Shown here: positions 1-64,000 of the stretch, piece by piece
How positions within the stretch are numbered: the stretch's first letter is position 1
Layout of the letters: every line of letters starts with the position of its first letter
Source: Deltaproteobacteria bacterium
Lineage (GTDB): Bacteria > Desulfobacterota > Desulfobacteria > Desulfobacterales > Desulfosarcinaceae
Reading direction: 5' to 3'
DNA length: 64,000 bases
Assembly (NCBI GenBank): GCA_021824175.1
Contig: JAKALP010000002.1
Span: 236,005 to 300,004 of the forward strand
Program-made: the position numbers and the translations under genes
Notes under the pieces: model-generated
The model's input: only the letters and a program-made list of their open reading frames with translations
Database searches by the model: none
What the model was told of the DNA's origin: nothing

Positions 1-255
1 TTTTGCGATAAACTGCTGCCGGTGGGCGGCGTTGTCGCCCTGCATGATTATCAATTGCTTTCCATCCGCTCCGCCTGTAATTTTTTTGAAAGTAATCTGA
101 ATTACCGCTTGCATGCTTCCCACCGCGCCAACTTGCGAATACTTCAAAAGACCGCCAACGATAGCCGTAAGTGGTACGACTTCGTTCCTTTTGAAGTGCC
201 CAAAGACAATCAAGCCTTGGCCATATTGCATGCCGATAGGCACAAAGTTGAATAA
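1..255 (+). CDS. Class I SAM-dependent methyltransferase, C-terminal fragment
   Basis: Open reading frame entering from the left edge and ending in TAA at 253-255; only the last 84 residues are present. The first residues (FCDKLLPVGGVVALHDY) match the post-motif region of class I methyltransferases of the Methyltransf_24 type, where an acidic residue and a Leu-Leu pair precede a Gly-Gly turn and a strand ending in an aspartate. The catalytic core and the SAM-binding motif lie outside the window, so the substrate cannot be judged. The TatD-type gene follows within about 50 nt on the same strand, so the two may be co-transcribed. The family call is moderate because so little is visible. Confidence 0.6.
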   Translation, partial: FCDKLLPVGGVVALHDYQLLSIRSACNFFESNLNYRLHASHRANLRILQKTANDSRKWYDFVPFEVPKDNQALAILHADRHKVE

Positions 256-306
256 CAGGACTTGATGGTGGCGATCACTGCCGAAATGGAGGCAGCAGGC
301 CCGCGG

Positions 307-1122
307 ATGCAATCCCCAATCTTCACCTTGGTCGACACCCATGCCCATCTCTGCGACCCGCTCTTTGACGCGGACCGGGCCGAGGTGCTGGCGCGGGCGG
401 CGCAGGCGGGCGTGGCGGCGGGAGTGGCCGTGGGCGAGAATCTGGCCGATGCCCGCAAGAATTTAGCGCTGGCCGCCGAGCACCCCAGGATCAAGGCCGC
501 GGCCGGGCTCTACCCCACCCATGTGGATATGGCCCAGGCCGAGGAGATGGCGGCGTTTATTCGCGCGCATCGAGCTGATCTGATAGCCATCGGCGAAGTG
601 GGGCTGGATTTCTGGGCGATCCAGGAGCCGGTCGATCAGGAGATCCAGCGCCAGATCTTCAAACTCTTCATTGATCTCTCCAAAGAGCTCGACTTGCCAT
701 TGAACATCCATTCCCGTTCAGCCGGACGCCACGCCGTGGAAATGCTTCTCCAGCATGGCGCCCAAAGGGTTCAGCTGCATGCCTTTGACGGCAAGGCCGG
801 CGCGGCCCTGCCCGGTGTTGAGGCGGGCTATTTCTTCTCCATTCCGCCGTCGGTGGTGCGATCCCGCCAGAAGCAAAAGCTGGTGAACCAATTGCCCCTG
901 GCGTGTCTGCTGGTGGAGACCGACAGCCCGGTGCTGGGGCCTGATCCCGGCCAGCGCAACGAACCGGCCAATCTGATCCTGGCCGTGCAGGCCATTGCCG
1001 AAATCAAATCGATTTCCATTGCCGAGGTGGCCGCGGCCGTGACGGCCAACACCTTTCGTTTGTACGGGGAAAATTTGGGGCCGATCGTATCCATGACCGA
1101 TGGACGGGCGGCCAACGCGTAG
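307..1122 (+). CDS. TatD family metal-dependent hydrolase (putative deoxyribonuclease)
   Basis: A 271-residue TIM-barrel metallohydrolase of the TatD family. All expected metal-ligand motifs are present in order: DTHAH near the N terminus, GEVGLDFW (glutamate ligand), NIHSR and QLHAFDG (histidines), and ETDSPVLGP (aspartate). Known members are metal-dependent 3'-5' exonucleases or generic phosphoesterases. The frame stays open back to 262 (TTG) with an ATG at 265, but TatD proteins normally begin a few residues before the DxHxH motif, which favours the ATG at 307; a GGAGG lies at 288-292, somewhat far upstream. The gene is convergent with the phosphoesterase that follows, leaving 10 nt between the stops. 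The family is firm; the physiological substrate is not known. Confidence 0.88.
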   Translation: MQSPIFTLVDTHAHLCDPLFDADRAEVLARAAQAGVAAGVAVGENLADARKNLALAAEHPRIKAAAGLYPTHVDMAQAEEMAAFIRAHRADLIAIGEVGLDFWAIQEPVDQEIQRQIFKLFIDLSKELDLPLNIHSRSAGRHAVEMLLQHGAQRVQLHAFDGKAGAALPGVEAGYFFSIPPSVVRSRQKQKLVNQLPLACLLVETDSPVLGPDPGQRNEPANLILAVQAIAEIKSISIAEVAAAVTANTFRLYGENLGPIVSMTDGRAANA

Positions 1123-1132
1123 AGAATTTAGG

Positions 1133-2656
1133 CTATCTCATACCAGGAGCGGCGCCGGCGCTGCCGTCGACCATCCAAAGTTGGACGGACAGCGGAGAAA
1201 CCGCCGGTTGGTGCGAGGTGGATTCCGACCACAACCACGCGGCCGGCGCGGTATCAGCCCCGCCAGCCCAGTCAGACAGGGCATTTCGAAACCCATCTGC
1301 TTCCATGGCGCCCATGGCGGCCCAGTAGTAGCGGAAATCGGCGCCGATTTCATCGACGCCGCGGAAGCCGTTATAGGCCAGGGCATACTCCGTCTGCAGG
1401 GATGTATCGGTACGCAGGTCGAGCCAGAGTTGATGCAGGCTGGCTGCGTTCAGCATCTCTACCCCATAGGCCTGGCTGAAGCGCTGCCCCAACTTCCACT
1501 CTCCATCATGTCCATCCAGATACCAGGTGGCGCAATCCTGAATGGCGAAGGTGTCCGGTGAGTAATCCAATACTTTGTATGTCGGGTTATTGGCGTAAAC
1601 CGGCGAGATCGAGGGTATCACCAAGACGCTGGCGCCGTGGCCGTCATCGGCCAGAAGCAAACGGAAATCATCACGGTGAATATGGCCGGCCAGCACGGCG
1701 GGGATCGTGGAAGCATACTCGATGAAGAGGCCCTTGAGGCGGGCCAGGTGATTTTCCCGCATCAGGGAAACGACGGTTGGGGGTACTTCTTCGCCATTGT
1801 TGGCGGCCAGGGTGGCGTAGACATCCACGCCCGGCGGGATATGCAGCAGCACCCATACTTTGTCTCCGTGGCCGGCCGCATCAGATAAGCGCGACGCCAG
1901 CCAATCCAATTGGGTTTCAGCGGAGGCCTCGGCCGTCTGCGGCGCATGGACTGAAAGAAAGTTGGCATCCAGCGAGAGAATCCGCCCGCCGGTACCAGCC
2001 AAATCGGCTTCGAAGTATCCGCCCTGGGGATAGGTCGCGAAAAGCAATTGCAGATTGCCTTCATCTTTTAACAAGCGGGGCCCCAGGATTTGGGCCGAAG
2101 CCGTTAAAAAAGGGCTGCCCGCGGATTCAAGGTAATCGCCGGCGTAACTGTCATTGTTGCCCAGGCAGAAATAGACCGGTGTGTTGGGGTAGTAATAGTC
2201 AAACCGGGAAGAAATGTGGGTCAGGGTTTTATCGATAAAAGCATGTAATCCCGCCTCGCTGGTATCGCCCGTCACCTCGGCGTAGGTTTCATTGAACCAA
2301 TGGGAGAGAAAATCGCCGGTAAAGATGATGAAATCCGGCTGGGGCAGTTGCGCCCGCATCTGCGTCAGGCTCTGCTCCAGGAGCCATTGATTGCTTTCCT
2401 GGCCTGTGCCGGGCTTTTGGGAGTGGATCGGCGAACCCGCCAGAAGTGTGGGCCATTGGGACGCATCTTGCGCCGCCAGGTCAGGCACAATGGCAGGGTC
2501 GGCAAAGGGATTGAAATGCAAATCCGAAAACCATAGGGCTTGATGCGGCTGGGGGGCAGCCGCGTGGTTGGTTGAGCCGCCGCAGGCAAACGCCAGCGCA
2601 TATGCCAGACAAATCAATATCAGCCCCAATGGGCGCCGCAAGGTAATCTTAAGCAT
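1133..2656 (-). CDS. Exported calcineurin-like metallophosphoesterase, acid sphingomyelinase-like
   Basis: A 507-residue protein with an N-terminal export signal (MLKITLRRPLGLILICLAYA) ending at a cysteine in FACGG. The residues before this cysteine fit a lipobox only loosely, so it may be a lipoprotein or simply secreted. The dimetal phosphoesterase signature is complete: SDLHFNP, IFTGDFLSH, CLGNNDSY, LLHIPPG and AGHIHRDD. The long insert between the GND-type motif and the first late histidine block, and the overall spacing, resemble acid sphingomyelinase-like phosphodiesterases rather than small cytoplasmic phosphatases. A phosphodiester or nucleotide substrate outside the cytoplasm is likely but cannot be named. 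The gene stands alone between a convergent and a divergent neighbour. Confidence 0.8.
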   Translation of the reverse strand: MLKITLRRPLGLILICLAYALAFACGGSTNHAAAPQPHQALWFSDLHFNPFADPAIVPDLAAQDASQWPTLLAGSPIHSQKPGTGQESNQWLLEQSLTQMRAQLPQPDFIIFTGDFLSHWFNETYAEVTGDTSEAGLHAFIDKTLTHISSRFDYYYPNTPVYFCLGNNDSYAGDYLESAGSPFLTASAQILGPRLLKDEGNLQLLFATYPQGGYFEADLAGTGGRILSLDANFLSVHAPQTAEASAETQLDWLASRLSDAAGHGDKVWVLLHIPPGVDVYATLAANNGEEVPPTVVSLMRENHLARLKGLFIEYASTIPAVLAGHIHRDDFRLLLADDGHGASVLVIPSISPVYANNPTYKVLDYSPDTFAIQDCATWYLDGHDGEWKLGQRFSQAYGVEMLNAASLHQLWLDLRTDTSLQTEYALAYNGFRGVDEIGADFRYYWAAMGAMEADGFRNALSDWAGGADTAPAAWLWSESTSHQPAVSPLSVQLWMVDGSAGAAPGMR

Positions 2657-2957
2657 AAGGTCATATCTCCTGACCTAAGATCGGCCAATGGGGAGCTATG
2701 CTTTAGCCCCGGCGCTGCCTATGGACCATGGAAAATGATGGCACATGGGGCCATCAGTCATTTCATGCCCATTGGCCATTCATTCCATGTACGGGTGATT
2801 TGCTCTTCCCATGGGCGGCCTCTATCCATTTTGTAAAATTAAAGTTTGATTTCAGATAGATGGCTCGAATAGGCCCTTGCGGCCTGTTTTTTGCTCTATT
2901 GCGGCTCGAAGTGCTGATCGCCCAAATAGAGAAGTAACGCTTCGGAAAGGAGATTTT
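2657..2957. other. Intergenic region upstream of the VIT/VWA gene
   Basis: About 300 nt between the divergent phosphoesterase and VIT/VWA genes, so it must hold both promoters. It is locally rich in CCATGG/CATGGG-like words between 2715 and 2815 and becomes AT-rich near 2830-2860. The ribosome-binding site AAGGAG at 2948-2953 precedes the ATG at 2958 and decides that start. No riboswitch or terminator was recognised. Confidence 0.5.
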
Positions 2958-5204
2958 ATGTTTAGATCATTGGAAATCATAAAGGTATTCGTTGTCGCGT
3001 TGGTGTTGGTCCTGTGCGGCGCGGTGGCCGGGGCCTTGGCCGATTATGTCACCATCGACGGCCGGCCGGTCACCCAGGGGCAGATGCTCATTGCCAGCGC
3101 CAGCCTGGATCAGGTCAAGGCAAGCACCCCGACGACCGCGGCCCCGGACCAGTTTATTCTGCAAAAAACCGAGGTAGAAGCGGAGATCACCGGCGTGGTG
3201 GTGCGGGTCCGCTTGCGCCAGGTGTTCCAGAACCCTTACGATGAACGGTTGGAAACCATTTATGTCTTCCCCATGCCGGAAAATGCGGCCGTGGATGGCT
3301 ACTCTTTCCGCATCGGCGAAAAAGTTATTAAGGGAGTAGTCAAAGAAAAAGAACAGGCCCGCAAGGAGTATGAGCAGGCCAAGCAGGAGGGCCGCAAGGC
3401 CGGATTGCTGGAACAGGAGCGACCGGATATCTTCACCCAATCCCTGGTCAATATTCCGCCCAAGGCTACGGTGGTGGCCAACATCGAATATGTGCACCCG
3501 CTGAAGATCGACGGCGCCAGCTATCTCTTCAACTTCCCCATGGTGGTGGCGCCCCGTTATATTCCAGGCCAACCGGTGGGCCGGGCCAATGTGGGCCGCG
3601 GCTGGGCCAACGACACCGACCAGGTGCCCGATGCTTCCCGCATCACGCCGCAGTATATGCCGCCGGGCATGCGGGCCGGCAATGACATCAGCATCAGCGT
3701 GAAAATCGATGCCGGTATGCCCATCCAGGCCGTTACCGGCGTGACCCATGAACTGGCCGTGAACAACACCTCGCAGACCATGGCCACCGTGACCTTGAAA
3801 AACGGGCCGGTGATACCCAACAAGGATTTTATGCTGGAGTATAGAGTCGGGGGCCAAAGCACCATGCTGGCGGCCATGACGCACAAAGAAGAACAGGGCG
3901 ACGGCTTTTTCAGCATCGTGATTCAGCCCAAGCACAGCGTGGAGAGAAAAGAAATTGCGCCGCGCGACCTGATCCTGGTGCTCGATACCAGCGGGTCCAT
4001 GCAGGGCGCGCCGGTCAGTCAGCTGAGGATCTTCGCGGAATATGTTCTGGGCACGCTCAACCCCCAGGACCGGTTCAATGTGATCGCCTTCAGCAATGAC
4101 CTCAACATGTTTGCTTCGCAGTACACGGATGCCACCCCGGCGAACATCGCCAATGGGCAAAATTTTGTCCGCGGTTTGGTCTCCTCCGGCGGCACCGAAA
4201 TGCTGCCCGCCCTGCGCGAAGCGCTGAAGCCGGCTTCGGAAAAAGCGCAGCGAAACGAATATGTGATTCTGGTGACCGACGCGCTGGTGGGCAACGATTC
4301 GTCCATCCTGAACTATCTCAATCAACCCAAATTCGCCCACCTCAGAGTCTATCCGGTGGCCATGGGACCGGCGCCCAATGATTACCTGATCCAGCGCGCC
4401 GCGGAAATCGGCCGCGGCTTCTCCTTGCGCATTGCCAATGAAGACAATGCGGCCGAGATGGCCAAGCGGTTCGCCGCTAAGATTTCTTTCCCCATCATGA
4501 CCGATCTGGCCCTGGATTGGGGCCAGTTGAAAGTCAAGGATCTGATTCCCGAACCCCTGCCCGATCTCTATGCGGACCGGCCCCTGGTGCTCATCGGCCG
4601 CTATGAAAAGGCCGGCGGCGCCAAAGTAAAACTCAGCGGCAATATCATGGGAAGTAAAGTGGTCACCGAGTTCGACCTGACCCTGCCGGAAACCGACAAG
4701 TCCCATGACAGCCTGCCCGTGCTCTGGGCCCGGGCCCGCATCCGGCAACTGGAGAACAAAGAGGTGGGCAATATCTCCAATGCCACCAAAGACAAAATCA
4801 CCGAGATCGGTCTGAACTATCAGCTGGTCACTGATTATACTTCCTTTATCGCGGTGGAACGGGATATTCCGGGCGATCTTTCCAAAACCTTGAAGACCCA
4901 GCCCGTGCTGCTGGCCATTCCCGAGGGCATGGAGCATCTCTTTGACGGCAGTGCCCCGACGAGTGGCGCCAATGTCTATGCGCCCAGCAGCGGCAGTGCC
5001 ACCGTCGTCGCCCAGGCCGGCGAACGCCAACAGCCCGCGGCGCCCACGGCGCAGGTCAACGTGCCCCGTGCAACGGATGCGGGCTCAGCACGCAGATCGG
5101 GCGGCGGGGGTGGGGGCGGATCAGTGGAGGGGATCACTATCATCCTCTCTTCGCTTCTGCTGGCAATACGATCCATTTCCATCTTCCGAAATCGAAAGAA
5201 GTAG
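2958..5204 (+). CDS. VIT and VWA domain surface protein with GlyGly-CTERM-like sorting tail
   Basis: A 748-residue exported protein. Start chosen at the ATG after AAGGAG; the upstream in-frame extension is ignored. Order: signal peptide (residues 1-30), VIT domain (about 55-170, with VFPMPENAAVDGY and the Lys/Glu-rich segment typical of inter-alpha-trypsin inhibitor proteins), von Willebrand A domain (about 335-510) with an intact MIDAS motif DTSGSMQG, a beta-rich C-terminal region, then a low-complexity linker and a tail made of seven glycines and a serine, one hydrophobic helix and the basic end FRNRKK. That tripartite tail matches the GlyGly-CTERM signal processed by rhombosortases, and a rhombosortase gene follows 90 nt downstream. 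Known marine proteobacterial VIT/VWA proteins use a class of sortase; here the sorting enzyme appears to be different. Ligand unknown. Confidence 0.88.
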   Translation: MFRSLEIIKVFVVALVLVLCGAVAGALADYVTIDGRPVTQGQMLIASASLDQVKASTPTTAAPDQFILQKTEVEAEITGVVVRVRLRQVFQNPYDERLETIYVFPMPENAAVDGYSFRIGEKVIKGVVKEKEQARKEYEQAKQEGRKAGLLEQERPDIFTQSLVNIPPKATVVANIEYVHPLKIDGASYLFNFPMVVAPRYIPGQPVGRANVGRGWANDTDQVPDASRITPQYMPPGMRAGNDISISVKIDAGMPIQAVTGVTHELAVNNTSQTMATVTLKNGPVIPNKDFMLEYRVGGQSTMLAAMTHKEEQGDGFFSIVIQPKHSVERKEIAPRDLILVLDTSGSMQGAPVSQLRIFAEYVLGTLNPQDRFNVIAFSNDLNMFASQYTDATPANIANGQNFVRGLVSSGGTEMLPALREALKPASEKAQRNEYVILVTDALVGNDSSILNYLNQPKFAHLRVYPVAMGPAPNDYLIQRAAEIGRGFSLRIANEDNAAEMAKRFAAKISFPIMTDLALDWGQLKVKDLIPEPLPDLYADRPLVLIGRYEKAGGAKVKLSGNIMGSKVVTEFDLTLPETDKSHDSLPVLWARARIRQLENKEVGNISNATKDKITEIGLNYQLVTDYTSFIAVERDIPGDLSKTLKTQPVLLAIPEGMEHLFDGSAPTSGANVYAPSSGSATVVAQAGERQQPAAPTAQVNVPRATDAGSARRSGGGGGGGSVEGITIILSSLLLAIRSISIFRNRKK

Positions 5205-5219
5205 TAGAATCAGGGATGA

Positions 5220-5245
5220 CCGGGCTGGAGGAGATGCCAGCCCGG
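5220..5245 (+). promoter_or_regulatory. Perfect 9-bp intercistronic hairpin
   Basis: CCGGGCTGG (5220-5228) and CCAGCCCGG (5237-5245) form a perfect stem around an 8-nt loop that contains AGGAG. It lies 15 nt after the VIT/VWA stop and 50 nt before the rhombosortase ATG. There is no T-run, so it is not an ordinary intrinsic terminator. It could lower expression of the protease relative to its substrate or protect the upstream mRNA 3' end. Confidence 0.6.
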
Positions 5246-5294
5246 CCATGGCCCGCGCCAAGAAAGTGCCGGAACTTCCTGAAGGGAGCAGCAT

Positions 5295-5963
5295 ATGAAG
5301 GTCGAAGAGTTGAAAGACATATTGCGCCAGTGCCGGATCACCGTTGGGTTGACTTTGGTGTTAGGCCTTCTGAATTTGGGGTTTTGGCTAACCGGCCCTC
5401 AAAATGAGTGGTACCAATCTTTATGGGCTTTCATGGAGTATAATCGTGAAAGAATTCTAGGCGCAGAGCTCTGGCGGCTTTTTACCGGGCATTGGGTCCA
5501 CTGGAGCGCCGAGCACTTCTTGCTCGATGCCCTGGTATTTCTAATCCAGGGATTTGCGTTCGAGTATAAGATCGGGCGCCGCTACGGCTGGATGTTAATG
5601 CTGTCGGCAGCCGTCATCAGCGTTGCGCTGCTGTTATTCCAGAAAGAATTGAATCTCTACCGCGGCGTCTCCGGCTTGATCAACACCCAGCTGGTCCTGG
5701 GCGCGGGACTGTTTGTCATTGACCCCACTTTGAAAAAAAGTGTCAAAGCGATTTATCTTTCCGTCTTCTCCATTCATCTCCTCAAGATCGCTTATGAAAC
5801 CATCTTCCGGACCTCATTCTTCGCGACCGATGCCCTGGGCCATATGGGTGCCTTTACTCCTCTGGCCCATCTGGCTGGAGTGTTGGTGGGCCTGGGTTTT
5901 CTTCTCCCGCGGGTACGGTCAAACCGGTTTTCCCGACCCAGCCCCCAAGGCACGGTTCAATAG
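5295..5963 (+). CDS. rrtA: Rhombosortase (rhomboid-family intramembrane serine protease)
   Basis: A 222-residue polytopic membrane protein with about six hydrophobic helices. It has the rhomboid fold signature in the compact rhombosortase form: ELWRLFTGHWVHWSAEH in the second-helix region, the serine nucleophile in YRGVSGL (Ser126), and the catalytic histidine in LAHLAGVLVGLG (His192). The usual HxxxxHxxxN asparagine appears as aspartate (EHFLLD). Rhombosortases remove GlyGly-CTERM tails from exported proteins, and the gene directly upstream encodes a protein with such a tail, so the two form a probable enzyme-substrate pair. Start ATG follows GGGAG. No terminator with a T-run was seen after the gene. 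Confidence 0.88.
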   Translation: MKVEELKDILRQCRITVGLTLVLGLLNLGFWLTGPQNEWYQSLWAFMEYNRERILGAELWRLFTGHWVHWSAEHFLLDALVFLIQGFAFEYKIGRRYGWMLMLSAAVISVALLLFQKELNLYRGVSGLINTQLVLGAGLFVIDPTLKKSVKAIYLSVFSIHLLKIAYETIFRTSFFATDALGHMGAFTPLAHLAGVLVGLGFLLPRVRSNRFSRPSPQGTVQ

Positions 5964-6097
5964 CAGGGTGCTCTGCGTGCCATCAAGGCCCACACCTTCG
6001 GATAATCCAAGTTGGGCGATGGGGCCGCACCCGCGACAGCCCAACATTGTGAGCAAAATTGTTTCGTGGTATCCATGGCGCGAAAAGAGGAAGAACC

Positions 6098-9046
6098 ATG
6101 AAGCAGCTGATCATAACTTGGTATCGTCGATTGCGGTATTGGATCTGGCTGGCGGCCATTCTGGTCATACTGTATGCCGGCCTTGGGTTTGGGGCCGCGC
6201 CCATGATTCTGAAACATGTGCTGACCCACCAGCTGAGCGCCCGGCTCCAGCGCCCGGTTGGCGTGGAAAAGATCCGGGTCAACCCGTTTTCCTTGTCCGT
6301 GACGCTGACGGGGTTCGCTATCGGGGATAAAGACGGCCAGTCTTTGATGTCGGCGCAACGGTGTTACGCGAACGCGCAACTCTCCTCCCTTTGGCGGCGC
6401 GTCCTAGTGGTCAATGCCGTTGAAGTAAACGGCTTGGACTTGCACCTGCTGCGGCTGGGGGCCGATCACTTCAATATTTCGGATCTTTTTCCCGCGACCA
6501 CGGCCTCATCCGCGAAATCCAAAAAACGGTCCCAGGCAATGGCCGTAGTCGCCCATCGCATGACCCTTACCGATGGCCGTCTGGCATTTGAAGATCGCGC
6601 CACGCAACCTTCCTTTGCGACCCAATGGCAGGGCATCCAGCTGGAGATCCTCGGGCTGGATACCCGGCTCAAGGCCCGGCCGGCCCAGCTCAATTTCGCG
6701 GCGGCCAGCGAAGCCAGGGAGAAAGCGCGCATCCGCGGCCAACTGTCGGTGACGCCATTTTCGGTTCAGGCCCAAATCGAATTGGAGTCGTTGGTTATGG
6801 CCAAATATGCGCCCTATTATCAGCCCTATTTCAAGCCCCAGGTCGCCGGCGGCATCTTGAGTCTGTCGGCCGCGCTCAAATGGGCCCGCGACACCGGCCG
6901 TATTGATCCCTTGGCATTGAAGGTGGCGGGTTTGAACATTGCCTTGGGCCCGGATCAGCCCCTGCTCGCGCTAAGCCGTTTGGAATTGGACAACGCTTCC
7001 CTGAATTTTATGGAACGGACGATCCGCCTGGGCCAAATCGCCGCCCAAAATGGCCAAATCCATGTTCGCCGGGATGCCCAGGGCCGGTTGCAGCTGTTGG
7101 ATGTTGTAGCCCAGGGCGGGCCGCCGGCATCCCAGATCGCACCGGCGCCGGATGCCAAGCAAGGCCCGGCCTGGGAAGTTTTGTTGGACCAGTTCAAGTT
7201 GGATGGTTTCGATCTGGCGTTCAGCGATCTTCAACCGCCGCAACCGGTCCAGATCGATCTGCATCAAATTTCGGCGGCCGTCGAAGGGTTGAGCACCCGC
7301 CCGGAAACCCAGGCCAAAGTGCACCTGGGTTTTCAATGGGCGGAGCAGGGCAGCTTCAGCACCGAGGGGACTCTCGGCTTGCGGCCCCTGGCCGCCGAGC
7401 TGAAGATCGAGGCCAAGGATCTGGAAATTGTTCCGCTTCAGCCTTACCTTGGCCAGCATCTTCAAATTATCGTCACCAGCGGCAAATTCAATGGCCAGGG
7501 CACTTTGCGCATTACTTCCGCGCCGCAGAAGCCCACGGATGTCCAATACTCCGGCCAGGCGGCCCTCAATGATTGCCAGGCCGTGGGTGCGCTCAAGTCC
7601 GGTGATTTGGTGAAATTCAAAAGTCTTTTTCTTTCCGGGCTGGAAGCGGGCTCCGCGCCCCTGCGCCTGAGCATCGATGAAGTTTCCTTGACCGATTTCT
7701 TCAACCGCCTGGTGCTGTATTCGGACGGCACCATCAATTTGAGCGCGGCGCTGAAAGCCCCGGCCGCGGGCACTAGTGCTTCCGCGCAATCCACGGTGTC
7801 CAAAAAAGAGACCGCCACCCTGCCGGCCCCCGGTGCGGCCCAACACAGCGCCAACCCGTTGGGCGCGAACATCCGCATCAACACGATCACTCTGCAGGGC
7901 GGCGTGGTGGATTTCAAAGATCAGTTCATCCAACCCAATGTACGCGTGACCCTCAAGGAGCTGGGCGGCCGGATTTCCGGTCTGGCCGCCGGCAACGCCC
8001 AGAAGGCCGATATTCTGCTGCGGGGCGTTACTCCGGCCAAGATTCCATTTGAAATCAGCGGCAAGGTCAATCCCTTCATCGAAAAACCATTTCTGGATTT
8101 GAAGATGGTTTTCACGGACATCGACCTGAGCCAATTCGCGCCCTATTCCGCCAAGTACCTGGGCTATGAACTGGACAAGGGGCAACTTTCCTTGAGCCTG
8201 GCCTACCATCTGGAAGAGAATCAATTGGCGGGCCGCAACAAAATCGAAGTCAACCAGCTGACCCTGGGCAATGCCGTGGAGAGTCCTCAGGCCACCAAAT
8301 TGCCGGTGAAACTGGCCATTGCTCTGCTCAAAGACGCGGATGGCGATATCAACCTGGATTTTCCCGTGGAAGGCAGCGTAGATGACCCGCGCTTCAGCCT
8401 CAAAGATATGATCTTCTCCATGCTGGGCAATCTGGTGATGGATATCGTGCGCTCACCCTTTAAATTCCTGGGCTCTTTGTTCGGTCATGGCGAAGAGTTG
8501 AAGTACGTGGATTTTGCTCCCGGTCAAGCCGACATCACGCCTCTGGGCGCGGAGAAATTGGGGGATCTGGCCAAAGCCTTGGCCGCGCGGCCCGAGCTGC
8601 GTATGGACATCCAGGGGCAGATCGACCCGCAAGCCGATACCGATGCGTTGCGCCAGGCGAAGTTCGAGCGTCGGTTGAAGCGCGCCAAAGTCAAGGGCGC
8701 CCGCAATGCGCCGCCGCTGGATCAGGTTACAATTACGGCCGAAGAAAAGGAGAATTTGATCCAAAAAGCATTTAAAGACGCCACCTTTCCCAAACCCAGG
8801 GATGAAAAGGGCGATCTCAAGAAGCTCAGCACCGCGGAGATGGAAAAATTGCTCATTACAGCCATTGAAATCAACAATGACACCTTGCGCCAGTTGGCCT
8901 TAGACCGGGCTTCGGCCGCCAAGGAGTATCTGGTAGAGCAGGGCCAGGTGGCGGCCAACCGTCTATTCGTGGTGGACCCGGAGCTGCCCACCACGGGAGA
9001 AAATAACGAGAAGTATAAAAGCAGGGTGCAGTTCGAGGTGAAGTAA
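6098..9046 (+). CDS. DUF748 / AsmA-like envelope protein
   Basis: A 982-residue protein with one N-terminal transmembrane helix (about residues 12-35) followed by a very long region of alternating short beta strands, as in DUF748 and AsmA-like proteins, which are thought to form extended beta-groove structures across the periplasm for lipid traffic. The region around residues 570-780 holds the segment IRINTITLQGGVVDFKD, typical of DUF748. A C-terminal part (VDFAPGQADITPLGAEKL, then LRMDIQGQID) resembles an OmpA-C-like peptidoglycan-binding or degenerate repeat region. A start at ATG 6098 after GAGGAAG places the hydrophobic helix properly. It stands 134 nt after the rhombosortase gene on the same strand. 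The precise role is unknown; lipid transport is an inference from the family. Confidence 0.8.
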   Translation: MKQLIITWYRRLRYWIWLAAILVILYAGLGFGAAPMILKHVLTHQLSARLQRPVGVEKIRVNPFSLSVTLTGFAIGDKDGQSLMSAQRCYANAQLSSLWRRVLVVNAVEVNGLDLHLLRLGADHFNISDLFPATTASSAKSKKRSQAMAVVAHRMTLTDGRLAFEDRATQPSFATQWQGIQLEILGLDTRLKARPAQLNFAAASEAREKARIRGQLSVTPFSVQAQIELESLVMAKYAPYYQPYFKPQVAGGILSLSAALKWARDTGRIDPLALKVAGLNIALGPDQPLLALSRLELDNASLNFMERTIRLGQIAAQNGQIHVRRDAQGRLQLLDVVAQGGPPASQIAPAPDAKQGPAWEVLLDQFKLDGFDLAFSDLQPPQPVQIDLHQISAAVEGLSTRPETQAKVHLGFQWAEQGSFSTEGTLGLRPLAAELKIEAKDLEIVPLQPYLGQHLQIIVTSGKFNGQGTLRITSAPQKPTDVQYSGQAALNDCQAVGALKSGDLVKFKSLFLSGLEAGSAPLRLSIDEVSLTDFFNRLVLYSDGTINLSAALKAPAAGTSASAQSTVSKKETATLPAPGAAQHSANPLGANIRINTITLQGGVVDFKDQFIQPNVRVTLKELGGRISGLAAGNAQKADILLRGVTPAKIPFEISGKVNPFIEKPFLDLKMVFTDIDLSQFAPYSAKYLGYELDKGQLSLSLAYHLEENQLAGRNKIEVNQLTLGNAVESPQATKLPVKLAIALLKDADGDINLDFPVEGSVDDPRFSLKDMIFSMLGNLVMDIVRSPFKFLGSLFGHGEELKYVDFAPGQADITPLGAEKLGDLAKALAARPELRMDIQGQIDPQADTDALRQAKFERRLKRAKVKGARNAPPLDQVTITAEEKENLIQKAFKDATFPKPRDEKGDLKKLSTAEMEKLLITAIEINNDTLRQLALDRASAAKEYLVEQGQVAANRLFVVDPELPTTGENNEKYKSRVQFEVK

Positions 9047-9140
9047 AGTTATGAACGCAAACTCAGCTACCACCAAGGCTTTTATACCTTGATGATCATA
9101 TTGGTTGACGATTCCATCAAACAATGAAATTCCTTTATCA

Positions 9141-9196
9141 ACGAATCAACGAATCAACGAATCAACGAATCAACGAATCAACGAATCAACGAATCA
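9141..9196. repeat. Tandem octamer repeat (ACGAATCA)x7
   Basis: Seven perfect head-to-tail copies of the 8-mer ACGAATCA, preceded by a partial TCA and ending in ACCAACAA. It lies between the convergent DUF748 and kinase genes, 94 nt after one stop and 26 nt before the other. An 8-nt unit repeated exactly is prone to slipped-strand copy-number change; here it cannot shift a reading frame because it is outside both genes. Confidence 0.95.
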
Positions 9197-9222
9197 ACCA
9201 ACAATACTCCTGCGATGCCGTT

Positions 9223-11328
9223 TTACTCCACCGGGCGCACCGTGATTTTATTGGTATCGATATTGGAAGGTTTCTTCTGCCACAGGGTTTGAATTCTCTT
9301 CTTTTCAGCCTGTAACGATTGCTCGATGTCTTCATCGATGCCGGGCTGGGCCAGGGTGTTTTCCAGCAGGCTCAGGGCCGAGCCCAGGGCCCCTTCGTCA
9401 ATCTTGCGGCGGATGCGCTCCAGCGTGTAGAGCTGGCCCTCGCGACTCTGTTTGGCCCGTTCCGCTTTGTACATCACATTGATGACGCTTTCCTTCTGGC
9501 CGGCATAGTTGGCCTGCAGGTTGACCGGCAGACTTTCGATTCTGGATTTCACGGCAATGGCGCCTTCGATGCACTGCTCATAGCGGCGCTTCTGAAAATC
9601 GCTCTCCACCTGGGCCGTGAGTTTTTGAAGGGTTTGATCAAAAGCCTGGCGTTCATTCTTCTGGATGGCTTTGCTTTTCAAAGCCGCCATCTCTTCCCGC
9701 TGTTCGGACAGGCCCGCGGCTTGGTCTGCGGGCAATTGCGCCAGGCGCTGCAGATAATTGTCGGCGCTTTGAATGGCTGCCGGTAGATTGCTTTTCTGAA
9801 ATTCATTTTGGGCCTTGGCCGCCAGACGATTCAACTCTTCCTGGAACTCTTTCCGGTGCTGCGCCAGTTGATCTTGCTGGGTCTTGGCTTTAGTCATGGC
9901 CTCGGATTTCAGTTGCTTGATTTCGGCCAGTTGGGGGGCAATCTGCTCATGCATCTCGGCCGGGGCTTTTTCCGCCGCACCCAAGGCCGCGTCAGCTTGT
10001 TGCAGGCAGGTTTGTAAGGCATTGCCAGCCGCGCCATCCTTGCAGGCTTGGGCCGCCGCTGTCAATTCCTGGCGCAAGGTGGTGATTTGCCGGTCGCGCA
10101 GGGTGTTCAGCTTTTCAGCGATCACGGTTTGCAATTGCCGCCCCCGCTCGTTGTCCGGGATTTGGCGCAGTACTTCCTTGATGTTGTTTTGCGCGTTGAT
10201 CAGATCATCATGAGATGGGGAAGGGGTTTGGGCGGTCTGCTCGGCGCGGTCCAGGAGCGCGCTGAGATGTGGATCCACCTTTTTTGCGGAGAGCATCGGC
10301 GCCAGGCGCCAGACGCCCACGGCTGCCAACAATCCGAATAGAAGGGCCGCCACAAGCATCCATGGCCGGCGTTTATTTACTTCCACGGTCCTGGGTGCGT
10401 CGACAGCGGGTAGTGGATCAGGGGCCATTTTAATGATGACCGATGAGCTGGGCGCAATGCCCCCGAATTGCCGCAACTCCGCGGCCAGCTCGGCCGCCGA
10501 AGCGTGGCGCTGCGCCGGATCGCGCTGCAAAGTCTTTTTGATGATGCGGATCAGCTCGGGGTGCAGATCGGGTTTGCGCAGATCCGGGGCAATGGGGTCG
10601 TGGGTCAAGCGCTTGGCCATGACCGAGATGGCCGTGTCGCCCTCGAAGGGGTATTGGTGGGTCAGCAAGGCGTAAAGACAAACGCCCAGAGAGTAGATAT
10701 CGGCCCGATGGTCCACTTTGCTGCCGTCCACCTGTTCCGGCGACACATAGTAGGGCGAGCCGATCACCATGCCGGTCTTGGTCTTGTTCAAGGCCTTGTC
10801 GGACTTGGCAATGCCGAAATCGGTGACATAGGGCCGCCCGGTGCGATCGAGCATGATATTGGAAGCTTTCAGATCGCGGTGGATGACGCCGTGCTGGTGG
10901 GAGTAGTCGATGGCATCGGCCACCGTGGCCATGATAGCGCACACCTGGGGCGTGGAAAGCGCATTTTCCGGCTTGAGAAATTTGGACAGGGTCGGGCCGT
11001 CCACAAAAGTCATGGTGAAATAGTGAAGATTTTCTACCCGCTCGGACTTGAAGATGGTGACTATGTTGGGATGGGAAAAGGCGGCGCAGACCTTGGCCTC
11101 CACTTTGAAACGGGCCAGAAAATCCTGATCTTCGGTCAGCTCATCGGAGAGAAATTTCAGGGCCTCGGTGCGGTCGAGGCTTTTATTGATCACCTGGTAC
11201 ACCGTTGCAAAAGCGCCTCGGCCGAGGCGCTTTACAAAGGTGTAACTGTCCATCAAGAGAAGAAAAAGGCGGGCTTCACGCTGGTTCTGGGGTTCAAGCT
11301 GATCAGTGGCGCCGAAATCCGATGTCAT
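9223..11328 (-). CDS. Hanks-type serine/threonine protein kinase with transmembrane helix and coiled-coil C terminus
   Basis: A 701-residue protein. Kinase domain at about 28-290 with glycine loop LGRGAFATVY, the ATP-binding lysine in EALKFL, catalytic loop HRDLKASN, metal-binding DFG in VTDFGIAKS, and the GSPYYVSPEQ and DIYSLG motifs, so it should be active. A proline-rich juxtamembrane stretch leads to one helix (about 325-345, MLVAALLFGLLAAVGVW) and then about 350 residues of Lys/Gln/Glu-rich heptad-like sequence that probably forms periplasmic coiled coils rather than PASTA repeats. No good Shine-Dalgarno precedes the chosen ATG, so the start could be the internal ATG near residue 26. It stands alone, with no phosphatase or FHA partner next to it. 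Its substrates cannot be inferred. Confidence 0.9.
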   Translation of the reverse strand: MTSDFGATDQLEPQNQREARLFLLLMDSYTFVKRLGRGAFATVYQVINKSLDRTEALKFLSDELTEDQDFLARFKVEAKVCAAFSHPNIVTIFKSERVENLHYFTMTFVDGPTLSKFLKPENALSTPQVCAIMATVADAIDYSHQHGVIHRDLKASNIMLDRTGRPYVTDFGIAKSDKALNKTKTGMVIGSPYYVSPEQVDGSKVDHRADIYSLGVCLYALLTHQYPFEGDTAISVMAKRLTHDPIAPDLRKPDLHPELIRIIKKTLQRDPAQRHASAAELAAELRQFGGIAPSSSVIIKMAPDPLPAVDAPRTVEVNKRRPWMLVAALLFGLLAAVGVWRLAPMLSAKKVDPHLSALLDRAEQTAQTPSPSHDDLINAQNNIKEVLRQIPDNERGRQLQTVIAEKLNTLRDRQITTLRQELTAAAQACKDGAAGNALQTCLQQADAALGAAEKAPAEMHEQIAPQLAEIKQLKSEAMTKAKTQQDQLAQHRKEFQEELNRLAAKAQNEFQKSNLPAAIQSADNYLQRLAQLPADQAAGLSEQREEMAALKSKAIQKNERQAFDQTLQKLTAQVESDFQKRRYEQCIEGAIAVKSRIESLPVNLQANYAGQKESVINVMYKAERAKQSREGQLYTLERIRRKIDEGALGSALSLLENTLAQPGIDEDIEQSLQAEKKRIQTLWQKKPSNIDTNKITVRPVE

Positions 11329-11345
11329 GGGTCTGTCCGCTTACG

Positions 11346-11395
11346 AGCCATCTCAAAAAAGCCTTTTGAACCAAAATCCTTTTTTTGAGATGGCT
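11346..11395. terminator. Long AT-flanked inverted repeat, probable terminator of the glycine-zipper gene
   Basis: Perfect 15-bp arms AGCCATCTCAAAAAA (11346-11360) and TTTTTTGAGATGGCT (11381-11395) enclose a second small stem TTTTG/CAAAA. It lies between the stop of the minus-strand gene at 11433 and the kinase start at 11328. Read on the minus strand, an A/T-rich stem is followed by no further T-run, so termination would be weak. It could equally be a small dispersed palindromic element. Confidence 0.55.
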
Positions 11396-11432
11396 GGATG
11401 AAGATCCAAAACCGCATCGCCCGCCCGCCGGT

Positions 11433-12284
11433 CTAATTTACTACCGACGCGCTCTGCAAGGTGCGATGGGCCTGGAGCAATTGGCCCCTTTTGATGCGAA
11501 GTTCAGCGCTGGCCGGCATCACGTTGAAATTGGCGGCCGAGGATTCGAACGCTTTCTTATCCTTACCGTCGGCTTCCACGCCCACGATGAACTTGTAGCT
11601 TTGGGGTTCGTAATCTTTGGTGTCGATCAAGGGCACATTCACCTTGAACGTTCCTCCGCCGTTTTCTATCTGAAACACCTGCAACTGTCCAGGCTTATAG
11701 CTGTCATTGCCCTCGTCCAGGGCCGCCAGCACCACGCCGAAGCCCATGACCACCTTGATGGTATCCTTTTCATTGGGGGTGAGCACCGTGTAAACGGTTT
11801 CAAAGGCGGCCTGCTTGCCTTTGGCCACGGCGTCCGGGGCCGCGGTCACGCTTTCGATTTTCAGCAGAGTGCCCTGTTCGGGTTTATAGGCCATTTTGGC
11901 CACGGCCTGATCCCTGGAGCGCATCTTCTTTGCTTCGATGGTGCCGTAGATATATCCGGCCGTAGCGCCGGCGGCCGCGCCCGCCGCGGCTCCTTTGAGC
12001 ATGTTGGTCTGCATATCTTCTTTTTTGCCCGACACCGCGCCCACGGCCGCGCCCGCCATCATGCCGGTGGCCGCGAACTGGATCACGTTTTTGCCCACCC
12101 GGGACGATTTCTGGATGACCACATGGTCGGAATCGCTTTTGGTGGCTGGCGCCGCAGGTTGGCTCTGTTCCGGCTGGACCGCCTTGGTGAGATCCTTGGT
12201 GGTCGGCAGATTGAACGCCAGCACTGGTGACGCTAACAGCAGGATGCCCAGACACGCCATCTTTAACTTTGGAACGCTACCCAT
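11433..12284 (-). CDS. Exported glycine-zipper protein of unknown function
   Basis: A 283-residue protein starting at the ATG after GAGGAG. It has a clear signal peptide (MGSVPKLKMACLGILLLASPVLAF). Residues about 55-115 hold two Gly/Ala-rich segments (TGMMAGAAVGAVSG and KGAAAGAAAGATAGYIYG) with the small-xxx-small spacing of glycine-zipper membrane hairpins, as in OmpA-linked or Rick_17kDa-like lipoproteins. The C-terminal 150 residues form a beta-rich domain (KIESVTAAPDAVAKGKQAAF, then VYTVLTPNEKD) that resembles an immunoglobulin-like periplasmic domain but was not assigned to a family. It may insert into the outer membrane. It is upstream of the kinase on the same strand, separated by an inverted repeat. 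Confidence 0.6.
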   Translation of the reverse strand: MGSVPKLKMACLGILLLASPVLAFNLPTTKDLTKAVQPEQSQPAAPATKSDSDHVVIQKSSRVGKNVIQFAATGMMAGAAVGAVSGKKEDMQTNMLKGAAAGAAAGATAGYIYGTIEAKKMRSRDQAVAKMAYKPEQGTLLKIESVTAAPDAVAKGKQAAFETVYTVLTPNEKDTIKVVMGFGVVLAALDEGNDSYKPGQLQVFQIENGGGTFKVNVPLIDTKDYEPQSYKFIVGVEADGKDKKAFESSAANFNVMPASAELRIKRGQLLQAHRTLQSASVVN

Positions 12285-12299
12285 TTTACATCTCCTCAT

Positions 12300-12692
12300 T
12301 GCCTATGGTTATTGGAAGACCGGACCCATTGTCCGGGAAACCTCGTGCTGTGTTCGAATAGGGCCATAGTGACGCCGACCCCGATTCAATGACTCTCTCA
12401 GGCAGATAATGACTGTAAGGATCAATCCTTTTGCGACGGTAAATATCATGTAAAGTTCAAACATCAAGGGGTGTTATTCCAAATTTCTTGGAATAGGGCG
12501 CCATTTAGCATCAAGGGTGCGGGAAAGTCAATCGGTGACCAAGCCATCTTGCCTCTGGCGTTGACCCCCGGGTCGTTTCCGTTTATGGTTTCATCGAAGA
12601 TGAATCGGCTTTCATGTCCGGTCCGACGGCTGGATAAATTCCCGAAGACTTCTAGTTATACTCAATGGAAGAAGAGAGGAGTGCGGTTGACC
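12300..12692. other. Divergent intergenic region with two small hairpins
   Basis: About 390 nt between divergent genes. Two inverted repeats are visible: CCGGAC/GTCCGG at 12320-12336 and TATTCCAA/TTGGAATA at 12475-12495. The second has the size of a dimeric-regulator operator. An open frame runs back from 12693 to 12471 but has no coding character and no ribosome-binding site, so it was left out of the SMP-30 gene. No promoter could be fixed by eye. Confidence 0.4.
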
Positions 12693-13559
12693 ATGAATGT
12701 TTCGGAAGTCAAAACCATGGGCCATGGTTTGATCCGGCCCGAAGGGGTCATGGCGCTGGACGATGGCAGCCTTTATACGGCCGATGCCCGCGGGCAGTGC
12801 GCCCACATTCACCCGTACGGCCGCACGGAGTATTTCGGCGATCTGGGTGGCGCGCCCAATGGGGTCTGCCTCGACACCACGGGCCGCTGTATTGTGGCCA
12901 ATATTGGCAACGGCCAGGTGCAGGCCGTGACGCGCGACGGCCGGCACGAAGTACTTCTGACGCATGCCGATGGCCGGCGCATGCGGGCCCCCAACTTTCC
13001 ATTCGTTGACTCCCAGGACCGCCTGTGGGTGTCCAACTCCACTGAAATCGATGATATCGACTCCGTCCTGCGCCAGCCCCGGCCCGATGGCAGCGTGGTG
13101 CTGATCGCCGGCGGCCGGGCGCGCATCGTGGCTGACGGCATTTACTTCGCCAACGGCCTCACTCTGGACCAGGAAGAAAAGTATCTCTACGTGGCCCAGA
13201 CCATGCGGCGCAATATCTTGCGATACCGGATTCTGGACGACGGCGCCCTGGGGCCGACCGAGGTGTTCGGTCCCGATCCCCTGGCCCACCTGGGATACCC
13301 GGACGGCATTGCCTTTGACGAAGCCGGCAATCTCTGGGTCACTTTTCCAGCCTGGAATGTCATCGGGTATCTGACACCGATCGGGCAGCTGGTAGTGGTT
13401 TTGGACGATTCCCGGCGTCAAGTACTTCAGCGCCCCTCCAATATCTGTTTCGGCGGGCCGGAGCGCAAAACCGCCTACATCGGCAGCCTGGACGGCACCA
13501 CCATTCCGTACTTTTCCGTGCCCCACCCCGGCATGCGGCTGGTGCATCATAAGAAGTAA
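12693..13559 (+). CDS. SMP-30/gluconolactonase/LRE-like six-bladed beta-propeller protein
   Basis: A 288-residue protein with repeated propeller strands and the family's hallmark segments: RPEGVMALDDGSLYTADARG, GAPNGVCLDTTGR, FANGLTLDQEEKYLYVAQT, and GYPDGIAFDEAGNLWVTF, which carry the Glu, Asn and Asp metal ligands of SMP-30-like lactonases. There is no signal peptide, so it is probably cytoplasmic. Start chosen at ATG 12693 with GAGAGGAG at 12674-12681; an upstream in-frame extension lacks homology. Members hydrolyse sugar lactones or other esters; the substrate here is unknown. The gene stops one base before the open frame of a Cache-domain remnant, which suggests a rearrangement junction at its 3' end. 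Confidence 0.82.
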   Translation: MNVSEVKTMGHGLIRPEGVMALDDGSLYTADARGQCAHIHPYGRTEYFGDLGGAPNGVCLDTTGRCIVANIGNGQVQAVTRDGRHEVLLTHADGRRMRAPNFPFVDSQDRLWVSNSTEIDDIDSVLRQPRPDGSVVLIAGGRARIVADGIYFANGLTLDQEEKYLYVAQTMRRNILRYRILDDGALGPTEVFGPDPLAHLGYPDGIAFDEAGNLWVTFPAWNVIGYLTPIGQLVVVLDDSRRQVLQRPSNICFGGPERKTAYIGSLDGTTIPYFSVPHPGMRLVHHKK

Positions 13560-13560
13560 T

Positions 13561-13716
13561 TTCAAGGAGTTTATCAAGTTGGCCAACGATGAAGGCCAAG
13601 GCTGGGTGGATTATAAGTTTCCCAAGCCCGGTCAGGAGAAGCCGGTGGCCAAAACCTCCTATATCCAGCGCGTGGAAGGAACTCAATATTTGGTTGGCGC
13701 GGGCGTCTATAAATAA
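13561..13716 (+). pseudogene. Remnant of a single Cache sensor domain (C-terminal end only)
   Basis: Read in frame from 13561, the DNA encodes 51 residues and a TAA: it begins FKEFIKLANDEGQGWVDYKF and ends QYLVGAGVYK. The GxGWVDYxFPxP core, the Lys-x-SYxxRV segment and the final GAGVY are the C-terminal signature of sCache (Cache_2) ligand-binding domains found in chemoreceptors and sensor kinases. No upstream Cache sequence exists; the frame runs backward into the end of the SMP-30 gene in another phase. AAGGAG followed by TTG at 13579 could make a 45-residue peptide, but a decayed gene fragment is the simpler reading. Confidence 0.7.
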
Positions 13717-13904
13717 TCCCATCCTGCCGATTGGTCTGTTGTTGACTCCAGTGGATAAATGAACGCCGGCCTGGCCTCGGCTGCTATAAAAGCGAAACTC
13801 GCCCTATGGACTAGAGCGGGTTTGGCTTGCCTTTCCCGAATTATCTTTTGCTTCTATTCTTGGCCTTTGTGCGCCCCTGCCAGAAGTAACTTCTGCGGAT
13901 GACT

Positions 13905-16900
13905 TCAGGCTGGCCGCTGAATGAACTTGATTTTCTCCAAATGCGCCAAATAGCGTTGAAATAGATCTTTATCTATCACTGGCATGGTCTGGCGATAGTC
14001 GGGAATGGCTTGAAGTGTATTGGCAAAGGAGAATTCGGGCAGTAGGTTGCCATTCATGGAAGTAATTTCTTGTCGGATCACAGGTACATAGGGCGTCAAG
14101 TCGCCATGGCCGTTGGCTTGGGCGGCGAGCAATTCCAACCATTGGGCGCATGGCAACACCGGAAAGTCATACCCGCCCGAAATACAATATTCGATCAGCC
14201 GGCGCACGGGAACAACCCTGGGGTGAACAATATGATAGTTCCGGCCTTGGGCCAGGGGTGTCAAGGCAATGCTCACAATCGCGTCGGCGGCGGCATCCAC
14301 CGGCACGCCGTTAATTTGGAAATCCAAATCCGGAAAGGCGCGTACTTTGGTAAAGGTCCTGATCATCACATTGACCAAATCTTCGAGGTTGGCGCAACCG
14401 TTGGTGCGGTCGCCCAGGACGGAGGAGGGCCTGAAGATCGATATGGGCAGTCCGGCTTTTCTAGCCGACGCCACGATTTTCTCCGCGACCCATTTGCTTT
14501 GGGAGTAACCGAAGAAAAGCTTATCCGGGTCGCCCAGTTCATCCTCTTCTTGGATGGTCTTGCCGCCGACAAAACCGTTTTGCTCAAAAACTCCCATAGT
14601 GGAGATATAAAAGAGCGGCTTGATCTTCCGATGAGCGGCTAAATTCAATATCTCCTTGGTGCCTTCCACATTGGGCTTTTTTAGAAATGGGTAGGGATAA
14701 GCAAAATTGACCACGCTGCCACAATGGTAAATCGCATTCATCTGTTGTGAGAGAGATTCAAATGTTCCGGCATCCATTCCCAGGCGAGGCTGACTCAAGT
14801 CGCCCAGAACAGGGGTTATTCTGTGCACAAAGTCTTCTCGCCAGAGGGCCAGTTGCTTCAGATTGGCTTGAATGCGTTGAGCGCCCATGAAAGCAGATTG
14901 GGCCCGAACCAGACAGTAGATTGCCGCACTGGACTTTTCCAGCAGTCGCGCTAGGATATAGGCTCCCAGAAAGCCGGTGGCGCCGGTAAGAAAGATCCTT
15001 TCGGGTTGGTGGAAAAGAGCCCGGTCCATAGGCGCGCGGTCCATCTCAAGATCGAGCCGAAAAGCAATTTCGGAGGCGAAATCGATCGGGGCCTTTGCGC
15101 GTCTGGAATCACTTTGGTTACGGTGGCGCTCAATCAATTCAGCCAGTCGCGCGACCGTAAGATTCTCATAGATGCTTTGAATAGTTAGATCCAGGTTGAA
15201 GCCGGCATTGAGGTCGATTAACAACCGGGTGGCTGAAATGGAATCGCCGCCCAAATCCAGAAAGCTGGTGTGAATGCTAATCTGATCCAGGTTCAAGATC
15301 GACCGCCATACCTGCGCAATCCGAGCTTCCAAGGCCGTGGTTGGGGCAACGTATGGCTCGTTGCAAACGGCTGTGGCCGGCGCTGGAAAAGCACGGCGAT
15401 CGATTTTACCGCCCAGGGTCACGGGAAATTGGTCCATGACGACAAAGTCCGAGGGGATCATATGCTCCGGCAGCAGGTGTTTTAAGCTCTTTTTGAGTTC
15501 GGCGAGGTGGAAGGGGCGTGGTTCCCTTGCGGGAATAATATAGGCAACGATCTTTTTCTCTCCGGCTTTGTCCTCGCGCAGCAGGGCCGTGCATGCCTTG
15601 ATCTCATCATTTTGAGTCACGACGCGCTCGATCTCTTCCAGTTCGATGCGGTGCCCCCGGATTTTAACCTGATTATCGATGCGGCCCACGAATGCGATCT
15701 CGCCATTGGGAAGAAAGCGCGCCAGGTCACCGGTATTATAGATTTTGGCGGAGACTTCGGGATCGAAGGGGTTGGGGATAAACCGTTCGGAAGTCAATTC
15801 CGGACGGCCATGATAGCCTTGAGCCAGGCCATGCCCGCCGATGTAGAGTTCGCCCGCGGCGCCAATGGGCATGGGATTGAGGTGTTCGTCCAGGATGTAG
15901 ATTTGAGTATTGGCCATGGGCCGGCCGATGGTGACTTGTTGATCGAATTCCAGCCGTTTAATGGTGGCGCAAACCGTGGCTTCGGCCGGTCCGTAACCGT
16001 TGAAGGCCGCCTGGCTCCATTGAACCAGGGTTTGGGCCAAATTGTACGGTAGAGCCTCGCCGCCGTTGAGCAACGTTATGCCGGGATCACCTGGCCAGCC
16101 GGCGTGTTCCAGCATGCGCCAGGTCGGAGTGGCCGCGATCAGCAAGGCGAGGTGTTTGGTTTCGAGAAATTTCTTCAAGCGCACGCCGTCGTTGGAGATC
16201 TCCCGTGGGGCCAATACCAAGGTGGCTCCTTTGACCAATGGGTAGAATATCTCCAGAACCGAGGCATCGTAGTTCAAGGAGGCGATGGTGATGGCGCGAG
16301 CGCCGGGTTGAAGCTGCAAATGCTCATCAATACCAAGAAGCAAATTGACCAACCCGGCGTGGCGCACCTTGACGCCCTTGGGCCTTCCGGTGGTCCCGGA
16401 AGTATAAATCATGTAGGCCAGGTCATGGTCGTTTGAGCCCCTGTCCGGGGATGGCGCTCCTACGGCAGCCGGGGCGTTTGCGATTATATTCGCCGCGGGC
16501 ATGGGTTTATCCACGCAAATGATGGTCGCACCGGTATCGGGAAGCCGGTTGAGAAGCTCCCATCGGGTGAAAAGAATCTTGGCCTGAGCATCGGTCAGCA
16601 TATACTTCAGGCGCTCCTGGGGATAGGAGAGATCCAAGGCCACATAGGCGCTGCCGGCCTTCAAGACGGCCAACATTGCGATGATCAACTCGAAAGATTT
16701 TTCCAGACCCAAACCGATCACATCACCGGCCCCAAGCCCATGTTTTTGAAGATAACTGGCCCACTGATCGGACCGAAGATCCAGCTCGCCGTAACTCATA
16801 TGCCGTCCGTCCAGCTCCAGAGCTATCGCCTCTGGCCGCGCCTGGGCTTGCCGGCGGAAGAGCTCAGGCACGCCAAGATGAGCTGGATGGGTTTTACGGG

Positions 16901-17711
16901 TGGCATTCCATTCAAAAAGTATTTGACGGCATTCGGCGGGTTCCATGAGCGATAGACGGAAAATATCCTGGTCGGGATTCTCACCAATGCTTCGCAGCAG
17001 TTGGATCAAGTGACGGACCAGCCGGCGCGCGGTGTCGTCCGTTAAAGGCGGGGATGCAAATTGGATGCGCCCTTTAAAGCCGTCGGAGGCCACTTCTTCC
17101 ACCAGCAAACTGAGCGGCCCGAGGTGGGGCCGCAGATCACTCAGATGCATGGGAAACCAGTTGAGGCGCGCATCCGCACCGGTCTTGGGTCCGGCGCCGC
17201 GATAGGCAAATAGAGCATCATAGCGTGTCGGCTGGCCCGGATGGCCCGGGGGATACAGCGCCGCGGCAATTTCTTCGGAGGGTAGATCCAAATGGGCATG
17301 GGCTTCAGATACCGATTGTTTAACCGCCAGAAGCAATTCCCGGAAGGATAAGGGAGGGGAGAAGAGGGTTCGGATGATGGGGATCTTCGGCAGACCATGA
17401 TGAGGGCTGTCGGTGGCGATGGACAAAGCCGTGGCCACCGGGATGTCGTTGCCGCCACCATAGCGCATGAGAAGCAATTGGAAGGCGGCTAATAGGATTT
17501 CCGCGGCGGCTGCCTTTTCGGCGGCTGCCAAGCGTCCTATGCCGGCCATAAGTTCTTCCGGCAACGTGAACTCAATGGCGCCCGCCTCCGTGGCCGGCGC
17601 CAGGCCGCGGATCTGATGGGCAAGCGCCAATCGGCTGGGCGCGCCTTGGAGTTGCCGCTGCCAGTAATCGGTTTGGCGCCGCAAAACCATGGCCTGCTTG
17701 GGCAACGGCAA
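13905..17711 (-). other. Lys2-like half of the megasynthase: (half C)-A-PCP-R2
   Basis: Sub-region of the megasynthase, residues about 1755-3022. It begins with only the C-terminal lobe of a condensation domain (TDYWQRQLQGAPSRLAL and on), followed by adenylation, carrier and reductase domains. Fungal alpha-aminoadipate reductase Lys2 has exactly this order, with a condensation-like N-terminal stretch that helps adenylation rather than condensing. Aligning the A domain with GrsA by eye gives the pocket residues D-A-L-A-L-G-G-V-C-K; the leading Asp is the ligand for an alpha-amino group, so an amino acid with a mid-sized side chain is likely. R2 should release it as an amino aldehyde or alcohol. 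Confidence 0.7.
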
Positions 17712-20700
17712 ATGCTTTTGTTTCTGAAAAAAGGCGATGACGCCGGCCATCACTTCGTGGGCGCGCGGGGCATTGGCGATCAGTTTTTGGTCCGCTTTGA
17801 GGAGCGCCTTCAAGGTATTGGTATTATCGATTTTGGATCGGTAGTAGTGCAGCAATTGCTCGGCCGAATAAAGATCGAGAAAAGGATGAAGCGCAAACAG
17901 CGCGCAGCAGGGAGTTGCCTGTACCCGACGCTTCCAGTGCTCATAGCCCAAGCTTTCAACGGGGTAGCCCGCCTGGCGCATCAGGCGCGCAAAATCCGAA
18001 ATCAGGAACGGCTGCCGATTGATCAGGTGATAGGTTTGGGGCTGATTCAATTGGGCCATGGCCACGATCATGCGGCTGAGATGATCCACGCAATGGATAT
18101 CGAAATTGACTTCTTCGCTGGGAATGGCGCCGATTTCAATACAGCCCTTGATCAGGCGCACGATAAAATCGGTGGCTTTCATGGCGCCGGTCCGGACATC
18201 GCCAGCCACGAAGTCAAAGCGGTAGATGCTCACAGGCAGCCCCATTTGGCGCGCTTCCAGGCACAAACGCTCAGCCACCCATTTGCTTTGGGCGTAGCCA
18301 TTGTTCAGGGCTTCGGGGGGCGGTTGCTCCGATTCGCGCCACTCATACTTCCCTTCCAGCAGCGGCAGCACGGCCAAAGAGGAGATAAAGTGCAAGGGCT
18401 TGATTTTGTGAAGGAGGCTGAACCGGATAGCCTGGGTGGTGCCTTCCACGTTGGCTCTTTTTAGGGCGTGGTAGGGCTTCATCCAGTCCACCACCGCCCC
18501 GCAGTGAAAGACCGTGTCAATGGAAGCGCTCAGAGCCGTGAATTCTTCCGTCCCAAGGCCGAAGTATTGTTGGGTCAGATCGCCGCACAGCACGCGCACC
18601 CTTTGCGCGGGAATGTCCGCGTTTATCTTAAACCGCCGGAAGATTTCTTCCAGTCGCTGTAAACCGTCGGCCGGGTCCGCGGCCCGCACCAGGCAGTAAA
18701 TGATGGCTTGCGTTTGTTCCAGTAGTTGCCGGAGCAGAAAAGCGCCCAGGAACCCGGTCGCCCCCGTCAATAAAATCCTCCGCCCCAAGCCTTGGGAATG
18801 CAAAAGAGGCGAAGCAGCTTTTAGGCTTTCATAGGCAGGCTGGAGCTTATGTTGTTCGGTTTTCACCTCTTGCCAAAGGTCTGGCCGAACGCTGGATTGC
18901 CGCCCGCTGAGGCGCTCGGCCAGAGATTGGATGCTGGGGCACTCTTGAATTACGGAGATGGGCCATTGGGCGGCAAAGCAGGTCTTCAGGCGATCAAAGA
19001 GATGTATGAGTCCTAATGAGTCCAGGCCCAGTTCATCAAAGCCCGTAGTGACATGGATTTGGTCGGCCGGCAGGTGTAGAATTTGGGACACTTCCGTTGC
19101 CATCCATTGGCGCAGTTCTTCGAAATTGGGTGGCCGAACCTCGGCGGCCATTGCTGCTTTAAACGGCTGACGCGCGGTAGGAGCGGCGACCGGAAGCCAG
19201 TACCGTTTTTTTTCAAAGGGATAGGCGGGCAGCGGTACTTTTCGTCCGGCCCCTTTTGGAGAGAGCGCCGGCCACGCCACAGCCGCGCCTTGAAGCCAGT
19301 TTTGAGCCAGCGTTTGGAGAGATTTGGCGGCCGTGCAACTCTGGCCGACCGATGGCGCGAACAAGCCGCCGGATTCAAGATGATCTTCTAGTAATGCCTG
19401 GTGGAGAACTCTTTTGAGCTCATCACGGCTTTGAACAATGAAGGCCGCGCGTTGCGGATAGTGATCTCTACCCAATTGCAGGGTATGGCAAATATCGGCA
19501 AGGGAGATAGTCTGGTACAATGGGTTTTGCAAATATTGAAGCAATGCTTCCATGCGCCGGGTCAGGGTCGCGGAAGTCTTTGCCGATAGGACGGCCAGGC
19601 GCCATTCGGATTCCATTGACCGCGGCGGCTCCGCGAGGATTGCTTCTTCCAAAATCACGTGGGCATAGGCGCCGCCGAAACCAAACGAGCTGACGCCGGC
19701 CCGCCTGGGAGTCGGTTGGTTATCCAGTCCCGTGGGCGGCGACCAGTCAATGGTTCGGGCCGCGATGTAGAAAGGCGAATGCTTCAGGTCAATGTAGGGG
19801 TTGAGATTTTGGAAATGCAGCGTGACCGGGATTTTTTGATAGTAAAGGGCCAACGCGCATTTAATGAGCCCCGCGATTCCGGCGGCTGCTTCGGCATGGC
19901 CGATATTGCTTTTAACCGATCCCAGGGCGCAATAGGCCTTTTTATCGTGATGGCCCGCGCGGTTCTGCGCAGTCCCGAAGGCTTGGGTCAGGGCGTTGAC
20001 CTCAATGGGGTCGCCCAACCGCGTGCCCGTGCCGTGGGCTTCGATATACGTGACCGTGTCCGGGGTCACACCAGCATCGCGCAACGCGTCCTGGAGCAGT
20101 TGTGCTTGCCGGTCTTCACTGGGCGCGCTGAGGGAGGCGGTCCGGCCGCCGTGCTGCAAGGCCGAGCCACGGATCACGGCGTAGATATGATCTTTGTCTT
20201 GCACAGCCTGGGCCAAAGGTTTGAGCACCACCGCGCCGACCCCCTCGGCGCGCACATAGCCGTCGGCCGCGGCATCGAAAGTCCGGCAGGCTCCGCCGGC
20301 ACTCAAAAACCCGGCTTTGCTGAGCGACTGGAAGGTTTGGGAAGATAAGAGCAGATTGACACCGCCCGCAATAGCCAAGTCGCATTCGCCGTTGCGCATG
20401 GCCCGCACGGCCCGGTGCACGGCCACCAGGGAGCTGGAACAGGCTGTATCAATGGTTTCGCTTGGACCGTGAAGATTGAGCAGATAGGAGAGACGGTTGG
20501 CCAGCATGGCCGTGGACAGGCCCGTGGCCGTGTACACCTGGGCCGGGACCGCGCCTTGGGCCGCAATCTGGTCATAGTCGCGGTTGGCGATGCCCGCAAA
20601 GACCGCTGTGCGGGTGCCGGAAAGGTTGGAAGGCGCATAGCCCGCGTTTTCAATGGCCCCAAAGGCGATTTCGATGAATTGGCGATGCTGGGGATCCATC

Positions 20701-22973
20701 CACTGGGCCTCAGCTTCCCCGATGGAGAAGAAATCGGCGTCAAAACAGGAGAAATCTTCGATAAAGCCGCCCCAGTTGGCGGCGCGGTCGCAGGAATCAG
20801 CGCTGTCTTTTAACCAGGGCCGATTGTCGGGCAGTCGTGAGACGGCGTGCCCCCCTTTTTCGATGAGTTGCCAGAACGCTTCCACGTCTTTGGCGCCGGG
20901 AAAACGGCACGCCATGCCGATGATGGCAATGGAGCACTCGGAGCTCGGCGCTGGGTGCGGTTCCGCGGGAATCGGTTTGACGGGCGATCCGAAGAGAAAT
21001 TCGGCCAGGGCCGCAATGGTAGGGTGTTGATAGATTGCGGTGGGGGAGATGGCGCGGCCGATCAACCCTTCCAGTTCGGCCGCCAGGGCCACGGCATCCA
21101 TGGAAGACAAGCCAAATTGTCCCAGGGGCGTATCGATCCCGATGGCTTGCGGCGCCACTTGAAGCCGCTTGGCCACCAACTCCGTCAACAGAACTACACC
21201 CTGGATTTGTTCTACTACCGGAGAGGGCATTGCCATGACGTTTTTTGCTTCGGCGGATCGGTAAAGGGCTAGGTGTTCTAAGCGGTCCAGGAAAAAGGCC
21301 TGCTGGGTGTCCTTGCGGCGCACCTTGCCGCTGGTGGTTACCAGGAGGGATTTGGGCCGAATCAACGCAATGGCGGCCGGCTTGATGCCAAACTCCATGC
21401 TGATGATCTGGTTGATGCGGCCGAAGACTTCCGCGCTGTTTTGTCCATCGCCGCGGTATTCAGCCACGATGCAGACGGTTTCTCCCAGCTCGGCCTGGTC
21501 GGCAAAGGCCACCACACGTCCAGGCCGGATATCAGGGTGGCTGTGGCTGACCGCTTCTTCAATATCCTGGGGGTAGTAATTGCGGCCGTGAATGATGATC
21601 ACATCTTTCAATCGCCCCGTGATATAGAGTTCTCCCCGGTGCAGGAAGCCCAGGTCGCCGGTGCGCAAAAACGGCCCTTCGCCATTGGCCAGTCGCGCCT
21701 GAAAGATATCGCGGCTCACCTCCGGCTTGCCCCAATATCCGGCCGCCACCGAAGGCCCTTTAAGCCAGATTTCTCCAATCTGATCTTCCCGGCATGGCTT
21801 GAGATTGACGTAATCCACAATGGCCAATTGCTGCTCATGGGAAGTATTTCCGTGACCCACGAGAGCAATCCGGCCAGGCGCCGGCCCGCCGGGCAAGGCC
21901 TCGGCCCGGTCCTCACCCAACGCAGCGCGGCCCACATCCAGCGTGTTGGCTGGCCGGCCTTTTTGGCCGCCGGCAATGAACAGCGTGGCTTCCGCCATGC
22001 CGAAGGCGGGATATAAGGTCTCCTGGCGCAACCCGTATTTTTTAAAGGTTTGGTAAAAATGCTCCAAGGTCTCCCGCCGCACCGGCTCCGCGCCATTGAT
22101 GGCCGTGTCCCAGGAGCTCAGATCCAGGTGCTGGTTTCCCAGTTTATGGGAATTGCGGATGCAAAGTTCGTAAGCGAAATTGGGCGCGGTGCTCCAGGTG
22201 CCGCCATGGTCCGAGATGGCCTGGAGCCAGCACAGCGGCGCGCGCACGAAGCGCTCGGGCGACATTAAGACGCTGGGAAAGCCCGCACGGCAGGGAAGTA
22301 ATATGCAGCCGATCAAGCCCATGTCATGGTAATGGGGCAGCCAACACACCGCGACGCTGCTTCGCGAAAGATGGGTGAATTGCTGGATGAGCGCTGTGTT
22401 GTGCAACAAATTGCCGTGGGTGACCATTACCCCCTTGGGGTAGCCGGTGGAGCCGGAAGTATATTGAAGAAAGGCCAGAGAGCTTTGCTCAAGCGCCAGT
22501 GGCCGGTATTGAAAGCGCCAATGGTCTTCGATGGATTCGGTTTCGAGCAGCGCGGTGTTCTTCCATTCGGGGCTTTTTCCCGCCATGGCGTGGAACAAGG
22601 GCCCAATGGTCGCATCGGCCAATACTACCGTGGCGCCGGCATCCTGGTGAATGTGTTTGAGCCGGTTGAGCATGTCGGCCGTGGCGGGCGGAAATACCGG
22701 CACGGCAATCACGCCCGCATAGAGAGAGCCGATAAAGGCATGGATAAACGGCATGCCCGGAGTGTAGATCATCAGGGCGCGGTCTCCGGGTTTGGTATGC
22801 TCCTGAAGGAAACCAGCCACGGCCATAGCTCTTTCGTCCAGGCGGGCAAAGGAGCAGCGCTCCGCGACTTCTCCAGAGAGATCCAGAAAGGTAAAGGCTG
22901 TTATTTCAGGAATGTTTTGGGCGTGCGCGCGAACGACAGCGACGAAATCGGGATAGCTGCTTTCCAGTGCCAT
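13905..22973 (-). CDS. Hybrid megasynthase FAAL-ACP-KS-ACP-R-(half C)-A-PCP-R, 3022 residues
   Basis: Domains in order with rough residues: fatty acyl-AMP ligase (1-575; YTSGSTGYPKGV, RTGDLGFLHRGE), ACP1 (590-670, phosphopantetheine Ser624 in GLSSMD), ketosynthase (676-1110; Cys845 in DTACSSS, His in EAHGTGT and KSNIGHAEAAAG), a KS-flanking linker ending in LPAYPFEKKRYW, ACP2 (Ser1319 in GLDSLG), reductase R1 (1395-1740; GATGFLGA, YAQSK), the second half of a condensation domain (1765-2020; no HHxxxDG), adenylation domain (2025-2500; YTSGTTGRPKG, GGKIDR), PCP (Ser2578 in GGDSIS) and terminal reductase R2 (2650-3022; GATGFLGA, YSQSK). There is no acyltransferase, ketoreductase or thioesterase. 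It should load a fatty acid, extend it with malonate supplied in trans, and release aldehydes reductively. The gene is continuous; no tailoring gene, AT or phosphopantetheinyl transferase is adjacent. Confidence 0.93.
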   Translation of the reverse strand: MALESSYPDFVAVVRAHAQNIPEITAFTFLDLSGEVAERCSFARLDERAMAVAGFLQEHTKPGDRALMIYTPGMPFIHAFIGSLYAGVIAVPVFPPATADMLNRLKHIHQDAGATVVLADATIGPLFHAMAGKSPEWKNTALLETESIEDHWRFQYRPLALEQSSLAFLQYTSGSTGYPKGVMVTHGNLLHNTALIQQFTHLSRSSVAVCWLPHYHDMGLIGCILLPCRAGFPSVLMSPERFVRAPLCWLQAISDHGGTWSTAPNFAYELCIRNSHKLGNQHLDLSSWDTAINGAEPVRRETLEHFYQTFKKYGLRQETLYPAFGMAEATLFIAGGQKGRPANTLDVGRAALGEDRAEALPGGPAPGRIALVGHGNTSHEQQLAIVDYVNLKPCREDQIGEIWLKGPSVAAGYWGKPEVSRDIFQARLANGEGPFLRTGDLGFLHRGELYITGRLKDVIIIHGRNYYPQDIEEAVSHSHPDIRPGRVVAFADQAELGETVCIVAEYRGDGQNSAEVFGRINQIISMEFGIKPAAIALIRPKSLLVTTSGKVRRKDTQQAFFLDRLEHLALYRSAEAKNVMAMPSPVVEQIQGVVLLTELVAKRLQVAPQAIGIDTPLGQFGLSSMDAVALAAELEGLIGRAISPTAIYQHPTIAALAEFLFGSPVKPIPAEPHPAPSSECSIAIIGMACRFPGAKDVEAFWQLIEKGGHAVSRLPDNRPWLKDSADSCDRAANWGGFIEDFSCFDADFFSIGEAEAQWMDPQHRQFIEIAFGAIENAGYAPSNLSGTRTAVFAGIANRDYDQIAAQGAVPAQVYTATGLSTAMLANRLSYLLNLHGPSETIDTACSSSLVAVHRAVRAMRNGECDLAIAGGVNLLLSSQTFQSLSKAGFLSAGGACRTFDAAADGYVRAEGVGAVVLKPLAQAVQDKDHIYAVIRGSALQHGGRTASLSAPSEDRQAQLLQDALRDAGVTPDTVTYIEAHGTGTRLGDPIEVNALTQAFGTAQNRAGHHDKKAYCALGSVKSNIGHAEAAAGIAGLIKCALALYYQKIPVTLHFQNLNPYIDLKHSPFYIAARTIDWSPPTGLDNQPTPRRAGVSSFGFGGAYAHVILEEAILAEPPRSMESEWRLAVLSAKTSATLTRRMEALLQYLQNPLYQTISLADICHTLQLGRDHYPQRAAFIVQSRDELKRVLHQALLEDHLESGGLFAPSVGQSCTAAKSLQTLAQNWLQGAAVAWPALSPKGAGRKVPLPAYPFEKKRYWLPVAAPTARQPFKAAMAAEVRPPNFEELRQWMATEVSQILHLPADQIHVTTGFDELGLDSLGLIHLFDRLKTCFAAQWPISVIQECPSIQSLAERLSGRQSSVRPDLWQEVKTEQHKLQPAYESLKAASPLLHSQGLGRRILLTGATGFLGAFLLRQLLEQTQAIIYCLVRAADPADGLQRLEEIFRRFKINADIPAQRVRVLCGDLTQQYFGLGTEEFTALSASIDTVFHCGAVVDWMKPYHALKRANVEGTTQAIRFSLLHKIKPLHFISSLAVLPLLEGKYEWRESEQPPPEALNNGYAQSKWVAERLCLEARQMGLPVSIYRFDFVAGDVRTGAMKATDFIVRLIKGCIEIGAIPSEEVNFDIHCVDHLSRMIVAMAQLNQPQTYHLINRQPFLISDFARLMRQAGYPVESLGYEHWKRRVQATPCCALFALHPFLDLYSAEQLLHYYRSKIDNTNTLKALLKADQKLIANAPRAHEVMAGVIAFFQKQKHLPLPKQAMVLRRQTDYWQRQLQGAPSRLALAHQIRGLAPATEAGAIEFTLPEELMAGIGRLAAAEKAAAAEILLAAFQLLLMRYGGGNDIPVATALSIATDSPHHGLPKIPIIRTLFSPPLSFRELLLAVKQSVSEAHAHLDLPSEEIAAALYPPGHPGQPTRYDALFAYRGAGPKTGADARLNWFPMHLSDLRPHLGPLSLLVEEVASDGFKGRIQFASPPLTDDTARRLVRHLIQLLRSIGENPDQDIFRLSLMEPAECRQILFEWNATRKTHPAHLGVPELFRRQAQARPEAIALELDGRHMSYGELDLRSDQWASYLQKHGLGAGDVIGLGLEKSFELIIAMLAVLKAGSAYVALDLSYPQERLKYMLTDAQAKILFTRWELLNRLPDTGATIICVDKPMPAANIIANAPAAVGAPSPDRGSNDHDLAYMIYTSGTTGRPKGVKVRHAGLVNLLLGIDEHLQLQPGARAITIASLNYDASVLEIFYPLVKGATLVLAPREISNDGVRLKKFLETKHLALLIAATPTWRMLEHAGWPGDPGITLLNGGEALPYNLAQTLVQWSQAAFNGYGPAEATVCATIKRLEFDQQVTIGRPMANTQIYILDEHLNPMPIGAAGELYIGGHGLAQGYHGRPELTSERFIPNPFDPEVSAKIYNTGDLARFLPNGEIAFVGRIDNQVKIRGHRIELEEIERVVTQNDEIKACTALLREDKAGEKKIVAYIIPAREPRPFHLAELKKSLKHLLPEHMIPSDFVVMDQFPVTLGGKIDRRAFPAPATAVCNEPYVAPTTALEARIAQVWRSILNLDQISIHTSFLDLGGDSISATRLLIDLNAGFNLDLTIQSIYENLTVARLAELIERHRNQSDSRRAKAPIDFASEIAFRLDLEMDRAPMDRALFHQPERIFLTGATGFLGAYILARLLEKSSAAIYCLVRAQSAFMGAQRIQANLKQLALWREDFVHRITPVLGDLSQPRLGMDAGTFESLSQQMNAIYHCGSVVNFAYPYPFLKKPNVEGTKEILNLAAHRKIKPLFYISTMGVFEQNGFVGGKTIQEEDELGDPDKLFFGYSQSKWVAEKIVASARKAGLPISIFRPSSVLGDRTNGCANLEDLVNVMIRTFTKVRAFPDLDFQINGVPVDAAADAIVSIALTPLAQGRNYHIVHPRVVPVRRLIEYCISGGYDFPVLPCAQWLELLAAQANGHGDLTPYVPVIRQEITSMNGNLLPEFSFANTLQAIPDYRQTMPVIDKDLFQRYLAHLEKIKFIQRPA
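17712..22973 (-). other. Polyketide half of the megasynthase: FAAL-ACP-KS-ACP-R1
   Basis: Sub-region of the megasynthase, residues 1 to about 1754. FAAL activates a fatty acid as acyl-AMP and loads ACP1; the ketosynthase would condense it with malonyl on ACP2. The 130-residue segment after the KS (VLSAKTSATLTRRMEALLQY and on) is the linker seen in trans-AT synthases, so a separate malonyltransferase such as FabD is needed. R1 carries the NADPH-binding Rossmann motif and a Tyr-x-x-x-Lys pair, so it should be able to reduce the ACP2-bound thioester to an aldehyde. By itself this half is a complete line with initiation, one extension and reductive release. Confidence 0.75.
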
Positions 22974-23186
22974 TGTCTGTCTTTTGCTCCTTTTTTATTG
23001 ATTGGAATCCAAGATCAAACAACAACGGTCATCCGGCATCGGGCCAGCGGGGCTGAAAACGCCCAGGCAGAGCTTGGGAGATGGCTTGCTTCAGCACAAA
23101 ATGTAGAAAGATGTCATTTAGGGTATGTTTTTCCTTTCATCTGAAGCGCTTTTCAAGGCGCCTTGTCCGGCCCGGTCTCGGCCGGT

Positions 23187-24371
23187 TCAAATCTTGGAGC
23201 GGGCAAACAGGTCATCCCATACCTCCAAGGCTGGCTTGGCTTGAAAATCCTTGTCCATTAAGCCGAGTGAAATAAAGAAATACAGGTTCGGGGGCGGCTC
23301 AACGGTCAATTGGTCCATATCGATATCCACAAAAAGAGTTTGGGCCATCGCCCGCGCCTGGACGCTGTCCAGCAAATCGGCTTGGCGCCGGATGTAGCGC
23401 GCCTGGACCTGGGGCGAAGAGACAATGGCGTCAACGCCGGCGCTGGTCCAGCCGCCTTCGCACACCAATACGGGCATGGAGCGTCCATTCAACAGACGAC
23501 GGTAGTAATTATCGGGAATATCTTCCGGGACGGCATAGCTGAAGTATGGGTATGAGGAGAGCCCCAGCATCTGCATAAACGGGAAATCGCTAAAATCCTG
23601 TTCAATGCCCGCATAGGGTTCGGAGCTGCCGAATACTCCCCAGGCGGTTTCCACCTGCACGCTGATCAGCAGTGGGGATGTTACGTGCGCGGCCTGAAGG
23701 TCGCTGGCCGCATTATTGGCGGCTTGAACCATGGCGGCGTAAACCGCTGGTGAAGCCATGCGGCGCACCAAATTGGTCTCGGCCGTCAAGCCGATGTACT
23801 CGGGATGAAAGCGCTGCGCAAAGGTCAGCACATAGTCGCGGTAAAGCTGCTGCACGGCAGGTTCTGTGATGCTGCGCCCTAGGGCTCGCAACTGAGGCGG
23901 CTCTTGATAACGAGCCAGGCCGTCGGTGAGATCGGCCATGAAGAGAATACGCAGTCCGTGGTCGTGTAGAGCTCCTATCAACCCATCTTTATGCTCTTCC
24001 AGAATTTTAGTGGTGCTTTTCCCGCTGAGCAGCTCGGTCCAGGGCAATTCTTCATGGAGGACCGCCAATTCGGCCCGGCTGCTCAGCAGGTCAATGGTTC
24101 GCAAAATTTCGGGGATGTTGAAACGCGGCGGGGTGGGGTAAAAGCCCATCTCCCAGGTGCGGGTGGGCGTGGGGGTTGGAGTGGGTCCAGGGGCGGAACT
24201 GCTTCCGTCAGCGGTGCCGCCCCCGCCGCAGCCCATGAGTATTCCAAATATGGCCAGCGCGGATGAAAGTATTAGAGTCAGTCCTAAAATTTTTACTTCT
24301 AGGAATGCTTGGTAGATCTTTTTGACGCGATGGCGGTTTTGGTGCGTAAAGATGTCCATGGCAAGGGGCAT
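23187..24371 (-). CDS. Lipoprotein with glycoside-hydrolase-like TIM barrel
   Basis: A 394-residue protein. The ATG at 24371 has GGAG nine bases upstream; a longer reading from GTG 24440 is open but less supported. After a basic N-terminal stretch comes a hydrophobic segment ending in the lipobox LMGC, then a Gly/Ser/Pro/Thr-rich tether (PTPTPTPTRT). The rest looks like a (beta/alpha)8 barrel with possible acid/base and nucleophile glutamates in GLTAETN and VLVCEGGWTS, spaced as in clan-A glycosidases. Likely displayed on the outer or inner membrane and acting on a polysaccharide, but no GH family was recognised. It is 213 nt upstream of the megasynthase on the same strand, so co-transcription is possible but unproven. 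Confidence 0.6.
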   Translation of the reverse strand: MPLAMDIFTHQNRHRVKKIYQAFLEVKILGLTLILSSALAIFGILMGCGGGGTADGSSSAPGPTPTPTPTRTWEMGFYPTPPRFNIPEILRTIDLLSSRAELAVLHEELPWTELLSGKSTTKILEEHKDGLIGALHDHGLRILFMADLTDGLARYQEPPQLRALGRSITEPAVQQLYRDYVLTFAQRFHPEYIGLTAETNLVRRMASPAVYAAMVQAANNAASDLQAAHVTSPLLISVQVETAWGVFGSSEPYAGIEQDFSDFPFMQMLGLSSYPYFSYAVPEDIPDNYYRRLLNGRSMPVLVCEGGWTSAGVDAIVSSPQVQARYIRRQADLLDSVQARAMAQTLFVDIDMDQLTVEPPPNLYFFISLGLMDKDFQAKPALEVWDDLFARSKI

Positions 24372-24501
24372 GTTATGCAACTCCAGTTCGGTAGGTAGTT
24401 CAACGGGCTGCTTTCGGTTCACAATCATCCTGAGCCGCACGGCGCAATCGCTATCATCAATGCTTCGGCGATCAATCCGACCCTTTCATCGCGTTTAATT
24501 T

Positions 24502-24984
24502 CTACTTCTTCGTTACGGTGTCGCGCATGCTTTTCAGGTGTTCGGCCGCGGAGTGCAGGAGCGTAGCCTTGAACAGTTGCTTGACGCTGATATCGCCGCC
24601 AAAATCGGGTAGATTGGCCCGCTTGGCCAGATCCGCGTCGCTGAGCCCGCGGACGTACTCCACGAGTTTGCGTCCCTTGGCCTCAAGGATGGAGAGCACC
24701 TCTTCGCGCGTGCAGTTGGCGTGCTTGGCCGCATGGGCTTTGTTGGATTGGGCGATGAGCTCCTGGGTAAAGCCGGGGATGGGGGTGCCGGCAATCATCA
24801 TTTTGGCCAGCTCGATAATACTGTAATGTCCGGTGCCCACATGACGCGCCACCACGCCGAGGCGCCACTCCTCCGCTTTGGTCGATTTGCCCCAGTCCGC
24901 CTCGGAAACCCCCCGTACGAAGGCGATCATCTCGTTGTTTAACGCTTGCAGCCGCTCGGCCAGTTCTTGGGCTTGGGATGCCAT
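24502..24984 (-). CDS. DinB-like four-helix-bundle protein
   Basis: A 160-residue protein with start at the ATG after GGAG; the frame extends upstream to 25095 without coding character. The sequence is all alpha-helical, and histidines in VARHVGTGHY and LLHSAAEHL match the spacing of the metal-binding triad of DinB / maleylpyruvate isomerase-like (YfiT, bacillithiol transferase) proteins. Such proteins are metal-dependent thiol transferases or stress proteins of unknown substrate. It stands as a single gene, with 130 nt to the divergent-looking upstream stretch and 60 nt to the end of the lipoprotein gene. Function is not assigned beyond the fold. Confidence 0.7.
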   Translation of the reverse strand: MASQAQELAERLQALNNEMIAFVRGVSEADWGKSTKAEEWRLGVVARHVGTGHYSIIELAKMMIAGTPIPGFTQELIAQSNKAHAAKHANCTREEVLSILEAKGRKLVEYVRGLSDADLAKRANLPDFGGDISVKQLFKATLLHSAAEHLKSMRDTVTKK

Positions 24985-25216
24985 AGATTGCTCCTTCAGT
25001 TTTTTAGTTAAACGGGTAGCAAGGGCGGCCTTGGTGCATCGCCCTCCGAGTGGTCTTTCACGGCTAATTGTAACCCCAGGTTGGAAAGGCGGCAAGAGGC
25101 AGAGTGCCGGTCAGCCCGGTCTTCCGACAATACGCTGAAAGCATTATGATTACGTAGAAGCGGGGCGGGACCGCGAACTCACCGCCGCTTGGGCGCGGCC
25201 TCCACTATCCAAGGAA

Positions 25217-26245
25217 TTATAAGTACTTTTCATAATTAGAACGCAATTGGGTCGACAATTGGCGAACCGTATCAAAGGCCTGTTCCACGGTGGCGGTCTT
25301 ATCTGGATTGACCAGGCAGCAAGTGGCGGGCGAGAGCATGCCCTGATGAATGATCTGTTGCAAATCCAAGCCTTTGCGAGCTAATCGCTCCCAAACCGTC
25401 ATCAGCCGCGCCTGCAGGGTGTCCAAATTTTCTTTGCTGAACGGTTCCATGCCCGTGGGCACAATGCCCCACACAAGGATGCCGCCCTTGTCCAAAAAAC
25501 GCCGGATCGAAGGGGCGTAGTTGGCAAATACTTCCGCATTGGCGTAAACGTCCAGCGACAGGATATCCATATCCAAGCCAAGTAGAAAATCCCAATCCGG
25601 GTTGCCGCACAAATGGATGCCTCTGGGGCGATCGACGGTGGCAAAAAAGCCGTCCAGATCCTGCTTGGCCTTGAGGTCGCCATAGCCGGACAGAGCGGAG
25701 AATAAAAATTGTAGCCCCGGTTCATCCACGAACATAAAGGCATTGGGATTCTTGTGCTTCAGACGCGCCAGCTGCACGTTCAGGCGTTTGGCCATGAACT
25801 CCAGCATAAAGGGCCGCACCGTGTCATCGAAGAGAATCGGCCGATCATCTTGATCCAGAATGTTGAAGCCAAAGCTGACCGGGCCTTCCAGCTGGCCGCG
25901 GATGGCCGGGCGATTGCTCAGGTCCAAGGCCAGGAAGCGGTGGTAGACGGTTGAATAATCGGGGCTGATGTCAAAGTAGTCCGGTTCATCAAAACGCGCC
26001 ATGGTCTCTTCCAATTCGGCGATGAACTTCTCCATGGAAAAACGCAAGGTGCGTTGGTTCACATCCAGCACGATGCCGGGGAAGTGCTCCGAGGCTTGCA
26101 CATACATATCTTCGTAGTAGTTGGAGTTGGGCAGTTGGGGCCAGTAGGGGACGTCCAGCGAAAGGGCCATTTCAAGGGCGCGCGCCACGTCCGTGTGGGG
26201 CATCACCGCCATGGCGGTGGTCAACAGCTTTCCTGGAATGGGCAT
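25217..26245 (-). CDS. UROD/MetE-like (beta/alpha)8 methyltransferase-superfamily protein
   Basis: A 342-residue soluble protein beginning at the ATG after GGAGG (a TTG two codons upstream was rejected). It resembles the uroporphyrinogen decarboxylase / cobalamin-independent methionine synthase superfamily: GPVSFGF in the substrate-strand region, FVDEPGLQF, the His-x-Cys pair in IHLCGNPDW and a second cysteine block in SPATCCLV. These are positioned like the zinc ligands of MetE and of corrinoid methyltransferases MtaA/MtbA. A role in methyl transfer to or from a thiol or corrinoid is plausible; methionine synthesis itself is not supported because the N-terminal folate domain is absent. The neighbours are the VOC and cupin genes on the same strand. 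Confidence 0.68.
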   Translation of the reverse strand: MPIPGKLLTTAMAVMPHTDVARALEMALSLDVPYWPQLPNSNYYEDMYVQASEHFPGIVLDVNQRTLRFSMEKFIAELEETMARFDEPDYFDISPDYSTVYHRFLALDLSNRPAIRGQLEGPVSFGFNILDQDDRPILFDDTVRPFMLEFMAKRLNVQLARLKHKNPNAFMFVDEPGLQFLFSALSGYGDLKAKQDLDGFFATVDRPRGIHLCGNPDWDFLLGLDMDILSLDVYANAEVFANYAPSIRRFLDKGGILVWGIVPTGMEPFSKENLDTLQARLMTVWERLARKGLDLQQIIHQGMLSPATCCLVNPDKTATVEQAFDTVRQLSTQLRSNYEKYL

Positions 26246-26368
26246 GATCAACCTCCATCATTCAAATTGGAGCGTTCTTGCCGGCCGCCTCCGCGAATCC
26301 GGCCAAGAAGAGTTGTCGGATATGGAAGTAATCTCTCGGGATGGGGTGTGACTCTTTGAATCGAAGCA

Positions 26369-26761
26369 TTAAGGTGACCACAGTTCGATCCGATGCCCTT
26401 CCGGGTCTTTTAAATAGCACACCCGCGCACCCCATTTGGATCGGATGGGCGAGACCTCCACACCTTTGCTGAGCAGGGCCTGGCGGATCTGCTCCAGGTG
26501 CTCCACTTGCCAGGAGAGGGTCAGGCCTGCTCCGTTGGCGCTGGCGATGGTGGCGCGGCCGGCATCGGCGACACTCACGAAGGCACGGTCCGTCACCTGG
26601 AACTCCACAAACCATTCTCTGACCTGGTGGGCCTTCAACCCTAAGACATCGTGATAGAAATCAACGGTTTGACGCCAATGATGGCAGTACAGGATGGTAT
26701 TGGCGCGCTGCAAGCCGGCCAGTACGGGCTCGCAAGCAGAATTTGGGTCCTTGGGTTTCAT
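26369..26761 (-). CDS. VOC superfamily (glyoxalase/bleomycin-resistance-like) protein
   Basis: A 130-residue protein made of the paired beta-alpha-beta-beta-beta modules of the vicinal oxygen chelate fold: NTILYCHHWRQTVDFYHDVLGL in the first and ARVCYLKDPEGHRIELWSP at the end, the latter being the family's classic closing motif with the metal-binding glutamate. The ATG at 26761 lies two bases beyond the stop of the cupin gene, so translation is probably coupled; the open frame further upstream overlaps cupin coding sequence and is not used. Substrate unknown; ring-cleaving dioxygenase, glyoxalase and epimerase activities are all found in this fold. Confidence 0.8.
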   Translation of the reverse strand: MKPKDPNSACEPVLAGLQRANTILYCHHWRQTVDFYHDVLGLKAHQVREWFVEFQVTDRAFVSVADAGRATIASANGAGLTLSWQVEHLEQIRQALLSKGVEVSPIRSKWGARVCYLKDPEGHRIELWSP

Positions 26762-26763
26762 GA

Positions 26764-27081
26764 TCAAATCGGCGGCGCAATGGTTGCCATGATGCGCAGG
26801 TCGGTCTTGGCCAAGACGCCATGGGGTTCGCTGATGTTGCAAACCAGCACATCGCCCACCTCGGCGGGCAGGGAAAGTCCGTCCTTGCCCAGGAATTCAC
26901 CACTGCCAGACAGTACGGTGATGCTCACCTCACCCTCGATGTCATGGGCGTGCAAGGGCAACATCTGTCCGGCCTTGATATTGAAATTGATCACCTTCAT
27001 GTAGGGCGACTCATGCACCAATAGATTGGTCATGGAACGGTCGCTGAATTTGCCTGCCTTGAAAATTTCGACTTTTTTCAT
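26764..27081 (-). CDS. Small single-domain cupin
   Basis: A 105-residue beta-barrel protein starting at the ATG after GGGAGG. Cupin motif 1 is visible as MLPLHAHDIEGEVSITVLSG and motif 2 as DVLVCNISEPHGVLA, giving the usual set of metal-binding histidines and glutamate. Small cupins of this kind act as metal-dependent isomerases, dioxygenases or sensors in sugar and aromatic metabolism. It is the first gene of a short minus-strand pair with the VOC protein and is followed by the MetE-like gene after 120 nt, so the three may act together. The substrate is not evident. Confidence 0.8.
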   Translation of the reverse strand: MKKVEIFKAGKFSDRSMTNLLVHESPYMKVINFNIKAGQMLPLHAHDIEGEVSITVLSGSGEFLGKDGLSLPAEVGDVLVCNISEPHGVLAKTDLRIMATIAPPI

Positions 27082-27289
27082 GGTCAGCCTCCCATGGGTC
27101 AAGGGATAATCTTCATCACATAATTTTGCTAATATAGTATCTTTCGGGGTAAGTCTGCCAGAAAAGTTTTCTCCTCGCTTTGACTTGGATCAAAAGAATT
27201 ATTAATTAATTGCGTCCATGGCTTCGGCATATTTTGCTATTGAATGGACTGATTCCTTCATATTTTATCGCTATGCTTGAGGTTGGCCG

Positions 27290-27730
27290 ATGAACGCCCA
27301 TATCCATAAATTAACGCCCGCGGTGCCAAAGCCTGTGCTGCTGTTGCTGGCGGCCTTGATGTGGATCGGTGTGGGTATTTTGCTGCTCTCACTGGCGTCA
27401 TCGTGGCTGCACCGAAGCGCGGGCCATGTTTTTGTCTTTTCCGCCTTTGGAGTTGGTGCTGCCCTGGTGGTTCATCATTTTGGCTTTTTAAGGGTCGTGG
27501 ACAAAAATCTGGCCCGCCTTCTGCCCATGCAGGGTAAGCGCTGCCTGTTCGCTTTTATCTCCTGGAAAAGCTATTTGATCGCGGCCCTGATGATCGCCAT
27601 GGGTTGGACCCTGAGGCATTCGCCGATTCCCAAGCCCTATCTGGCGGTCGTGTATATTGCCATCGGTCTGGCGCTCATTCTATCCAGTATCCGGTACCTG
27701 CGGGTGCTGCTGGCCCAGCGCCAGTCGTGA
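27290..27730 (+). CDS. Hypothetical four-helix membrane protein
   Basis: A 146-residue protein with four clear hydrophobic helices at about 16-38, 45-64, 88-104 and 113-135, and short charged loops. Start ATG follows GAGG. No enzyme or transporter motif was recognised. It lies 65 nt upstream of the GAF-ANTAR regulator on the same strand, so the two may share a transcript, but nothing in the sequence links their functions. Confidence 0.6.
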   Translation: MNAHIHKLTPAVPKPVLLLLAALMWIGVGILLLSLASSWLHRSAGHVFVFSAFGVGAALVVHHFGFLRVVDKNLARLLPMQGKRCLFAFISWKSYLIAALMIAMGWTLRHSPIPKPYLAVVYIAIGLALILSSIRYLRVLLAQRQS

Positions 27731-27795
27731 AAGCGTTCTGCGAACCCCTTTAAATTTCTTGAATTTCATGCAACTTTTGCGCTATTTGGGTTTTG

Positions 27796-28515
27796 ATGGA
27801 CAGAATCGAACCCCAGCCCTACGACGATTACATCAAGGCCCTGACCGACATCAGCCGAGCCATCACATCGGACCTTTATCTTGAGGATCTTCTTAAGTTG
27901 ATTGTGATGGTAACGGCCAAGGTCACCGATGTGGCCATCTGTTCCCTCTGGCTCATCGATGAGGGCGTCTCGCCAAACAAAATCCGGCTCAAGGCCACCC
28001 AGGCCATTGCCCCGGAATACGTCAAGGATCGTAGCCTGGACCTCAACGAGGGTGTAGTGGGTTACGTGGCCACGCACAAACGACCGTTGACCATCAAAAA
28101 TGTGCTGCGCAACAAACGCTTCAAGGAAAAGGAGATGGCCAAATTGCTTGGGCTGGTCTCCATGGTGGGGGTTCCGCTGCGCCTTAAAGACGATAAAGTC
28201 ATCGGTGTGCTCAATTGTTTCACCAACACCCCCCATGACTTTTCCGATACCGAGGTGAATTTGCTCACCGCGGTGGCCAACCAGGCGGCTGTAGCCATTC
28301 TCAACACCGAGTTGATGGTCAAGACCAAAGTGATTCAGGAGGAGCTGGAGACCCGCAAAGTGGTCGACCGCGCCAAAGAGATCCTGATGCAGCGAAAGAA
28401 TCTGGCTGGCGATGCCGCCTACCGTTGGCTGCAGAAACGAAGCATGGACTCGCGCAAATCCATCCGCCAGGTGGCCGAAGCAGTTCTACTGTCGAGCGAA
28501 CTCAATTTAAAATAG
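27796..28515 (+). CDS. GAF-ANTAR transcription antiterminator
   Basis: A 239-residue soluble regulator. Residues about 15-170 form a GAF ligand-binding domain (ITSDLYLEDLLKLIVMVTAK, then the closing LLTAVANQAAVAI). After a helical linker, residues about 180-235 form the three-helix ANTAR RNA-binding domain (RKVVDRAKEILMQRKNLAG, AYRWLQKRSMDSRKS, IRQVAEAVL). ANTAR proteins bind paired hexaloop hairpins in nascent RNA and prevent formation of an overlapping terminator, usually in nitrogen-metabolism operons. Downstream, before the glutamate-synthase-like gene, two such hairpins and a terminator are present, so its target is probably that leader. There is no receiver domain; the signal is presumably a small ligand in GAF. 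The start is the ATG, not the adjacent TTG. Confidence 0.92.
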   Translation: MDRIEPQPYDDYIKALTDISRAITSDLYLEDLLKLIVMVTAKVTDVAICSLWLIDEGVSPNKIRLKATQAIAPEYVKDRSLDLNEGVVGYVATHKRPLTIKNVLRNKRFKEKEMAKLLGLVSMVGVPLRLKDDKVIGVLNCFTNTPHDFSDTEVNLLTAVANQAAVAILNTELMVKTKVIQEELETRKVVDRAKEILMQRKNLAGDAAYRWLQKRSMDSRKSIRQVAEAVLLSSELNLK

Positions 28516-28788
28516 CCAGAAGATTTTAATTCTCCTCTTACCCCTATGGCCTGACCTTCTCAAATAAACTGATCAAACTGATCAATTGGTGCTGCTTCAA
28601 ACCGTATCATTAAAACCCATTGGGCCAAAATTTTCTTCTTTTTAAGTGGTCTGGTAAGCCTGAGAGTGAGCGCATGGTTTATTGGGGCCTCTCCCATGCA
28701 CCAGGCATTTAGTTTCACTAAAAAATCAATTTGATTGTCCCTTGGGCGATTAGTTCTACGGCTAATGGTTCCTGCCGCTTCTTTTTTA

Positions 28789-28821
28789 TTGACTAATTAG
28801 TTCAGTCAAACTAAATAAAAT
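28789..28821 (+). promoter_or_regulatory. Candidate promoter of the ANTAR-controlled transcript
   Basis: TTGACT (28789-28794) resembles a sigma-70 -35 box. An AT-rich stretch follows; TAAATA lies after 17 nt and TAAAAT after 21 nt, neither ideal. A start near 28828 would place the first hexaloop hairpin at the very 5' end of the RNA. Low confidence, by eye only. Confidence 0.35.
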
Positions 28822-28834
28822 TTGTTTTAATTAA

Positions 28835-28899
28835 GTGGTCAGTCAATGGCGACTGACTACATGTGCTTCGGCCCAACAGCTCCGCACATCGGCGTGCGG
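28835..28899 (+). promoter_or_regulatory. ANTAR-type dual hexaloop RNA element
   Basis: First hairpin: a 10-bp stem 28835-28844 / 28851-28860 (one G-U pair) closing the hexaloop AATGGC. Second hairpin: a 6-bp stem CCGCAC (28882-28887) / GTGCGG (28894-28899) closing the hexaloop ATCGGC. Both loops have A at position 1 and G at position 4, the invariant bases of the ANTAR target. An intrinsic terminator follows 19 nt after the second stem and the gltB-like gene 165 nt after it. An ANTAR protein is encoded immediately upstream. Confidence 0.85.
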
Positions 28900-28917
28900 C
28901 AATGCATTAGATGAGAC

Positions 28918-28960
28918 AAAGGCGTCTTTGGCCCCATTGAAAGGGGCGGGCGCCTTTTTT
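28918..28960 (+). terminator. Intrinsic attenuator terminator in the leader of the glutamate-synthase-like gene
   Basis: Outer stem AAAGGCG (28918-28924) pairs with CGCCTTT (28951-28957), inner stem GCCCC (28931-28935) with GGGGC (28943-28947), loop ATTGAAA, then a run of six T. It stands between the dual hexaloop element and the coding region, so read-through would be required for expression. Confidence 0.85.
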
Positions 28961-29064
28961 CATTCTTTTTCGGCAACCGCGGTATTTATTCATAACCCCC
29001 AGAGATGGCGCGGATTCGAAGAAGGCAGGCTTCAAATCTGAAAAATTAACAGGAGGGTAATCCA

Positions 29065-30702
29065 ATGCGTTTTGACAAAAGAAATGATGTTCTCGGCACC
29101 GTCAACCGTGGCAATCCAGCCGAATCTAGTCTGTGCACGCTGTGCCGCGCGGATTGCGAAGGCAAATGCGAAACCTGGTATGCCAGTATGGTGGGCCGCA
29201 AGCTGCTCTATCCGCGCGATTTCGGTTTGGTGACCGCCGGCGCCAACAACACCACCCATGTGGGCGTTTCCTACAACTCTTTGCGCATCCAGGGCTATGC
29301 CTATGGCGCCCATGGTGTGAAAAATGGTCTTTCCAGGGACCCGGATGACTGCATCTTTCCCAATGTGGATCTGACGGCCGAATTCGGCACTGAAATCAAA
29401 ACCAAGGCCCGCATTCCCCTGATGACCGGCGCGCTGGGCTCCACCTTCATCGCCGCCAAATATTGGGACTCCTTTGCGGTGGGCGGCGCCCTGGTGGGCA
29501 TGCCCATTGTTATCGGTGAAAACGTAGTGGGCGTGGATCGCAAATCGGAAATTAAAAACGGCAAGATCACCGTATCCCCGGAACTCGATCGCCGCATTAA
29601 TACTTACCTGCGCTATTTTGACGGCTACGGCGCCGTCTTTGTGCAGATGAACGTGGAAGACACCCGCAATGGCGTGGCCGAATATGTGGCCAAGAAATAT
29701 GGCGACAAGTGCATCATTGAGCTCAAATGGGGCCAGGGCGCCAAAGACATCGGCGGCGAAATTCAAGTTACCAGTCTGGATTATGCCCTGTTCCTTAAAA
29801 AACGCGGCTATGTGGTAGATCCCAATCCCGAACTGCCCGAAGTGCAGGAGGCGTTTGAGCGCAAGGCCATCAAATCGTTTGCACGCCACAGCCGTCTGGG
29901 CGGCACCAACCTGAATCGCGTGGATCAAGTGCGCGAAGACTTCATGAAAAGCGTGGAATACCTGCGCTCCCTGGGATTCAAACGCATCTCTTTGAAGACC
30001 GGCTCCTATGGCATGGAAGAGCTGGCCATGGCCATCAAGTTCGCCACCGACGCCAAGATGGATCTGCTGACCATCGACGGCTCCGGCGGCGGCACCGGCA
30101 TGAGCCCCTGGAACATGATGCAGAGCTGGGGCGTGCCCTCCATCCTGCTGCACTCCAAAGCTTATGAATACGCCAGCATCCTGGCCGCCAAAGGTCAACG
30201 CCCGGTGGATCTCTCCTTTGCCGGCGGCTTTGCCCTGGAAGACAGCATCTTCAAAGCCCTGGCCCTGGGCGCCCCCTACACCAAGATGGTGTGCATGGGC
30301 CGCGCCGTGATGATCCCCGGCTACCTGGGCGCCAATATTGAAGGCGCGTTGCATCCCGAACGCCGCGAGAAGATCTGCGGCAACTGGGACAAGCTGCCCA
30401 AGACCGTGACCGAAGTGGGTTCCATACCCGAAGAAATTTTTGCCTCCTACTTCGACATCCAGAAGAAGATCGGCAAGGATGAAATGAAGAAGATTCCCTA
30501 TGGCGCCATGGCGTTGTGGACCCTGGCCGACAAGCTGGCCTGTGGCTTGCAGCAATTGATGGCCGGCGCGCGCAAATTCTCGTTGAACCAGATTTCGCGC
30601 AACGACCTCTTCGCGGCCAACCGCGAAACTGCTCAAGAGACCGGCATCGACCATTGCTCGGATGTCAACGACGAACAAGCCAAGAAGATTCTTAACAGTT
30701 AA
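29065..30702 (+). CDS. FMN-binding glutamate synthase-like protein with N-terminal cysteine cluster
   Basis: A 545-residue protein corresponding to the central FMN/Fe-S synthase domain of glutamate synthase large subunit, without the N-terminal glutaminase. Residues 24-40 hold a cysteine-rich motif (CTLCRADCEGKCETW) suited to an iron-sulfur cluster. The barrel has GALGSTFIAAK, HSRLGGTNL, LTIDGSGGGTGMSPW and SFAGGFALEDSIFKALALGA, the FMN-phosphate-binding region of GltB/GltS-type proteins. Because no glutaminase domain is present, ammonia must be supplied otherwise or the enzyme does a different FMN-dependent conversion. Control by the upstream ANTAR element fits a role in nitrogen metabolism. 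A strong terminator follows 30 nt after the stop, so it is a single-gene transcript. Confidence 0.85.
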   Translation: MRFDKRNDVLGTVNRGNPAESSLCTLCRADCEGKCETWYASMVGRKLLYPRDFGLVTAGANNTTHVGVSYNSLRIQGYAYGAHGVKNGLSRDPDDCIFPNVDLTAEFGTEIKTKARIPLMTGALGSTFIAAKYWDSFAVGGALVGMPIVIGENVVGVDRKSEIKNGKITVSPELDRRINTYLRYFDGYGAVFVQMNVEDTRNGVAEYVAKKYGDKCIIELKWGQGAKDIGGEIQVTSLDYALFLKKRGYVVDPNPELPEVQEAFERKAIKSFARHSRLGGTNLNRVDQVREDFMKSVEYLRSLGFKRISLKTGSYGMEELAMAIKFATDAKMDLLTIDGSGGGTGMSPWNMMQSWGVPSILLHSKAYEYASILAAKGQRPVDLSFAGGFALEDSIFKALALGAPYTKMVCMGRAVMIPGYLGANIEGALHPERREKICGNWDKLPKTVTEVGSIPEEIFASYFDIQKKIGKDEMKKIPYGAMALWTLADKLACGLQQLMAGARKFSLNQISRNDLFAANRETAQETGIDHCSDVNDEQAKKILNS

Positions 30703-30731
30703 CAGCCAATATTCAGCGCGATTTTCAGAAG

Positions 30732-30763
30732 ACCTGCCGGGTGAAAGCCCGGCAGGTTTTTTT
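30732..30763 (+). terminator. Strong intrinsic terminator after the glutamate-synthase-like gene
   Basis: ACCTGCCGGG (30732-30741) and CCCGGCAGGT (30748-30757) form a perfect 10-bp stem with loop TGAAAG, followed by a run of seven T (30757-30763). Confidence 0.93.
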
Positions 30764-31125
30764 GTCCGTGTCAGAGTGAGGGCACGCTGTAACCCCCTTG
30801 TATTTCATCATATTGGCCAATGAGGGCATTTTCGCCAGGGCAAGATGCCGTGGTATAGGCGCGTGAATTTGATCGTTGCTGATCGATCGAAATAAAGTAG
30901 GCACCTGCAGCACCGGAAACCTTACAATTTAGTAATGGTCGAAAATTCATTTATCTGTTGATTATAAATAGGAAAATACGAATAAAGAAATCGGTTGACA
31001 ATCATATCAATTCTTGACAAAGTGCCGCCCCTTATAAGGACGATTTCAATTTTGTCAAAAGAGTATACGATGGTAATCGCAGCAATCCCGTTAAAAACCA
31101 GCCTTTATAATTCAGGAGCTATTTC
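30764..31125. other. Upstream region of the complex I operon
   Basis: About 360 nt without a gene. The last 170 nt are AT-rich and contain two TTGACA words at 30995-31000 and 31014-31019 and a TATAAG at 31033-31038, but the spacings (32 and 13 nt) do not make a standard promoter. The ribosome-binding site AGGAG precedes the ATG at 31126. No riboswitch was recognised. Confidence 0.4.
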
Positions 31126-33090
31126 ATGAAGGTCTTGTTCTCGTCATGGCATGATAAAGCCATCGACAACCGCAATATTGATCCGGCTCAGTGGCAGGAC
31201 GCCCCCTGGCTCAACCTGCCAGCGGAATTTGACCGGGAACATAAGATCACTGCCTTTATGGGATGGGCCGGCATCATTTTGACGGAAAAGCAGGTCAATA
31301 TTGTGGACATGTGTTGCCGGTATATGCAGGAGGTCCAAAAAGAGTCCTGCGGTAAATGTTTTCCATGCCGGGTCGGCACCATGGTGATGCAGGAGTTGCT
31401 GCAGAAGATCACGGCCGGCAAGGGGCAGGAGAGCGATCTGGTCCAGCTCGAATCCCTAGGCGGCATCATCAGTGAAACCTCCAAATGTTACGTGGGCAAA
31501 ACCGGTCCGGTGCCCGTTTTACATGCCCTGCGGTTTTTCCGATCCGATTTTCAGGAGCTCATTGCCGGCAAAAAATCAGTGAAAACCGATGCTCGCTATG
31601 AAGCCAAATGGACCGCCCCATGCTACTCCGCCTGCCCCGCCGGCATGAATATTCCCGCCTACATTGAATTTATCAAGGAAGGCCGCCCGCTGGAGTCTTT
31701 GCAGACCATTCGCACAGCCAGTCCCATGGCGGCCTCATTGGGCCGGGCTTGTTTCCACCCCTGCGAGAAGAATTGTCGCCGCAGCAATGTGGAGAGCGCG
31801 GTGGCCATTTGTAAGCTCAAGCGTTTTGCCTGGGATTATGAAGATCTGCGCAATGTGATCAAACCGGTCAACGAAAAGAAGCTGGCGCGTGAGGATAAGG
31901 TGGCGGTGATCGGTGCAGGTCCGGCTGGGTTGTCGGCAGCCTATTACCTCGCGTTGAAAGGTTATCGGGTCACGATTTTCGAAGCCTTGCCCGTGCCCGG
32001 CGGCATGGTGGGGGTAGGCATTCCAGCTTACCGCGTGCCCAAGGATGTGCTGCAGCGGGAAACCGAATTTGTTCAGCTAATGGGAGTGGAGATCAAATAC
32101 AACACCCCCATCGGTAAAGATTTGACCATTGCCCAGTTGCAACAGCAAGGGTTCAAGGCCTTTTTGGTCACCACTGGCGCCCATCTTTCCAAGACCATGG
32201 GGGCCCAGGGGGAAAAGGACGGGTACGAAGGCTTTATCCGGGGCATTGATTATCTCAGAGATTGCGTCACGACCAAGCAGTATGACGTTAAGGGCAAGCG
32301 AGTCGTGGTGGTGGGCGGCGGCAACGTGGCCATGGACTGCTGCCGGACGCCCATACGCCTGGGCGCCAAGGAAGTCACCGTGGTTTACCGCCGGACCAAA
32401 AAAGAGCTGCCCGCCGATCCCCACGAAGTCCACGATTCCGAGATCGAGGGCGTGAAGTATGAGTTCCTGGCGGCCCCTAAACGCATCGTGGCTGAAAACG
32501 GACGTGTGACCGGTTTGGAATGCCTGAAGATGGTTTTGGGTGAGCCCGATGCCAGCGGAAGGCGGAGACCAGTGCCCCAGGAAGGCTCGGAGTTCATCGT
32601 ACCCGCTGATATCATTCTGCAGGCCATTGGGCAGGATGCGGATCTCTCCGTACTCAACGGCGTGGAAGGTGTGCAGGTCACGCGGTGGACCACCATCGTG
32701 GCCGACCCGGACACCATGCAGACCAATGTGCCCTGGCTTTTCACCGGCGGCGATGTTTATAACGGCCCGCTGACGATCGTGGATGCCTGCGGCAATGCAC
32801 GGCGCGCGGCTGAAAGCATTGATCAGTATCTGAGCGGCAAGCCAGTGGAGATCTCGGTCGCCGAGAAGATGGACAAAGTGATGAAAAAGCTCGGGGTTTA
32901 CGATAAAGAAGAGGCTGGCATCGCGCCGCCCTGGGATCGAGTCCCCATGCCAACCATTTCCATTGAGGAGCGGGTGAGCAGCTTTGGCGAGGTGGAAATC
33001 GGATATTCCGTACCGGAAGCCTTACAAGAAGCTGCGCGTTGCCTGCGGTGCTACCAGGTAGGCATGGTGGCGTTGGATAAAAAAAACTAA
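31126..33090 (+). CDS. NuoF C-terminal iron-sulfur domain fused to GltD-like FAD oxidoreductase
   Basis: A 654-residue fusion and first gene of the complex I operon. Residues about 45-150 match only the C-terminal part of NuoF, with the N3-type cluster ligands in ESCGKCFPCRVG and a later SKCYVG; the FMN/NADH-binding Rossmann and SLBB domains are absent. From about residue 160 the protein follows GltD/NfnB: cysteine-rich cluster domain (CYSACPAGMNIPAYI, ACFHPCEKNCRR), FAD motif VIGAGPAGLSAAYYLALKGY, pyridine-nucleotide motif VVVGGGNVAMDCCRTPIRLG, VYRRTKKELPA and TGGDVYNGP. It probably oxidises NAD(P)H or exchanges electrons with another carrier and passes them through the N3-like cluster to NuoG. 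It ends 13 nt before nuoG. The donor identity is an inference. Confidence 0.88.
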   Translation: MKVLFSSWHDKAIDNRNIDPAQWQDAPWLNLPAEFDREHKITAFMGWAGIILTEKQVNIVDMCCRYMQEVQKESCGKCFPCRVGTMVMQELLQKITAGKGQESDLVQLESLGGIISETSKCYVGKTGPVPVLHALRFFRSDFQELIAGKKSVKTDARYEAKWTAPCYSACPAGMNIPAYIEFIKEGRPLESLQTIRTASPMAASLGRACFHPCEKNCRRSNVESAVAICKLKRFAWDYEDLRNVIKPVNEKKLAREDKVAVIGAGPAGLSAAYYLALKGYRVTIFEALPVPGGMVGVGIPAYRVPKDVLQRETEFVQLMGVEIKYNTPIGKDLTIAQLQQQGFKAFLVTTGAHLSKTMGAQGEKDGYEGFIRGIDYLRDCVTTKQYDVKGKRVVVVGGGNVAMDCCRTPIRLGAKEVTVVYRRTKKELPADPHEVHDSEIEGVKYEFLAAPKRIVAENGRVTGLECLKMVLGEPDASGRRRPVPQEGSEFIVPADIILQAIGQDADLSVLNGVEGVQVTRWTTIVADPDTMQTNVPWLFTGGDVYNGPLTIVDACGNARRAAESIDQYLSGKPVEISVAEKMDKVMKKLGVYDKEEAGIAPPWDRVPMPTISIEERVSSFGEVEIGYSVPEALQEAARCLRCYQVGMVALDKKN

Positions 33091-33103
33091 GAGCTTGAAG
33101 CAT

Positions 33104-35521
33104 ATGACGGATCAGATCTCTTCGCCGGACAAGGCGCGTACCCCTCAAGTCACACTGACCATAGATGGGAAAACGGTTACCGCAAAGTCCAACCAGACTG
33201 TTTTGGAAGCGGCGACGCAAAACGGCATCTATATTCCCACCCTCTGTTATCTGAAAGAGTTGAGCCCCATTGGTTCGTGCCGGATCTGCGTGGTGGAAGT
33301 AGAGGGTAAAAAACAGCCTTTGGCTTCTTGCCAACTTCCAGTGGCCGAAGGCCTGAAGGTGACCACTCAATCGGAGCGCTTGCGTGAAGTGCGCCGGGCC
33401 ATGGTGCAGCTTATTCTGGTCAACCATCCTCTGGATTGCCCGGTATGCGAGCGCAGCGGCGAATGCCGTTTGCAGAATATCACGGTGGAATTGGGGATCA
33501 CCCGGCAGGAGTTCGCCGCCGCTCCCATTGAGCGTCAGAAGCACACCGACTGGGGCGTGGTGCGGTACAATCCCAAACTATGCGTATTGTGCGAGCGCTG
33601 CGTGCGGGCCTGCAATGAAATCCAGGGCGTGGCAGCCTATCGCGTGGATCGACGGGGTTACCACTCCGTGATCAACACCCATGATGGCCAGCCTCTTAAC
33701 TGCGACTTCTGCGGCCGCTGCATTTCAGTTTGCCCGGTGGGCGCTCTGAACAGCGGTCTCAAATTGCAAGCGCGCAGTTGGGAGTTTGAGAAGATCTCTT
33801 CGGTTTGCCCTTACTGCGGCACAGGCTGCGCCATCTCTTTGGATGTGAAGAAAGATCAAATCTACCGCGTTTCGGCCGATCCAGAACAAGGTATCAATCA
33901 AGGCAATCTCTGCGCCAAGGGCCGTTTCGGATTCCAATTTATCGATAGCACCCAACGGCTGAAAACTCCATTAATCCGCAAGAACGGGCAGCTGACGCCC
34001 GCTTCCTGGGATGAGGCCCTGACCCTGGTGGCGGACAAACTGCAGGCCATTAAAAAGGGTGAGGGGGCACAGGCCATCGCTGGTATCGGCTCCGAACGGG
34101 TAGCCAACGAAGATAACTTTGTCTTCCAGAAACTCTTCAAGAAAGTGCTGGGTACCAACCGCATCGATACACTGCGGCGGATGCACAACCCCAATGTGAC
34201 CACCCTGGACGGCGGTTTGAATGGCACTATCAGTGATCTGCTCAAGGTCGACCTGATTCTCACCGTGGGCGCCGAACCGGCCGAAGATAATCCAGTCATC
34301 GGGAATCTGATCCGTCAGGCCTTGAAAACCAACAATGCGGCGCTGATCACCCTCTTGGACCGTCCGGTTCGCTTCAAACCCCATCCCCATGTCCAGTTGA
34401 CCCATGCTCCTGGTCAGGAAGGTGCTGTAATTCAAGCCATTGCCAAAGCCACCGCGGATCCCAAGGGCGCCCAGATTACGGATACGGCTGGCGTTACGGC
34501 CGAAGCCATCACCCAAGCCGGCCTCAAACTTCAAAAGGCCCAGTCGGTGGTGATTCTGTGCGGTCGTCAGAGTGCCGCGCGCGGCGCGGCCAATGATCTA
34601 TTGGCTTTGTGCGCCGCCGTCAAAGGCAAGATTCTCTTCTACAGCGAGTATTGCAACTCCCGCGGCGCGGTGGATATGGGATTGCGGCCCGAGCCGGGCA
34701 GTGACGTCGTTGAGCTGGCCCTGGGAGGCAAGCTCAAGGCGCTCTACATTATGGGCGAAGATCCGCTTACCCGTTACCGCAGTGGCGGCACCATGAAAAA
34801 AGCGTTGCAGAAAATCGATTTCATCGTGGTTCAAGACATGTTCCTGACACCCACGGCCGCTATGGCCCACGTGGTGCTGCCCAGCGCCAGTTTCGCGGAA
34901 CGGGAGGGGACCTTTACCAATATGGAAGGACGGGTGCAGCGCGTGAGGCGCGCCATTACACTGCGCAGCGAGGCCAAGCCTGATTGGCAGATCCTGGCAC
35001 TGTTGGAAAAGCGTCTGGGCGGCAGCTTCACCTATGACTCGGCCGAAGATATCTTCAAAGATATCGCGACTACAGTTCCGGCCTACCGCGGCATGACCTA
35101 TGCCCAACTTAGTCCCCAGGGAATAATGGCCAATTATGGGACGGCTGCGGCTAAAGCAACCCAAACCGATGGCTCGGCGGACGCCGGCGATAAAGATCGA
35201 CCTTTTGTGCTGCTGGAAGCCAACAGCTTCTTCCATCTCTCCCCGCTGTCCATGCGTTCTGCGGCTCTCATGGGCATTGAGTCAGAGTGTCGCGCCCAGA
35301 TTCATCCCCAGGATGCGGGCGGTCTGAATATCAAAGATGGCGATGCGGTGGCCGTTTCCTCGGCCGAAGGTACGCTGACCATCAAAGCCCGTGTCACGGC
35401 AAGGGTTTTGCCCGGAACGGTTTTGATTCCGGACAGTATTGAAAATGCGCCCGTAAATGCATTGCGGTCGATGCAGCGATACCTGACCCGCGTCAAAATC
35501 TCTAAAGCGGATAAGAAATGA
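33104..35521 (+). CDS. nuoG: NADH-quinone oxidoreductase subunit G (NuoG), formate-dehydrogenase-like
   Basis: An 805-residue iron-sulfur protein. Cluster motifs in order: [2Fe-2S] (PTLCYLKELSPIGSCRICVVE and later C in PLASC), the His-Cys3 cluster (HPLDCPVCERSGEC), two ferredoxin-type [4Fe-4S] sites (CVLCERCVRACNE; CDFCGRCISVCPVG), and the CPYCGTGC...CAKG cluster of the molybdopterin oxidoreductase fold. The large C-terminal region is molybdopterin-type but lacks an obvious catalytic Cys or Sec, as expected of NuoG. The ATG at 33104 is preferred over the TTG at 33095; the ribosome-binding site is weak. Its stop overlaps nuoA by 4 nt (ATGA), so translation is coupled. It collects electrons from the upstream flavoprotein and passes them towards NuoI/NuoB. 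Confidence 0.9.
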   Translation: MTDQISSPDKARTPQVTLTIDGKTVTAKSNQTVLEAATQNGIYIPTLCYLKELSPIGSCRICVVEVEGKKQPLASCQLPVAEGLKVTTQSERLREVRRAMVQLILVNHPLDCPVCERSGECRLQNITVELGITRQEFAAAPIERQKHTDWGVVRYNPKLCVLCERCVRACNEIQGVAAYRVDRRGYHSVINTHDGQPLNCDFCGRCISVCPVGALNSGLKLQARSWEFEKISSVCPYCGTGCAISLDVKKDQIYRVSADPEQGINQGNLCAKGRFGFQFIDSTQRLKTPLIRKNGQLTPASWDEALTLVADKLQAIKKGEGAQAIAGIGSERVANEDNFVFQKLFKKVLGTNRIDTLRRMHNPNVTTLDGGLNGTISDLLKVDLILTVGAEPAEDNPVIGNLIRQALKTNNAALITLLDRPVRFKPHPHVQLTHAPGQEGAVIQAIAKATADPKGAQITDTAGVTAEAITQAGLKLQKAQSVVILCGRQSAARGAANDLLALCAAVKGKILFYSEYCNSRGAVDMGLRPEPGSDVVELALGGKLKALYIMGEDPLTRYRSGGTMKKALQKIDFIVVQDMFLTPTAAMAHVVLPSASFAEREGTFTNMEGRVQRVRRAITLRSEAKPDWQILALLEKRLGGSFTYDSAEDIFKDIATTVPAYRGMTYAQLSPQGIMANYGTAAAKATQTDGSADAGDKDRPFVLLEANSFFHLSPLSMRSAALMGIESECRAQIHPQDAGGLNIKDGDAVAVSSAEGTLTIKARVTARVLPGTVLIPDSIENAPVNALRSMQRYLTRVKISKADKK

Positions 35522-35871
35522 ACGCCTACATTGCCATACTAATCATGCTGGCCCTGGCGGCGGCCACCTCCATCGGCATCTTGGTGGCCACCACTATCAT
35601 TGGACCGAAGAAGAAATTCCCCGAGAAGATGGAACCATTCGAATGCGGCGAGAGCCAACTGGTTTCGCCCAGACTGCGTTTCTCCATCAAGTTCTATCTG
35701 GTGGCGCTCTTTTTCGTGATATTCGACATTGAAGCCGTCTTTCTCTATCCCTGGGCCGTTTTGTTTAAAGACCTCGGGTTATTCGGCTTTGTCGAGATGA
35801 TGATCTTTATCGTGGTGTTGGCCGTGGGTCTGATCTACGTCTGGAAAAGAGGGGCATTGGAATGGGAATAA
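35518..35871 (+). CDS. nuoA: NADH-quinone oxidoreductase subunit A
   Basis: A 117-residue membrane protein with three helices and the NuoA signature (FPEKMEPFECGESQLVSPRL; the Cys of ECG lies in the loop near the quinone site; VIFDIEAVFLYPWA). It belongs to the membrane arm next to the quinone chamber. It overlaps nuoG by 4 nt and nuoB by 10 nt, so the three are tightly coupled. Length is typical for the family. Confidence 0.97.
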   Translation: MNAYIAILIMLALAAATSIGILVATTIIGPKKKFPEKMEPFECGESQLVSPRLRFSIKFYLVALFFVIFDIEAVFLYPWAVLFKDLGLFGFVEMMIFIVVLAVGLIYVWKRGALEWE

Positions 35872-36389
35872 TCAATACCTTTAGCAGCGAAGAACCGCTG
35901 GGACCCAATGTGGTGGTGACCAAGCTTGAGGCGGCGATTAACTGGAGCCGGAAATTCTCTTTTTTCCTCTATCCGTTCGCTACCGCCTGCTGCGCCATGG
36001 AGTTCATGGCCGTGGGTGGGCCACGGTATGACTTGGACCGCTTTGGCGCGGCTTTGCCACGATTTTCTCCCCGGCAGGCCGATTTGTTGATGGTGGTCGG
36101 CACCATCAGCCACAAACAGGCCCCGATTTTGGTCAAAGTCTACAATCAAATGACCGAACCCAAATGGGTCATGGCCTTCGGCGTCTGCGCCGTGTCAGGC
36201 GGTTTCTACGACAATTACTCCACCGTGCAGGGCATCGATACACTGATTCCCGTGGATGTCTACATCCCAGGGTGTCCTCCCCGGCCGGAGATGGTGTTGG
36301 ACGGTCTGATGAAGCTGCAGGAAAAGGTAACCAAGGAGAAGTGGTCGGATTGGCCCAAAGGACCGGCTCCTGTAACAATGAAGTGTTAA
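35862..36389 (+). CDS. nuoB: NADH-quinone oxidoreductase subunit B (N2 cluster)
   Basis: A 175-residue peripheral subunit that carries the terminal N2 iron-sulfur cluster. The tandem cysteines in ATACCAMEFMA, the cysteine in VMAFGVCAVSGG and the one in YIPGCPPRPE give the four ligands. It also shows the conserved GGPRYDLDRFGAA segment. It overlaps nuoA by 10 nt. The sequence is complete and of standard length. Confidence 0.97.
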   Translation: MGIINTFSSEEPLGPNVVVTKLEAAINWSRKFSFFLYPFATACCAMEFMAVGGPRYDLDRFGAALPRFSPRQADLLMVVGTISHKQAPILVKVYNQMTEPKWVMAFGVCAVSGGFYDNYSTVQGIDTLIPVDVYIPGCPPRPEMVLDGLMKLQEKVTKEKWSDWPKGPAPVTMKC

Positions 36390-36393
36390 GCCT

Positions 36394-36876
36394 ATGAGCA
36401 CAAACATGACCTTGGATAAATTGAGCAGGCAGTTTCCGCGGTCCGTGATTGAAACTCACGCCCATCGCGGAGATGCCACGGCCGTCGTGCGCAAGGAAGA
36501 TATTCTGGCCATCAGCAAATTCCTGCGCGATGACCCGGACCTGGCCTACAATTTTATGATGGACCTGACCGCGGTGGATTATATGGGTAAAGAACCGCGC
36601 TTTGAGGTGGTCTATCATCTTTACTCCCTGAGTAAGAATCAACGCGTACGGATCAAGGCCCAGGTTTCGGAAGCCGATTGCGCCATCGACTCCATTGTCT
36701 CCATCTGGGTCGCCGCCGATTGGTTTGAGCGGGAAGTATTTGACCTGTATGGCATCGTCTTCAAGGGGCACCCCAATCTAAAGCGAATTTTGCTTTACGA
36801 GGGATTCGAAGGCCATCCGTTGCGCAAGGATTACCCTGTAAAGAAGAGACAACCGTTAATCGGACCGTTGAATTGA
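36394..36876 (+). CDS. nuoC: NADH-quinone oxidoreductase subunit C
   Basis: A 160-residue subunit of the connecting module. It ends with the family signature WFEREVFDLYGIVFKGHP, NLKRILLYEGFEG and HPLRKDYP. It is separate from nuoD rather than fused. The start ATG is 4 nt after the nuoB stop, with weak ribosome-binding sequence, so it is probably translated by coupling. Confidence 0.95.
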   Translation: MSTNMTLDKLSRQFPRSVIETHAHRGDATAVVRKEDILAISKFLRDDPDLAYNFMMDLTAVDYMGKEPRFEVVYHLYSLSKNQRVRIKAQVSEADCAIDSIVSIWVAADWFEREVFDLYGIVFKGHPNLKRILLYEGFEGHPLRKDYPVKKRQPLIGPLN

Positions 36877-36893
36877 TAACTCCTATTTTATAG

Positions 36894-38093
36894 ATGGACA
36901 TTATGACCGATTCAGCCAAGAATCTGCACACCGAAAAAATGGTCATTAACATGGGACCGTCCCATCCGGTCACCCATGGAACCGTAAAGTTCACGGTGAC
37001 CCTTGACGGTGAGACCATCGATGACCTCAAGGTGGACATCGGCTACCTCCACCGCGGCTTTGAGAAGATGTGCGAAAACGGCACCTGGGAACAGGTCATG
37101 CCGTACACCGACCGGCTCAACTACGTATCGCCGCTGATCAACAATGTGGGGTATGCCCTGGCCGTGGAAAAACTCTTTGGCCTGCAGGCGCCGGAACGTT
37201 GCCAGTATATTCGCGTGATTCTCAGTGAAATGGCCCGTATCTGCGATCATTATACCAATATTGCCGCGGGAGCCATGGAAGTGGGCGCCATGACGGTGTT
37301 TCTCTACTTCGTCGAAGCGCGCGACCTGCTGTGGGACCTGCTCGAAGAGGTGTGCGGCGCGCGTGTCACCGCCAACTACGTGCGCATCGGCGGCCTGAAG
37401 AACGACTTGCCCGAAGGATTTGCCGCCGGGGTAGCCAGGGCCTTTAAAACCTGCCGCGAACTCTGGGTGGATGTGGACAAGCTGCTGACCAAAAACCGCA
37501 TCTTCATTGACCGCATGCGCGATGTAGGCACCATGCCGGCCCAGGAAGCCATTGCCCATGGTTTTACCGGCCCTTGCCTGCGGGCCAGCGGCGTGCCTTA
37601 CGATGTGCGCAAGGCCCAACCTTATCTGGTTTATGACCGGATGGACTTTGAGATTCCGGTGGGCGAAACGGGTGACAATTTCGACCGCTACCTTGTGCGC
37701 ATGGAAGAAATCAACCAGAGCATGCGCATCGTGGAACAAGCTTTGGCCAAAATGCCGGCGGGCCCCATCAATCTTGATATGCCCGGCATGCGCTGGCAGT
37801 CCAAGGACGATACTTACAGCCGGATCGAGTCGCTGATTACCCATTTCAAGACCATTACCGAGGGCATCAAGCCGCCGGCCGGTGAAATCTACTCGGCGGT
37901 GGAAGGCGCCAACGGCGAGCTGGGGTTTTACCTGGTGAGCGACGGCAGCGGCAAGCCGGTAAAATGCCGCGTGCGGCCGCCATGTTTTCCTCTGACCGCC
38001 GCCATGCCCCGCATGATGCGCGGGCGGCTGATCGCCGATATCGTACCGACCTTTGACATGATCAACATGATCGGCGGGGAGTGTGACAGATAA
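36894..38093 (+). CDS. nuoD: NADH-quinone oxidoreductase subunit D
   Basis: A 399-residue subunit forming the quinone site with NuoB. Signature segments: MGPSHPVTHGTVKFTVTL, DIGYLHRGFEKMCENGTWEQ, and FDMINMIGGECDR at the C terminus, a slightly altered version of the usual end. The conserved His of SHPxxHG and the Tyr of the IGYLHRG region are kept. A second ATG at 36903 (MTDSAKN) is an alternative start; there is an 17-nt gap after nuoC. NiFe-hydrogenase cysteines are absent, as expected of true complex I. Confidence 0.95.
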   Translation: MDIMTDSAKNLHTEKMVINMGPSHPVTHGTVKFTVTLDGETIDDLKVDIGYLHRGFEKMCENGTWEQVMPYTDRLNYVSPLINNVGYALAVEKLFGLQAPERCQYIRVILSEMARICDHYTNIAAGAMEVGAMTVFLYFVEARDLLWDLLEEVCGARVTANYVRIGGLKNDLPEGFAAGVARAFKTCRELWVDVDKLLTKNRIFIDRMRDVGTMPAQEAIAHGFTGPCLRASGVPYDVRKAQPYLVYDRMDFEIPVGETGDNFDRYLVRMEEINQSMRIVEQALAKMPAGPINLDMPGMRWQSKDDTYSRIESLITHFKTITEGIKPPAGEIYSAVEGANGELGFYLVSDGSGKPVKCRVRPPCFPLTAAMPRMMRGRLIADIVPTFDMINMIGGECDR

Positions 38094-38095
38094 CC

Positions 38096-39172
38096 ATGAT
38101 TGCTGATTTGACCGAAACCATTATCAAGATCTTGTTTATCTTCAGCATCAACGTCGGCTTTTATTCGCCCATCCTCGGCTGGGTGGAAAGAAAACAGAGC
38201 GCATTGATGCAGGATCGGGTCGGCGCCAATCGAGCCAATATCCTTAATTTCAAAATCATCGGGCTCTTTCACCCCATTGCCGATGCCGTCAAGGTGTTGA
38301 CCAAGGAAGACTTCATCCCCGAAGGCGCGGACAAGTTCTTCCACACCCTGGCGCCTTTCATCAGCCTGACCCCGGCCATCGTGACCTTTGCCGTGATTCC
38401 CTTTGGCGGCAATTATGAACTCTGGGGCCATTCGGTCAAGCTGGTGATTGCTGATCTGGATGTCGGCATGCTGTTTATCTTCGCCTTTGCTTCACTTTCC
38501 ACCTACGGCGTGGTGCTGGGCGGCTGGTCTTCCAACAACAACTGGTCGCTGTTGGGGGGCTTGCGCGCTTCGGCCCAGATGCTTTCCTATGAAGTGGCCA
38601 TGGGCTTGACCCTCATCGGGGTTTTCATGGTTTACGGGTCGCTGCGGTTAACCGATATCGGCATGATTCAGGAGAATTTCTTCCGTTGGGGCATCTTTAT
38701 GCAACCCTTGGGCTTCATCCTCTTTCTAACCTGCGCCATCGCCGAGAACAAACGCGCGCCCTTTGATCAGCCCGAAGCCGAGTCCGAACTGGTGGCCGGG
38801 TACTTCACCGAGTACAGCAGCATGAAATTCGTCATGTTCTGGATGGGTGAATTTCTGGAAATCGTCACCATCAGCGGTATCGTGACGACTTTATTCTTCG
38901 GTGCCTGGCACCTGCCCTTTGTCACGGATCAGATGCTGCTGTCGTGGTTCTCCCCGGCCGGGCCCAACGGCGCGGCCATTCTGGCCATGATAGTCAATGT
39001 GCTGGTCTTCTTCCTCAAGGTGTCGTTCTTCATCTGGCTGCTGATGACCATTCGCTGGACCTTGCCGCGTTTTCGTTATGATCAGGTGATGCGCCTGGGC
39101 TGGAAGATGATGTTGCCCTTGGCTTTACTCAATATCTTTATAACCGGAATAGTGCTGCTGGTATGGAAATAA
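38096..39172 (+). CDS. nuoH: NADH-quinone oxidoreductase subunit H
   Basis: A 358-residue, eight-helix membrane subunit that anchors the hydrophilic arm and forms the entrance to the quinone tunnel. The conserved segments GWVERKQSALMQDRVGANRA, GLRASAQMLSYEVAMGL and PFDQPEAESELVAGYFTEYS are present with all the acidic residues of the E-channel. It begins 2 nt after the nuoD stop and overlaps nuoI by 10 nt. Confidence 0.97.
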   Translation: MIADLTETIIKILFIFSINVGFYSPILGWVERKQSALMQDRVGANRANILNFKIIGLFHPIADAVKVLTKEDFIPEGADKFFHTLAPFISLTPAIVTFAVIPFGGNYELWGHSVKLVIADLDVGMLFIFAFASLSTYGVVLGGWSSNNNWSLLGGLRASAQMLSYEVAMGLTLIGVFMVYGSLRLTDIGMIQENFFRWGIFMQPLGFILFLTCAIAENKRAPFDQPEAESELVAGYFTEYSSMKFVMFWMGEFLEIVTISGIVTTLFFGAWHLPFVTDQMLLSWFSPAGPNGAAILAMIVNVLVFFLKVSFFIWLLMTIRWTLPRFRYDQVMRLGWKMMLPLALLNIFITGIVLLVWK

Positions 39173-39771
39173 AAGATTTTCAAGCATGGGTGGGCAATCT
39201 GCCCGCCGACAAGCTCAAACCCAAGAAGGTGCGCAAGAGTATTGATCTCTCTCTGTGGGAGCGGCTCTACATCTTCGAAGTCCTTCGCGGGCTGGCGATT
39301 ACAAGCCGTCACTTCTTCGGCAACCTGGTGGGTTTCGTGGTGCCCCCCAATGGCAAAAAACGCAAAATCCCCACCATTTACTACCCGGAAGAAAAGGCCG
39401 TCATGCCTCCCGCCTACCGCGGCCGGCCGGTGCTGGTGGCCAATCCCGACGGCACCGAGCGCTGCGTGGCGTGCGGCTTGTGCGAAAAGATTTGCCCGGC
39501 CTTTGCCATATCTATCATCGGCGACGAACGGGCCAATGGCGATCGTTATCCTTCGAGCTACACCCTTGATCTCTCCCGCTGCATCTACTGCGGATATTGT
39601 GAAGAGGTGTGCCCCAAGGAAGCCATTGTAATGAGCGATGAATATGAGGGGTTGTGCGCCTCCCGGCGCCGCGACATGCTTTATACCAAGGAGCAATTGT
39701 TGCGGCCCGCCGCCCAACTGCAAAAGCGTATTGATTACGTCAGAAGGATTTACGCCAAATGCAACTACTGA
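39163..39771 (+). CDS. nuoI: NADH-quinone oxidoreductase subunit I
   Basis: A 202-residue ferredoxin-like subunit with two [4Fe-4S] motifs, CVACGLCEKICP and CIYCGYCEEVCP, which carry clusters N6a and N6b between NuoG and NuoB. The N-terminal 60 residues include the membrane-contacting helix segment ITSRHFFGNLVGF. It overlaps nuoH by 10 nt and nuoJ by 13 nt. Confidence 0.96.
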   Translation: MEIKDFQAWVGNLPADKLKPKKVRKSIDLSLWERLYIFEVLRGLAITSRHFFGNLVGFVVPPNGKKRKIPTIYYPEEKAVMPPAYRGRPVLVANPDGTERCVACGLCEKICPAFAISIIGDERANGDRYPSSYTLDLSRCIYCGYCEEVCPKEAIVMSDEYEGLCASRRRDMLYTKEQLLRPAAQLQKRIDYVRRIYAKCNY

Positions 39772-40250
39772 TGTTCTACTTGCTGGGATTCGGCGCGGTG
39801 GTCTCGGCCCTGCTGCTGGTGACCAATAAGCGACCCGTGGCCGCGGCCATGAGCCTGATTTTGACCATGCTGTTTCTGGCGGGCATCTACGTGCTTCTGG
39901 ACGCTCACTTGATCGCCGCTTTGCAGATCATTGTGTATGCCGGCGCGATCATGGTGCTCTTTCTCTTCGTGATCATGCTGCTCAATGTGGAGGAAAAAGC
40001 CGGAAGGCTCTCCAACCGCAAGATTGCGCTGCAGTTTATCAGTATCCTGGTCGTGGGCGCCATTCTGATCTCCGTTACCGGACTGATTAAGATCGGGCCG
40101 TCTCAAGTGGTGGACTCGTTTGGAACTACCAAAGCCGTCGGGCAGATGCTTTTCACCGATTTTCTGCTGCCCTTTGAAATTGCTTCCATCCTGCTGCTGG
40201 CCGCCATTGTGGGGGCCGTGATCCTGGCCAAAAGGAGGATTGACGATTAG
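39759..40250 (+). CDS. nuoJ: NADH-quinone oxidoreductase subunit J
   Basis: A 163-residue membrane subunit with five hydrophobic helices. The conserved stretch [20 protein letters not shown] contains the pi-bulge helix important for coupling electron transfer to pumping. It overlaps nuoI by 13 nt; 29 nt separate it from nuoK. Confidence 0.95.
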
Positions 40251-40279
40251 GGAGATCTTCCCATCGTCATACGCAAACT

Positions 40280-40582
40280 ATGGTTTCATTGAATGCATAT
40301 TTAATCTTGGCCGCGCTGCTCTTCTCCATTGGCGCCGTCGGCGTGTTCACCCGCAGAAACGCATTGATCATCTATATGTGTATTGAATTGATGCTCAATG
40401 CCGTCAATCTGACTTTCGTGGCCTTTTCCAGATTTCTAGATAATATGGACGGGCATGTGTTTGTCTTCATGATCATGACCGTGGCCGCGGCTGAAGCCGC
40501 CGTGGGCCTGGCCATTATCATTGCCCTGTTTAGGAATAAAGAAACCGTCAATGTGGATGCGATTAATTTAATGAAAGGTTAG
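40280..40582 (+). CDS. nuoK: NADH-quinone oxidoreductase subunit K
   Basis: A 100-residue, three-helix membrane subunit. It carries the two conserved intramembrane glutamates, in [13 protein letters not shown] and [16 protein letters not shown], that belong to the proton path. Five bases separate its stop from the next gene. Confidence 0.96.
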
Positions 40583-40587
40583 TAGGC

Positions 40588-42087
40588 GTGGTTACCATCT
40601 TATCCATCAAACCTCTGTTGGCGGTGCTGGCCTCGCTGATCGCGGCGCCGCTGATCTTGATCTCGGGCAAACACCAGAACCTTAGGGAGTTCTGGTCCGT
40701 GGCGGCCGGTGTGGTTAAATTCTGCATCGTGATCTCCATGGTGCCGGTTATTTTTGCCGGCAACACCATCGAGTATACGCTGTTCCACATCTACCAGGGG
40801 ATCGACATCAAATTCCGCGTGGATGCCTTTGGCCTGCTGTTTGCCACAGTCTCTTCGTTTCTCTGGATCGTCACCACCTTTTACTCCATCGGGTACATGC
40901 GCTCCAATAAGGAACACGCCCAAACCCGCTATTTCACCTGCTTCGCCATCAGCTTGGCCTCCACCATTGCCGTCGCATTCAGCGCCAACTTGGTGACCCT
41001 ATTTTTTTTTTACGAGGCTCTCAGTCTGGCCACTGTGCCCTTGGTCGGGCATAAGGAAACCCCCGAAGCTCAGGAAGGCGCGCGTAAGTACTTTCTCTAC
41101 CTGGTCGGTCTTTCTAAAACTTTACTTCTGGCGGGTGTCATCATTGTTTACACCGTGGCCGGCACAACCGATTTCGTCTCCGGCGGTCTGCTGAAAAACG
41201 TGCCGGGCTCCACCCTGCTGTTCGTAACCTTTTTCCTCTTCATGTATGGTTTTGCCAAGGGTGGCGTGATGCCGGTCCACAACTGGCTGCCTTCGGCCAT
41301 GGTGGCGCCGACGCCTGTGAGCGCCTTGCTGCATGCGGTGGCTGTGGTCAAGGTTGGTGTCTTTTCCATTCTGCGTGTAGTCTTTCACACCTATGGGGTG
41401 GATGCGATGACCCGTATGAATATTGGCACAACCGCGGCCTACATCGCCTGTTTCACGATCCTGGTGGGTTCCATCATCGCCATGACCAAAGACAACCTTA
41501 AGGCGCGGCTGGCCTACTCCACGGTCAGCCAGCTTTCCTACGTCATTCTGGGCGCGGTGCTGCTGACGCCCTTGGGCATGACGGGCGGCATTGTGCATAT
41601 CGCCAATCACGCCTTTTCCAAGATCACGCTCTTCTTCTGCGCCGGCTCGCTCTACACCGCCGCGCATAAGACCGAAATCAGCCAGCTCAGCGGTATCGGC
41701 AAAAAGATGCCCCTGACCATGGCGGCTTTTTTCATCGGCTCCCTGAGCATGATCGGTGTGCCGCCCGCCGCCGGCTTCATCACCAAGTGGTACTTGGCCT
41801 TGGGGTCCATTCAAGCCCATCAGGTGCCGATACTTATTGTCTTGCTGGCCAGCACGGTTCTCAACGCGGCCTATTTTCTGCCGGTTACCTACAAGGCTTT
41901 CTTCCAGAAGGAGGACAACCCTGGGCACGGCCATGGCCATTCCCATGGGGATGACCACGGGCATCATGGCGAACCGCATGAGATTCCGATGGTGGTCGGA
42001 CCGCTGCTGCTGACCGCGATCATCTCGTTGGCGATCGGCATTTTCCCCAATTACTTCTTGCATCTGGCCCAGGAGGTGCTGCGATGA
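40588..42087 (+). CDS. Antiporter-like complex I subunit (NuoL/M/MrpD type) with His-rich loop
   Basis: A 499-residue membrane protein with 13-14 helices starting at GTG. It has the proton-conducting core of the antiporter family: the glutamate in FFYEALSLATVPLVGH, the lysine helix GFAKGGVMPVHNWLPSAM, the APTPVSALLHAVAVVKVG segment and the late lysine in NHAFSKITLFF. It is closest by eye to MrpD-like subunits, lacks a C-terminal lateral helix, and carries a loop of nine histidines (GHGHGHSHGDDHGHHG) near residues 445-465. It sits where NuoL is normally found, but a second, longer L-like subunit follows, so it is an extra fourth antiporter subunit. Its stop overlaps the next gene by 4 nt (ATGA). 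Confidence 0.85.
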   Translation: MVTILSIKPLLAVLASLIAAPLILISGKHQNLREFWSVAAGVVKFCIVISMVPVIFAGNTIEYTLFHIYQGIDIKFRVDAFGLLFATVSSFLWIVTTFYSIGYMRSNKEHAQTRYFTCFAISLASTIAVAFSANLVTLFFFYEALSLATVPLVGHKETPEAQEGARKYFLYLVGLSKTLLLAGVIIVYTVAGTTDFVSGGLLKNVPGSTLLFVTFFLFMYGFAKGGVMPVHNWLPSAMVAPTPVSALLHAVAVVKVGVFSILRVVFHTYGVDAMTRMNIGTTAAYIACFTILVGSIIAMTKDNLKARLAYSTVSQLSYVILGAVLLTPLGMTGGIVHIANHAFSKITLFFCAGSLYTAAHKTEISQLSGIGKKMPLTMAAFFIGSLSMIGVPPAAGFITKWYLALGSIQAHQVPILIVLLASTVLNAAYFLPVTYKAFFQKEDNPGHGHGHSHGDDHGHHGEPHEIPMVVGPLLLTAIISLAIGIFPNYFLHLAQEVLR

Positions 42088-42395
42088 TCAAAAAACTTGT
42101 TGATTATTTCGGCAGTTCTGAAAATACGAAACAAAAGAATCGCTTAGGTTATATTGCCTTGGCGCTCGTTGTGGTGGCTGATTTCTGGGTCCAGATATCG
42201 AGCTACCTGGAAGCCAAACATGCCGTGCATGCTGAGCATGCTGAACATGCAACCCATCATGTTACCTATATCTGGGATAAGATCCCCGGCTGGGGCGCGT
42301 TTTACGGTTTTGTCTCCTGCGTGGTCATCATCCTGGTTTCCAAGTTCATCGGTCACCAGGGGGGCATTATGAAGAAAGAGGATTACTATGACTGA
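42084..42395 (+). CDS. Small His-rich membrane protein of the complex I operon, unknown
   Basis: A 103-residue protein with two predicted helices (about 22-41 and 70-90) connected by a loop containing seven histidines in the pattern HAVHAEHAEHATHH. It overlaps the upstream antiporter gene by 4 nt and the downstream one by 8 nt, so it is translationally embedded in the operon and is unlikely to be a chance ORF. It matches none of the fourteen canonical complex I subunits. It could be an accessory subunit that stabilises the extra antiporter module or binds a metal ion. The histidine-rich loop parallels the one in the protein encoded just upstream. Confidence 0.75.
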   Translation: MIKKLVDYFGSSENTKQKNRLGYIALALVVVADFWVQISSYLEAKHAVHAEHAEHATHHVTYIWDKIPGWGAFYGFVSCVVIILVSKFIGHQGGIMKKEDYYD

Positions 42396-44154
42396 GTGGT
42401 TCCATCCAGCCGTTATTTTCATCCTGGGAGCGTTTCTGGTTCCGTTCCTGCGCGGTAAGGCGCAACAGGGCTACATCGTGCTGTTGCCCGTGTTGGCGAT
42501 CTTCGCGGTTTTCCGCATGACGGCCGGCGACTACTGGACCTATAGCTTCCTGGGCAATCAACTTGTGTTCGGCCATGTGGATAAACTGAGCATCGTATTC
42601 GCCTGGGTATTTACGATCGCCGCGCTGATCGGCATGGTCTACGCGCTGCACATCACGGACAGCGGTCAGCACGTGGCCGCCTTCCTTTATATCGGCGGCT
42701 CATTGGGCGTCACCTTTGCCGGTGATTACTTCACGCTCTTCGTTTTCTGGGAGCTGATGGCTTTTGCTTCGGCCTTCCTGGTATTTGCCAGCAGAAATTC
42801 AAAAGCCATGGCTGCCGGTTACCGCTACCTGCTGGTCCATATCTTCGGCGGAGTCTGTTTGCTGGGCGGCATCATCCTGCATGTGATCGACACTGGCTCC
42901 ATTGGCGTCGGCGTTCTTCCGAAGGACGGCAGTTTGGCGTTCTACTTGATTCTGGTGGGTGTTATTCTCAATGCGGCGGTGCCACCTCTGCACGCCTGGC
43001 TCACGGACGCTTATCCAGAAGGAACGGTCACTGGTTCGGTCTTCATGTCGGCCTTTACCACCAAAACCGCGGTCTATGTCTTGGTGCGCACCTTCCCCGG
43101 CACGGAACTGCTGGTGTGGATGGGCACGATCATGGCGCTCTACGGCGTCGTTTACGCGGTGTTGGAAAACGATTGCCGCCGGCTGTTGGCCTATCACATT
43201 ATTAGCCAGGTGGGCTACATGGTGGCCGGCGTAGGCATTGGCACCGAGCTCTCCCTGAACGGTTCGGTCTCCCATGCCTTTGCCCACATTCTCTACAAAG
43301 GATTGCTGTTCATGGGCGCTGGCGCAGTGATTCAAATGACCGGCAAGCGCAAGTTGACCGAACTGGGCGGGCTTTATAAAACGATGCCCATCACTCTGTT
43401 CCTATACATGATTGGTGGGTTCGCCATCTCCGCCTTCCCCCTATTCAGCGGATTCGTAACCAAGTCCATGGTGGTGTCCGGTGCAGCCTATGATCACCGG
43501 CCAGCCGTGGCCCTGCTGTTGACCATGGCCTCGGCCGGTACCTTCCTGCACACCGGCCTGAAGCTGCCCTACTATATGTTCTTCGGGAAGGACTCAGGTA
43601 TCCGAGCCAAGGAACCACCCTTGAATATGCTTATTGGCATGGGCATGGCGGCCTTTTTGTGTGTCGGCATCGGTGTGTTGCCGGGGCCCTTGTATAAATT
43701 GCTGCCCTTTGTTGCTGAGTATCATCCTTATACCGGCCAGCATGTAACCAGCGCTTTGGGAATTCTGCTTTTCACTGGTTTAGGCTTCTTCATGCTGCTG
43801 AAAAAGCTTGACCCCGAGCCCACCATTAGTGTGGACACCGATTGGTTCTACCGCAAGGGCGCCAAGGTGTTCATGTGGTTTGCCAACAAACCGTTGGCGG
43901 CATATGAAGAATACCTGACCAATATCTATAACCGCTGGTTCAGCGCCGGATTCCTCAAGTCCGCCGATTTCTTCAGTGGTATTTTCGACCGTCACGTGGT
44001 CGATGGTCTGGTGAACGGTGTGGCCGCCTTTTTCATGAATTTATCCGGCGTGGTGCGCCGTGCCCAAACTGGGTTGGTGCGCAGCTACGCCTTTGTGATG
44101 CTTGTTGGAAGCGTGGCCCTTATTGCTTTTTACTTATTCGCTTACTCGAAGTAA
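42388..44154 (+). CDS. nuoL: NuoL-like antiporter subunit with C-terminal extension
   Basis: A 588-residue membrane protein of the NuoL/MrpD family: glutamate in FVFWELMAFASAFLVF, helix VPPLHAWLTDAYPEGTVTGS, AFTTKTAVYVL, and the late AHILYKGLLFMGAGA. After the fourteen-helix core it continues for about 120 residues (DWFYRKGAKVFMWF, DGLVNGVAAFFMNLSGVVRR, AQTGLVRSYAFVMLVG), the region that forms the end of NuoL's lateral helix and its anchoring helix. It is therefore the best candidate for the distal subunit L, though core similarity to MrpD is also strong. It overlaps the small His-rich gene by 8 nt and is followed by nuoM after 6 nt. Confidence 0.7.
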   Translation: MTEWFHPAVIFILGAFLVPFLRGKAQQGYIVLLPVLAIFAVFRMTAGDYWTYSFLGNQLVFGHVDKLSIVFAWVFTIAALIGMVYALHITDSGQHVAAFLYIGGSLGVTFAGDYFTLFVFWELMAFASAFLVFASRNSKAMAAGYRYLLVHIFGGVCLLGGIILHVIDTGSIGVGVLPKDGSLAFYLILVGVILNAAVPPLHAWLTDAYPEGTVTGSVFMSAFTTKTAVYVLVRTFPGTELLVWMGTIMALYGVVYAVLENDCRRLLAYHIISQVGYMVAGVGIGTELSLNGSVSHAFAHILYKGLLFMGAGAVIQMTGKRKLTELGGLYKTMPITLFLYMIGGFAISAFPLFSGFVTKSMVVSGAAYDHRPAVALLLTMASAGTFLHTGLKLPYYMFFGKDSGIRAKEPPLNMLIGMGMAAFLCVGIGVLPGPLYKLLPFVAEYHPYTGQHVTSALGILLFTGLGFFMLLKKLDPEPTISVDTDWFYRKGAKVFMWFANKPLAAYEEYLTNIYNRWFSAGFLKSADFFSGIFDRHVVDGLVNGVAAFFMNLSGVVRRAQTGLVRSYAFVMLVGSVALIAFYLFAYSK

Positions 44155-44160
44155 AAGACT

Positions 44161-45702
44161 ATGAACCTTGCGCAATTACCAATTTTGTCCATTGTCACTT
44201 ATCTGCCCCTGGCAGGTATCGCGCTGATCTGCTGCATGAGCAACAAGCGCCCCGATTTGATCCGCTGGACCGCGTTCCTGACAACGGTGGTGACCTTCAT
44301 CGTCTCCCTGCCGCTTTATTTCAACCATGATGCAAGCACCTGGCAGATGCAGTTCGTGGAGAATGTCCCCTGGTTGCAGAGCTTCGGCGTCAGTTATCAC
44401 ATGGGCATTGATGGGATCAGTTTGCTGCTGGTGATGCTGACCACCTTTCTTTCTCCGCTGGCCCTGCTGTCTACATGGAGCGCCGTGACCGAACGGGTCA
44501 AAGAGTACATGATCTGTCTGCTCTTTTTGCAGGTCGGCATGCTGGGCGTTTTTTGTGCCCTGGACTTCTTCCTGTTCTATGTCTTCTGGGAAGTCATGCT
44601 GATTCCAATGTACTTTATCATCGGCATCTGGGGCGGACCGAGGCGTATTTACGCGGCTATCAAGTTCTTCATTTATACCATGAGCGGCAGCGTGCTCATG
44701 CTCATCGCGATTTTAAGCCTTTATTTCATGATGTACAAAGCCACTGGCGAGTACACCTTTGATATCCTCAAATATCACCAACTCCATATCCCAGCAGCGA
44801 CCCAATTCTGGCTGTTCCTGGCCTTCTTTCTGGCCTTTGCCATCAAAGTGCCCATGTTCCCATTCCATACGTGGTTGCCTGACGCCCACGTGGAAGCGCC
44901 CACCGCGGGCAGTGTAATCCTGGCCGGTGTTCTGCTGAAGATGGGCACCTACGGCTTTCTGCGTTTTAACCTGCCGATCTTTCCGCTGGCCACGCAACAA
45001 TTCGTTCCCTTCATCTTCTGGTTAAGTGTCATCGGTATTGTCTACGGCGCACTGGTTTCCCTGGCCCAAGACGACATCAAAAAACTGGTGGCCTACTCCA
45101 GTGTAAGCCATCTGGGCTACTGTATGCTGGGCATGTTCGCCCTAAACGTGGAAGGCATTGAAGGCAGCACGATTCAGATGATCAACCACGGGTTGAGCAC
45201 GGGCGCGCTCTTCTTGATCGTCGGCATGCTCTACGAACGGCGCCACACCCGATTGATCTCAGAGTATGGCGGCGTGATGAAGGTAATGCCTCTGTTCGCT
45301 ACCCTTTTTCTGATGGTGTGTTTTTCTTCCATCGGCGTCCCCGGTCTCAACGGCTTTGTCGGCGAACTGCTGATTCTCATCGGCGCCTTCAAAGCCAGCG
45401 TGCCCTTTGCGTCCGTTGCCATGCTGGGATTATTGCTGGGCTCGGTCTACCTGCTGTGGATGTATAAACGAGTCATGTATGGTCCCATCACCAATGAGAA
45501 GAACAAACAACTGCCCGACATGAGCTTCCGGGAGCTCGCCTACCTGGTGCCGATTCTGGTGTTTATCGTTTGGATCGGAGTGGCTCCGAAAACGTTTTTG
45601 AACAAGATGCATACTTCGGTGACGCATCTGATTGAACAGGTCAACGCTGAAAAAACAATAGCAAAGACGATGGACTATGGAACTGAGCATACCCACAATT
45701 AA
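44161..45702 (+). CDS. nuoM: NADH-quinone oxidoreductase subunit M
   Basis: A 513-residue membrane subunit with the NuoM hallmarks: YHMGIDGISLLLVMLTTFL, FFLFYVFWEVMLIPMYFIIG (key glutamate), KVPMFPFHTWLPDAHVEAPT, GSVILAGVLLKMGTYGFLRF and NHGLSTGALFLIVGMLY. It is the middle antiporter-like pump of the membrane arm. It overlaps nuoN by 26 nt, an unusually long overlap that implies strict coupling. Length is standard. Confidence 0.95.
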   Translation: MNLAQLPILSIVTYLPLAGIALICCMSNKRPDLIRWTAFLTTVVTFIVSLPLYFNHDASTWQMQFVENVPWLQSFGVSYHMGIDGISLLLVMLTTFLSPLALLSTWSAVTERVKEYMICLLFLQVGMLGVFCALDFFLFYVFWEVMLIPMYFIIGIWGGPRRIYAAIKFFIYTMSGSVLMLIAILSLYFMMYKATGEYTFDILKYHQLHIPAATQFWLFLAFFLAFAIKVPMFPFHTWLPDAHVEAPTAGSVILAGVLLKMGTYGFLRFNLPIFPLATQQFVPFIFWLSVIGIVYGALVSLAQDDIKKLVAYSSVSHLGYCMLGMFALNVEGIEGSTIQMINHGLSTGALFLIVGMLYERRHTRLISEYGGVMKVMPLFATLFLMVCFSSIGVPGLNGFVGELLILIGAFKASVPFASVAMLGLLLGSVYLLWMYKRVMYGPITNEKNKQLPDMSFRELAYLVPILVFIVWIGVAPKTFLNKMHTSVTHLIEQVNAEKTIAKTMDYGTEHTHN

Positions 45703-47152
45703 TTTTAGCGCGTTATATCCCGAAATCGTGATCTGCGCCTTTGCGCTGCTGATCCTCATGTGGCAGGTGTTCGCCAAGCAAAGCCAAAACGTCCTGGGCT
45801 ACATCGGGTTTATCGGCGTGGTGACGGCCTTGATCATGGTCGTTTACATGCCATCGAGCTTTGGCAGCCGTTCGGTAGTGGATACTTTCAACGGCCTTTG
45901 GGTGGTGGATAACTACAGCCGCTTCTTCAAGCTGATCTTTCTCATCGGCACCGGGCTGACCATTTTAATTTCGATTAAGTACATCAAGCAGGAAGTGATG
46001 CCGGCGGGCGAATATTACGCCATGCTGCTGATGGCCACCCTGGGCATGATGATCATGGCCAGCAGCGCGGATTTGATGCCCATCTTTTTGGGAATCGAGC
46101 TGATGTCCATTTCGCTCTATGTGCTCACCGGTTATGCCCGCACCCGCATGATCTCCAATGAAGCCGCCTTGAAGTACTTCTTGCTGGGATCTTTTGCCAC
46201 CGGCTTTTTGCTCTATGGCATCGCCCTGCTCTACGGCGCCAGCGGAACCACCAATATCGCCGGGATTTTCAGCTATATTCGGACCAGCAATATCAACAAC
46301 CATATCATCATGATCGGCATGGCCCTGCTGCTCATCGGCTTCGGCTTCAAACTCGCGGCGGTCCCCTTTCACATGTGGACCCCCGATGTGTATGAAGGCG
46401 CTCCGGCTCCCATTACCGCTTTCATGTCGGCTGGTCCAAAGGCGGCGGCTTTTGCCGCTTTCGTGCGGGTCTTTTTGGAAGCTTTACCAGCCATGCATAA
46501 TCATTGGGTGCCTGTGATCTGGTGGATCGCCGTGCTCACCATGAGCGTGGGTAATGTGATCGCCCTGGTGCAGGATAATATCAAACGCATGCTGGCCTAC
46601 TCCAGTATTGCCCATGCGGGCTATGTGCTGGTGGGGTTTGTGGCCGGCGGCAAGCTGGGTACACCCGGCATTCTTTTCTACATGCTGGCCTATACCTTGA
46701 TGAATATCGGCGCCTTTGCCATCATCACCTACTTGGGGGATGTGGGCGAGAAGCGTATTACGGTAAAGGATTACGCCGGCCTGGGCTTTCAATATCCCAT
46801 CGCTTCAGTAGCCTTGAGCCTGTTTCTGTTCTCGCTGGCCGGTATTCCGCCCACCGCCGGATTCATGGGCAAATTTTACATCTTTAGCGCCGCCATCGAA
46901 GCCGGTTACCTGGGATTGGCGATTATCGGCGTGCTCAACAGTGTGGTATCGGTTTACTTCTATCTGAAGATCACCGTGGCCATGTATATGAAAACACCCG
47001 AAACCCAGGTGGAGGGCGCGAAACCGGCCCTGGCATTCGCCCCCATGCTGGCATTGGCGGTTTTAATATCAGCTTATGGCGTCGTGCGCCTGGGCATCTT
47101 CCCCACCGTGTACCTCAACCTTGTGCAGAATTCCAATTTGATCTGGCCATAA
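45677..47152 (+). CDS. nuoN: NADH-quinone oxidoreductase subunit N
   Basis: A 491-residue membrane subunit and last gene of the operon. NuoN features: PIFLGIELMSISLYVLTGYAR, ALKYFLLGSFATGFLLYGIA, KLAAVPFHMWTPDVYEGAPAP, and SIAHAGYVLVGF, with the key glutamate and lysines kept. The start ATG lies inside the end of nuoM (26-nt overlap). An intrinsic terminator follows 35 nt after the stop. Confidence 0.96.
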   Translation: MELSIPTINFSALYPEIVICAFALLILMWQVFAKQSQNVLGYIGFIGVVTALIMVVYMPSSFGSRSVVDTFNGLWVVDNYSRFFKLIFLIGTGLTILISIKYIKQEVMPAGEYYAMLLMATLGMMIMASSADLMPIFLGIELMSISLYVLTGYARTRMISNEAALKYFLLGSFATGFLLYGIALLYGASGTTNIAGIFSYIRTSNINNHIIMIGMALLLIGFGFKLAAVPFHMWTPDVYEGAPAPITAFMSAGPKAAAFAAFVRVFLEALPAMHNHWVPVIWWIAVLTMSVGNVIALVQDNIKRMLAYSSIAHAGYVLVGFVAGGKLGTPGILFYMLAYTLMNIGAFAIITYLGDVGEKRITVKDYAGLGFQYPIASVALSLFLFSLAGIPPTAGFMGKFYIFSAAIEAGYLGLAIIGVLNSVVSVYFYLKITVAMYMKTPETQVEGAKPALAFAPMLALAVLISAYGVVRLGIFPTVYLNLVQNSNLIWP

Positions 47153-47186
47153 TAGCAGTCTGATCAAAACATTGGTTTGGCTTAAG

Positions 47187-47220
47187 ACGGGCGGCCTTAT
47201 AGGCCGCCCGTCGTTTTTTT
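47187..47220 (+). terminator. Intrinsic terminator of the complex I operon
   Basis: ACGGGCGGCCT (47187-47197) and AGGCCGCCCGT (47201-47211) form an 11-bp stem with a 3-nt loop, followed by CG and a long T-run from 47214. Confidence 0.93.
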
Positions 47221-47261
47221 TATGGGGGCTATGCAGTTAATGCAGGTTGAGTAATGATTCT

Positions 47262-47337
47262 TCTCGCAAAGGCGCAAAGATCGCAAAGATGATTAAAGAA
47301 TCTTCACTTCTTGGCGCGCTTGGCGTCCTTTGCGAGA
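47262..47337. repeat. Imperfect palindromic repeat of the CGCAAAGG type
   Basis: TCTCGCAAAGGCGCAAAGATC at the left and GGCGTCCTTTGCGAGA at the right are partly complementary, with short runs of CGCAAAG-like words within each arm. Elements of this look are widespread between genes in environmental bacterial genomes as far as I recall; they are not known to encode protein. It lies between the convergent nuoN and kup genes. Confidence 0.7.
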
Positions 47338-47433
47338 TAGATTTAATGCAACTCAGCTTATCTTGAGCAACCGGGATAGGCAATTATCTGGATAATTCTC
47401 ACTTTTTATAGCACTTTGCGGCAGGCAGTCACG

Positions 47434-49374
47434 TTATACTTCAAGCTGCGCTCCAAGTTCTACCACCCGGTTGGGCGGTATGCCAAAGAAGGTGGAGGGA
47501 TTGGCGGCATTGCGCGACATAAAGGCAAACAGCGCTTTGCGCCATTGCATCATGGGCGAGCGGCCCGTGGTGAGCAAGGTCTCCCGCCCCATATAAAAGG
47601 TAGTTTTCATGGGTTCCAGGGGCAGACTGCTGCAGGCCGGCAGACGGAAGAGTTCGGGCACGTTGGGGCTTTCCATGTAGCCGTAGTGCGCCACCATGCG
47701 ATGGAATCCCGAAGAGAGATGTTGAATGCTCACGCGTTCTTCCAGGGGAATGAAGGGAACATCGGCGCTCTGAATGGTCAGCAGCAGAACAGTTTCATGC
47801 AGCAAATGATTGTGCTTGATTTGATGCAGCAAGGTGAAGGGGGTGCCTTTTGGGGAGATGGTCATGAAGACGGCTGTCCCTGGGACCCTCGCCAGGTGGC
47901 GATTCTCAATACCCGCCAGGAACTGATCCAGGGGCAGGAGGCCGGAATAGAGCTGTTTTTTTACTTCGTTACGGCCCTTTATCCAGGAAGTAAAAGTAAC
48001 GGTCACGGCCACCGCCACAATCAGGGTCAGCCAGCCGCCGTCGATAATCTTGAATAGGTTGGCGCCAAAATAACTGAGGTCGAAAACAAGAAATAGAATT
48101 ACCGGTGGCAGCGCCTTCCACCAGGGCCAACGCCAAACCAAAATGGCGGCCGCCAGATACAGCGCCGAAGTGAGCGCCATTGTGGCCGTAACCGCCAATC
48201 CATAGGCGCCGGCCAGGCGGCTGGACTCTTCGAAATATAGAACCAATACGAGACAAGCGATCATGAGCGCATAGTTGACACTGGGAATGTAAATTTGGCC
48301 TTTGATTTTGGCTGAGGTGTGCACAATCTGGATTCTGGGGCATAAGCCCAGCTGGATGGCCTGTTGGGTTAAAGAATATGCTCCTGAAATCAGGGCTTGG
48401 GAAGCGATCACGGTGGCCATCGTGGCCAGTGCCACCATGGGGTAGAGCAAGGCCGAAGGCACCAAGCCGTAAAAAGGATTTTGACTGGCCTCAGGGTGAT
48501 TCAGCAATAAGGCGCATTGACCGAAATAATTGAGCAGCAGGGCCGGGCAGGCCAAACCAAACCAGGTAACCTGGATGGCGCGGCGGCCGAAATGGCCAAG
48601 GTCGGCATAGAGCGCTTCGCCGCCGGTGATGCAGAGCACTACCGATCCCAACACTACAAAACCGTGCAAATGGTTGGCGTGGAAAAAATGCCACGCATAA
48701 GCCGGATTCAATGACCGGAGAATATGCGGCGACTGGATAATTTCCCAGGCGCCCAACGCTGCTATGGTTATAAACCACAAAACCATGACCATTCCGAAAA
48801 TTTTACCAATACGACTTGTTCCTCGCCGTTGGACCGAAAAAAGAATGAATAGCACAAGGCAGGTTAAGGGGACGATCATGGGCTTGGCCCTTGCGGTGGC
48901 TACCTCTAAGCCTTCGATGGCCGACAGCACCGATATGGAGGGCGTAATCATGCCGTCGCCATAGAGCAGGGCCGCGCCAAAGATCGCGCTCAGAAAGATG
49001 GCTCTGCGCAGCCTGGGGGTCGGTTGCCTGCGGGCCCCCAGGATTAGTCCCAGTAGTGCGAAAATCCCTCCTTCGCCTCTATTGTCCGCCTTGAGGATGT
49101 AACCGACGTATTTAATGCTGACCACACTGGTCAAAGACCAGAAAATAAGGGAGGCCACACCCATGATATTGACGCTATCCATGTGAATGGCGTGGGGGCC
49201 GCTGAAACATTCGCGCACGGCATAGAGCGGGCTGGTGCCAATATCGCCATAGACCACGCCCAGCGCAGTGAGGGTGAGCGCTCCGAAGTGGAGGAAACGT
49301 TGGGTTTGGTTTTGGGATAACGCGGAAGCATCCGACGGGTTAGAACCCGCTGGGGGAATATGTGAATCCGGCAT
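47434..49374 (-). CDS. kup: KUP-family potassium uptake protein
   Basis: A 646-residue protein with twelve N-terminal membrane helices and a 180-residue cytoplasmic C-terminal domain. The K_trans signature is complete: TALGVVYGDIGTSPLYAVRE, IKYVGYILKADNRGEGGIFA, FGAALLYGDGMITPSISVLS, ITGGEALYADLGHFG and VIASQALISGAYSLTQQAIQ. KUP proteins import K+ with protons. The start follows GGAGG. A c-di-AMP riboswitch occupies the leader, so expression should fall when c-di-AMP (a signal of sufficient K+) is high. The gene is monocistronic as far as visible. Confidence 0.95.
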   Translation of the reverse strand: MPDSHIPPAGSNPSDASALSQNQTQRFLHFGALTLTALGVVYGDIGTSPLYAVRECFSGPHAIHMDSVNIMGVASLIFWSLTSVVSIKYVGYILKADNRGEGGIFALLGLILGARRQPTPRLRRAIFLSAIFGAALLYGDGMITPSISVLSAIEGLEVATARAKPMIVPLTCLVLFILFSVQRRGTSRIGKIFGMVMVLWFITIAALGAWEIIQSPHILRSLNPAYAWHFFHANHLHGFVVLGSVVLCITGGEALYADLGHFGRRAIQVTWFGLACPALLLNYFGQCALLLNHPEASQNPFYGLVPSALLYPMVALATMATVIASQALISGAYSLTQQAIQLGLCPRIQIVHTSAKIKGQIYIPSVNYALMIACLVLVLYFEESSRLAGAYGLAVTATMALTSALYLAAAILVWRWPWWKALPPVILFLVFDLSYFGANLFKIIDGGWLTLIVAVAVTVTFTSWIKGRNEVKKQLYSGLLPLDQFLAGIENRHLARVPGTAVFMTISPKGTPFTLLHQIKHNHLLHETVLLLTIQSADVPFIPLEERVSIQHLSSGFHRMVAHYGYMESPNVPELFRLPACSSLPLEPMKTTFYMGRETLLTTGRSPMMQWRKALFAFMSRNAANPSTFFGIPPNRVVELGAQLEV

Positions 49375-49429
49375 TTACCCAACCTCCGGAAGGAGTATTC
49401 GGCAGAAGCTTCTTCCGTTCTTCTCCGAA

Positions 49430-49560
49430 GGTCTCCTCATCAATGCCTGCGAGGTTAGCTGACGGGATAGAGCTGAAGAGGTTGCCCTTCACCGCGATGG
49501 TGATTCTCCCCACTGGCTTGGGTCCCCCGCTCCCGATCCGTGTCGGGATTCGGCGCAGGA
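49430..49560 (-). promoter_or_regulatory. ydaO-type cyclic-di-AMP riboswitch upstream of kup
   Basis: Read on the minus strand, the leader contains, in the canonical order, GCGCCGAATCCC, GAGCGGGGGACCCAA, TGGGGAGAATC, a variable stem, and CCCGTCAGCTAACCTCGCAGGC split as CCCGTCAGC plus TAACCTCGCAGGC, then GAGGAGA. These are the near-invariant blocks of the ydaO/yuaA class. The region between the aptamer and the ATG contains CTCC-TTCC-GGAG, which would sequester the kup Shine-Dalgarno, so control may act on translation. Confidence 0.95.
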
Positions 49561-49586
49561 TTTTATAGATTATAGGATAATGAATG

Positions 49587-51092
49587 TCAAATTTGGGACG
49601 CTTTATACTGCCCAACGGCCCCTTTGCCCGTACCCTTGATTTGAAACAAGGCGGTATCGGCGGCAGCCAACAGGGCTTCGGCATCTTCACCATGATTGGG
49701 AAAGACTGCGATGCCGAAACTGGCATTGAGCTGTACTTCTTGATTTTGCGATTTTAGGAAGATGTTGGTTTTGATTCCATTTTGGATCTCAAGCGCTTTT
49801 TCCAGGGCATGGGGTTCATCCGCATCGGGCAGCACAAAGACAAACTCATCGCCCGCATAGGCCACGGCATAAGCCGGCGGCTGAAGAAATCGCCTTACGG
49901 TAGCGGCCACTTCTTGAATGACCCGACTGCCGTTGAGGTGGCCGTGAGTATCCACGACCCGCTTAAAGTTGTCCAAGTCCATGAAGATAACGGCCAAGGG
50001 GCTGTTTTCAGCTGCGGCCGACTGGATCAACAGAGGCAGGGAGTGGTGCAGGTAGCGTTGGTTATACAGCCCGGTGAGATTGTCGTGTAGCGCCTGTTCG
50101 CGAAAGCGCTGCTCACTGGCTCGCAAGGCGGTTTCAGCAGCCACGCGGGAAGAGATGTCCACCATGGAGATCACCACCCGCGCCAAGGTGGCTTCATGCC
50201 CGGCCAGCACCATGGCGCGCGTCATGATGCGCTTTTCGCGACCCAGGACGGTCCGGATGGTCATCTCCCTTTCGGGGATGAAACATCCCTGGGCCACCAT
50301 TATAATGATCTCTCCGGCCATTTTTTGAAATTCCGGCCCCATCACCACTCGCGGCAAATCGGCCAGGAGCGCATCTTTATCCTGGGTTTCGAGCAGATCT
50401 AGAAAGGCATTGTTGCAATCCGCGGTTTTGATCATGGCCAGGCAGCGGAAAATCTCATCGGGATTTTCTTGAAAGTAGGTTCTGAGGTCATGGATTCCGG
50501 TGGTATGGAGATGCTCCAGGTAGATCTTAAGTTGGGAAGCGTCCCTTTCAACCATGGCCACGGGCGCGGATTGAAACAATAGCTGGTAGCGTTGTTCGTT
50601 CTCATCAGCCGCGGCTTGGGCCAGTTTGAGCTGGGTGGCATCCTCCACAAAGGCCATGACGCCGGTGACTTCGCCATCGGGATTGGTCACCGTCCCGAGC
50701 TGGAAGCGTAACTGCAGGCAGCGACCATGATCGTCCACGCAGCTATAATCGCGCTGAATGGTTTGCGGGCTGGTTAGGCATTGACGAAAATCCTCAATTA
50801 CTCCGGCTGCCACCAGGGGCTGGAACTCGAATAGGTTGGCGCCCATGGGGTCCATTTCCCGAGGCCAAGGAAGCATTTCCCTAAATCTGCGGGTGAGCCC
50901 TTCAATGCGACCCTGCCGATCCACTGTGACAATGCCCATGGGGGCGCTGTCGCCCAGAATGCGGTTTCTTTGTTCAATGGCTTTTAGGGCTTGTTCCGCT
51001 TCAAGACAGCGGCGCTCAAGTTCTTCCATAGCCGATAACCGGCGCCGGAGTTCTTCTGTTTCCTGCTCGGTACAGATTAGCGCTTCATTCAT
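49587..51092 (-). CDS. PAS-PAS-GGDEF diguanylate cyclase (AGDEF variant)
   Basis: A 501-residue soluble protein. An N-terminal coiled coil (residues 5-45) leads to a PAS domain (about 45-155; DSAPMGIVTVDRQGRIEGL, ending GVMAFVEDATQ), a second, diverged PAS-like region (about 165-320; closing VVISMVDISSR), and a GGDEF domain (about 340-500; LTGLYNQRYLHHSLP, VIFMDLDNFKRVVDTHGH, AYAGDEFVFVLPDAD). The active-site motif reads AGDEF; first-position variants of this kind have been found active in other cyclases, so c-di-GMP synthesis is possible. No RxxD inhibitory site is evident. It follows flgM by 5 nt on the same strand, which points to control of motility. Confidence 0.88.
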   Translation of the reverse strand: MNEALICTEQETEELRRRLSAMEELERRCLEAEQALKAIEQRNRILGDSAPMGIVTVDRQGRIEGLTRRFREMLPWPREMDPMGANLFEFQPLVAAGVIEDFRQCLTSPQTIQRDYSCVDDHGRCLQLRFQLGTVTNPDGEVTGVMAFVEDATQLKLAQAAADENEQRYQLLFQSAPVAMVERDASQLKIYLEHLHTTGIHDLRTYFQENPDEIFRCLAMIKTADCNNAFLDLLETQDKDALLADLPRVVMGPEFQKMAGEIIIMVAQGCFIPEREMTIRTVLGREKRIMTRAMVLAGHEATLARVVISMVDISSRVAAETALRASEQRFREQALHDNLTGLYNQRYLHHSLPLLIQSAAAENSPLAVIFMDLDNFKRVVDTHGHLNGSRVIQEVAATVRRFLQPPAYAVAYAGDEFVFVLPDADEPHALEKALEIQNGIKTNIFLKSQNQEVQLNASFGIAVFPNHGEDAEALLAAADTALFQIKGTGKGAVGQYKASQI

Positions 51093-51097
51093 CGTTG

Positions 51098-51394
51098 CTA
51101 TTTCTTCTGGTCGCTGACCATTGATTCCACCAACATCTGGGCGGCTGTTTTTTCAGCGTTCACCTGGTATTGCCCGGCTTTGAGCTGAGCCTTGACTTTA
51201 GCCACTTTCTCCAGATCCACATCGGGCATTTGTTGGATCGCCTGCCGGGCGACCTGCATTTCCCTGGCCTGCTCCGAAAGCTCAACGCGATCCCCTTTGG
51301 CACCTGGGGGCGCTGGGGGCGCCGGCGCCTTGGTGTGGGGCGCTTTGATGTCCGGTGTTCGTTGGATGGGTGGAATTTTTGAGGAAATATCCAT
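51098..51394 (-). CDS. flgM: Anti-sigma-28 factor FlgM
   Basis: A 98-residue protein whose first half is proline-rich and disordered (PAPPAPPGAKGDRV) and whose second half is the FlgM domain: ELSEQAREMQVARQAIQQM, then VAKVKAQLKAGQYQVNAEKTA and MLVESM. FlgM holds the flagellar sigma factor FliA inactive until the hook is complete. The start ATG follows GGAGG. It is transcribed with the diguanylate cyclase gene; no other flagellar gene lies in the window, so this is a detached copy or the edge of a motility region. Confidence 0.9.
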   Translation of the reverse strand: MDISSKIPPIQRTPDIKAPHTKAPAPPAPPGAKGDRVELSEQAREMQVARQAIQQMPDVDLEKVAKVKAQLKAGQYQVNAEKTAAQMLVESMVSDQKK

Positions 51395-51506
51395 GGGGGG
51401 CCTCCTTTTCGCCGATATTCCATATGATAACGGCTCGACCTCCAAAGCGCAAGCAGCTCTTGGGCCGGACGAAAACTGCTTTGCTTTTGCCAAGCCACTG
51501 CCGTGG

Positions 51507-52004
51507 TTAAAAGGTCTTGCCCACGCCAATGCCAAAGTGAAAACGGGGAGAGGTATCGGTCTCCATCGGCCATTTTTTGATTTCGATCGGCTCGATGATG
51601 GGATAGCGGTAGGGCATCTGACCGATGGCTCTCTCCTGGCTGCCTTTAATTTTGCCTACCACCGTAACAAGGGTTCCTGCTGGATAGAGGGCCGGATCGA
51701 GAAACTGATTGGATAGCACCAAAAAACGACCTTTGGATTGATCGTTGTTCATGGGCCGGTCAGAGCTGTCCAGTTCAAGCTGCAGTATGGTCAGCTCCGT
51801 GCCCTTGTCCAAGACCTGGACGCTGATGACTTTGCCTCCGAAAATCGCGATCTGCCCAATATGCGGGTCGGGGCTGGCTTGGAGCTCGGCAAAAGTACCG
51901 GTATAAGTCACTTGGGAACGGGCCTCTTTGGAGATACCGCCGCAGCCAACCAGGTAGATCACAAAACTGGCGGCAAGCAAACCCTTTGTGATCGATGGAA
52001 TCAT
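51507..52004 (-). CDS. Slp family outer-membrane lipoprotein
   Basis: A 165-residue lipoprotein: signal peptide MIPSITKGLLAASFVIYLVG followed by the lipobox cysteine (VGC). The mature part has the Slp fold (FAELQASPDPHIGQIAIFGG, TILQLELDSSDRP, GRFLVLSNQFLDPALYPAGT, VTVVGKIKG, YRYPIIEPIEIKKWP). In enterobacteria Slp appears at starvation; the biochemical role is unknown. A paralogue lies directly upstream. The start follows GGAG. Confidence 0.88.
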   Translation of the reverse strand: MIPSITKGLLAASFVIYLVGCGGISKEARSQVTYTGTFAELQASPDPHIGQIAIFGGKVISVQVLDKGTELTILQLELDSSDRPMNNDQSKGRFLVLSNQFLDPALYPAGTLVTVVGKIKGSQERAIGQMPYRYPIIEPIEIKKWPMETDTSPRFHFGIGVGKTF

Positions 52005-52058
52005 CGCTCGATCTCCTTCTATTCAACGATGTAAAAATTATCTAGAAGAACACTCAGC

Positions 52059-52589
52059 TCACCACCAGTAGGGATATCGCCAAGCCCAAGGATAGGGGTA
52101 GGGGGGATAGCCCCAATAATCCCAGTACGGGTCACGCTGGATGGGCTTTTCCACCGGCCAAAGATGAATATGACTCATTTGGATTCGAACATAGGGAAAG
52201 GGTTCTTTAGTCTCATCCGTATGGGAGCTCCCTAAAAGTTTTCCTGCCACGGTGATCTTGCGATCTTTGGCATACACCTCCGGGTCGATAAAGCCATGGT
52301 AGAAAATAATCAAACGGCCTTGGGAAAGGTCCTTGCTTTTAGGCTCCTGGCCAATGCCCAGGGGGGCCTGAAGGGCCATAATACGAGTCTGATCTTTTTG
52401 GTTGCTTACTTCCAGTATGTAGCCCCCCAAAATGACATCTTTGCCTGCGAAAGTCGCGGCCCGTTGAATCAATTCAAGAAAGGGGGTGTCGGCCGGCAAG
52501 GCTTGATGCGTAATCTCATCGGGCATCACCGCACAGGCGGACACGGTTAGGCAGCACAGAAATAAAGTTGTAAAAACATATCGTCTCAT
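52059..52589 (-). CDS. Slp family outer-membrane lipoprotein, paralogue with aromatic tail
   Basis: A 176-residue lipoprotein. The signal peptide (MRRYVFTTLFLCCLTVSAC) ends in lipobox SAC. The mature part parallels the neighbouring Slp protein: FLELIQRAATFAGKDVILGG, QGRLIIFYHGFIDPEVYAKD, KITVAGKLLGS, and YVRIQMSHIHLWP. The C terminus is unusual, with a run of Trp, Tyr and Pro (DPYWDYWGYPPYPYPWAWRY). The ATG at 52589 was chosen because it gives a normal signal peptide; an in-frame ATG at 52622 lacks a ribosome-binding site. It is 54 nt upstream of the first Slp gene, as a tandem pair. Confidence 0.85.
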   Translation of the reverse strand: MRRYVFTTLFLCCLTVSACAVMPDEITHQALPADTPFLELIQRAATFAGKDVILGGYILEVSNQKDQTRIMALQAPLGIGQEPKSKDLSQGRLIIFYHGFIDPEVYAKDRKITVAGKLLGSSHTDETKEPFPYVRIQMSHIHLWPVEKPIQRDPYWDYWGYPPYPYPWAWRYPYWW

Positions 52590-52669
52590 TGCTGGGCGAT
52601 AATCTAAGCCGCATGAGATCAAATTGCAATGCGGCAGATGGTTGAAATTTATCCGGCGGGAGCTGGGGG

Positions 52670-53731
52670 CTAAAATAGCCGGCAGGTAGCTCCGATCATA
52701 ACGCTGTGGGATTGCCAGGTGACCTCGTTAAGTCGAGTGGTCTGAATGGGGTAGGGTTGAACGGGATAGACCGTTGAGACTCCTGGATCGCTGGTCCAAT
52801 GGCAATAGTTCAGATCAAGGTTAAGAGCCCAACGGTAGCTCAAACGCAGGAGCCATTGGGCTTGCAGGGAAACGCCCTGGGCATCGGCATCATGCCTGAA
52901 ACTGACTGGATGCTCCAGGTCGCCGCGCAGGTTCCAATCCGCTTCGGCTGAGTAATCGGCCCAGAAGTGATACGCCAGGGACAAACTCCACTCCATGGGA
53001 GGGGCTTCGCTGGGAGGTGCAGCCATTTGGTAACGCACATCAAAGCCAGTCCATAGGCTGAACCAGCGGGCGCTGTACATGCTGTTAAGGTCGCTTCTCA
53101 GCGGCCCCACATCGGGTGGCGTGCCATAGCCAGGTGGCGGTGTTTCACTGATCACCTGCTGGCCGTTAGTAATGCGCAGATTTTGTCGGTGGACGGAGAA
53201 GCCTAGCAACGGGGCCAGAATCAATCGTTTTTGAATAAAGGTGAAGGGATATCCGCCGCCGGCGTCCACATCCCAGAGTTGATCGCCATTGGTCTCACTG
53301 ATGGAGCGGGAATACTCTTGCGCGCGATTGTCCGCGCCATAGTCGGAATCGCGCACGGTCCCGCTTTGAATCCAGGCGTAATTGATTTGTCCGCGACCAT
53401 AGAAGTAGCGATCCGCCAAAAGATAGCCGCTGCCGGATATCTGATAGCTCAGCACGCCGGACCATTCGAGTTCGGAAAGGATGTTCGGATCGGTTCCAGC
53501 ATCAGTGCCAGCCGTATTCCATGATAAAGAATCAAACCGCGGACCAGCGGCCAGGCTAAGGGCCATACGCAGGCGTGAGCTTTCGTTATGATAGTGGGCT
53601 TGCTGCTGGCCGGTGGGAGCTATTGTAGCTGACGATGTGGGGAATTCATCGGAGGCCGTGGCTGAGGAAGCCAAAACTGTTGCCAGCAGCAGACAACACC
53701 AACTGGAGAGCCACAAGAGTGATCGACGCAT
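52670..53731 (-). CDS. Outer-membrane beta-barrel protein, omptin/Protochlamydia-porin-like
   Basis: A 353-residue exported protein with signal peptide MRRSLLWLSSWCCLLLATVL and a mature part of alternating aromatic/polar strands ending in the terminal phenylalanine (CRLF) expected of BAM-inserted barrels. The segment TDPNILSELEWSGVLSYQI resembles omptin-like barrels, but I could not place the omptin protease catalytic residues with confidence. It may be a pore or an adhesin. The frame starts at 53764; ATG 53731 gives a better signal peptide. It is upstream of the two Slp genes on the same strand, so an envelope gene group is likely. Confidence 0.6.
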   Translation of the reverse strand: MRRSLLWLSSWCCLLLATVLASSATASDEFPTSSATIAPTGQQQAHYHNESSRLRMALSLAAGPRFDSLSWNTAGTDAGTDPNILSELEWSGVLSYQISGSGYLLADRYFYGRGQINYAWIQSGTVRDSDYGADNRAQEYSRSISETNGDQLWDVDAGGGYPFTFIQKRLILAPLLGFSVHRQNLRITNGQQVISETPPPGYGTPPDVGPLRSDLNSMYSARWFSLWTGFDVRYQMAAPPSEAPPMEWSLSLAYHFWADYSAEADWNLRGDLEHPVSFRHDADAQGVSLQAQWLLRLSYRWALNLDLNYCHWTSDPGVSTVYPVQPYPIQTTRLNEVTWQSHSVMIGATCRLF

Positions 53732-54071
53732 GCGCCTGTACAAGCCTTTTCTAAACCACGGCATCCGGTCCCGGTCAAATCGCGTTCAAGGGGCGGCGCT
53801 CGAATTTCATCTCTGGAATCGGGCGGACTTAATCACATTGCGGGTAAAAAATCCAGAATTATTATCCGATAAAGGGCGGATAAAAAGAGACTTCCAGGTT
53901 ACCGTTGTTCTCTCCGGTGCGTCTTTTGGTTTCAAATCATTGAATACGCTTTGAAGACTGCCGGCGAAAAGATGCACGCATAACCAAGAAGTCTGTGTCA
54001 CTGAACATATCGCCCCACCGAAGGAAAAACTTGAGCACTTTTTAGTTTGTTTGCGCTGGCCGCGGTCGATT
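53732..54071. other. Intergenic region with one small hairpin
   Basis: About 340 nt without a gene between two minus-strand genes; it should hold the promoter of the beta-barrel gene. TTATCCG (53862-53868) and CGGATAA (53877-53883) form a 7-bp hairpin that could be an operator. Nothing else was recognised. Confidence 0.4.
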
Positions 54072-54284
54072 TTACGAAACTTGTTTAAATGGGCCGTGCC
54101 AGGCGCAACGCTGGCAAAATATCTCTTGATCGGCTTGCACTTCTCCGGCAGCGGGTGCATCCTCCGGGTCTTGGAAGCGGACCTGGCCGTTGCGGCATTC
54201 AAAATCATAGGTCTCATAAGCATCCTCGGGGCTCTTGATATAAAATTGATCGGACTTGCAAATAGGACACGCCAATGAATTCAC
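54072..54284 (-). CDS. Small zinc-ribbon protein
   Basis: A 70-residue protein with two Cys-x2-Cys knuckles, ACPICKS near the N terminus and FCQRCAW near the C terminus, forming a four-cysteine zinc ribbon, plus an extra cysteine in the middle (DFECRNG). The linker is acidic and proline-rich. Such proteins are usually regulatory or adapter proteins; the target is unknown. Start ATG follows AGGGGGTG. Confidence 0.65.
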   Translation of the reverse strand: MNSLACPICKSDQFYIKSPEDAYETYDFECRNGQVRFQDPEDAPAAGEVQADQEIFCQRCAWHGPFKQVS

Positions 54285-54522
54285 CCCCTTTCTGCGCGGG
54301 TTAATGCGGTCGTCGTGTGGCGCTCTCCGCCGATGAGTCGGAGTGACCCTCCATTTTATCTTTGCTGTCCAAAACGTAAGCGGATTGGGCTCCGGGTCAA
54401 GGGGGCAGGGCGCGTAAATTTTCTTTCCTTGACTTCCGCGAAAAAGTTAGCATAAGAAGTATTTCAATAGTTTGAAAGGTCTTTTCTTCCATTCGCGCAG
54501 TTCAACCGGACAGGAACGTTTC

Positions 54523-54933
54523 ATGATCCCACGCGGTTTGGCGACTCAGGAGATCCCCCCCAATACTGCCGACCATTTATTCTACGAGCGCCTTAAACTT
54601 CTTATTATTATGACCAAGGCCTATGTAAAGGGCTATCCTTTGGGTGAGTCCAGGGCCGTGGCCATCCGTCAAAACGCCGATTTTATTTTCCATCAATCTC
54701 TTTTGCGCGCCAGGCAGACATCGGAGCCGGATGTTGGTGAAGAGAAGAACGGCGGGTCCCATCTACTTTTTCAGCGTGCTCAACTTCTGGCCGTAATGGC
54801 GCATAGCGCGGCACAAGGCAACTTCGCGGGCCGCTTTCGCTTACAGGCCATGGCGGACAATGTTGCCTGGCTCTGCGACCATCTTTGTGACCAGCTTGGG
54901 TTATCGGATGCGCTATTTCTTAAGGTTGCGTGA
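54523..54933 (+). CDS. Internally duplicated helical protein of unknown family
   Basis: A 136-residue, mainly alpha-helical protein with no signal peptide. It contains two copies of a 36-residue unit: the first begins FYERLKLLIIMTKAYVKG, the second LFQRAQLLAVMAHSAAQG. Aligned without gaps they share R, LL, M, G, G, R, A and N at equal spacing (nine identities in 36). I did not recognise the family. The ATG at 54523 after AGGAA is preferred over the frame's first start at 54472. Its stop overlaps the response-regulator start by 4 nt (GTGA), so the two are translationally coupled and probably work together. Confidence 0.65.
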   Translation: MIPRGLATQEIPPNTADHLFYERLKLLIIMTKAYVKGYPLGESRAVAIRQNADFIFHQSLLRARQTSEPDVGEEKNGGSHLLFQRAQLLAVMAHSAAQGNFAGRFRLQAMADNVAWLCDHLCDQLGLSDALFLKVA

Positions 54934-55331
54934 GGGACACCATCATCACCAACGTTCAAATCGCCGTGGTTGATCATGAAAAAATGACGCGGGAATTCGT
55001 GGCCAATGTCATGATGTACTGCGTCAACCGCGAGATTTTTGTCTTTGATGAGGTCGAGGCAATTAAGAGTTTTTTGCAGGGTGAGCAGCACTTGGACCTT
55101 ATCATTGCCGATCTTCGCATGCCGGGGGATAATGGTGCGGCGCTACTGCACTATTTGAAGAAAGAACATCCGGAAATCATTGTGGTGGCGATGTCTGCTG
55201 ATCCAGCCGATGAAATCGTGGCGCGGGATTTTCGCGCCGACGCTTTTTTAGCCAAACCGTTCGCCTTGAAAGATCTTTTTCAAATCGTCCAGCGCTTTGT
55301 GGTGGACGACCTGCCCGCCCATCTGACTTGA
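54930..55331 (+). CDS. Stand-alone response regulator receiver protein
   Basis: A 133-residue receiver domain without an output domain, starting at GTG. Expected residues are present: the acidic pocket Asp in AVVDHEKM, the phospho-acceptor Asp in IIADLRMPG, Ser in VVAMSADPA and the conserved Lys in LAKPF. It probably acts by protein-protein contact, perhaps with the product of the coupled upstream gene. No histidine kinase is adjacent. A bidirectional terminator follows. Confidence 0.88.
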   Translation: MRDTIITNVQIAVVDHEKMTREFVANVMMYCVNREIFVFDEVEAIKSFLQGEQHLDLIIADLRMPGDNGAALLHYLKKEHPEIIVVAMSADPADEIVARDFRADAFLAKPFALKDLFQIVQRFVVDDLPAHLT

Positions 55332-55377
55332 TCGAATCCTTACGCCCCACCCACCAGGGTGGCAATGGGATAGGCAT

Positions 55378-55414
55378 TAAAAAAGGCGGTTCCCTTTGGA
55401 TACCGCCTTTTAAA
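55378..55414. terminator. Bidirectional intrinsic terminator
   Basis: AAAAGGCGGT (55381-55390) and ACCGCCTTTT (55402-55411) with an 11-nt loop, flanked by A-rich and T-rich ends. It serves the response-regulator gene on the plus strand and ahcY on the minus strand, which converge here. Confidence 0.88.
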
Positions 55415-55437
55415 AACAAATATCATCGTACTATTAA

Positions 55438-56892
55438 TTAGTATCGATAGTGCTCCGGCTTAAATGGGCCTTGCAAAGCCACCCCCAAATACTCGGCTTG
55501 CTTGGAGGTTAGTTGGGTCAATTTGACCCCCAGGCGTCCAAGATGCAGCCGGGCCACTTCTTCGTCCAACTGCTTGGGCAACGTATAGACTTTCTTTTCA
55601 TGAGTTTCCGTGGCCAGGGCGATCTGAGCCAGGCACTGGTTGGTGAAGCTATTGCTCATGACAAAGCTGGGATGGCCGGTGGCGCAGCCCAGATTGACCA
55701 GGCGGCCTTCGGCCAGCACAATAATGGAGCGGCCCGATTTGAGATACCAGCGATCCACCTGGGGTTTGATGTTCTCTTTGCGGCAGCCTTTGGTGGTCTC
55801 CAGGTAGCGCATATCAATCTCGCTGTCAAAGTGGCCGATGTTGCAGATAATGGCTTCGTTCTTCATCTGCTCCATATGGGCACCCCGAATGACGTCGCAA
55901 CAACCCGTGGCTGTGACAAAGATGTCGCCGGTGGCCGCGGCTTCGTCCATGGTAGTCACTTCAAATCCTTCCATGGCCGCTTGCAGGGCGCAGATGGGGT
56001 CGATTTCAGTAATCAAGACCCGAGCGCCGTACCCGCGCATGGATTTGGCGCACCCCTTGCCGACGTCGCCATAGCCGCAGACCACGATGACTTTTCCAGC
56101 CATCATGATGTCGGTGGCGCGCTTGATGCCGTCGGCCAGGGATTCGCGGCAACCATACAAATTGTCGAATTTGGATTTGGTCACCGAATCGTTGACATTA
56201 AAGGCCGCAAAGAGCAGCTGGCCATCGCGCTGCAGCTGGTAGAGCCGATGCACGCCGGTGGTGGTCTCTTCAGAGACGCCGCGCACTTTGGCCGCGATGC
56301 GCGTCCAGAATTGCGGATCACGGCCGTAGCTGATTTTGAGCCGCGCCATGAGCAGGCGCATATCTTCGCTGTCATAGGAGCGCGCCAGCAAGGAGGGGTC
56401 CTTTTCGACCGCGACGCCCTGATGGATGTAAATGGTGGCATCGCCGCCGTCATCGACGATCAGGTCCGGGCCGCTGCCGTCGGGCCAGATCAGAGCCTGC
56501 TCAGTGCACCACCAGTACTCTTCCAGGGTTTCACCCTTCCAGGCAAAGACTGCCGCAGAGCCTTTTTGGGCAATGGCGGCCGCTGCGTGATCCTGGGTGC
56601 TGAAGATATTGCAGGAGGCCCAGCGGATATCCGCGCCCAGAATCTTCAGGGTGTCGATGAGCATGGCGGTCTGAATGGTCATGTGCAGGCTGCCCATGAC
56701 CTTGAGTCCCTTGAGGGGTTTGGCTTGGCCGTATTTTTCGCGCACGGCCATCAGCCCCGGCATCTCATTTTCGGCCAGGGCCATTTCTTTGAGTCCAAAA
56801 TCGGCCAACCCCATGTCGGCCACTTTGTAAGGCAGCTTGGGATTGACTTCCAAAAAGCCCTGGGGGCTTTTTACTTTCTGTGCAACTGGCAT
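55438..56892 (-). CDS. ahcY: Adenosylhomocysteinase
   Basis: A 484-residue cytoplasmic enzyme that splits S-adenosylhomocysteine into adenosine and homocysteine with bound NAD. Conserved parts: [54 protein letters not shown], the NAD motif [16 protein letters not shown], and the C-terminal FKPEHYRY with the conserved Lys and Tyr. It contains the roughly 40-residue insertion seen in the longer bacterial and plant enzymes. It lies downstream of metK on the same strand, with 172 nt between; together they complete the SAM recycling branch. The start follows AGGAGG. Confidence 0.96.
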
Positions 56893-57064
56893 TGAGTCCT
56901 CCTAAATCCCGTCGGCATCCGCTCAGAAAACCTTCCCGCCAATTCCTTGGCGGTGCAATACCGGGTGTATGTTGTGCAAGGCCCAACAAGGCCCGCTGGA
57001 GCCTTGACGGCCCAATTTCTTAGACAGTAAGCATTCATCATGCAATTGTCGTGCACGGCGTTGA
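56893..57064 (-). other. metK-ahcY intergenic region with possible stem-loops, no riboswitch recognised
   Basis: 172 nt read on the minus strand between metK and ahcY. It contains GGCC-rich complementary segments (around 56970-57015) that could form stem-loops, but the blocks of the SAH, SAM-I and SAM-II riboswitches were looked for and not found. Confidence 0.35.
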
Positions 57065-58234
57065 CTATATCCCCGCCTTGGCCCTGATTTTGTCCGCCAT
57101 GTCGGTGCGTTCCCAGGTGAAATCTGGATCGTTGCGGCCAAAATGACCATAGGCCGAGGTTTTGCGGTAGATGGGGCGCAGCAGGTCCAGCTGTTCGATG
57201 ATGGCCCTGGGGCGAAGGTCAAATACTTCCGTGACAATTTGGCGCGCTTTGGTTTCAGGGATTTTGCCCGTGCCCATGAAATCCACCATGACCGACACCG
57301 GTTGAGCCACGCCGATGGCATAGGCCACTTGTACTTCACACTTCTTGGCCAATCCGGCCGCCACGAGATTTTTGGCCACATAGCGGCCCATGTAGCTAGC
57401 GCTGCGGTCCACTTTGCTGGGATCTTTGCCGGAAAAACATCCGCCACCATGACTGCCCTGGCCGCCATAGGTATCCACGATGATTTTGCGGCCGGTCAGC
57501 CCGCAGTCGCCCATGGGGCCGCCCACCACAAAACGTCCCGTGGGGTTGATGTAATAGCGGGTATCGCCGTCGATCATCTCACGGGGAATGGTTTTCTTGA
57601 TCACCTCTTCGATGATGGCATCGCGCAGGTCGTCATAGGTGACATCAGGCTTATGCTGTGCAGATACCACCACCGTATCCACCCGCAGCGGCGTGCCGTT
57701 TTCATATTCGACGGTCACCTGGGATTTGCCGTCGGGCCGCAGGAAATCCAGAGCCCCGTTCTTGCGTACCTGGCTGAGCCGTTTGGTGAGTTTGTGGGCA
57801 TACATGATGGGCATGGGCATCAATTCCGGCGTTTCATCGGTGGCAAAGCCGAACATCAACCCCTGGTCACCGGCGCCTTGTTCCTTATAGAGGCCTTCGC
57901 CCTCATTGACTCCCTGGGCGATGTCCGGCGATTGGCGCCCAATGCTGGTGATGACCGAGCAGGTCTGCCAGTCAAAGCCCATCTGGGAGGAGCTGTAGCC
58001 AATGTCGCGGATGGTGTTGCGAACGATTTCGGGCATGTCCACGTAACAGGATGTGGTGATTTCACCGGCGATAAAGGCCAGGCCGGTGGTGACCAAGGTT
58101 TCGCAGGCCACGCGGCAGGACCGGTCCTGGGCCATGATGGCGTCGAGCACGGAGTCCGATATGGCATCAGCCACCTTATCCGGGTGGCCCTCGGTGACCG
58201 ATTCGGAAGTAAATAGAAAACGTTCTTTGCTCAT
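57065..58234 (-). CDS. metK: S-adenosylmethionine synthetase
   Basis: A 389-residue enzyme that makes SAM from methionine and ATP. Signature segments: [40 protein letters not shown], the phosphate-binding [17 protein letters not shown] and the final DFTWERTD. The start follows AAGGAG. The cysteine-rich variants [13 protein letters not shown] and [10 protein letters not shown] are ordinary for the family. It is first in the metK-ahcY pair. Confidence 0.97.
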
Positions 58235-58797
58235 GCAAATTCTCCTTGATGGGTTATTCAGGACAATGAAAAAGCGGCAAGGCGGCCGCGGTTATTCACG
58301 CAGTGACTCAATGGCGCATGCCCCAGGGGCAAACCTAATCTTCTGCCAACATGAGGGGGGCTTTAGACAACCGGATGGCTGTGCGGCTTCAATACTTTGC
58401 TCCGTGCGCAAAAGTCGTTCGACATGGTTTTGGCCGCCACATCATGGTCAGGACCCTGCGGGACAAGCAGCGCCACCCTATCTCATGAGCCCAAGAAATG
58501 TCAAACCAAGTTTTGGTGAAGTTACAGTCTGTTCTCTCTCGGCGAGCCCGCGTTCCGGCGATCCTTCCGCGCCTTGCGGTTTACTTCTACTTTCATACGG
58601 GTCCTTTATGCTTTTTAATATGTTGAAAGTTAACAAAATTCATAGTATATTGGATAAAATTTTCAACCAAATCCTGAGCGCTGCGGTCTAAGAATCCACC
58701 TCCCCCTTCGGTTGAAATGAGCACCTGTGATAAACGACCGAACCAACAGTTGTCAAAATTTGACACCATGAAACATCGAGACCAAAAGGAGAGCAGC
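58235..58797. other. Divergent region upstream of metK and the beta-barrel gene
   Basis: 563 nt without a supported gene. The half nearest metK (58235-58520) is GC-rich with several short complementary segments and could be a long metK leader; no known SAM or SAH riboswitch was recognised. The half nearest 58798 is AT-rich (58600-58680) and probably holds the beta-barrel promoter. A word set resembling the SRP RNA apical loop at 58446-58471 was considered and rejected. Confidence 0.4.
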
Positions 58798-59421
58798 ATG
58801 AAAAGATGGGTATTGGGATTCTTTTTTTGCACCATGATTTTATCGATTGCTACCATGGCTCACTGTGAAGAATACAGTTACATCAGACCCTATTTGGGCG
58901 GAACAATCTTGTCCAATTCCGACATGGATGATTCGGGCTATGCCGGTACCCGATTTGATGTCGACTACGAACCTGGAATTACAGCCGGCGTGGCCATCGG
59001 TCACGACTTTGGCCGCTTTATGGTGGAAGGTGAAGCCACCTACCAGACCAACGGCGTACAAAAGATCATCACCAAGCCAGCGGGAGGCGGCTCTTATGAA
59101 AACGCCAATGTCTCTGGGAATGCCGTTCTGTTTGCGCTCTTTTGCAATGTCTATTACAAATTTATCAAAGAAGGAGCGGTATTGCCCTATGTTATGGCCG
59201 GTCTTGGGCGTGGCAGTCTGGCGGTGGAAGGTTCTTTGGGCAATGACAGTGACAGCTTGTTCACCTATCAGGCCGGCGCTGGAGTGGGTATCCGCCTGAC
59301 CGACAAACTTAACCTCGATGTCCGCTATCGCTATCTCAAAACCGATACCGGATATTTCAATACTACCCACATCAGCTATGGCGGACATAGCGGGATTGTG
59401 GGATTGAGCATCAAGTTCTGA
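58798..59421 (+). CDS. OmpA-like/OmpW-like small outer-membrane beta-barrel protein
   Basis: A 207-residue exported protein. Start ATG after AGGAG; the upstream frame is ignored. Signal peptide MKRWVLGFFFCTMILSIATM with cleavage near AHCEE. The mature part is an eight-stranded barrel pattern (YIRPYLGGTILSNSDMDD, ITAGVAIGHDFGRFMVEGEA, LDVRYRYLKTD) ending in phenylalanine (GLSIKF), the BAM recognition residue. It belongs to the broad OMP_b-brl group; no function beyond outer-membrane location is visible. A perfect terminator follows. Confidence 0.82.
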   Translation: MKRWVLGFFFCTMILSIATMAHCEEYSYIRPYLGGTILSNSDMDDSGYAGTRFDVDYEPGITAGVAIGHDFGRFMVEGEATYQTNGVQKIITKPAGGGSYENANVSGNAVLFALFCNVYYKFIKEGAVLPYVMAGLGRGSLAVEGSLGNDSDSLFTYQAGAGVGIRLTDKLNLDVRYRYLKTDTGYFNTTHISYGGHSGIVGLSIKF

Positions 59422-59461
59422 TATTGCTTTTCATAGAAGTTAAGATCTTCATTTCGATCAA

Positions 59462-59498
59462 AAGAGCGCGAAAGAATTTCGCGCTCTTTGATTTTTTA
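59462..59498. terminator. Perfect 13-bp bidirectional terminator
   Basis: AAAGAGCGCGAAA (59462-59474) and TTTCGCGCTCTTT (59478-59490) around a 3-nt loop, followed by GATTTTTT. It separates the convergent beta-barrel gene and nrdJ and overlaps the last bases of the nrdJ stop region. Confidence 0.9.
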
Positions 59499-61664
59499 AG
59501 CACACTTTGAAAAACCACAGTGGTAGCAGTTCAGACATCCTTCGCCATGGGTCAGGGAACCGCCGCAGTCGGGGCACACGCCAGCCGGCTGGGGCGAATC
59601 TGAGGGGTCTACCACAGCCACCCGATTGAGCACCTGGGCCATGGCGTCAGGGCAGGAGAGCACCATCTTGCCGTTTTGCCACACCGGCGAAGGACAGCGA
59701 ATGCCGGTCATCTGCTTGATAATGGCTTCGGGTTTGACGCCTGAGCGCAGCGCTAAAGAGATCAACCGCCCGGCTGCTTCGATCTGGGAAGAGGCGCAGC
59801 CGCCGGTCTTGCCCATCTGGGCAAATACTTCGCACATGCCTTTGTCATCGGAGTTGATGGTGACGTAGAGTTTGCCGCAACCGGTTCCAATACGCTCGGT
59901 CAAGCCATAGGTGCGCTGGGGGCGCGGCCGGGGCGCGATTTGCTCCCCCTCGCTGCGCCCGCCACCCACATTGAGCACCTGGAGCAATCGGCTGCCGTAG
60001 CGGTAGATGGTGACTCCCTTGCAGCCGCTTTTGGCGGCGGATAAAAACACCTGGGCCACATCTTCGGCCGTGGCTTCGGAAGGGAAATTCACGGTTTTGG
60101 AAACCGCGTTATCCGTGTGCTTTTGAAAGGCGGCCTGGATTTGGACATGCCATTGTGGGGCAATATCGTGGGCCGTGCGGAACAACTGTTGAATTGCTTC
60201 CGGAACACCCGGCACCCCTTGCACCGAACCGTTTTGCGAAACCGCCTGGATAAGTTCTTCTGAAAAAATACCTTCCTTCTTGGTCAGTTTGACAAACAGG
60301 GGATGAATCTCCGGCATGCTTTGGCCTTCGAGCATCTGCCGGGCATGGGCTATTGCAAAAATGGGTTCAATGCCGCTGGAGACCCCCGCGATCATGCTGA
60401 TGGTGCCCGTGGGCGCGATGGTGGTCACGGTGGCATTGCGCATCTGGGCAAAGTTGGACCCATCGAAAATGCTGCTTTTGAAAGCGGGAAAGCTGCCCCG
60501 CCGGAGGCCCAGTTCGGCCGAAGCTTCCCGGGCCTCTTTATGGATAAAGGCCATGACCGTTTCGGCCAGCTCAATGGCCTCCGGGGAGTCATAGGCGATG
60601 CCCAATTGGATCAGCGTATCGGCAAACCCCATGATCCCCAGCCCGATTTTGCGGGTCAATTTGCTGGCTTTTTCAATGTCAGGCAAAGGGTACTGGTTGA
60701 CCTCGATCACATTGTCCAGAAAGTGCACCGCGGCCTGAACCGTCTGCTTCAGACGACTAAATATTATCCCTTTGGCCGAAACCATACGGGCCAGATTGAT
60801 GGAACCCAGGGTGCATGACTCCCAGGGCAGCAGGGGCTGCTCGCCGCAGGGATTGGTGGCTTCAATGGGACCGAGCTGGGGCGTGGGGTTGTCGGCATTG
60901 ACGCGATCGATGAAAACGATGCCCGGCTCGCCGCTTTGCCAGGCGGATTGCACAATAAGATCAAAGATTTTGCGCGCCGGCAGGGATCGCACCACCTGGC
61001 CGGTGCGGGGGTTAATCAGATCGTACTCCCCGCCTTTTTCCAAAGCCTCCAGAAAGGTTTGGGTCACGGCCACGGACAAGTTGAAATTGGTCAACCGGTT
61101 CAAATTGATTTTGGCCGTGATAAAGGCCTCGATATCGGGATGATCCACCCGCAGCATGCCCATGTTGGCGCCCCGGCGCGTGCCGCCCTGCTTGACCGCG
61201 TCCGTGGCCACATCAAAAACAGTCATAAAGGACAAAGGCCCGCTGGAGACCCCGGTGGTGGTGGAGACCACATCATTGGCCGGCCGGATGTGGGAAAAGG
61301 AAAAGCCCGTGCCGCCGCCGGATTTATGAATCATGGCGGTGTGCTTGACCGCATCGAAAATGCTCTCGATGGAGTCGCCCACGGGCAGCACAAAACAGGC
61401 CGCCAGCTGGCCCAGTTGGCGGCCGGCATTCATCAGGGTCGGTGAATTGGGCAAAAACCACAGATTGCTGAGCATGCGCAGGAACAGCTTTTCCGTCTGG
61501 GCCGCGGCCTTGGCACCCCCAAAGACCCGGTCGGCCTGGGCCACATGGCGGGCCACGCGCGCCATCATCTGCTCGGGCGTTTCCACCACGCGGCCCGCGG
61601 CATCCTTGACCAGGTATCGTTTTTCCAGCACCATCTTGGCGCTGGCCGAAAAAGAGATGGCCAT
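59496..61664 (-). CDS. nrdJ: Adenosylcobalamin-dependent (class II) ribonucleoside-diphosphate reductase
   Basis: A 722-residue enzyme that makes deoxyribonucleotides using vitamin B12 and therefore works with or without oxygen. Start at the ATG after GGGAGG; an upstream extension is ignored. Seen: PNSPTLMNAG, HKSGGGTGFSFSHIRP, GGTRRGANMGMLRVDHPD, the catalytic cysteine and glutamate in NPCGEQPLLPWESC, the P-loop-like IAPTGTISMIAGVSSGIEP, and a C-terminal cysteine ribbon (CPDCGGSLTHGEGCLNCYHC) for electron delivery. No ATP-cone is evident at the N terminus. No NrdB-like partner is present, as expected for class II. The lysR gene lies 74 nt upstream on the same strand. Confidence 0.95.
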   Translation of the reverse strand: MAISFSASAKMVLEKRYLVKDAAGRVVETPEQMMARVARHVAQADRVFGGAKAAAQTEKLFLRMLSNLWFLPNSPTLMNAGRQLGQLAACFVLPVGDSIESIFDAVKHTAMIHKSGGGTGFSFSHIRPANDVVSTTTGVSSGPLSFMTVFDVATDAVKQGGTRRGANMGMLRVDHPDIEAFITAKINLNRLTNFNLSVAVTQTFLEALEKGGEYDLINPRTGQVVRSLPARKIFDLIVQSAWQSGEPGIVFIDRVNADNPTPQLGPIEATNPCGEQPLLPWESCTLGSINLARMVSAKGIIFSRLKQTVQAAVHFLDNVIEVNQYPLPDIEKASKLTRKIGLGIMGFADTLIQLGIAYDSPEAIELAETVMAFIHKEAREASAELGLRRGSFPAFKSSIFDGSNFAQMRNATVTTIAPTGTISMIAGVSSGIEPIFAIAHARQMLEGQSMPEIHPLFVKLTKKEGIFSEELIQAVSQNGSVQGVPGVPEAIQQLFRTAHDIAPQWHVQIQAAFQKHTDNAVSKTVNFPSEATAEDVAQVFLSAAKSGCKGVTIYRYGSRLLQVLNVGGGRSEGEQIAPRPRPQRTYGLTERIGTGCGKLYVTINSDDKGMCEVFAQMGKTGGCASSQIEAAGRLISLALRSGVKPEAIIKQMTGIRCPSPVWQNGKMVLSCPDAMAQVLNRVAVVDPSDSPQPAGVCPDCGGSLTHGEGCLNCYHCGFSKCA

Positions 61665-61738
61665 TTTGCCTCCCTTCGCTGATGTTCCTTCAAAATCGTC
61701 ACAATAGGATAACCATGCCTCGTCTGAAATCAAAACGG

Positions 61739-62653
61739 CTATACGGCCTCGATGGTCTGATTGAATTCCGCACTCAGAAACTCGATGAAGGTGCGGCAAA
61801 TGGGTGAGGGCGTGCGCTGGATATGGCGGGTGAGGTAGAAATGGCGCTTGAAGTCGAGTTCTTTAATCGAGAGAGTTTTTAAACTGCCGGCTTGCAAATC
61901 CTCTTCCACGGCCATCACCGAAAGGATGGATATGCCGGCCCTATTCTTTATGCCCTGGCGCACGGCTTCGGTGCTGCCCATCTGGGCTACGATGCGCAAT
62001 TGGCTCAGATGAAAGCCTGCTTCGCGGAGCACACGCTCGATGGCGCGCAGGGTGCCGGAACCGAGCTCGCGCGCGATGAATGGCTCTTCCAGCAATTCGG
62101 CCACCGTTATGGATTGCCTGCGGGCCCAACGGTGGTCTTTGGGCACCACCACGAACAGTTCATCCTGGACCAGGGGGATTTGCTGCAGGAGCGGGAAGCC
62201 TCTATCCTGGGCGCCGACGATGCCGATTTCAATTTCTCCTTCGGTAATCTTTTCCATAATCTCGGCTGTATCGCCCACGCTCAAAGAGACTTGAACATCG
62301 GGATACTCCTGGACAAAGCGGCCGATGAGGCGCGGCAGCAGATAGGTACCGGGAATGGTACTGCCGCCAAGGATCAGCTTGCCCCTCTTTTGGCCCAGGT
62401 ATGCGGCCATGGCCGCTTCAGCTTCGTCGCGCAGGGTGATCAGGCGCCGGGCATAGCCATAGAGCAGCTCACCGGCCTTGGTGGGCACTACGCTGCGGGC
62501 CAGGCGGTCCACCAGGGGCGTGCCCAGATGCTCTTCTAAATCCTTGATGTGGCTGCTCACCGTGGGCTGGGAGAGAAAGACCGCTTCGCCGGCCTTGGAA
62601 AAACTCTTCAGCTCCACCACTTTGCAGAAGATTTTGAGTTGCCACAGATCCAT
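61739..62653 (-). CDS. LysR family transcriptional regulator (CysB/selenium-metabolism-associated type)
   Basis: A 304-residue regulator with an N-terminal winged helix-turn-helix (LWQLKIFCKVVELKSFSKAG, FLSQPTVSSHIKDLEEHLGT) and a two-lobed effector-binding domain (LILGGSTIPGTYLLPRLIGR, IEIGIVGAQD, VVPKDHRW). The sequence resembles the CysB/CysL-like branch that includes a group named for association with selenium metabolism in deltaproteobacteria; no selenium gene is present in this window to support that. It begins 2 nt after the coaD stop, so the two are in one transcript, and may regulate nrdJ downstream, which is speculation. Confidence 0.85.
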   Translation of the reverse strand: MDLWQLKIFCKVVELKSFSKAGEAVFLSQPTVSSHIKDLEEHLGTPLVDRLARSVVPTKAGELLYGYARRLITLRDEAEAAMAAYLGQKRGKLILGGSTIPGTYLLPRLIGRFVQEYPDVQVSLSVGDTAEIMEKITEGEIEIGIVGAQDRGFPLLQQIPLVQDELFVVVPKDHRWARRQSITVAELLEEPFIARELGSGTLRAIERVLREAGFHLSQLRIVAQMGSTEAVRQGIKNRAGISILSVMAVEEDLQAGSLKTLSIKELDFKRHFYLTRHIQRTPSPICRTFIEFLSAEFNQTIEAV

Positions 62654-62655
62654 TG

Positions 62656-63165
62656 CTATCGTTTCAAATGATTATATTTATCTTTGACGCGCTCATAGAC
62701 ATTGGGCGGGACCATGTCCGAAATGTCGCCGCCGAAGAGCGCCGCCTCTTTGATGATGGAAGAGCTGGTGAAAAACCAGCGCATGCCGGTCATCAAAAAA
62801 ATGGTTTCGATATTGCGATTGAGCTTGCGGTTCATCAAAGCCAATTGAAACTCATGCTCGAAATCAGAAACCGCCCGCATACCCCGCAGCACCGCCTGGG
62901 CCCCTTTATTTTGAACATAATCCACCAGCAGGCCATCAAAGGTGTCGAACTCGATGCCGTCGAGATCTTTCATGCTCTCGCGCAGCATTTCCAGTCGTTC
63001 TTCCACCGTGAAGAGCGCTTTCTTGGCGGGGTTATGGAGAATGGAGACAATGATCTTGTCGAAGATTTTGCGGCCGCGTTGGACAATATCAATGTGCCCA
63101 TAGGTAACGGGATCAAAAGAACCGGGATAGACGGCAACTTTCTGAATAAGCTCCTTGCGTTTCAT
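62656..63165 (-). CDS. coaD: Phosphopantetheine adenylyltransferase
   Basis: A 169-residue nucleotidyltransferase that makes dephospho-CoA. Conserved: KVAVYPGSFDPVTYGHIDIV (the T/HxGH motif), LRGMRAVSDFEHEFQLALMNR, TIFLMTGMRWFFTSSSIIKE, including the Ser-rich ISSS/T-x-x-(R/K) segment. Length is typical. It is the first gene of a pair with lysR. Its product feeds coenzyme A and, indirectly, the phosphopantetheine arms of the megasynthase carrier domains. Confidence 0.95.
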   Translation of the reverse strand: MKRKELIQKVAVYPGSFDPVTYGHIDIVQRGRKIFDKIIVSILHNPAKKALFTVEERLEMLRESMKDLDGIEFDTFDGLLVDYVQNKGAQAVLRGMRAVSDFEHEFQLALMNRKLNRNIETIFLMTGMRWFFTSSSIIKEAALFGGDISDMVPPNVYERVKDKYNHLKR

Positions 63166-63281
63166 CGGGTGCGCTCCACTTGGATACGTATTTGTGAGTG
63201 ATTTACGGTATTTCTAGCATGGAACCGCCATAATTGCAACGCGACCACAATCTTTTCGACATCCATCATGCGACTCTGCCC

Positions 63282-63342
63282 ATCCGTGTGATCGGTGTAA
63301 TCCGTGGTAAAAATTTGACCACGGATTACACTGATGGCACTG
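63282..63342. repeat. Palindromic repeat of the ATCCGTGGT/ACCACGGAT type
   Basis: An inverted pair with arms at 63291-63308 and 63318-63335 (matching core TGTAATCCGTGGT and ACCACGGATTACA), loop AAAAATTTG, surrounded by further short copies of ATCCGTGTGAT and GATGGCACTGAT. This element looks like a dispersed intergenic palindrome. It lies between coaD and the histidine kinase. Confidence 0.75.
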
Positions 63343-63389
63343 ATAAGCGTAGTATTGCATACTGATGGTTGCAGCTTTTTCGCTGGTGA

Positions 63390-64000
63390 TCATATCGATT
63401 TTTCTGCCGGCCGCTCCAACAGCGCCCGGATGGTCAATCCGATGCGCTCAATGGAATAGGGTTTGCGGATAAAGGTGCAAGCCCCCAGCGCCATGGCTTC
63501 TTTCACGCGTTCGTTTTCGGAAAAACCGCTGGCAATGACAGCCTTTTGGTCGGGATGCAACAGAAGTATTTGCTTATAGGTCTCCAGGCCGTCGATGCCC
63601 GGACTCATGATCATATCCAGAAGTAGAATGTCGGCCCGCGTTTGCTTGAGATGAGCCACCGCCGCCTCACCGCTGGGCACGGCCAATGCTTTATATCCCA
63701 AAGTCTCCAGAATGCCGCAGGCGATCTCGCGCTGTTCGGCCACATCGTCGATTACCAGCACGCTTTCTCCCTGGCCTTTATAATCTTCGAGCGGCAACGG
63801 CGCGGGGGCATCTTCTTCCGGCAGGGTCGAAGCCGGGAAGTAGAGCGTAAAAGTGGTGCCGCGGCCCACCTCGCTGGCCACATCCACATACCCGCCATGG
63901 TCTTTGACCGTACCCCACACCACGGCCATGCCCAGCCCGGTGCCGCTCTTGCCCATCTTCTTTTTGGTATAAAAGGGCTCGAAGATGCGCTCAATGTCCG
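63390..64000 (-). CDS. Hybrid histidine kinase, C-terminal part (HATPase end plus receiver domain)
   Basis: Open frame entering from the right edge and ending at 63390; about 203 residues visible. It starts within the ATPase domain (DIERIFEPFYTKKKMGKSGT, then GLGMAVVWGTVKDHGGY, boxes G1-G2), and after a proline-rich linker continues as a receiver domain (ESVLVIDDVAEQ, phospho-acceptor Asp in ILLLDMIMSPG, FIRKPY with conserved Lys). This is a hybrid sensor kinase of the kind with an attached receiver. Sensory domains lie beyond the window. Confidence 0.9.
   Translation of the reverse strand, partial: DIERIFEPFYTKKKMGKSGTGLGMAVVWGTVKDHGGYVDVASEVGRGTTFTLYFPASTLPEEDAPAPLPLEDYKGQGESVLVIDDVAEQREIACGILETLGYKALAVPSGEAAVAHLKQTRADILLLDMIMSPGIDGLETYKQILLLHPDQKAVIASGFSENERVKEAMALGACTFIRKPYSIERIGLTIRALLERPAEKSI

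Follow-up and report, generated by a model that had tools for sequence, protein, structure and literature searches.

Where an assembly line uses reductive release, this step normally comes last, and we take the S. coelicolor PKS thioreductase 8v1x to be the terminal reductase of its own system. The thioester reductase (R) domain of MxaA (4u7w/4w4t) is terminal in its line according to the PDB title, and a terminal reductase of cyanobacterial megasynthases is described in the accessible part of PMC12184294. R domains carry out two- or four-electron reductions, and the aldehydes formed may cyclise to imines (accessible part of PMC8949500); amino aldehydes released by such domains tend to give pyrazines (accessible part of PMC10947199). 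The PKS-NRPS BurF (malleicyprol) merges two chains, and an aldehyde produced by its reductase undergoes Knoevenagel-type ring closure. The chains are joined there as an ester by a noncanonical condensation domain, and the accessible part of the source mentions only a terminal reductase (PMC12304814). In the literature searched, coverage of which was partial, we found no description of an NRPS or PKS with an internal or second R domain.

We analysed a 64,000-nucleotide stretch of DNA (the window) from a Deltaproteobacteria bacterium, in which a single ORF of 3022 aa (13905..22973, minus strand) encodes a megasynthase. Its start codon is ATG, with a GGAG-containing stretch just upstream. Pfam and NCBIfam models gave the domain order FAAL-ACP-KS-ACP-R1-half-C-A-PCP-R2. 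This confirmed the FAAL-ACP-KS-ACP-R1 line and half C-A-PCP-R2 unit proposed in a preliminary description of the sequence, whose coordinates are exact and which named no strand, and both model sets returned the two thioester reductase stretches for which it had named domain annotation as a check. The protein begins with a fatty acyl-AMP ligase (FAAL; 21276..22973, residues 1-566), which is matched by these models over about residues 7-566 and whose best PDB matches include FadD32 and FadD28. ACP1 follows (20988..21197, residues 593-662), and the two stand at the start of the line as in FAAL-primed PKS-NRPS lipopeptide lines. The ketosynthase (KS; 19644..20942, residues 678-1110) has a model match at 681-1054 and is extended by a RhiE/CurL-like C-terminal linker (19164..19643, residues 1111-1270), which is matched on to about residue 1193. 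Next come ACP2 (18924..19121, residues 1285-1350), the internal thioester reductase R1 (17739..18791, residues 1395-1745; GATGFLG, Ser-Tyr-Lys) and a half condensation domain (half-C; 16914..17738, residues 1746-2020), which consists of the C-terminal lobe only and is without HHxxxDG. The adenylation (A) domain (15384..16913, residues 2021-2530; best AMP-binding stretch 2039-2388), the PCP (15138..15341, residues 2545-2612) and the terminal thioester reductase R2 (13920..15026, residues 2650-3018; GATGFLG, Thr-Tyr-Lys) complete the protein, all domains being encoded on the minus strand. The best stretch for NAD_binding_4 was 1402-1636 (R1) and that for TIGR01746 was 2660-3018 (R2). Pfam PP-binding matched three stretches, the best at 596-660; the positions of ACP2 and PCP were set from their Ser motifs, not from the printed Pfam stretches. 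Scans of 13500-23300 revealed no excess of sigma-70 promoters (4 found, shuffle mean 4.6) or of terminators (13 found, shuffle mean 14.0).

With residues 10-3005 as the query, a search of 97 genomes, the host's own included, added two homologues that span the full length (identities 42% and 39%); both lie in open frames of 3019 codons. An alignment of R1 and half-C from three members was used as the query on 389 genomes of the order, again including the host's own. Matches at 1e-50 were obtained in 15 genomes, and in five, including the host, they run across R1 into half-C, in open frames of 3013-3029 codons. Among 395 genomes of the phylum, the R1-half-C query matched the host genome alone at 1e-60. 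The sample contained ten other genomes from the window's genus, none of which gave a match at 1e-50; the distribution is therefore patchy. In scans of named genomes, the whole protein retrieved no relative; the R1-half-C alignment did, the first four of the best 80 of 354 loci being the four homologues. These are Deltaproteobacteria bacterium CSMAG_383 (L054; 3019 aa, at a contig edge with the start missing), Proteobacteria bacterium MM_PC_MetaG.mb.113 (L055; 3020 aa), Desulforapulum autotrophicum FI88_52_17 (L056; 3012 aa) and Desulfobacterales bacterium MAG.254 (L057; 2990 aa), all of them MAGs. The order shared by the five family genomes is probably Desulfobacterales. The comparison with related genomes thus extended the whole architecture given in the preliminary description to four other genomes of the same order. 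An assembly chimera is ruled out by its occurrence in five genomes. Throughout the family, the carrier Ser of ACP1 and ACP2, the GGDS motif of the PCP and the Cys-His-His residues of the ketosynthase (DTACSSS, HGTGT, GH) are present in 5/5 members.

R2 occupies the terminal position expected of an R domain, and R1 is internal, unlike the reductases of MxaA and 8v1x. Both contain TGATGFLGA and Tyr-x-x-x-Lys in the window protein, and both exceed the curated TIGR01746 cut-off of 213.35 bits (R2, 306.2; R1, 297). All five R1 and all five R2 domains keep GxxGxxG, the CLVR Arg, the catalytic Ser/Thr, the Tyr and the Lys. The NADPH motif and Tyr/Lys pair that had been read in both domains were thus borne out, and R1 has kept its NADPH-binding and catalytic residues. 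Redox-inactive R* domains are defined by loss of the catalytic Tyr (accessible part of PMC8949500), and this class is rejected for R1 and R2, both of which keep it. A wider alignment contained 79 R domains (10 from the family, 67 from other loci and 2 typed PDB fragments), leaving out R matches covering <85% of the model and ORFs holding R alone. All 79 have GxxGxxG, the CLVR Arg, Tyr and Lys. A GY..SKWV-type pattern had served in part to retrieve the other loci, so their Tyr and Lys do not count as an independent test; the informative residues are those in R2 and in the remaining four R1 copies, which were found with profiles. The catalytic Ser/Thr position is Thr in 63 and Ser in 16 of the 79 domains, with Ser in all five R1 and Thr in all five R2. 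The Ser in R1, where most aligned R domains have Thr, counts against the two reductive off-loading lines that we favour below.

Invariant columns among the five proteins amount to 36% in KS, 29% in R1, 20% in R2, 18% in A, 13% in ACP1, 12% in PCP, 10% in the KS linker, 9% in ACP2 and 3% in half-C; the 20% of FAAL is lowered by the missing start of L054. With columns treated as independent, Fisher tests gave p about 3e-19 for R1 versus half-C and p 0.004 for R1 versus R2. The internal R domain is thus the better conserved of the two. For the R1-half-C junction, whose structure prediction had been suggested as a check, the AlphaFold model has a mean pLDDT of 86.1, and its top Foldseek matches are MxaA R (4w4t, 4u7w) and 8v1x. 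MxaA R is also the best PDB sequence match of both R1 and R2.

ORFs with two R domains proved rare in TIGR01746 searches, in which up to four candidates per genome were scored. The 389 order genomes gave at least 30 strong R matches (1e-50) from 22 genomes and at least 25 ORFs, and among the matches scored five ORFs have two R domains, namely the five family members. In the phylum sample of 395 genomes there were at least six TIGR01746 matches in five genomes, and only the window ORF has two among the matches scored. The best 80 of the 354 named loci were annotated with models for FAAL, KS, A, T, C and R only, some ORFs ending at locus edges. Of these, 72 have R in a multi-domain ORF and four have two R per ORF; an R followed by another modelled domain occurs only in the four family members. 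Selection by similarity to R1-half-C means that these 80 loci do not represent all NRPSs fairly. In four related loci among them (L061, L085, L090, L099), a single R follows a C-A-PCP.

Half-C matches Pfam Condensation, and no other family, in all five members. In the window member the match (residues 1765-2019) covers profile positions 192-456 of 456, and it begins at profile position 190-193 in the members with printed positions. No HHxxxD motif occurs anywhere in the five family proteins, and a complete condensation domain with HHxxxDG that would join the acyl chain to the amino acid was not found in the window protein. With 9 of 275 columns invariant, half-C has the fewest of all domains. 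In the host genome (99.52% complete) it is the sole Condensation match at 0.001, which argues against amide formation. The four other family genomes contain seven Condensation matches, four of which are the members' own half-C. The remaining three, each an N-lobe part, come from open frames of their own, of 464 codons (G046) and of 473 and 451 codons (G494), which could act in trans in these two genomes. A full-length C domain was found in none of the four (one of them, G048, being 79% complete). Condensation-domain structures appeared from rank 27 on in the Foldseek search with the R1-half-C model, at an rmsd of 11-17 angstrom; because these values are large, the assignment of half-C rests on the sequence profile, not on the fold search. 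Taken together, the conservation in five diverged homologues, a half-C without HHxxxDG and the lack of any other condensation match in the host genome support well the earlier claim of two intact, separate reductases.

The second unit had been described as Lys2-like. The half C-A-PCP-R order is indeed common to this unit and Lys2/alpha-aminoadipate reductase (TIGR03443), and this part of the comparison stands; the score of 669.5 bits and an A pocket that varies among the five members do not agree with it. A Lys2 orthologue is rejected, since the score is below the TIGR03443 equivalog cut-off of 1030.1 bits. Half-C matches the N-terminal part of TIGR03443 weakly (E 0.0014 for the window member; three of five members at 0.01), and unlike Lys2 the unit sits fused behind a FAAL-PKS-R line. 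The A-domain residues that we take to be the equivalents of Asp235 and Lys517, by the numbering assumed here, are kept in five of five members. The code positions are likewise those we presume, anchored by hand; the pocket read in this way differs among the members, the window protein and L054 being alike and the other three differing. Given this manual anchoring, and a position 278 that moves by one depending on the alignment, we make no call of the A-domain substrate.

No match to Acyl_transf_1 (Pfam) was found in the 3022-aa protein, a point absent from the preliminary description, and the KS module, without an AT as in trans-AT PKSs, would therefore need feeding in trans. Of the 11 AT matches in the host genome, none lies on contig C14, which holds the window; there are also two ACPS-family matches. 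The PDB matches of the KS include three entries labelled AT-less polyketide synthase (ranks 2, 9 and lower); the KS also scores well against the cis-AT ketosynthases CurL and PikA1, with the AT-less ones ranking high. It might also be by-passed, in which case R1 would release a plain fatty aldehyde. Further large KS+AT open frames of 1512-2931 codons lie on host contigs C22 (about 111-130 kb), C34 (110-123 kb) and C42. Their content suggests PUFA-synthase-like clusters, which could supply acyl chains to FAAL.

In the tree built from the 79 R domains, R1 of all five members forms a clade of its own (100/100) and R2 a separate one (100/99), the latter adjoining a myxobacterial group with MxaA (84/90). 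R1 is therefore no tandem copy of R2, and these separate clades rule out an R duplication inside the gene. The R1 clade groups with five actinobacterial rows including 8v1x (97/93), at least three of them from NRPS-type ORFs. Because of these three rows, and because several rows are long or odd in composition, R1 is not confidently PKS-derived. The inner branching differs between the two clades: L054 is sister to the window member in R2 (99/89) and the first branch in R1 (98/71). The family's A domains likewise make up one clade (SH-aLRT 99), which groups weakly with L103, L062 and L063 (84). L103, from Anaerolineales bacterium UBA2317, has the FAAL, KS, A, PCP and terminal R in the same order as the family and differs by a cis-AT, a full condensation domain (2-451 of 456) and the lack of an internal R. 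Compared with L103, R1 sits where the N-lobe of C would be. From this comparison of sequences, R1 may have replaced the condensation N-lobe; alternatively, an R-ended PKS may have been fused to a free half C-A-PCP-R unit. The cyanobacterium Westiellopsis prolifica has a half C-A-PCP-R open frame (L082, 7109-11101; half-C residues 31-305), possibly a free form of the second half of the megasynthase. A Planctomycetota locus (L097, 3323-11134) encodes FAAL-ACP-KS-DH-KR-ACP-R, in which the only R is terminal and AT was unmatched at 1e-8; judged by its domains, it would be a single-R counterpart of the first half. Two loci from the taxonomic order of the family (L038 and L039; G533:C102 and G096:C427) hold short open frames, of 445 and 460 codons, with strong matches to the R1 model, possibly stand-alone thioester reductases.

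We consider it probable, with modest confidence, that the protein is a single-chain PKS-NRPS hybrid with two separate reductive off-loading lines, whose fatty and amino aldehydes then react together. In the first line, FAAL would adenylate a fatty acid and load it onto ACP1, and the KS would extend the acyl chain once, the malonyl unit being set on ACP2 by an AT acting in trans. R1 would then use NAD(P)H to release the chain, most likely a beta-ketoacyl chain, as an aldehyde. In the second line, the A domain would activate an alpha-amino acid, the PCP would carry it and R2 would release the alpha-amino aldehyde. Since there would be no amide step, the products would be two aldehydes; made side by side, they could form an imine or enaminone, possibly followed by ring closure to an N-heterocycle. 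As part of this whole explanation, and with the same modest confidence, half-C probably cannot form an amide and would serve as a relic or structural platform. We infer the substrates, the beta-keto state, the release of aldehydes rather than alcohols, the coupling chemistry and the pyrrole product. A beta-keto aldehyde and an alpha-amino aldehyde carry the groups needed for a pyrrole, by way of an enaminone and subsequent attack of the active methylene on the second aldehyde. The R-released aldehyde of BurF, with its Knoevenagel-type ring closure, is a chemical precedent (accessible part of PMC12304814). Only tentatively do we suggest the fuller history, in which replacement of the condensation N-lobe by R1 turned an amide-forming FAAL-PKS-NRPS line into a generator of two aldehydes, a beta-keto fatty one and an alpha-amino one, that condense without a further enzyme to a long-chain N-heterocycle, for example a 3-acylpyrrole. 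Every part of this protein is of a known kind; what appears to be new is their arrangement, which five diverged genomes have conserved. If the explanation is true, megasynthases can drop thiotemplated amide formation and co-produce two reactive aldehydes, which raises the question of whether one polypeptide makes both partners of a spontaneous heterocycle.

The same domains could be used differently. The R1 aldehyde might stay on the enzyme and form an imine with the amine of the PCP-bound amino acid; R2 would then release the coupled chain, which would cyclise; half-C and the linker would be a scaffold, and the C-N bond would be made via an imine and not an amide. The two halves are fused in all five members at a near-constant length (2990-3022 aa, one member without its start), and half-C is kept in each of them though poorly conserved, as such channelling would lead one to expect. 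Its 9 of 275 invariant columns speak against it, since no conserved active site is thereby visible in half-C, and imines on carriers are reversible; we regard this coupling as unlikely. Quite unlikely, in our view, is a four-electron reduction by R1 and/or R2, which would yield a fatty alcohol or 1,3-ketol and an amino alcohol that stay uncoupled. The general ability of R domains to perform two- or four-electron reductions (accessible part of PMC8949500) agrees with it, as does the place of R2 beside the myxalamid R group (84/90), whose engineered use, in the accessible part of the source, gives primary alcohols. The grouping of R1 with the actinobacterial R domains including 8v1x (97/93) points away from alcohols, and such a grouping settles neither R domain.

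A further possibility is an ordinary lipo-amino aldehyde line, in which R1 would be inert or structural and a condensation enzyme acting in trans would pass the chain to the amino acid, giving an N-acyl amino aldehyde. FAAL-ACP-KS-AT-ACP-C-A-PCP-R does exist as an ordinary line in the Anaerolineales locus L103, with which the family A domains group weakly (SH-aLRT 84), and two of the five family genomes have other condensation-superfamily ORFs. The R1 motifs are intact, however, and R1 is better conserved than R2; moreover, there is no second condensation match in the host genome and none of full length in the four others. We therefore consider an inert R1 very improbable. Against the two off-loading lines that we favour, we count the fact that the four named homologues are MAGs, one of them from a genome only 79% complete, the lack of conserved neighbours confirming a pathway, the A pocket that varies among members and the N-lobe ORFs in two of the genomes. 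The ability of R domains to proceed to alcohols and the possible by-passing of the KS weigh on the same side.

By eye, no conserved gene cluster or tailoring genes were found beside the five members, with the exception of an upstream pair in L055 and L056. In the window, an SMP-30/strictosidine-synthase-like gene (12471-13559, plus strand; PF08450, with PF03088 below its cut-off) faces the 3' end of the megasynthase gene and was not seen by eye beside the four homologues. The gene directly upstream of the megasynthase (23187-24440, minus strand) encodes a 417-aa protein without a Pfam match at 1e-3. The same holds for a 344-aa protein (25217-26251, minus strand), whose gene belongs to a series upstream of the megasynthase, all on one strand, that also includes cupin, glyoxalase and DinB-like genes. 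The pair in L055 (883-4860) and L056 (1266-5219), both of GTDB family f18, consists of a kinase-like gene (by eye) followed by a gene of 534 and 524 aa, respectively, upstream of the megasynthase. The 534-aa protein of L055 is a pentapeptide-repeat protein (Pfam), and the 524-aa gene of L056 was read by eye. The pentapeptide-repeat class includes self-protection proteins.
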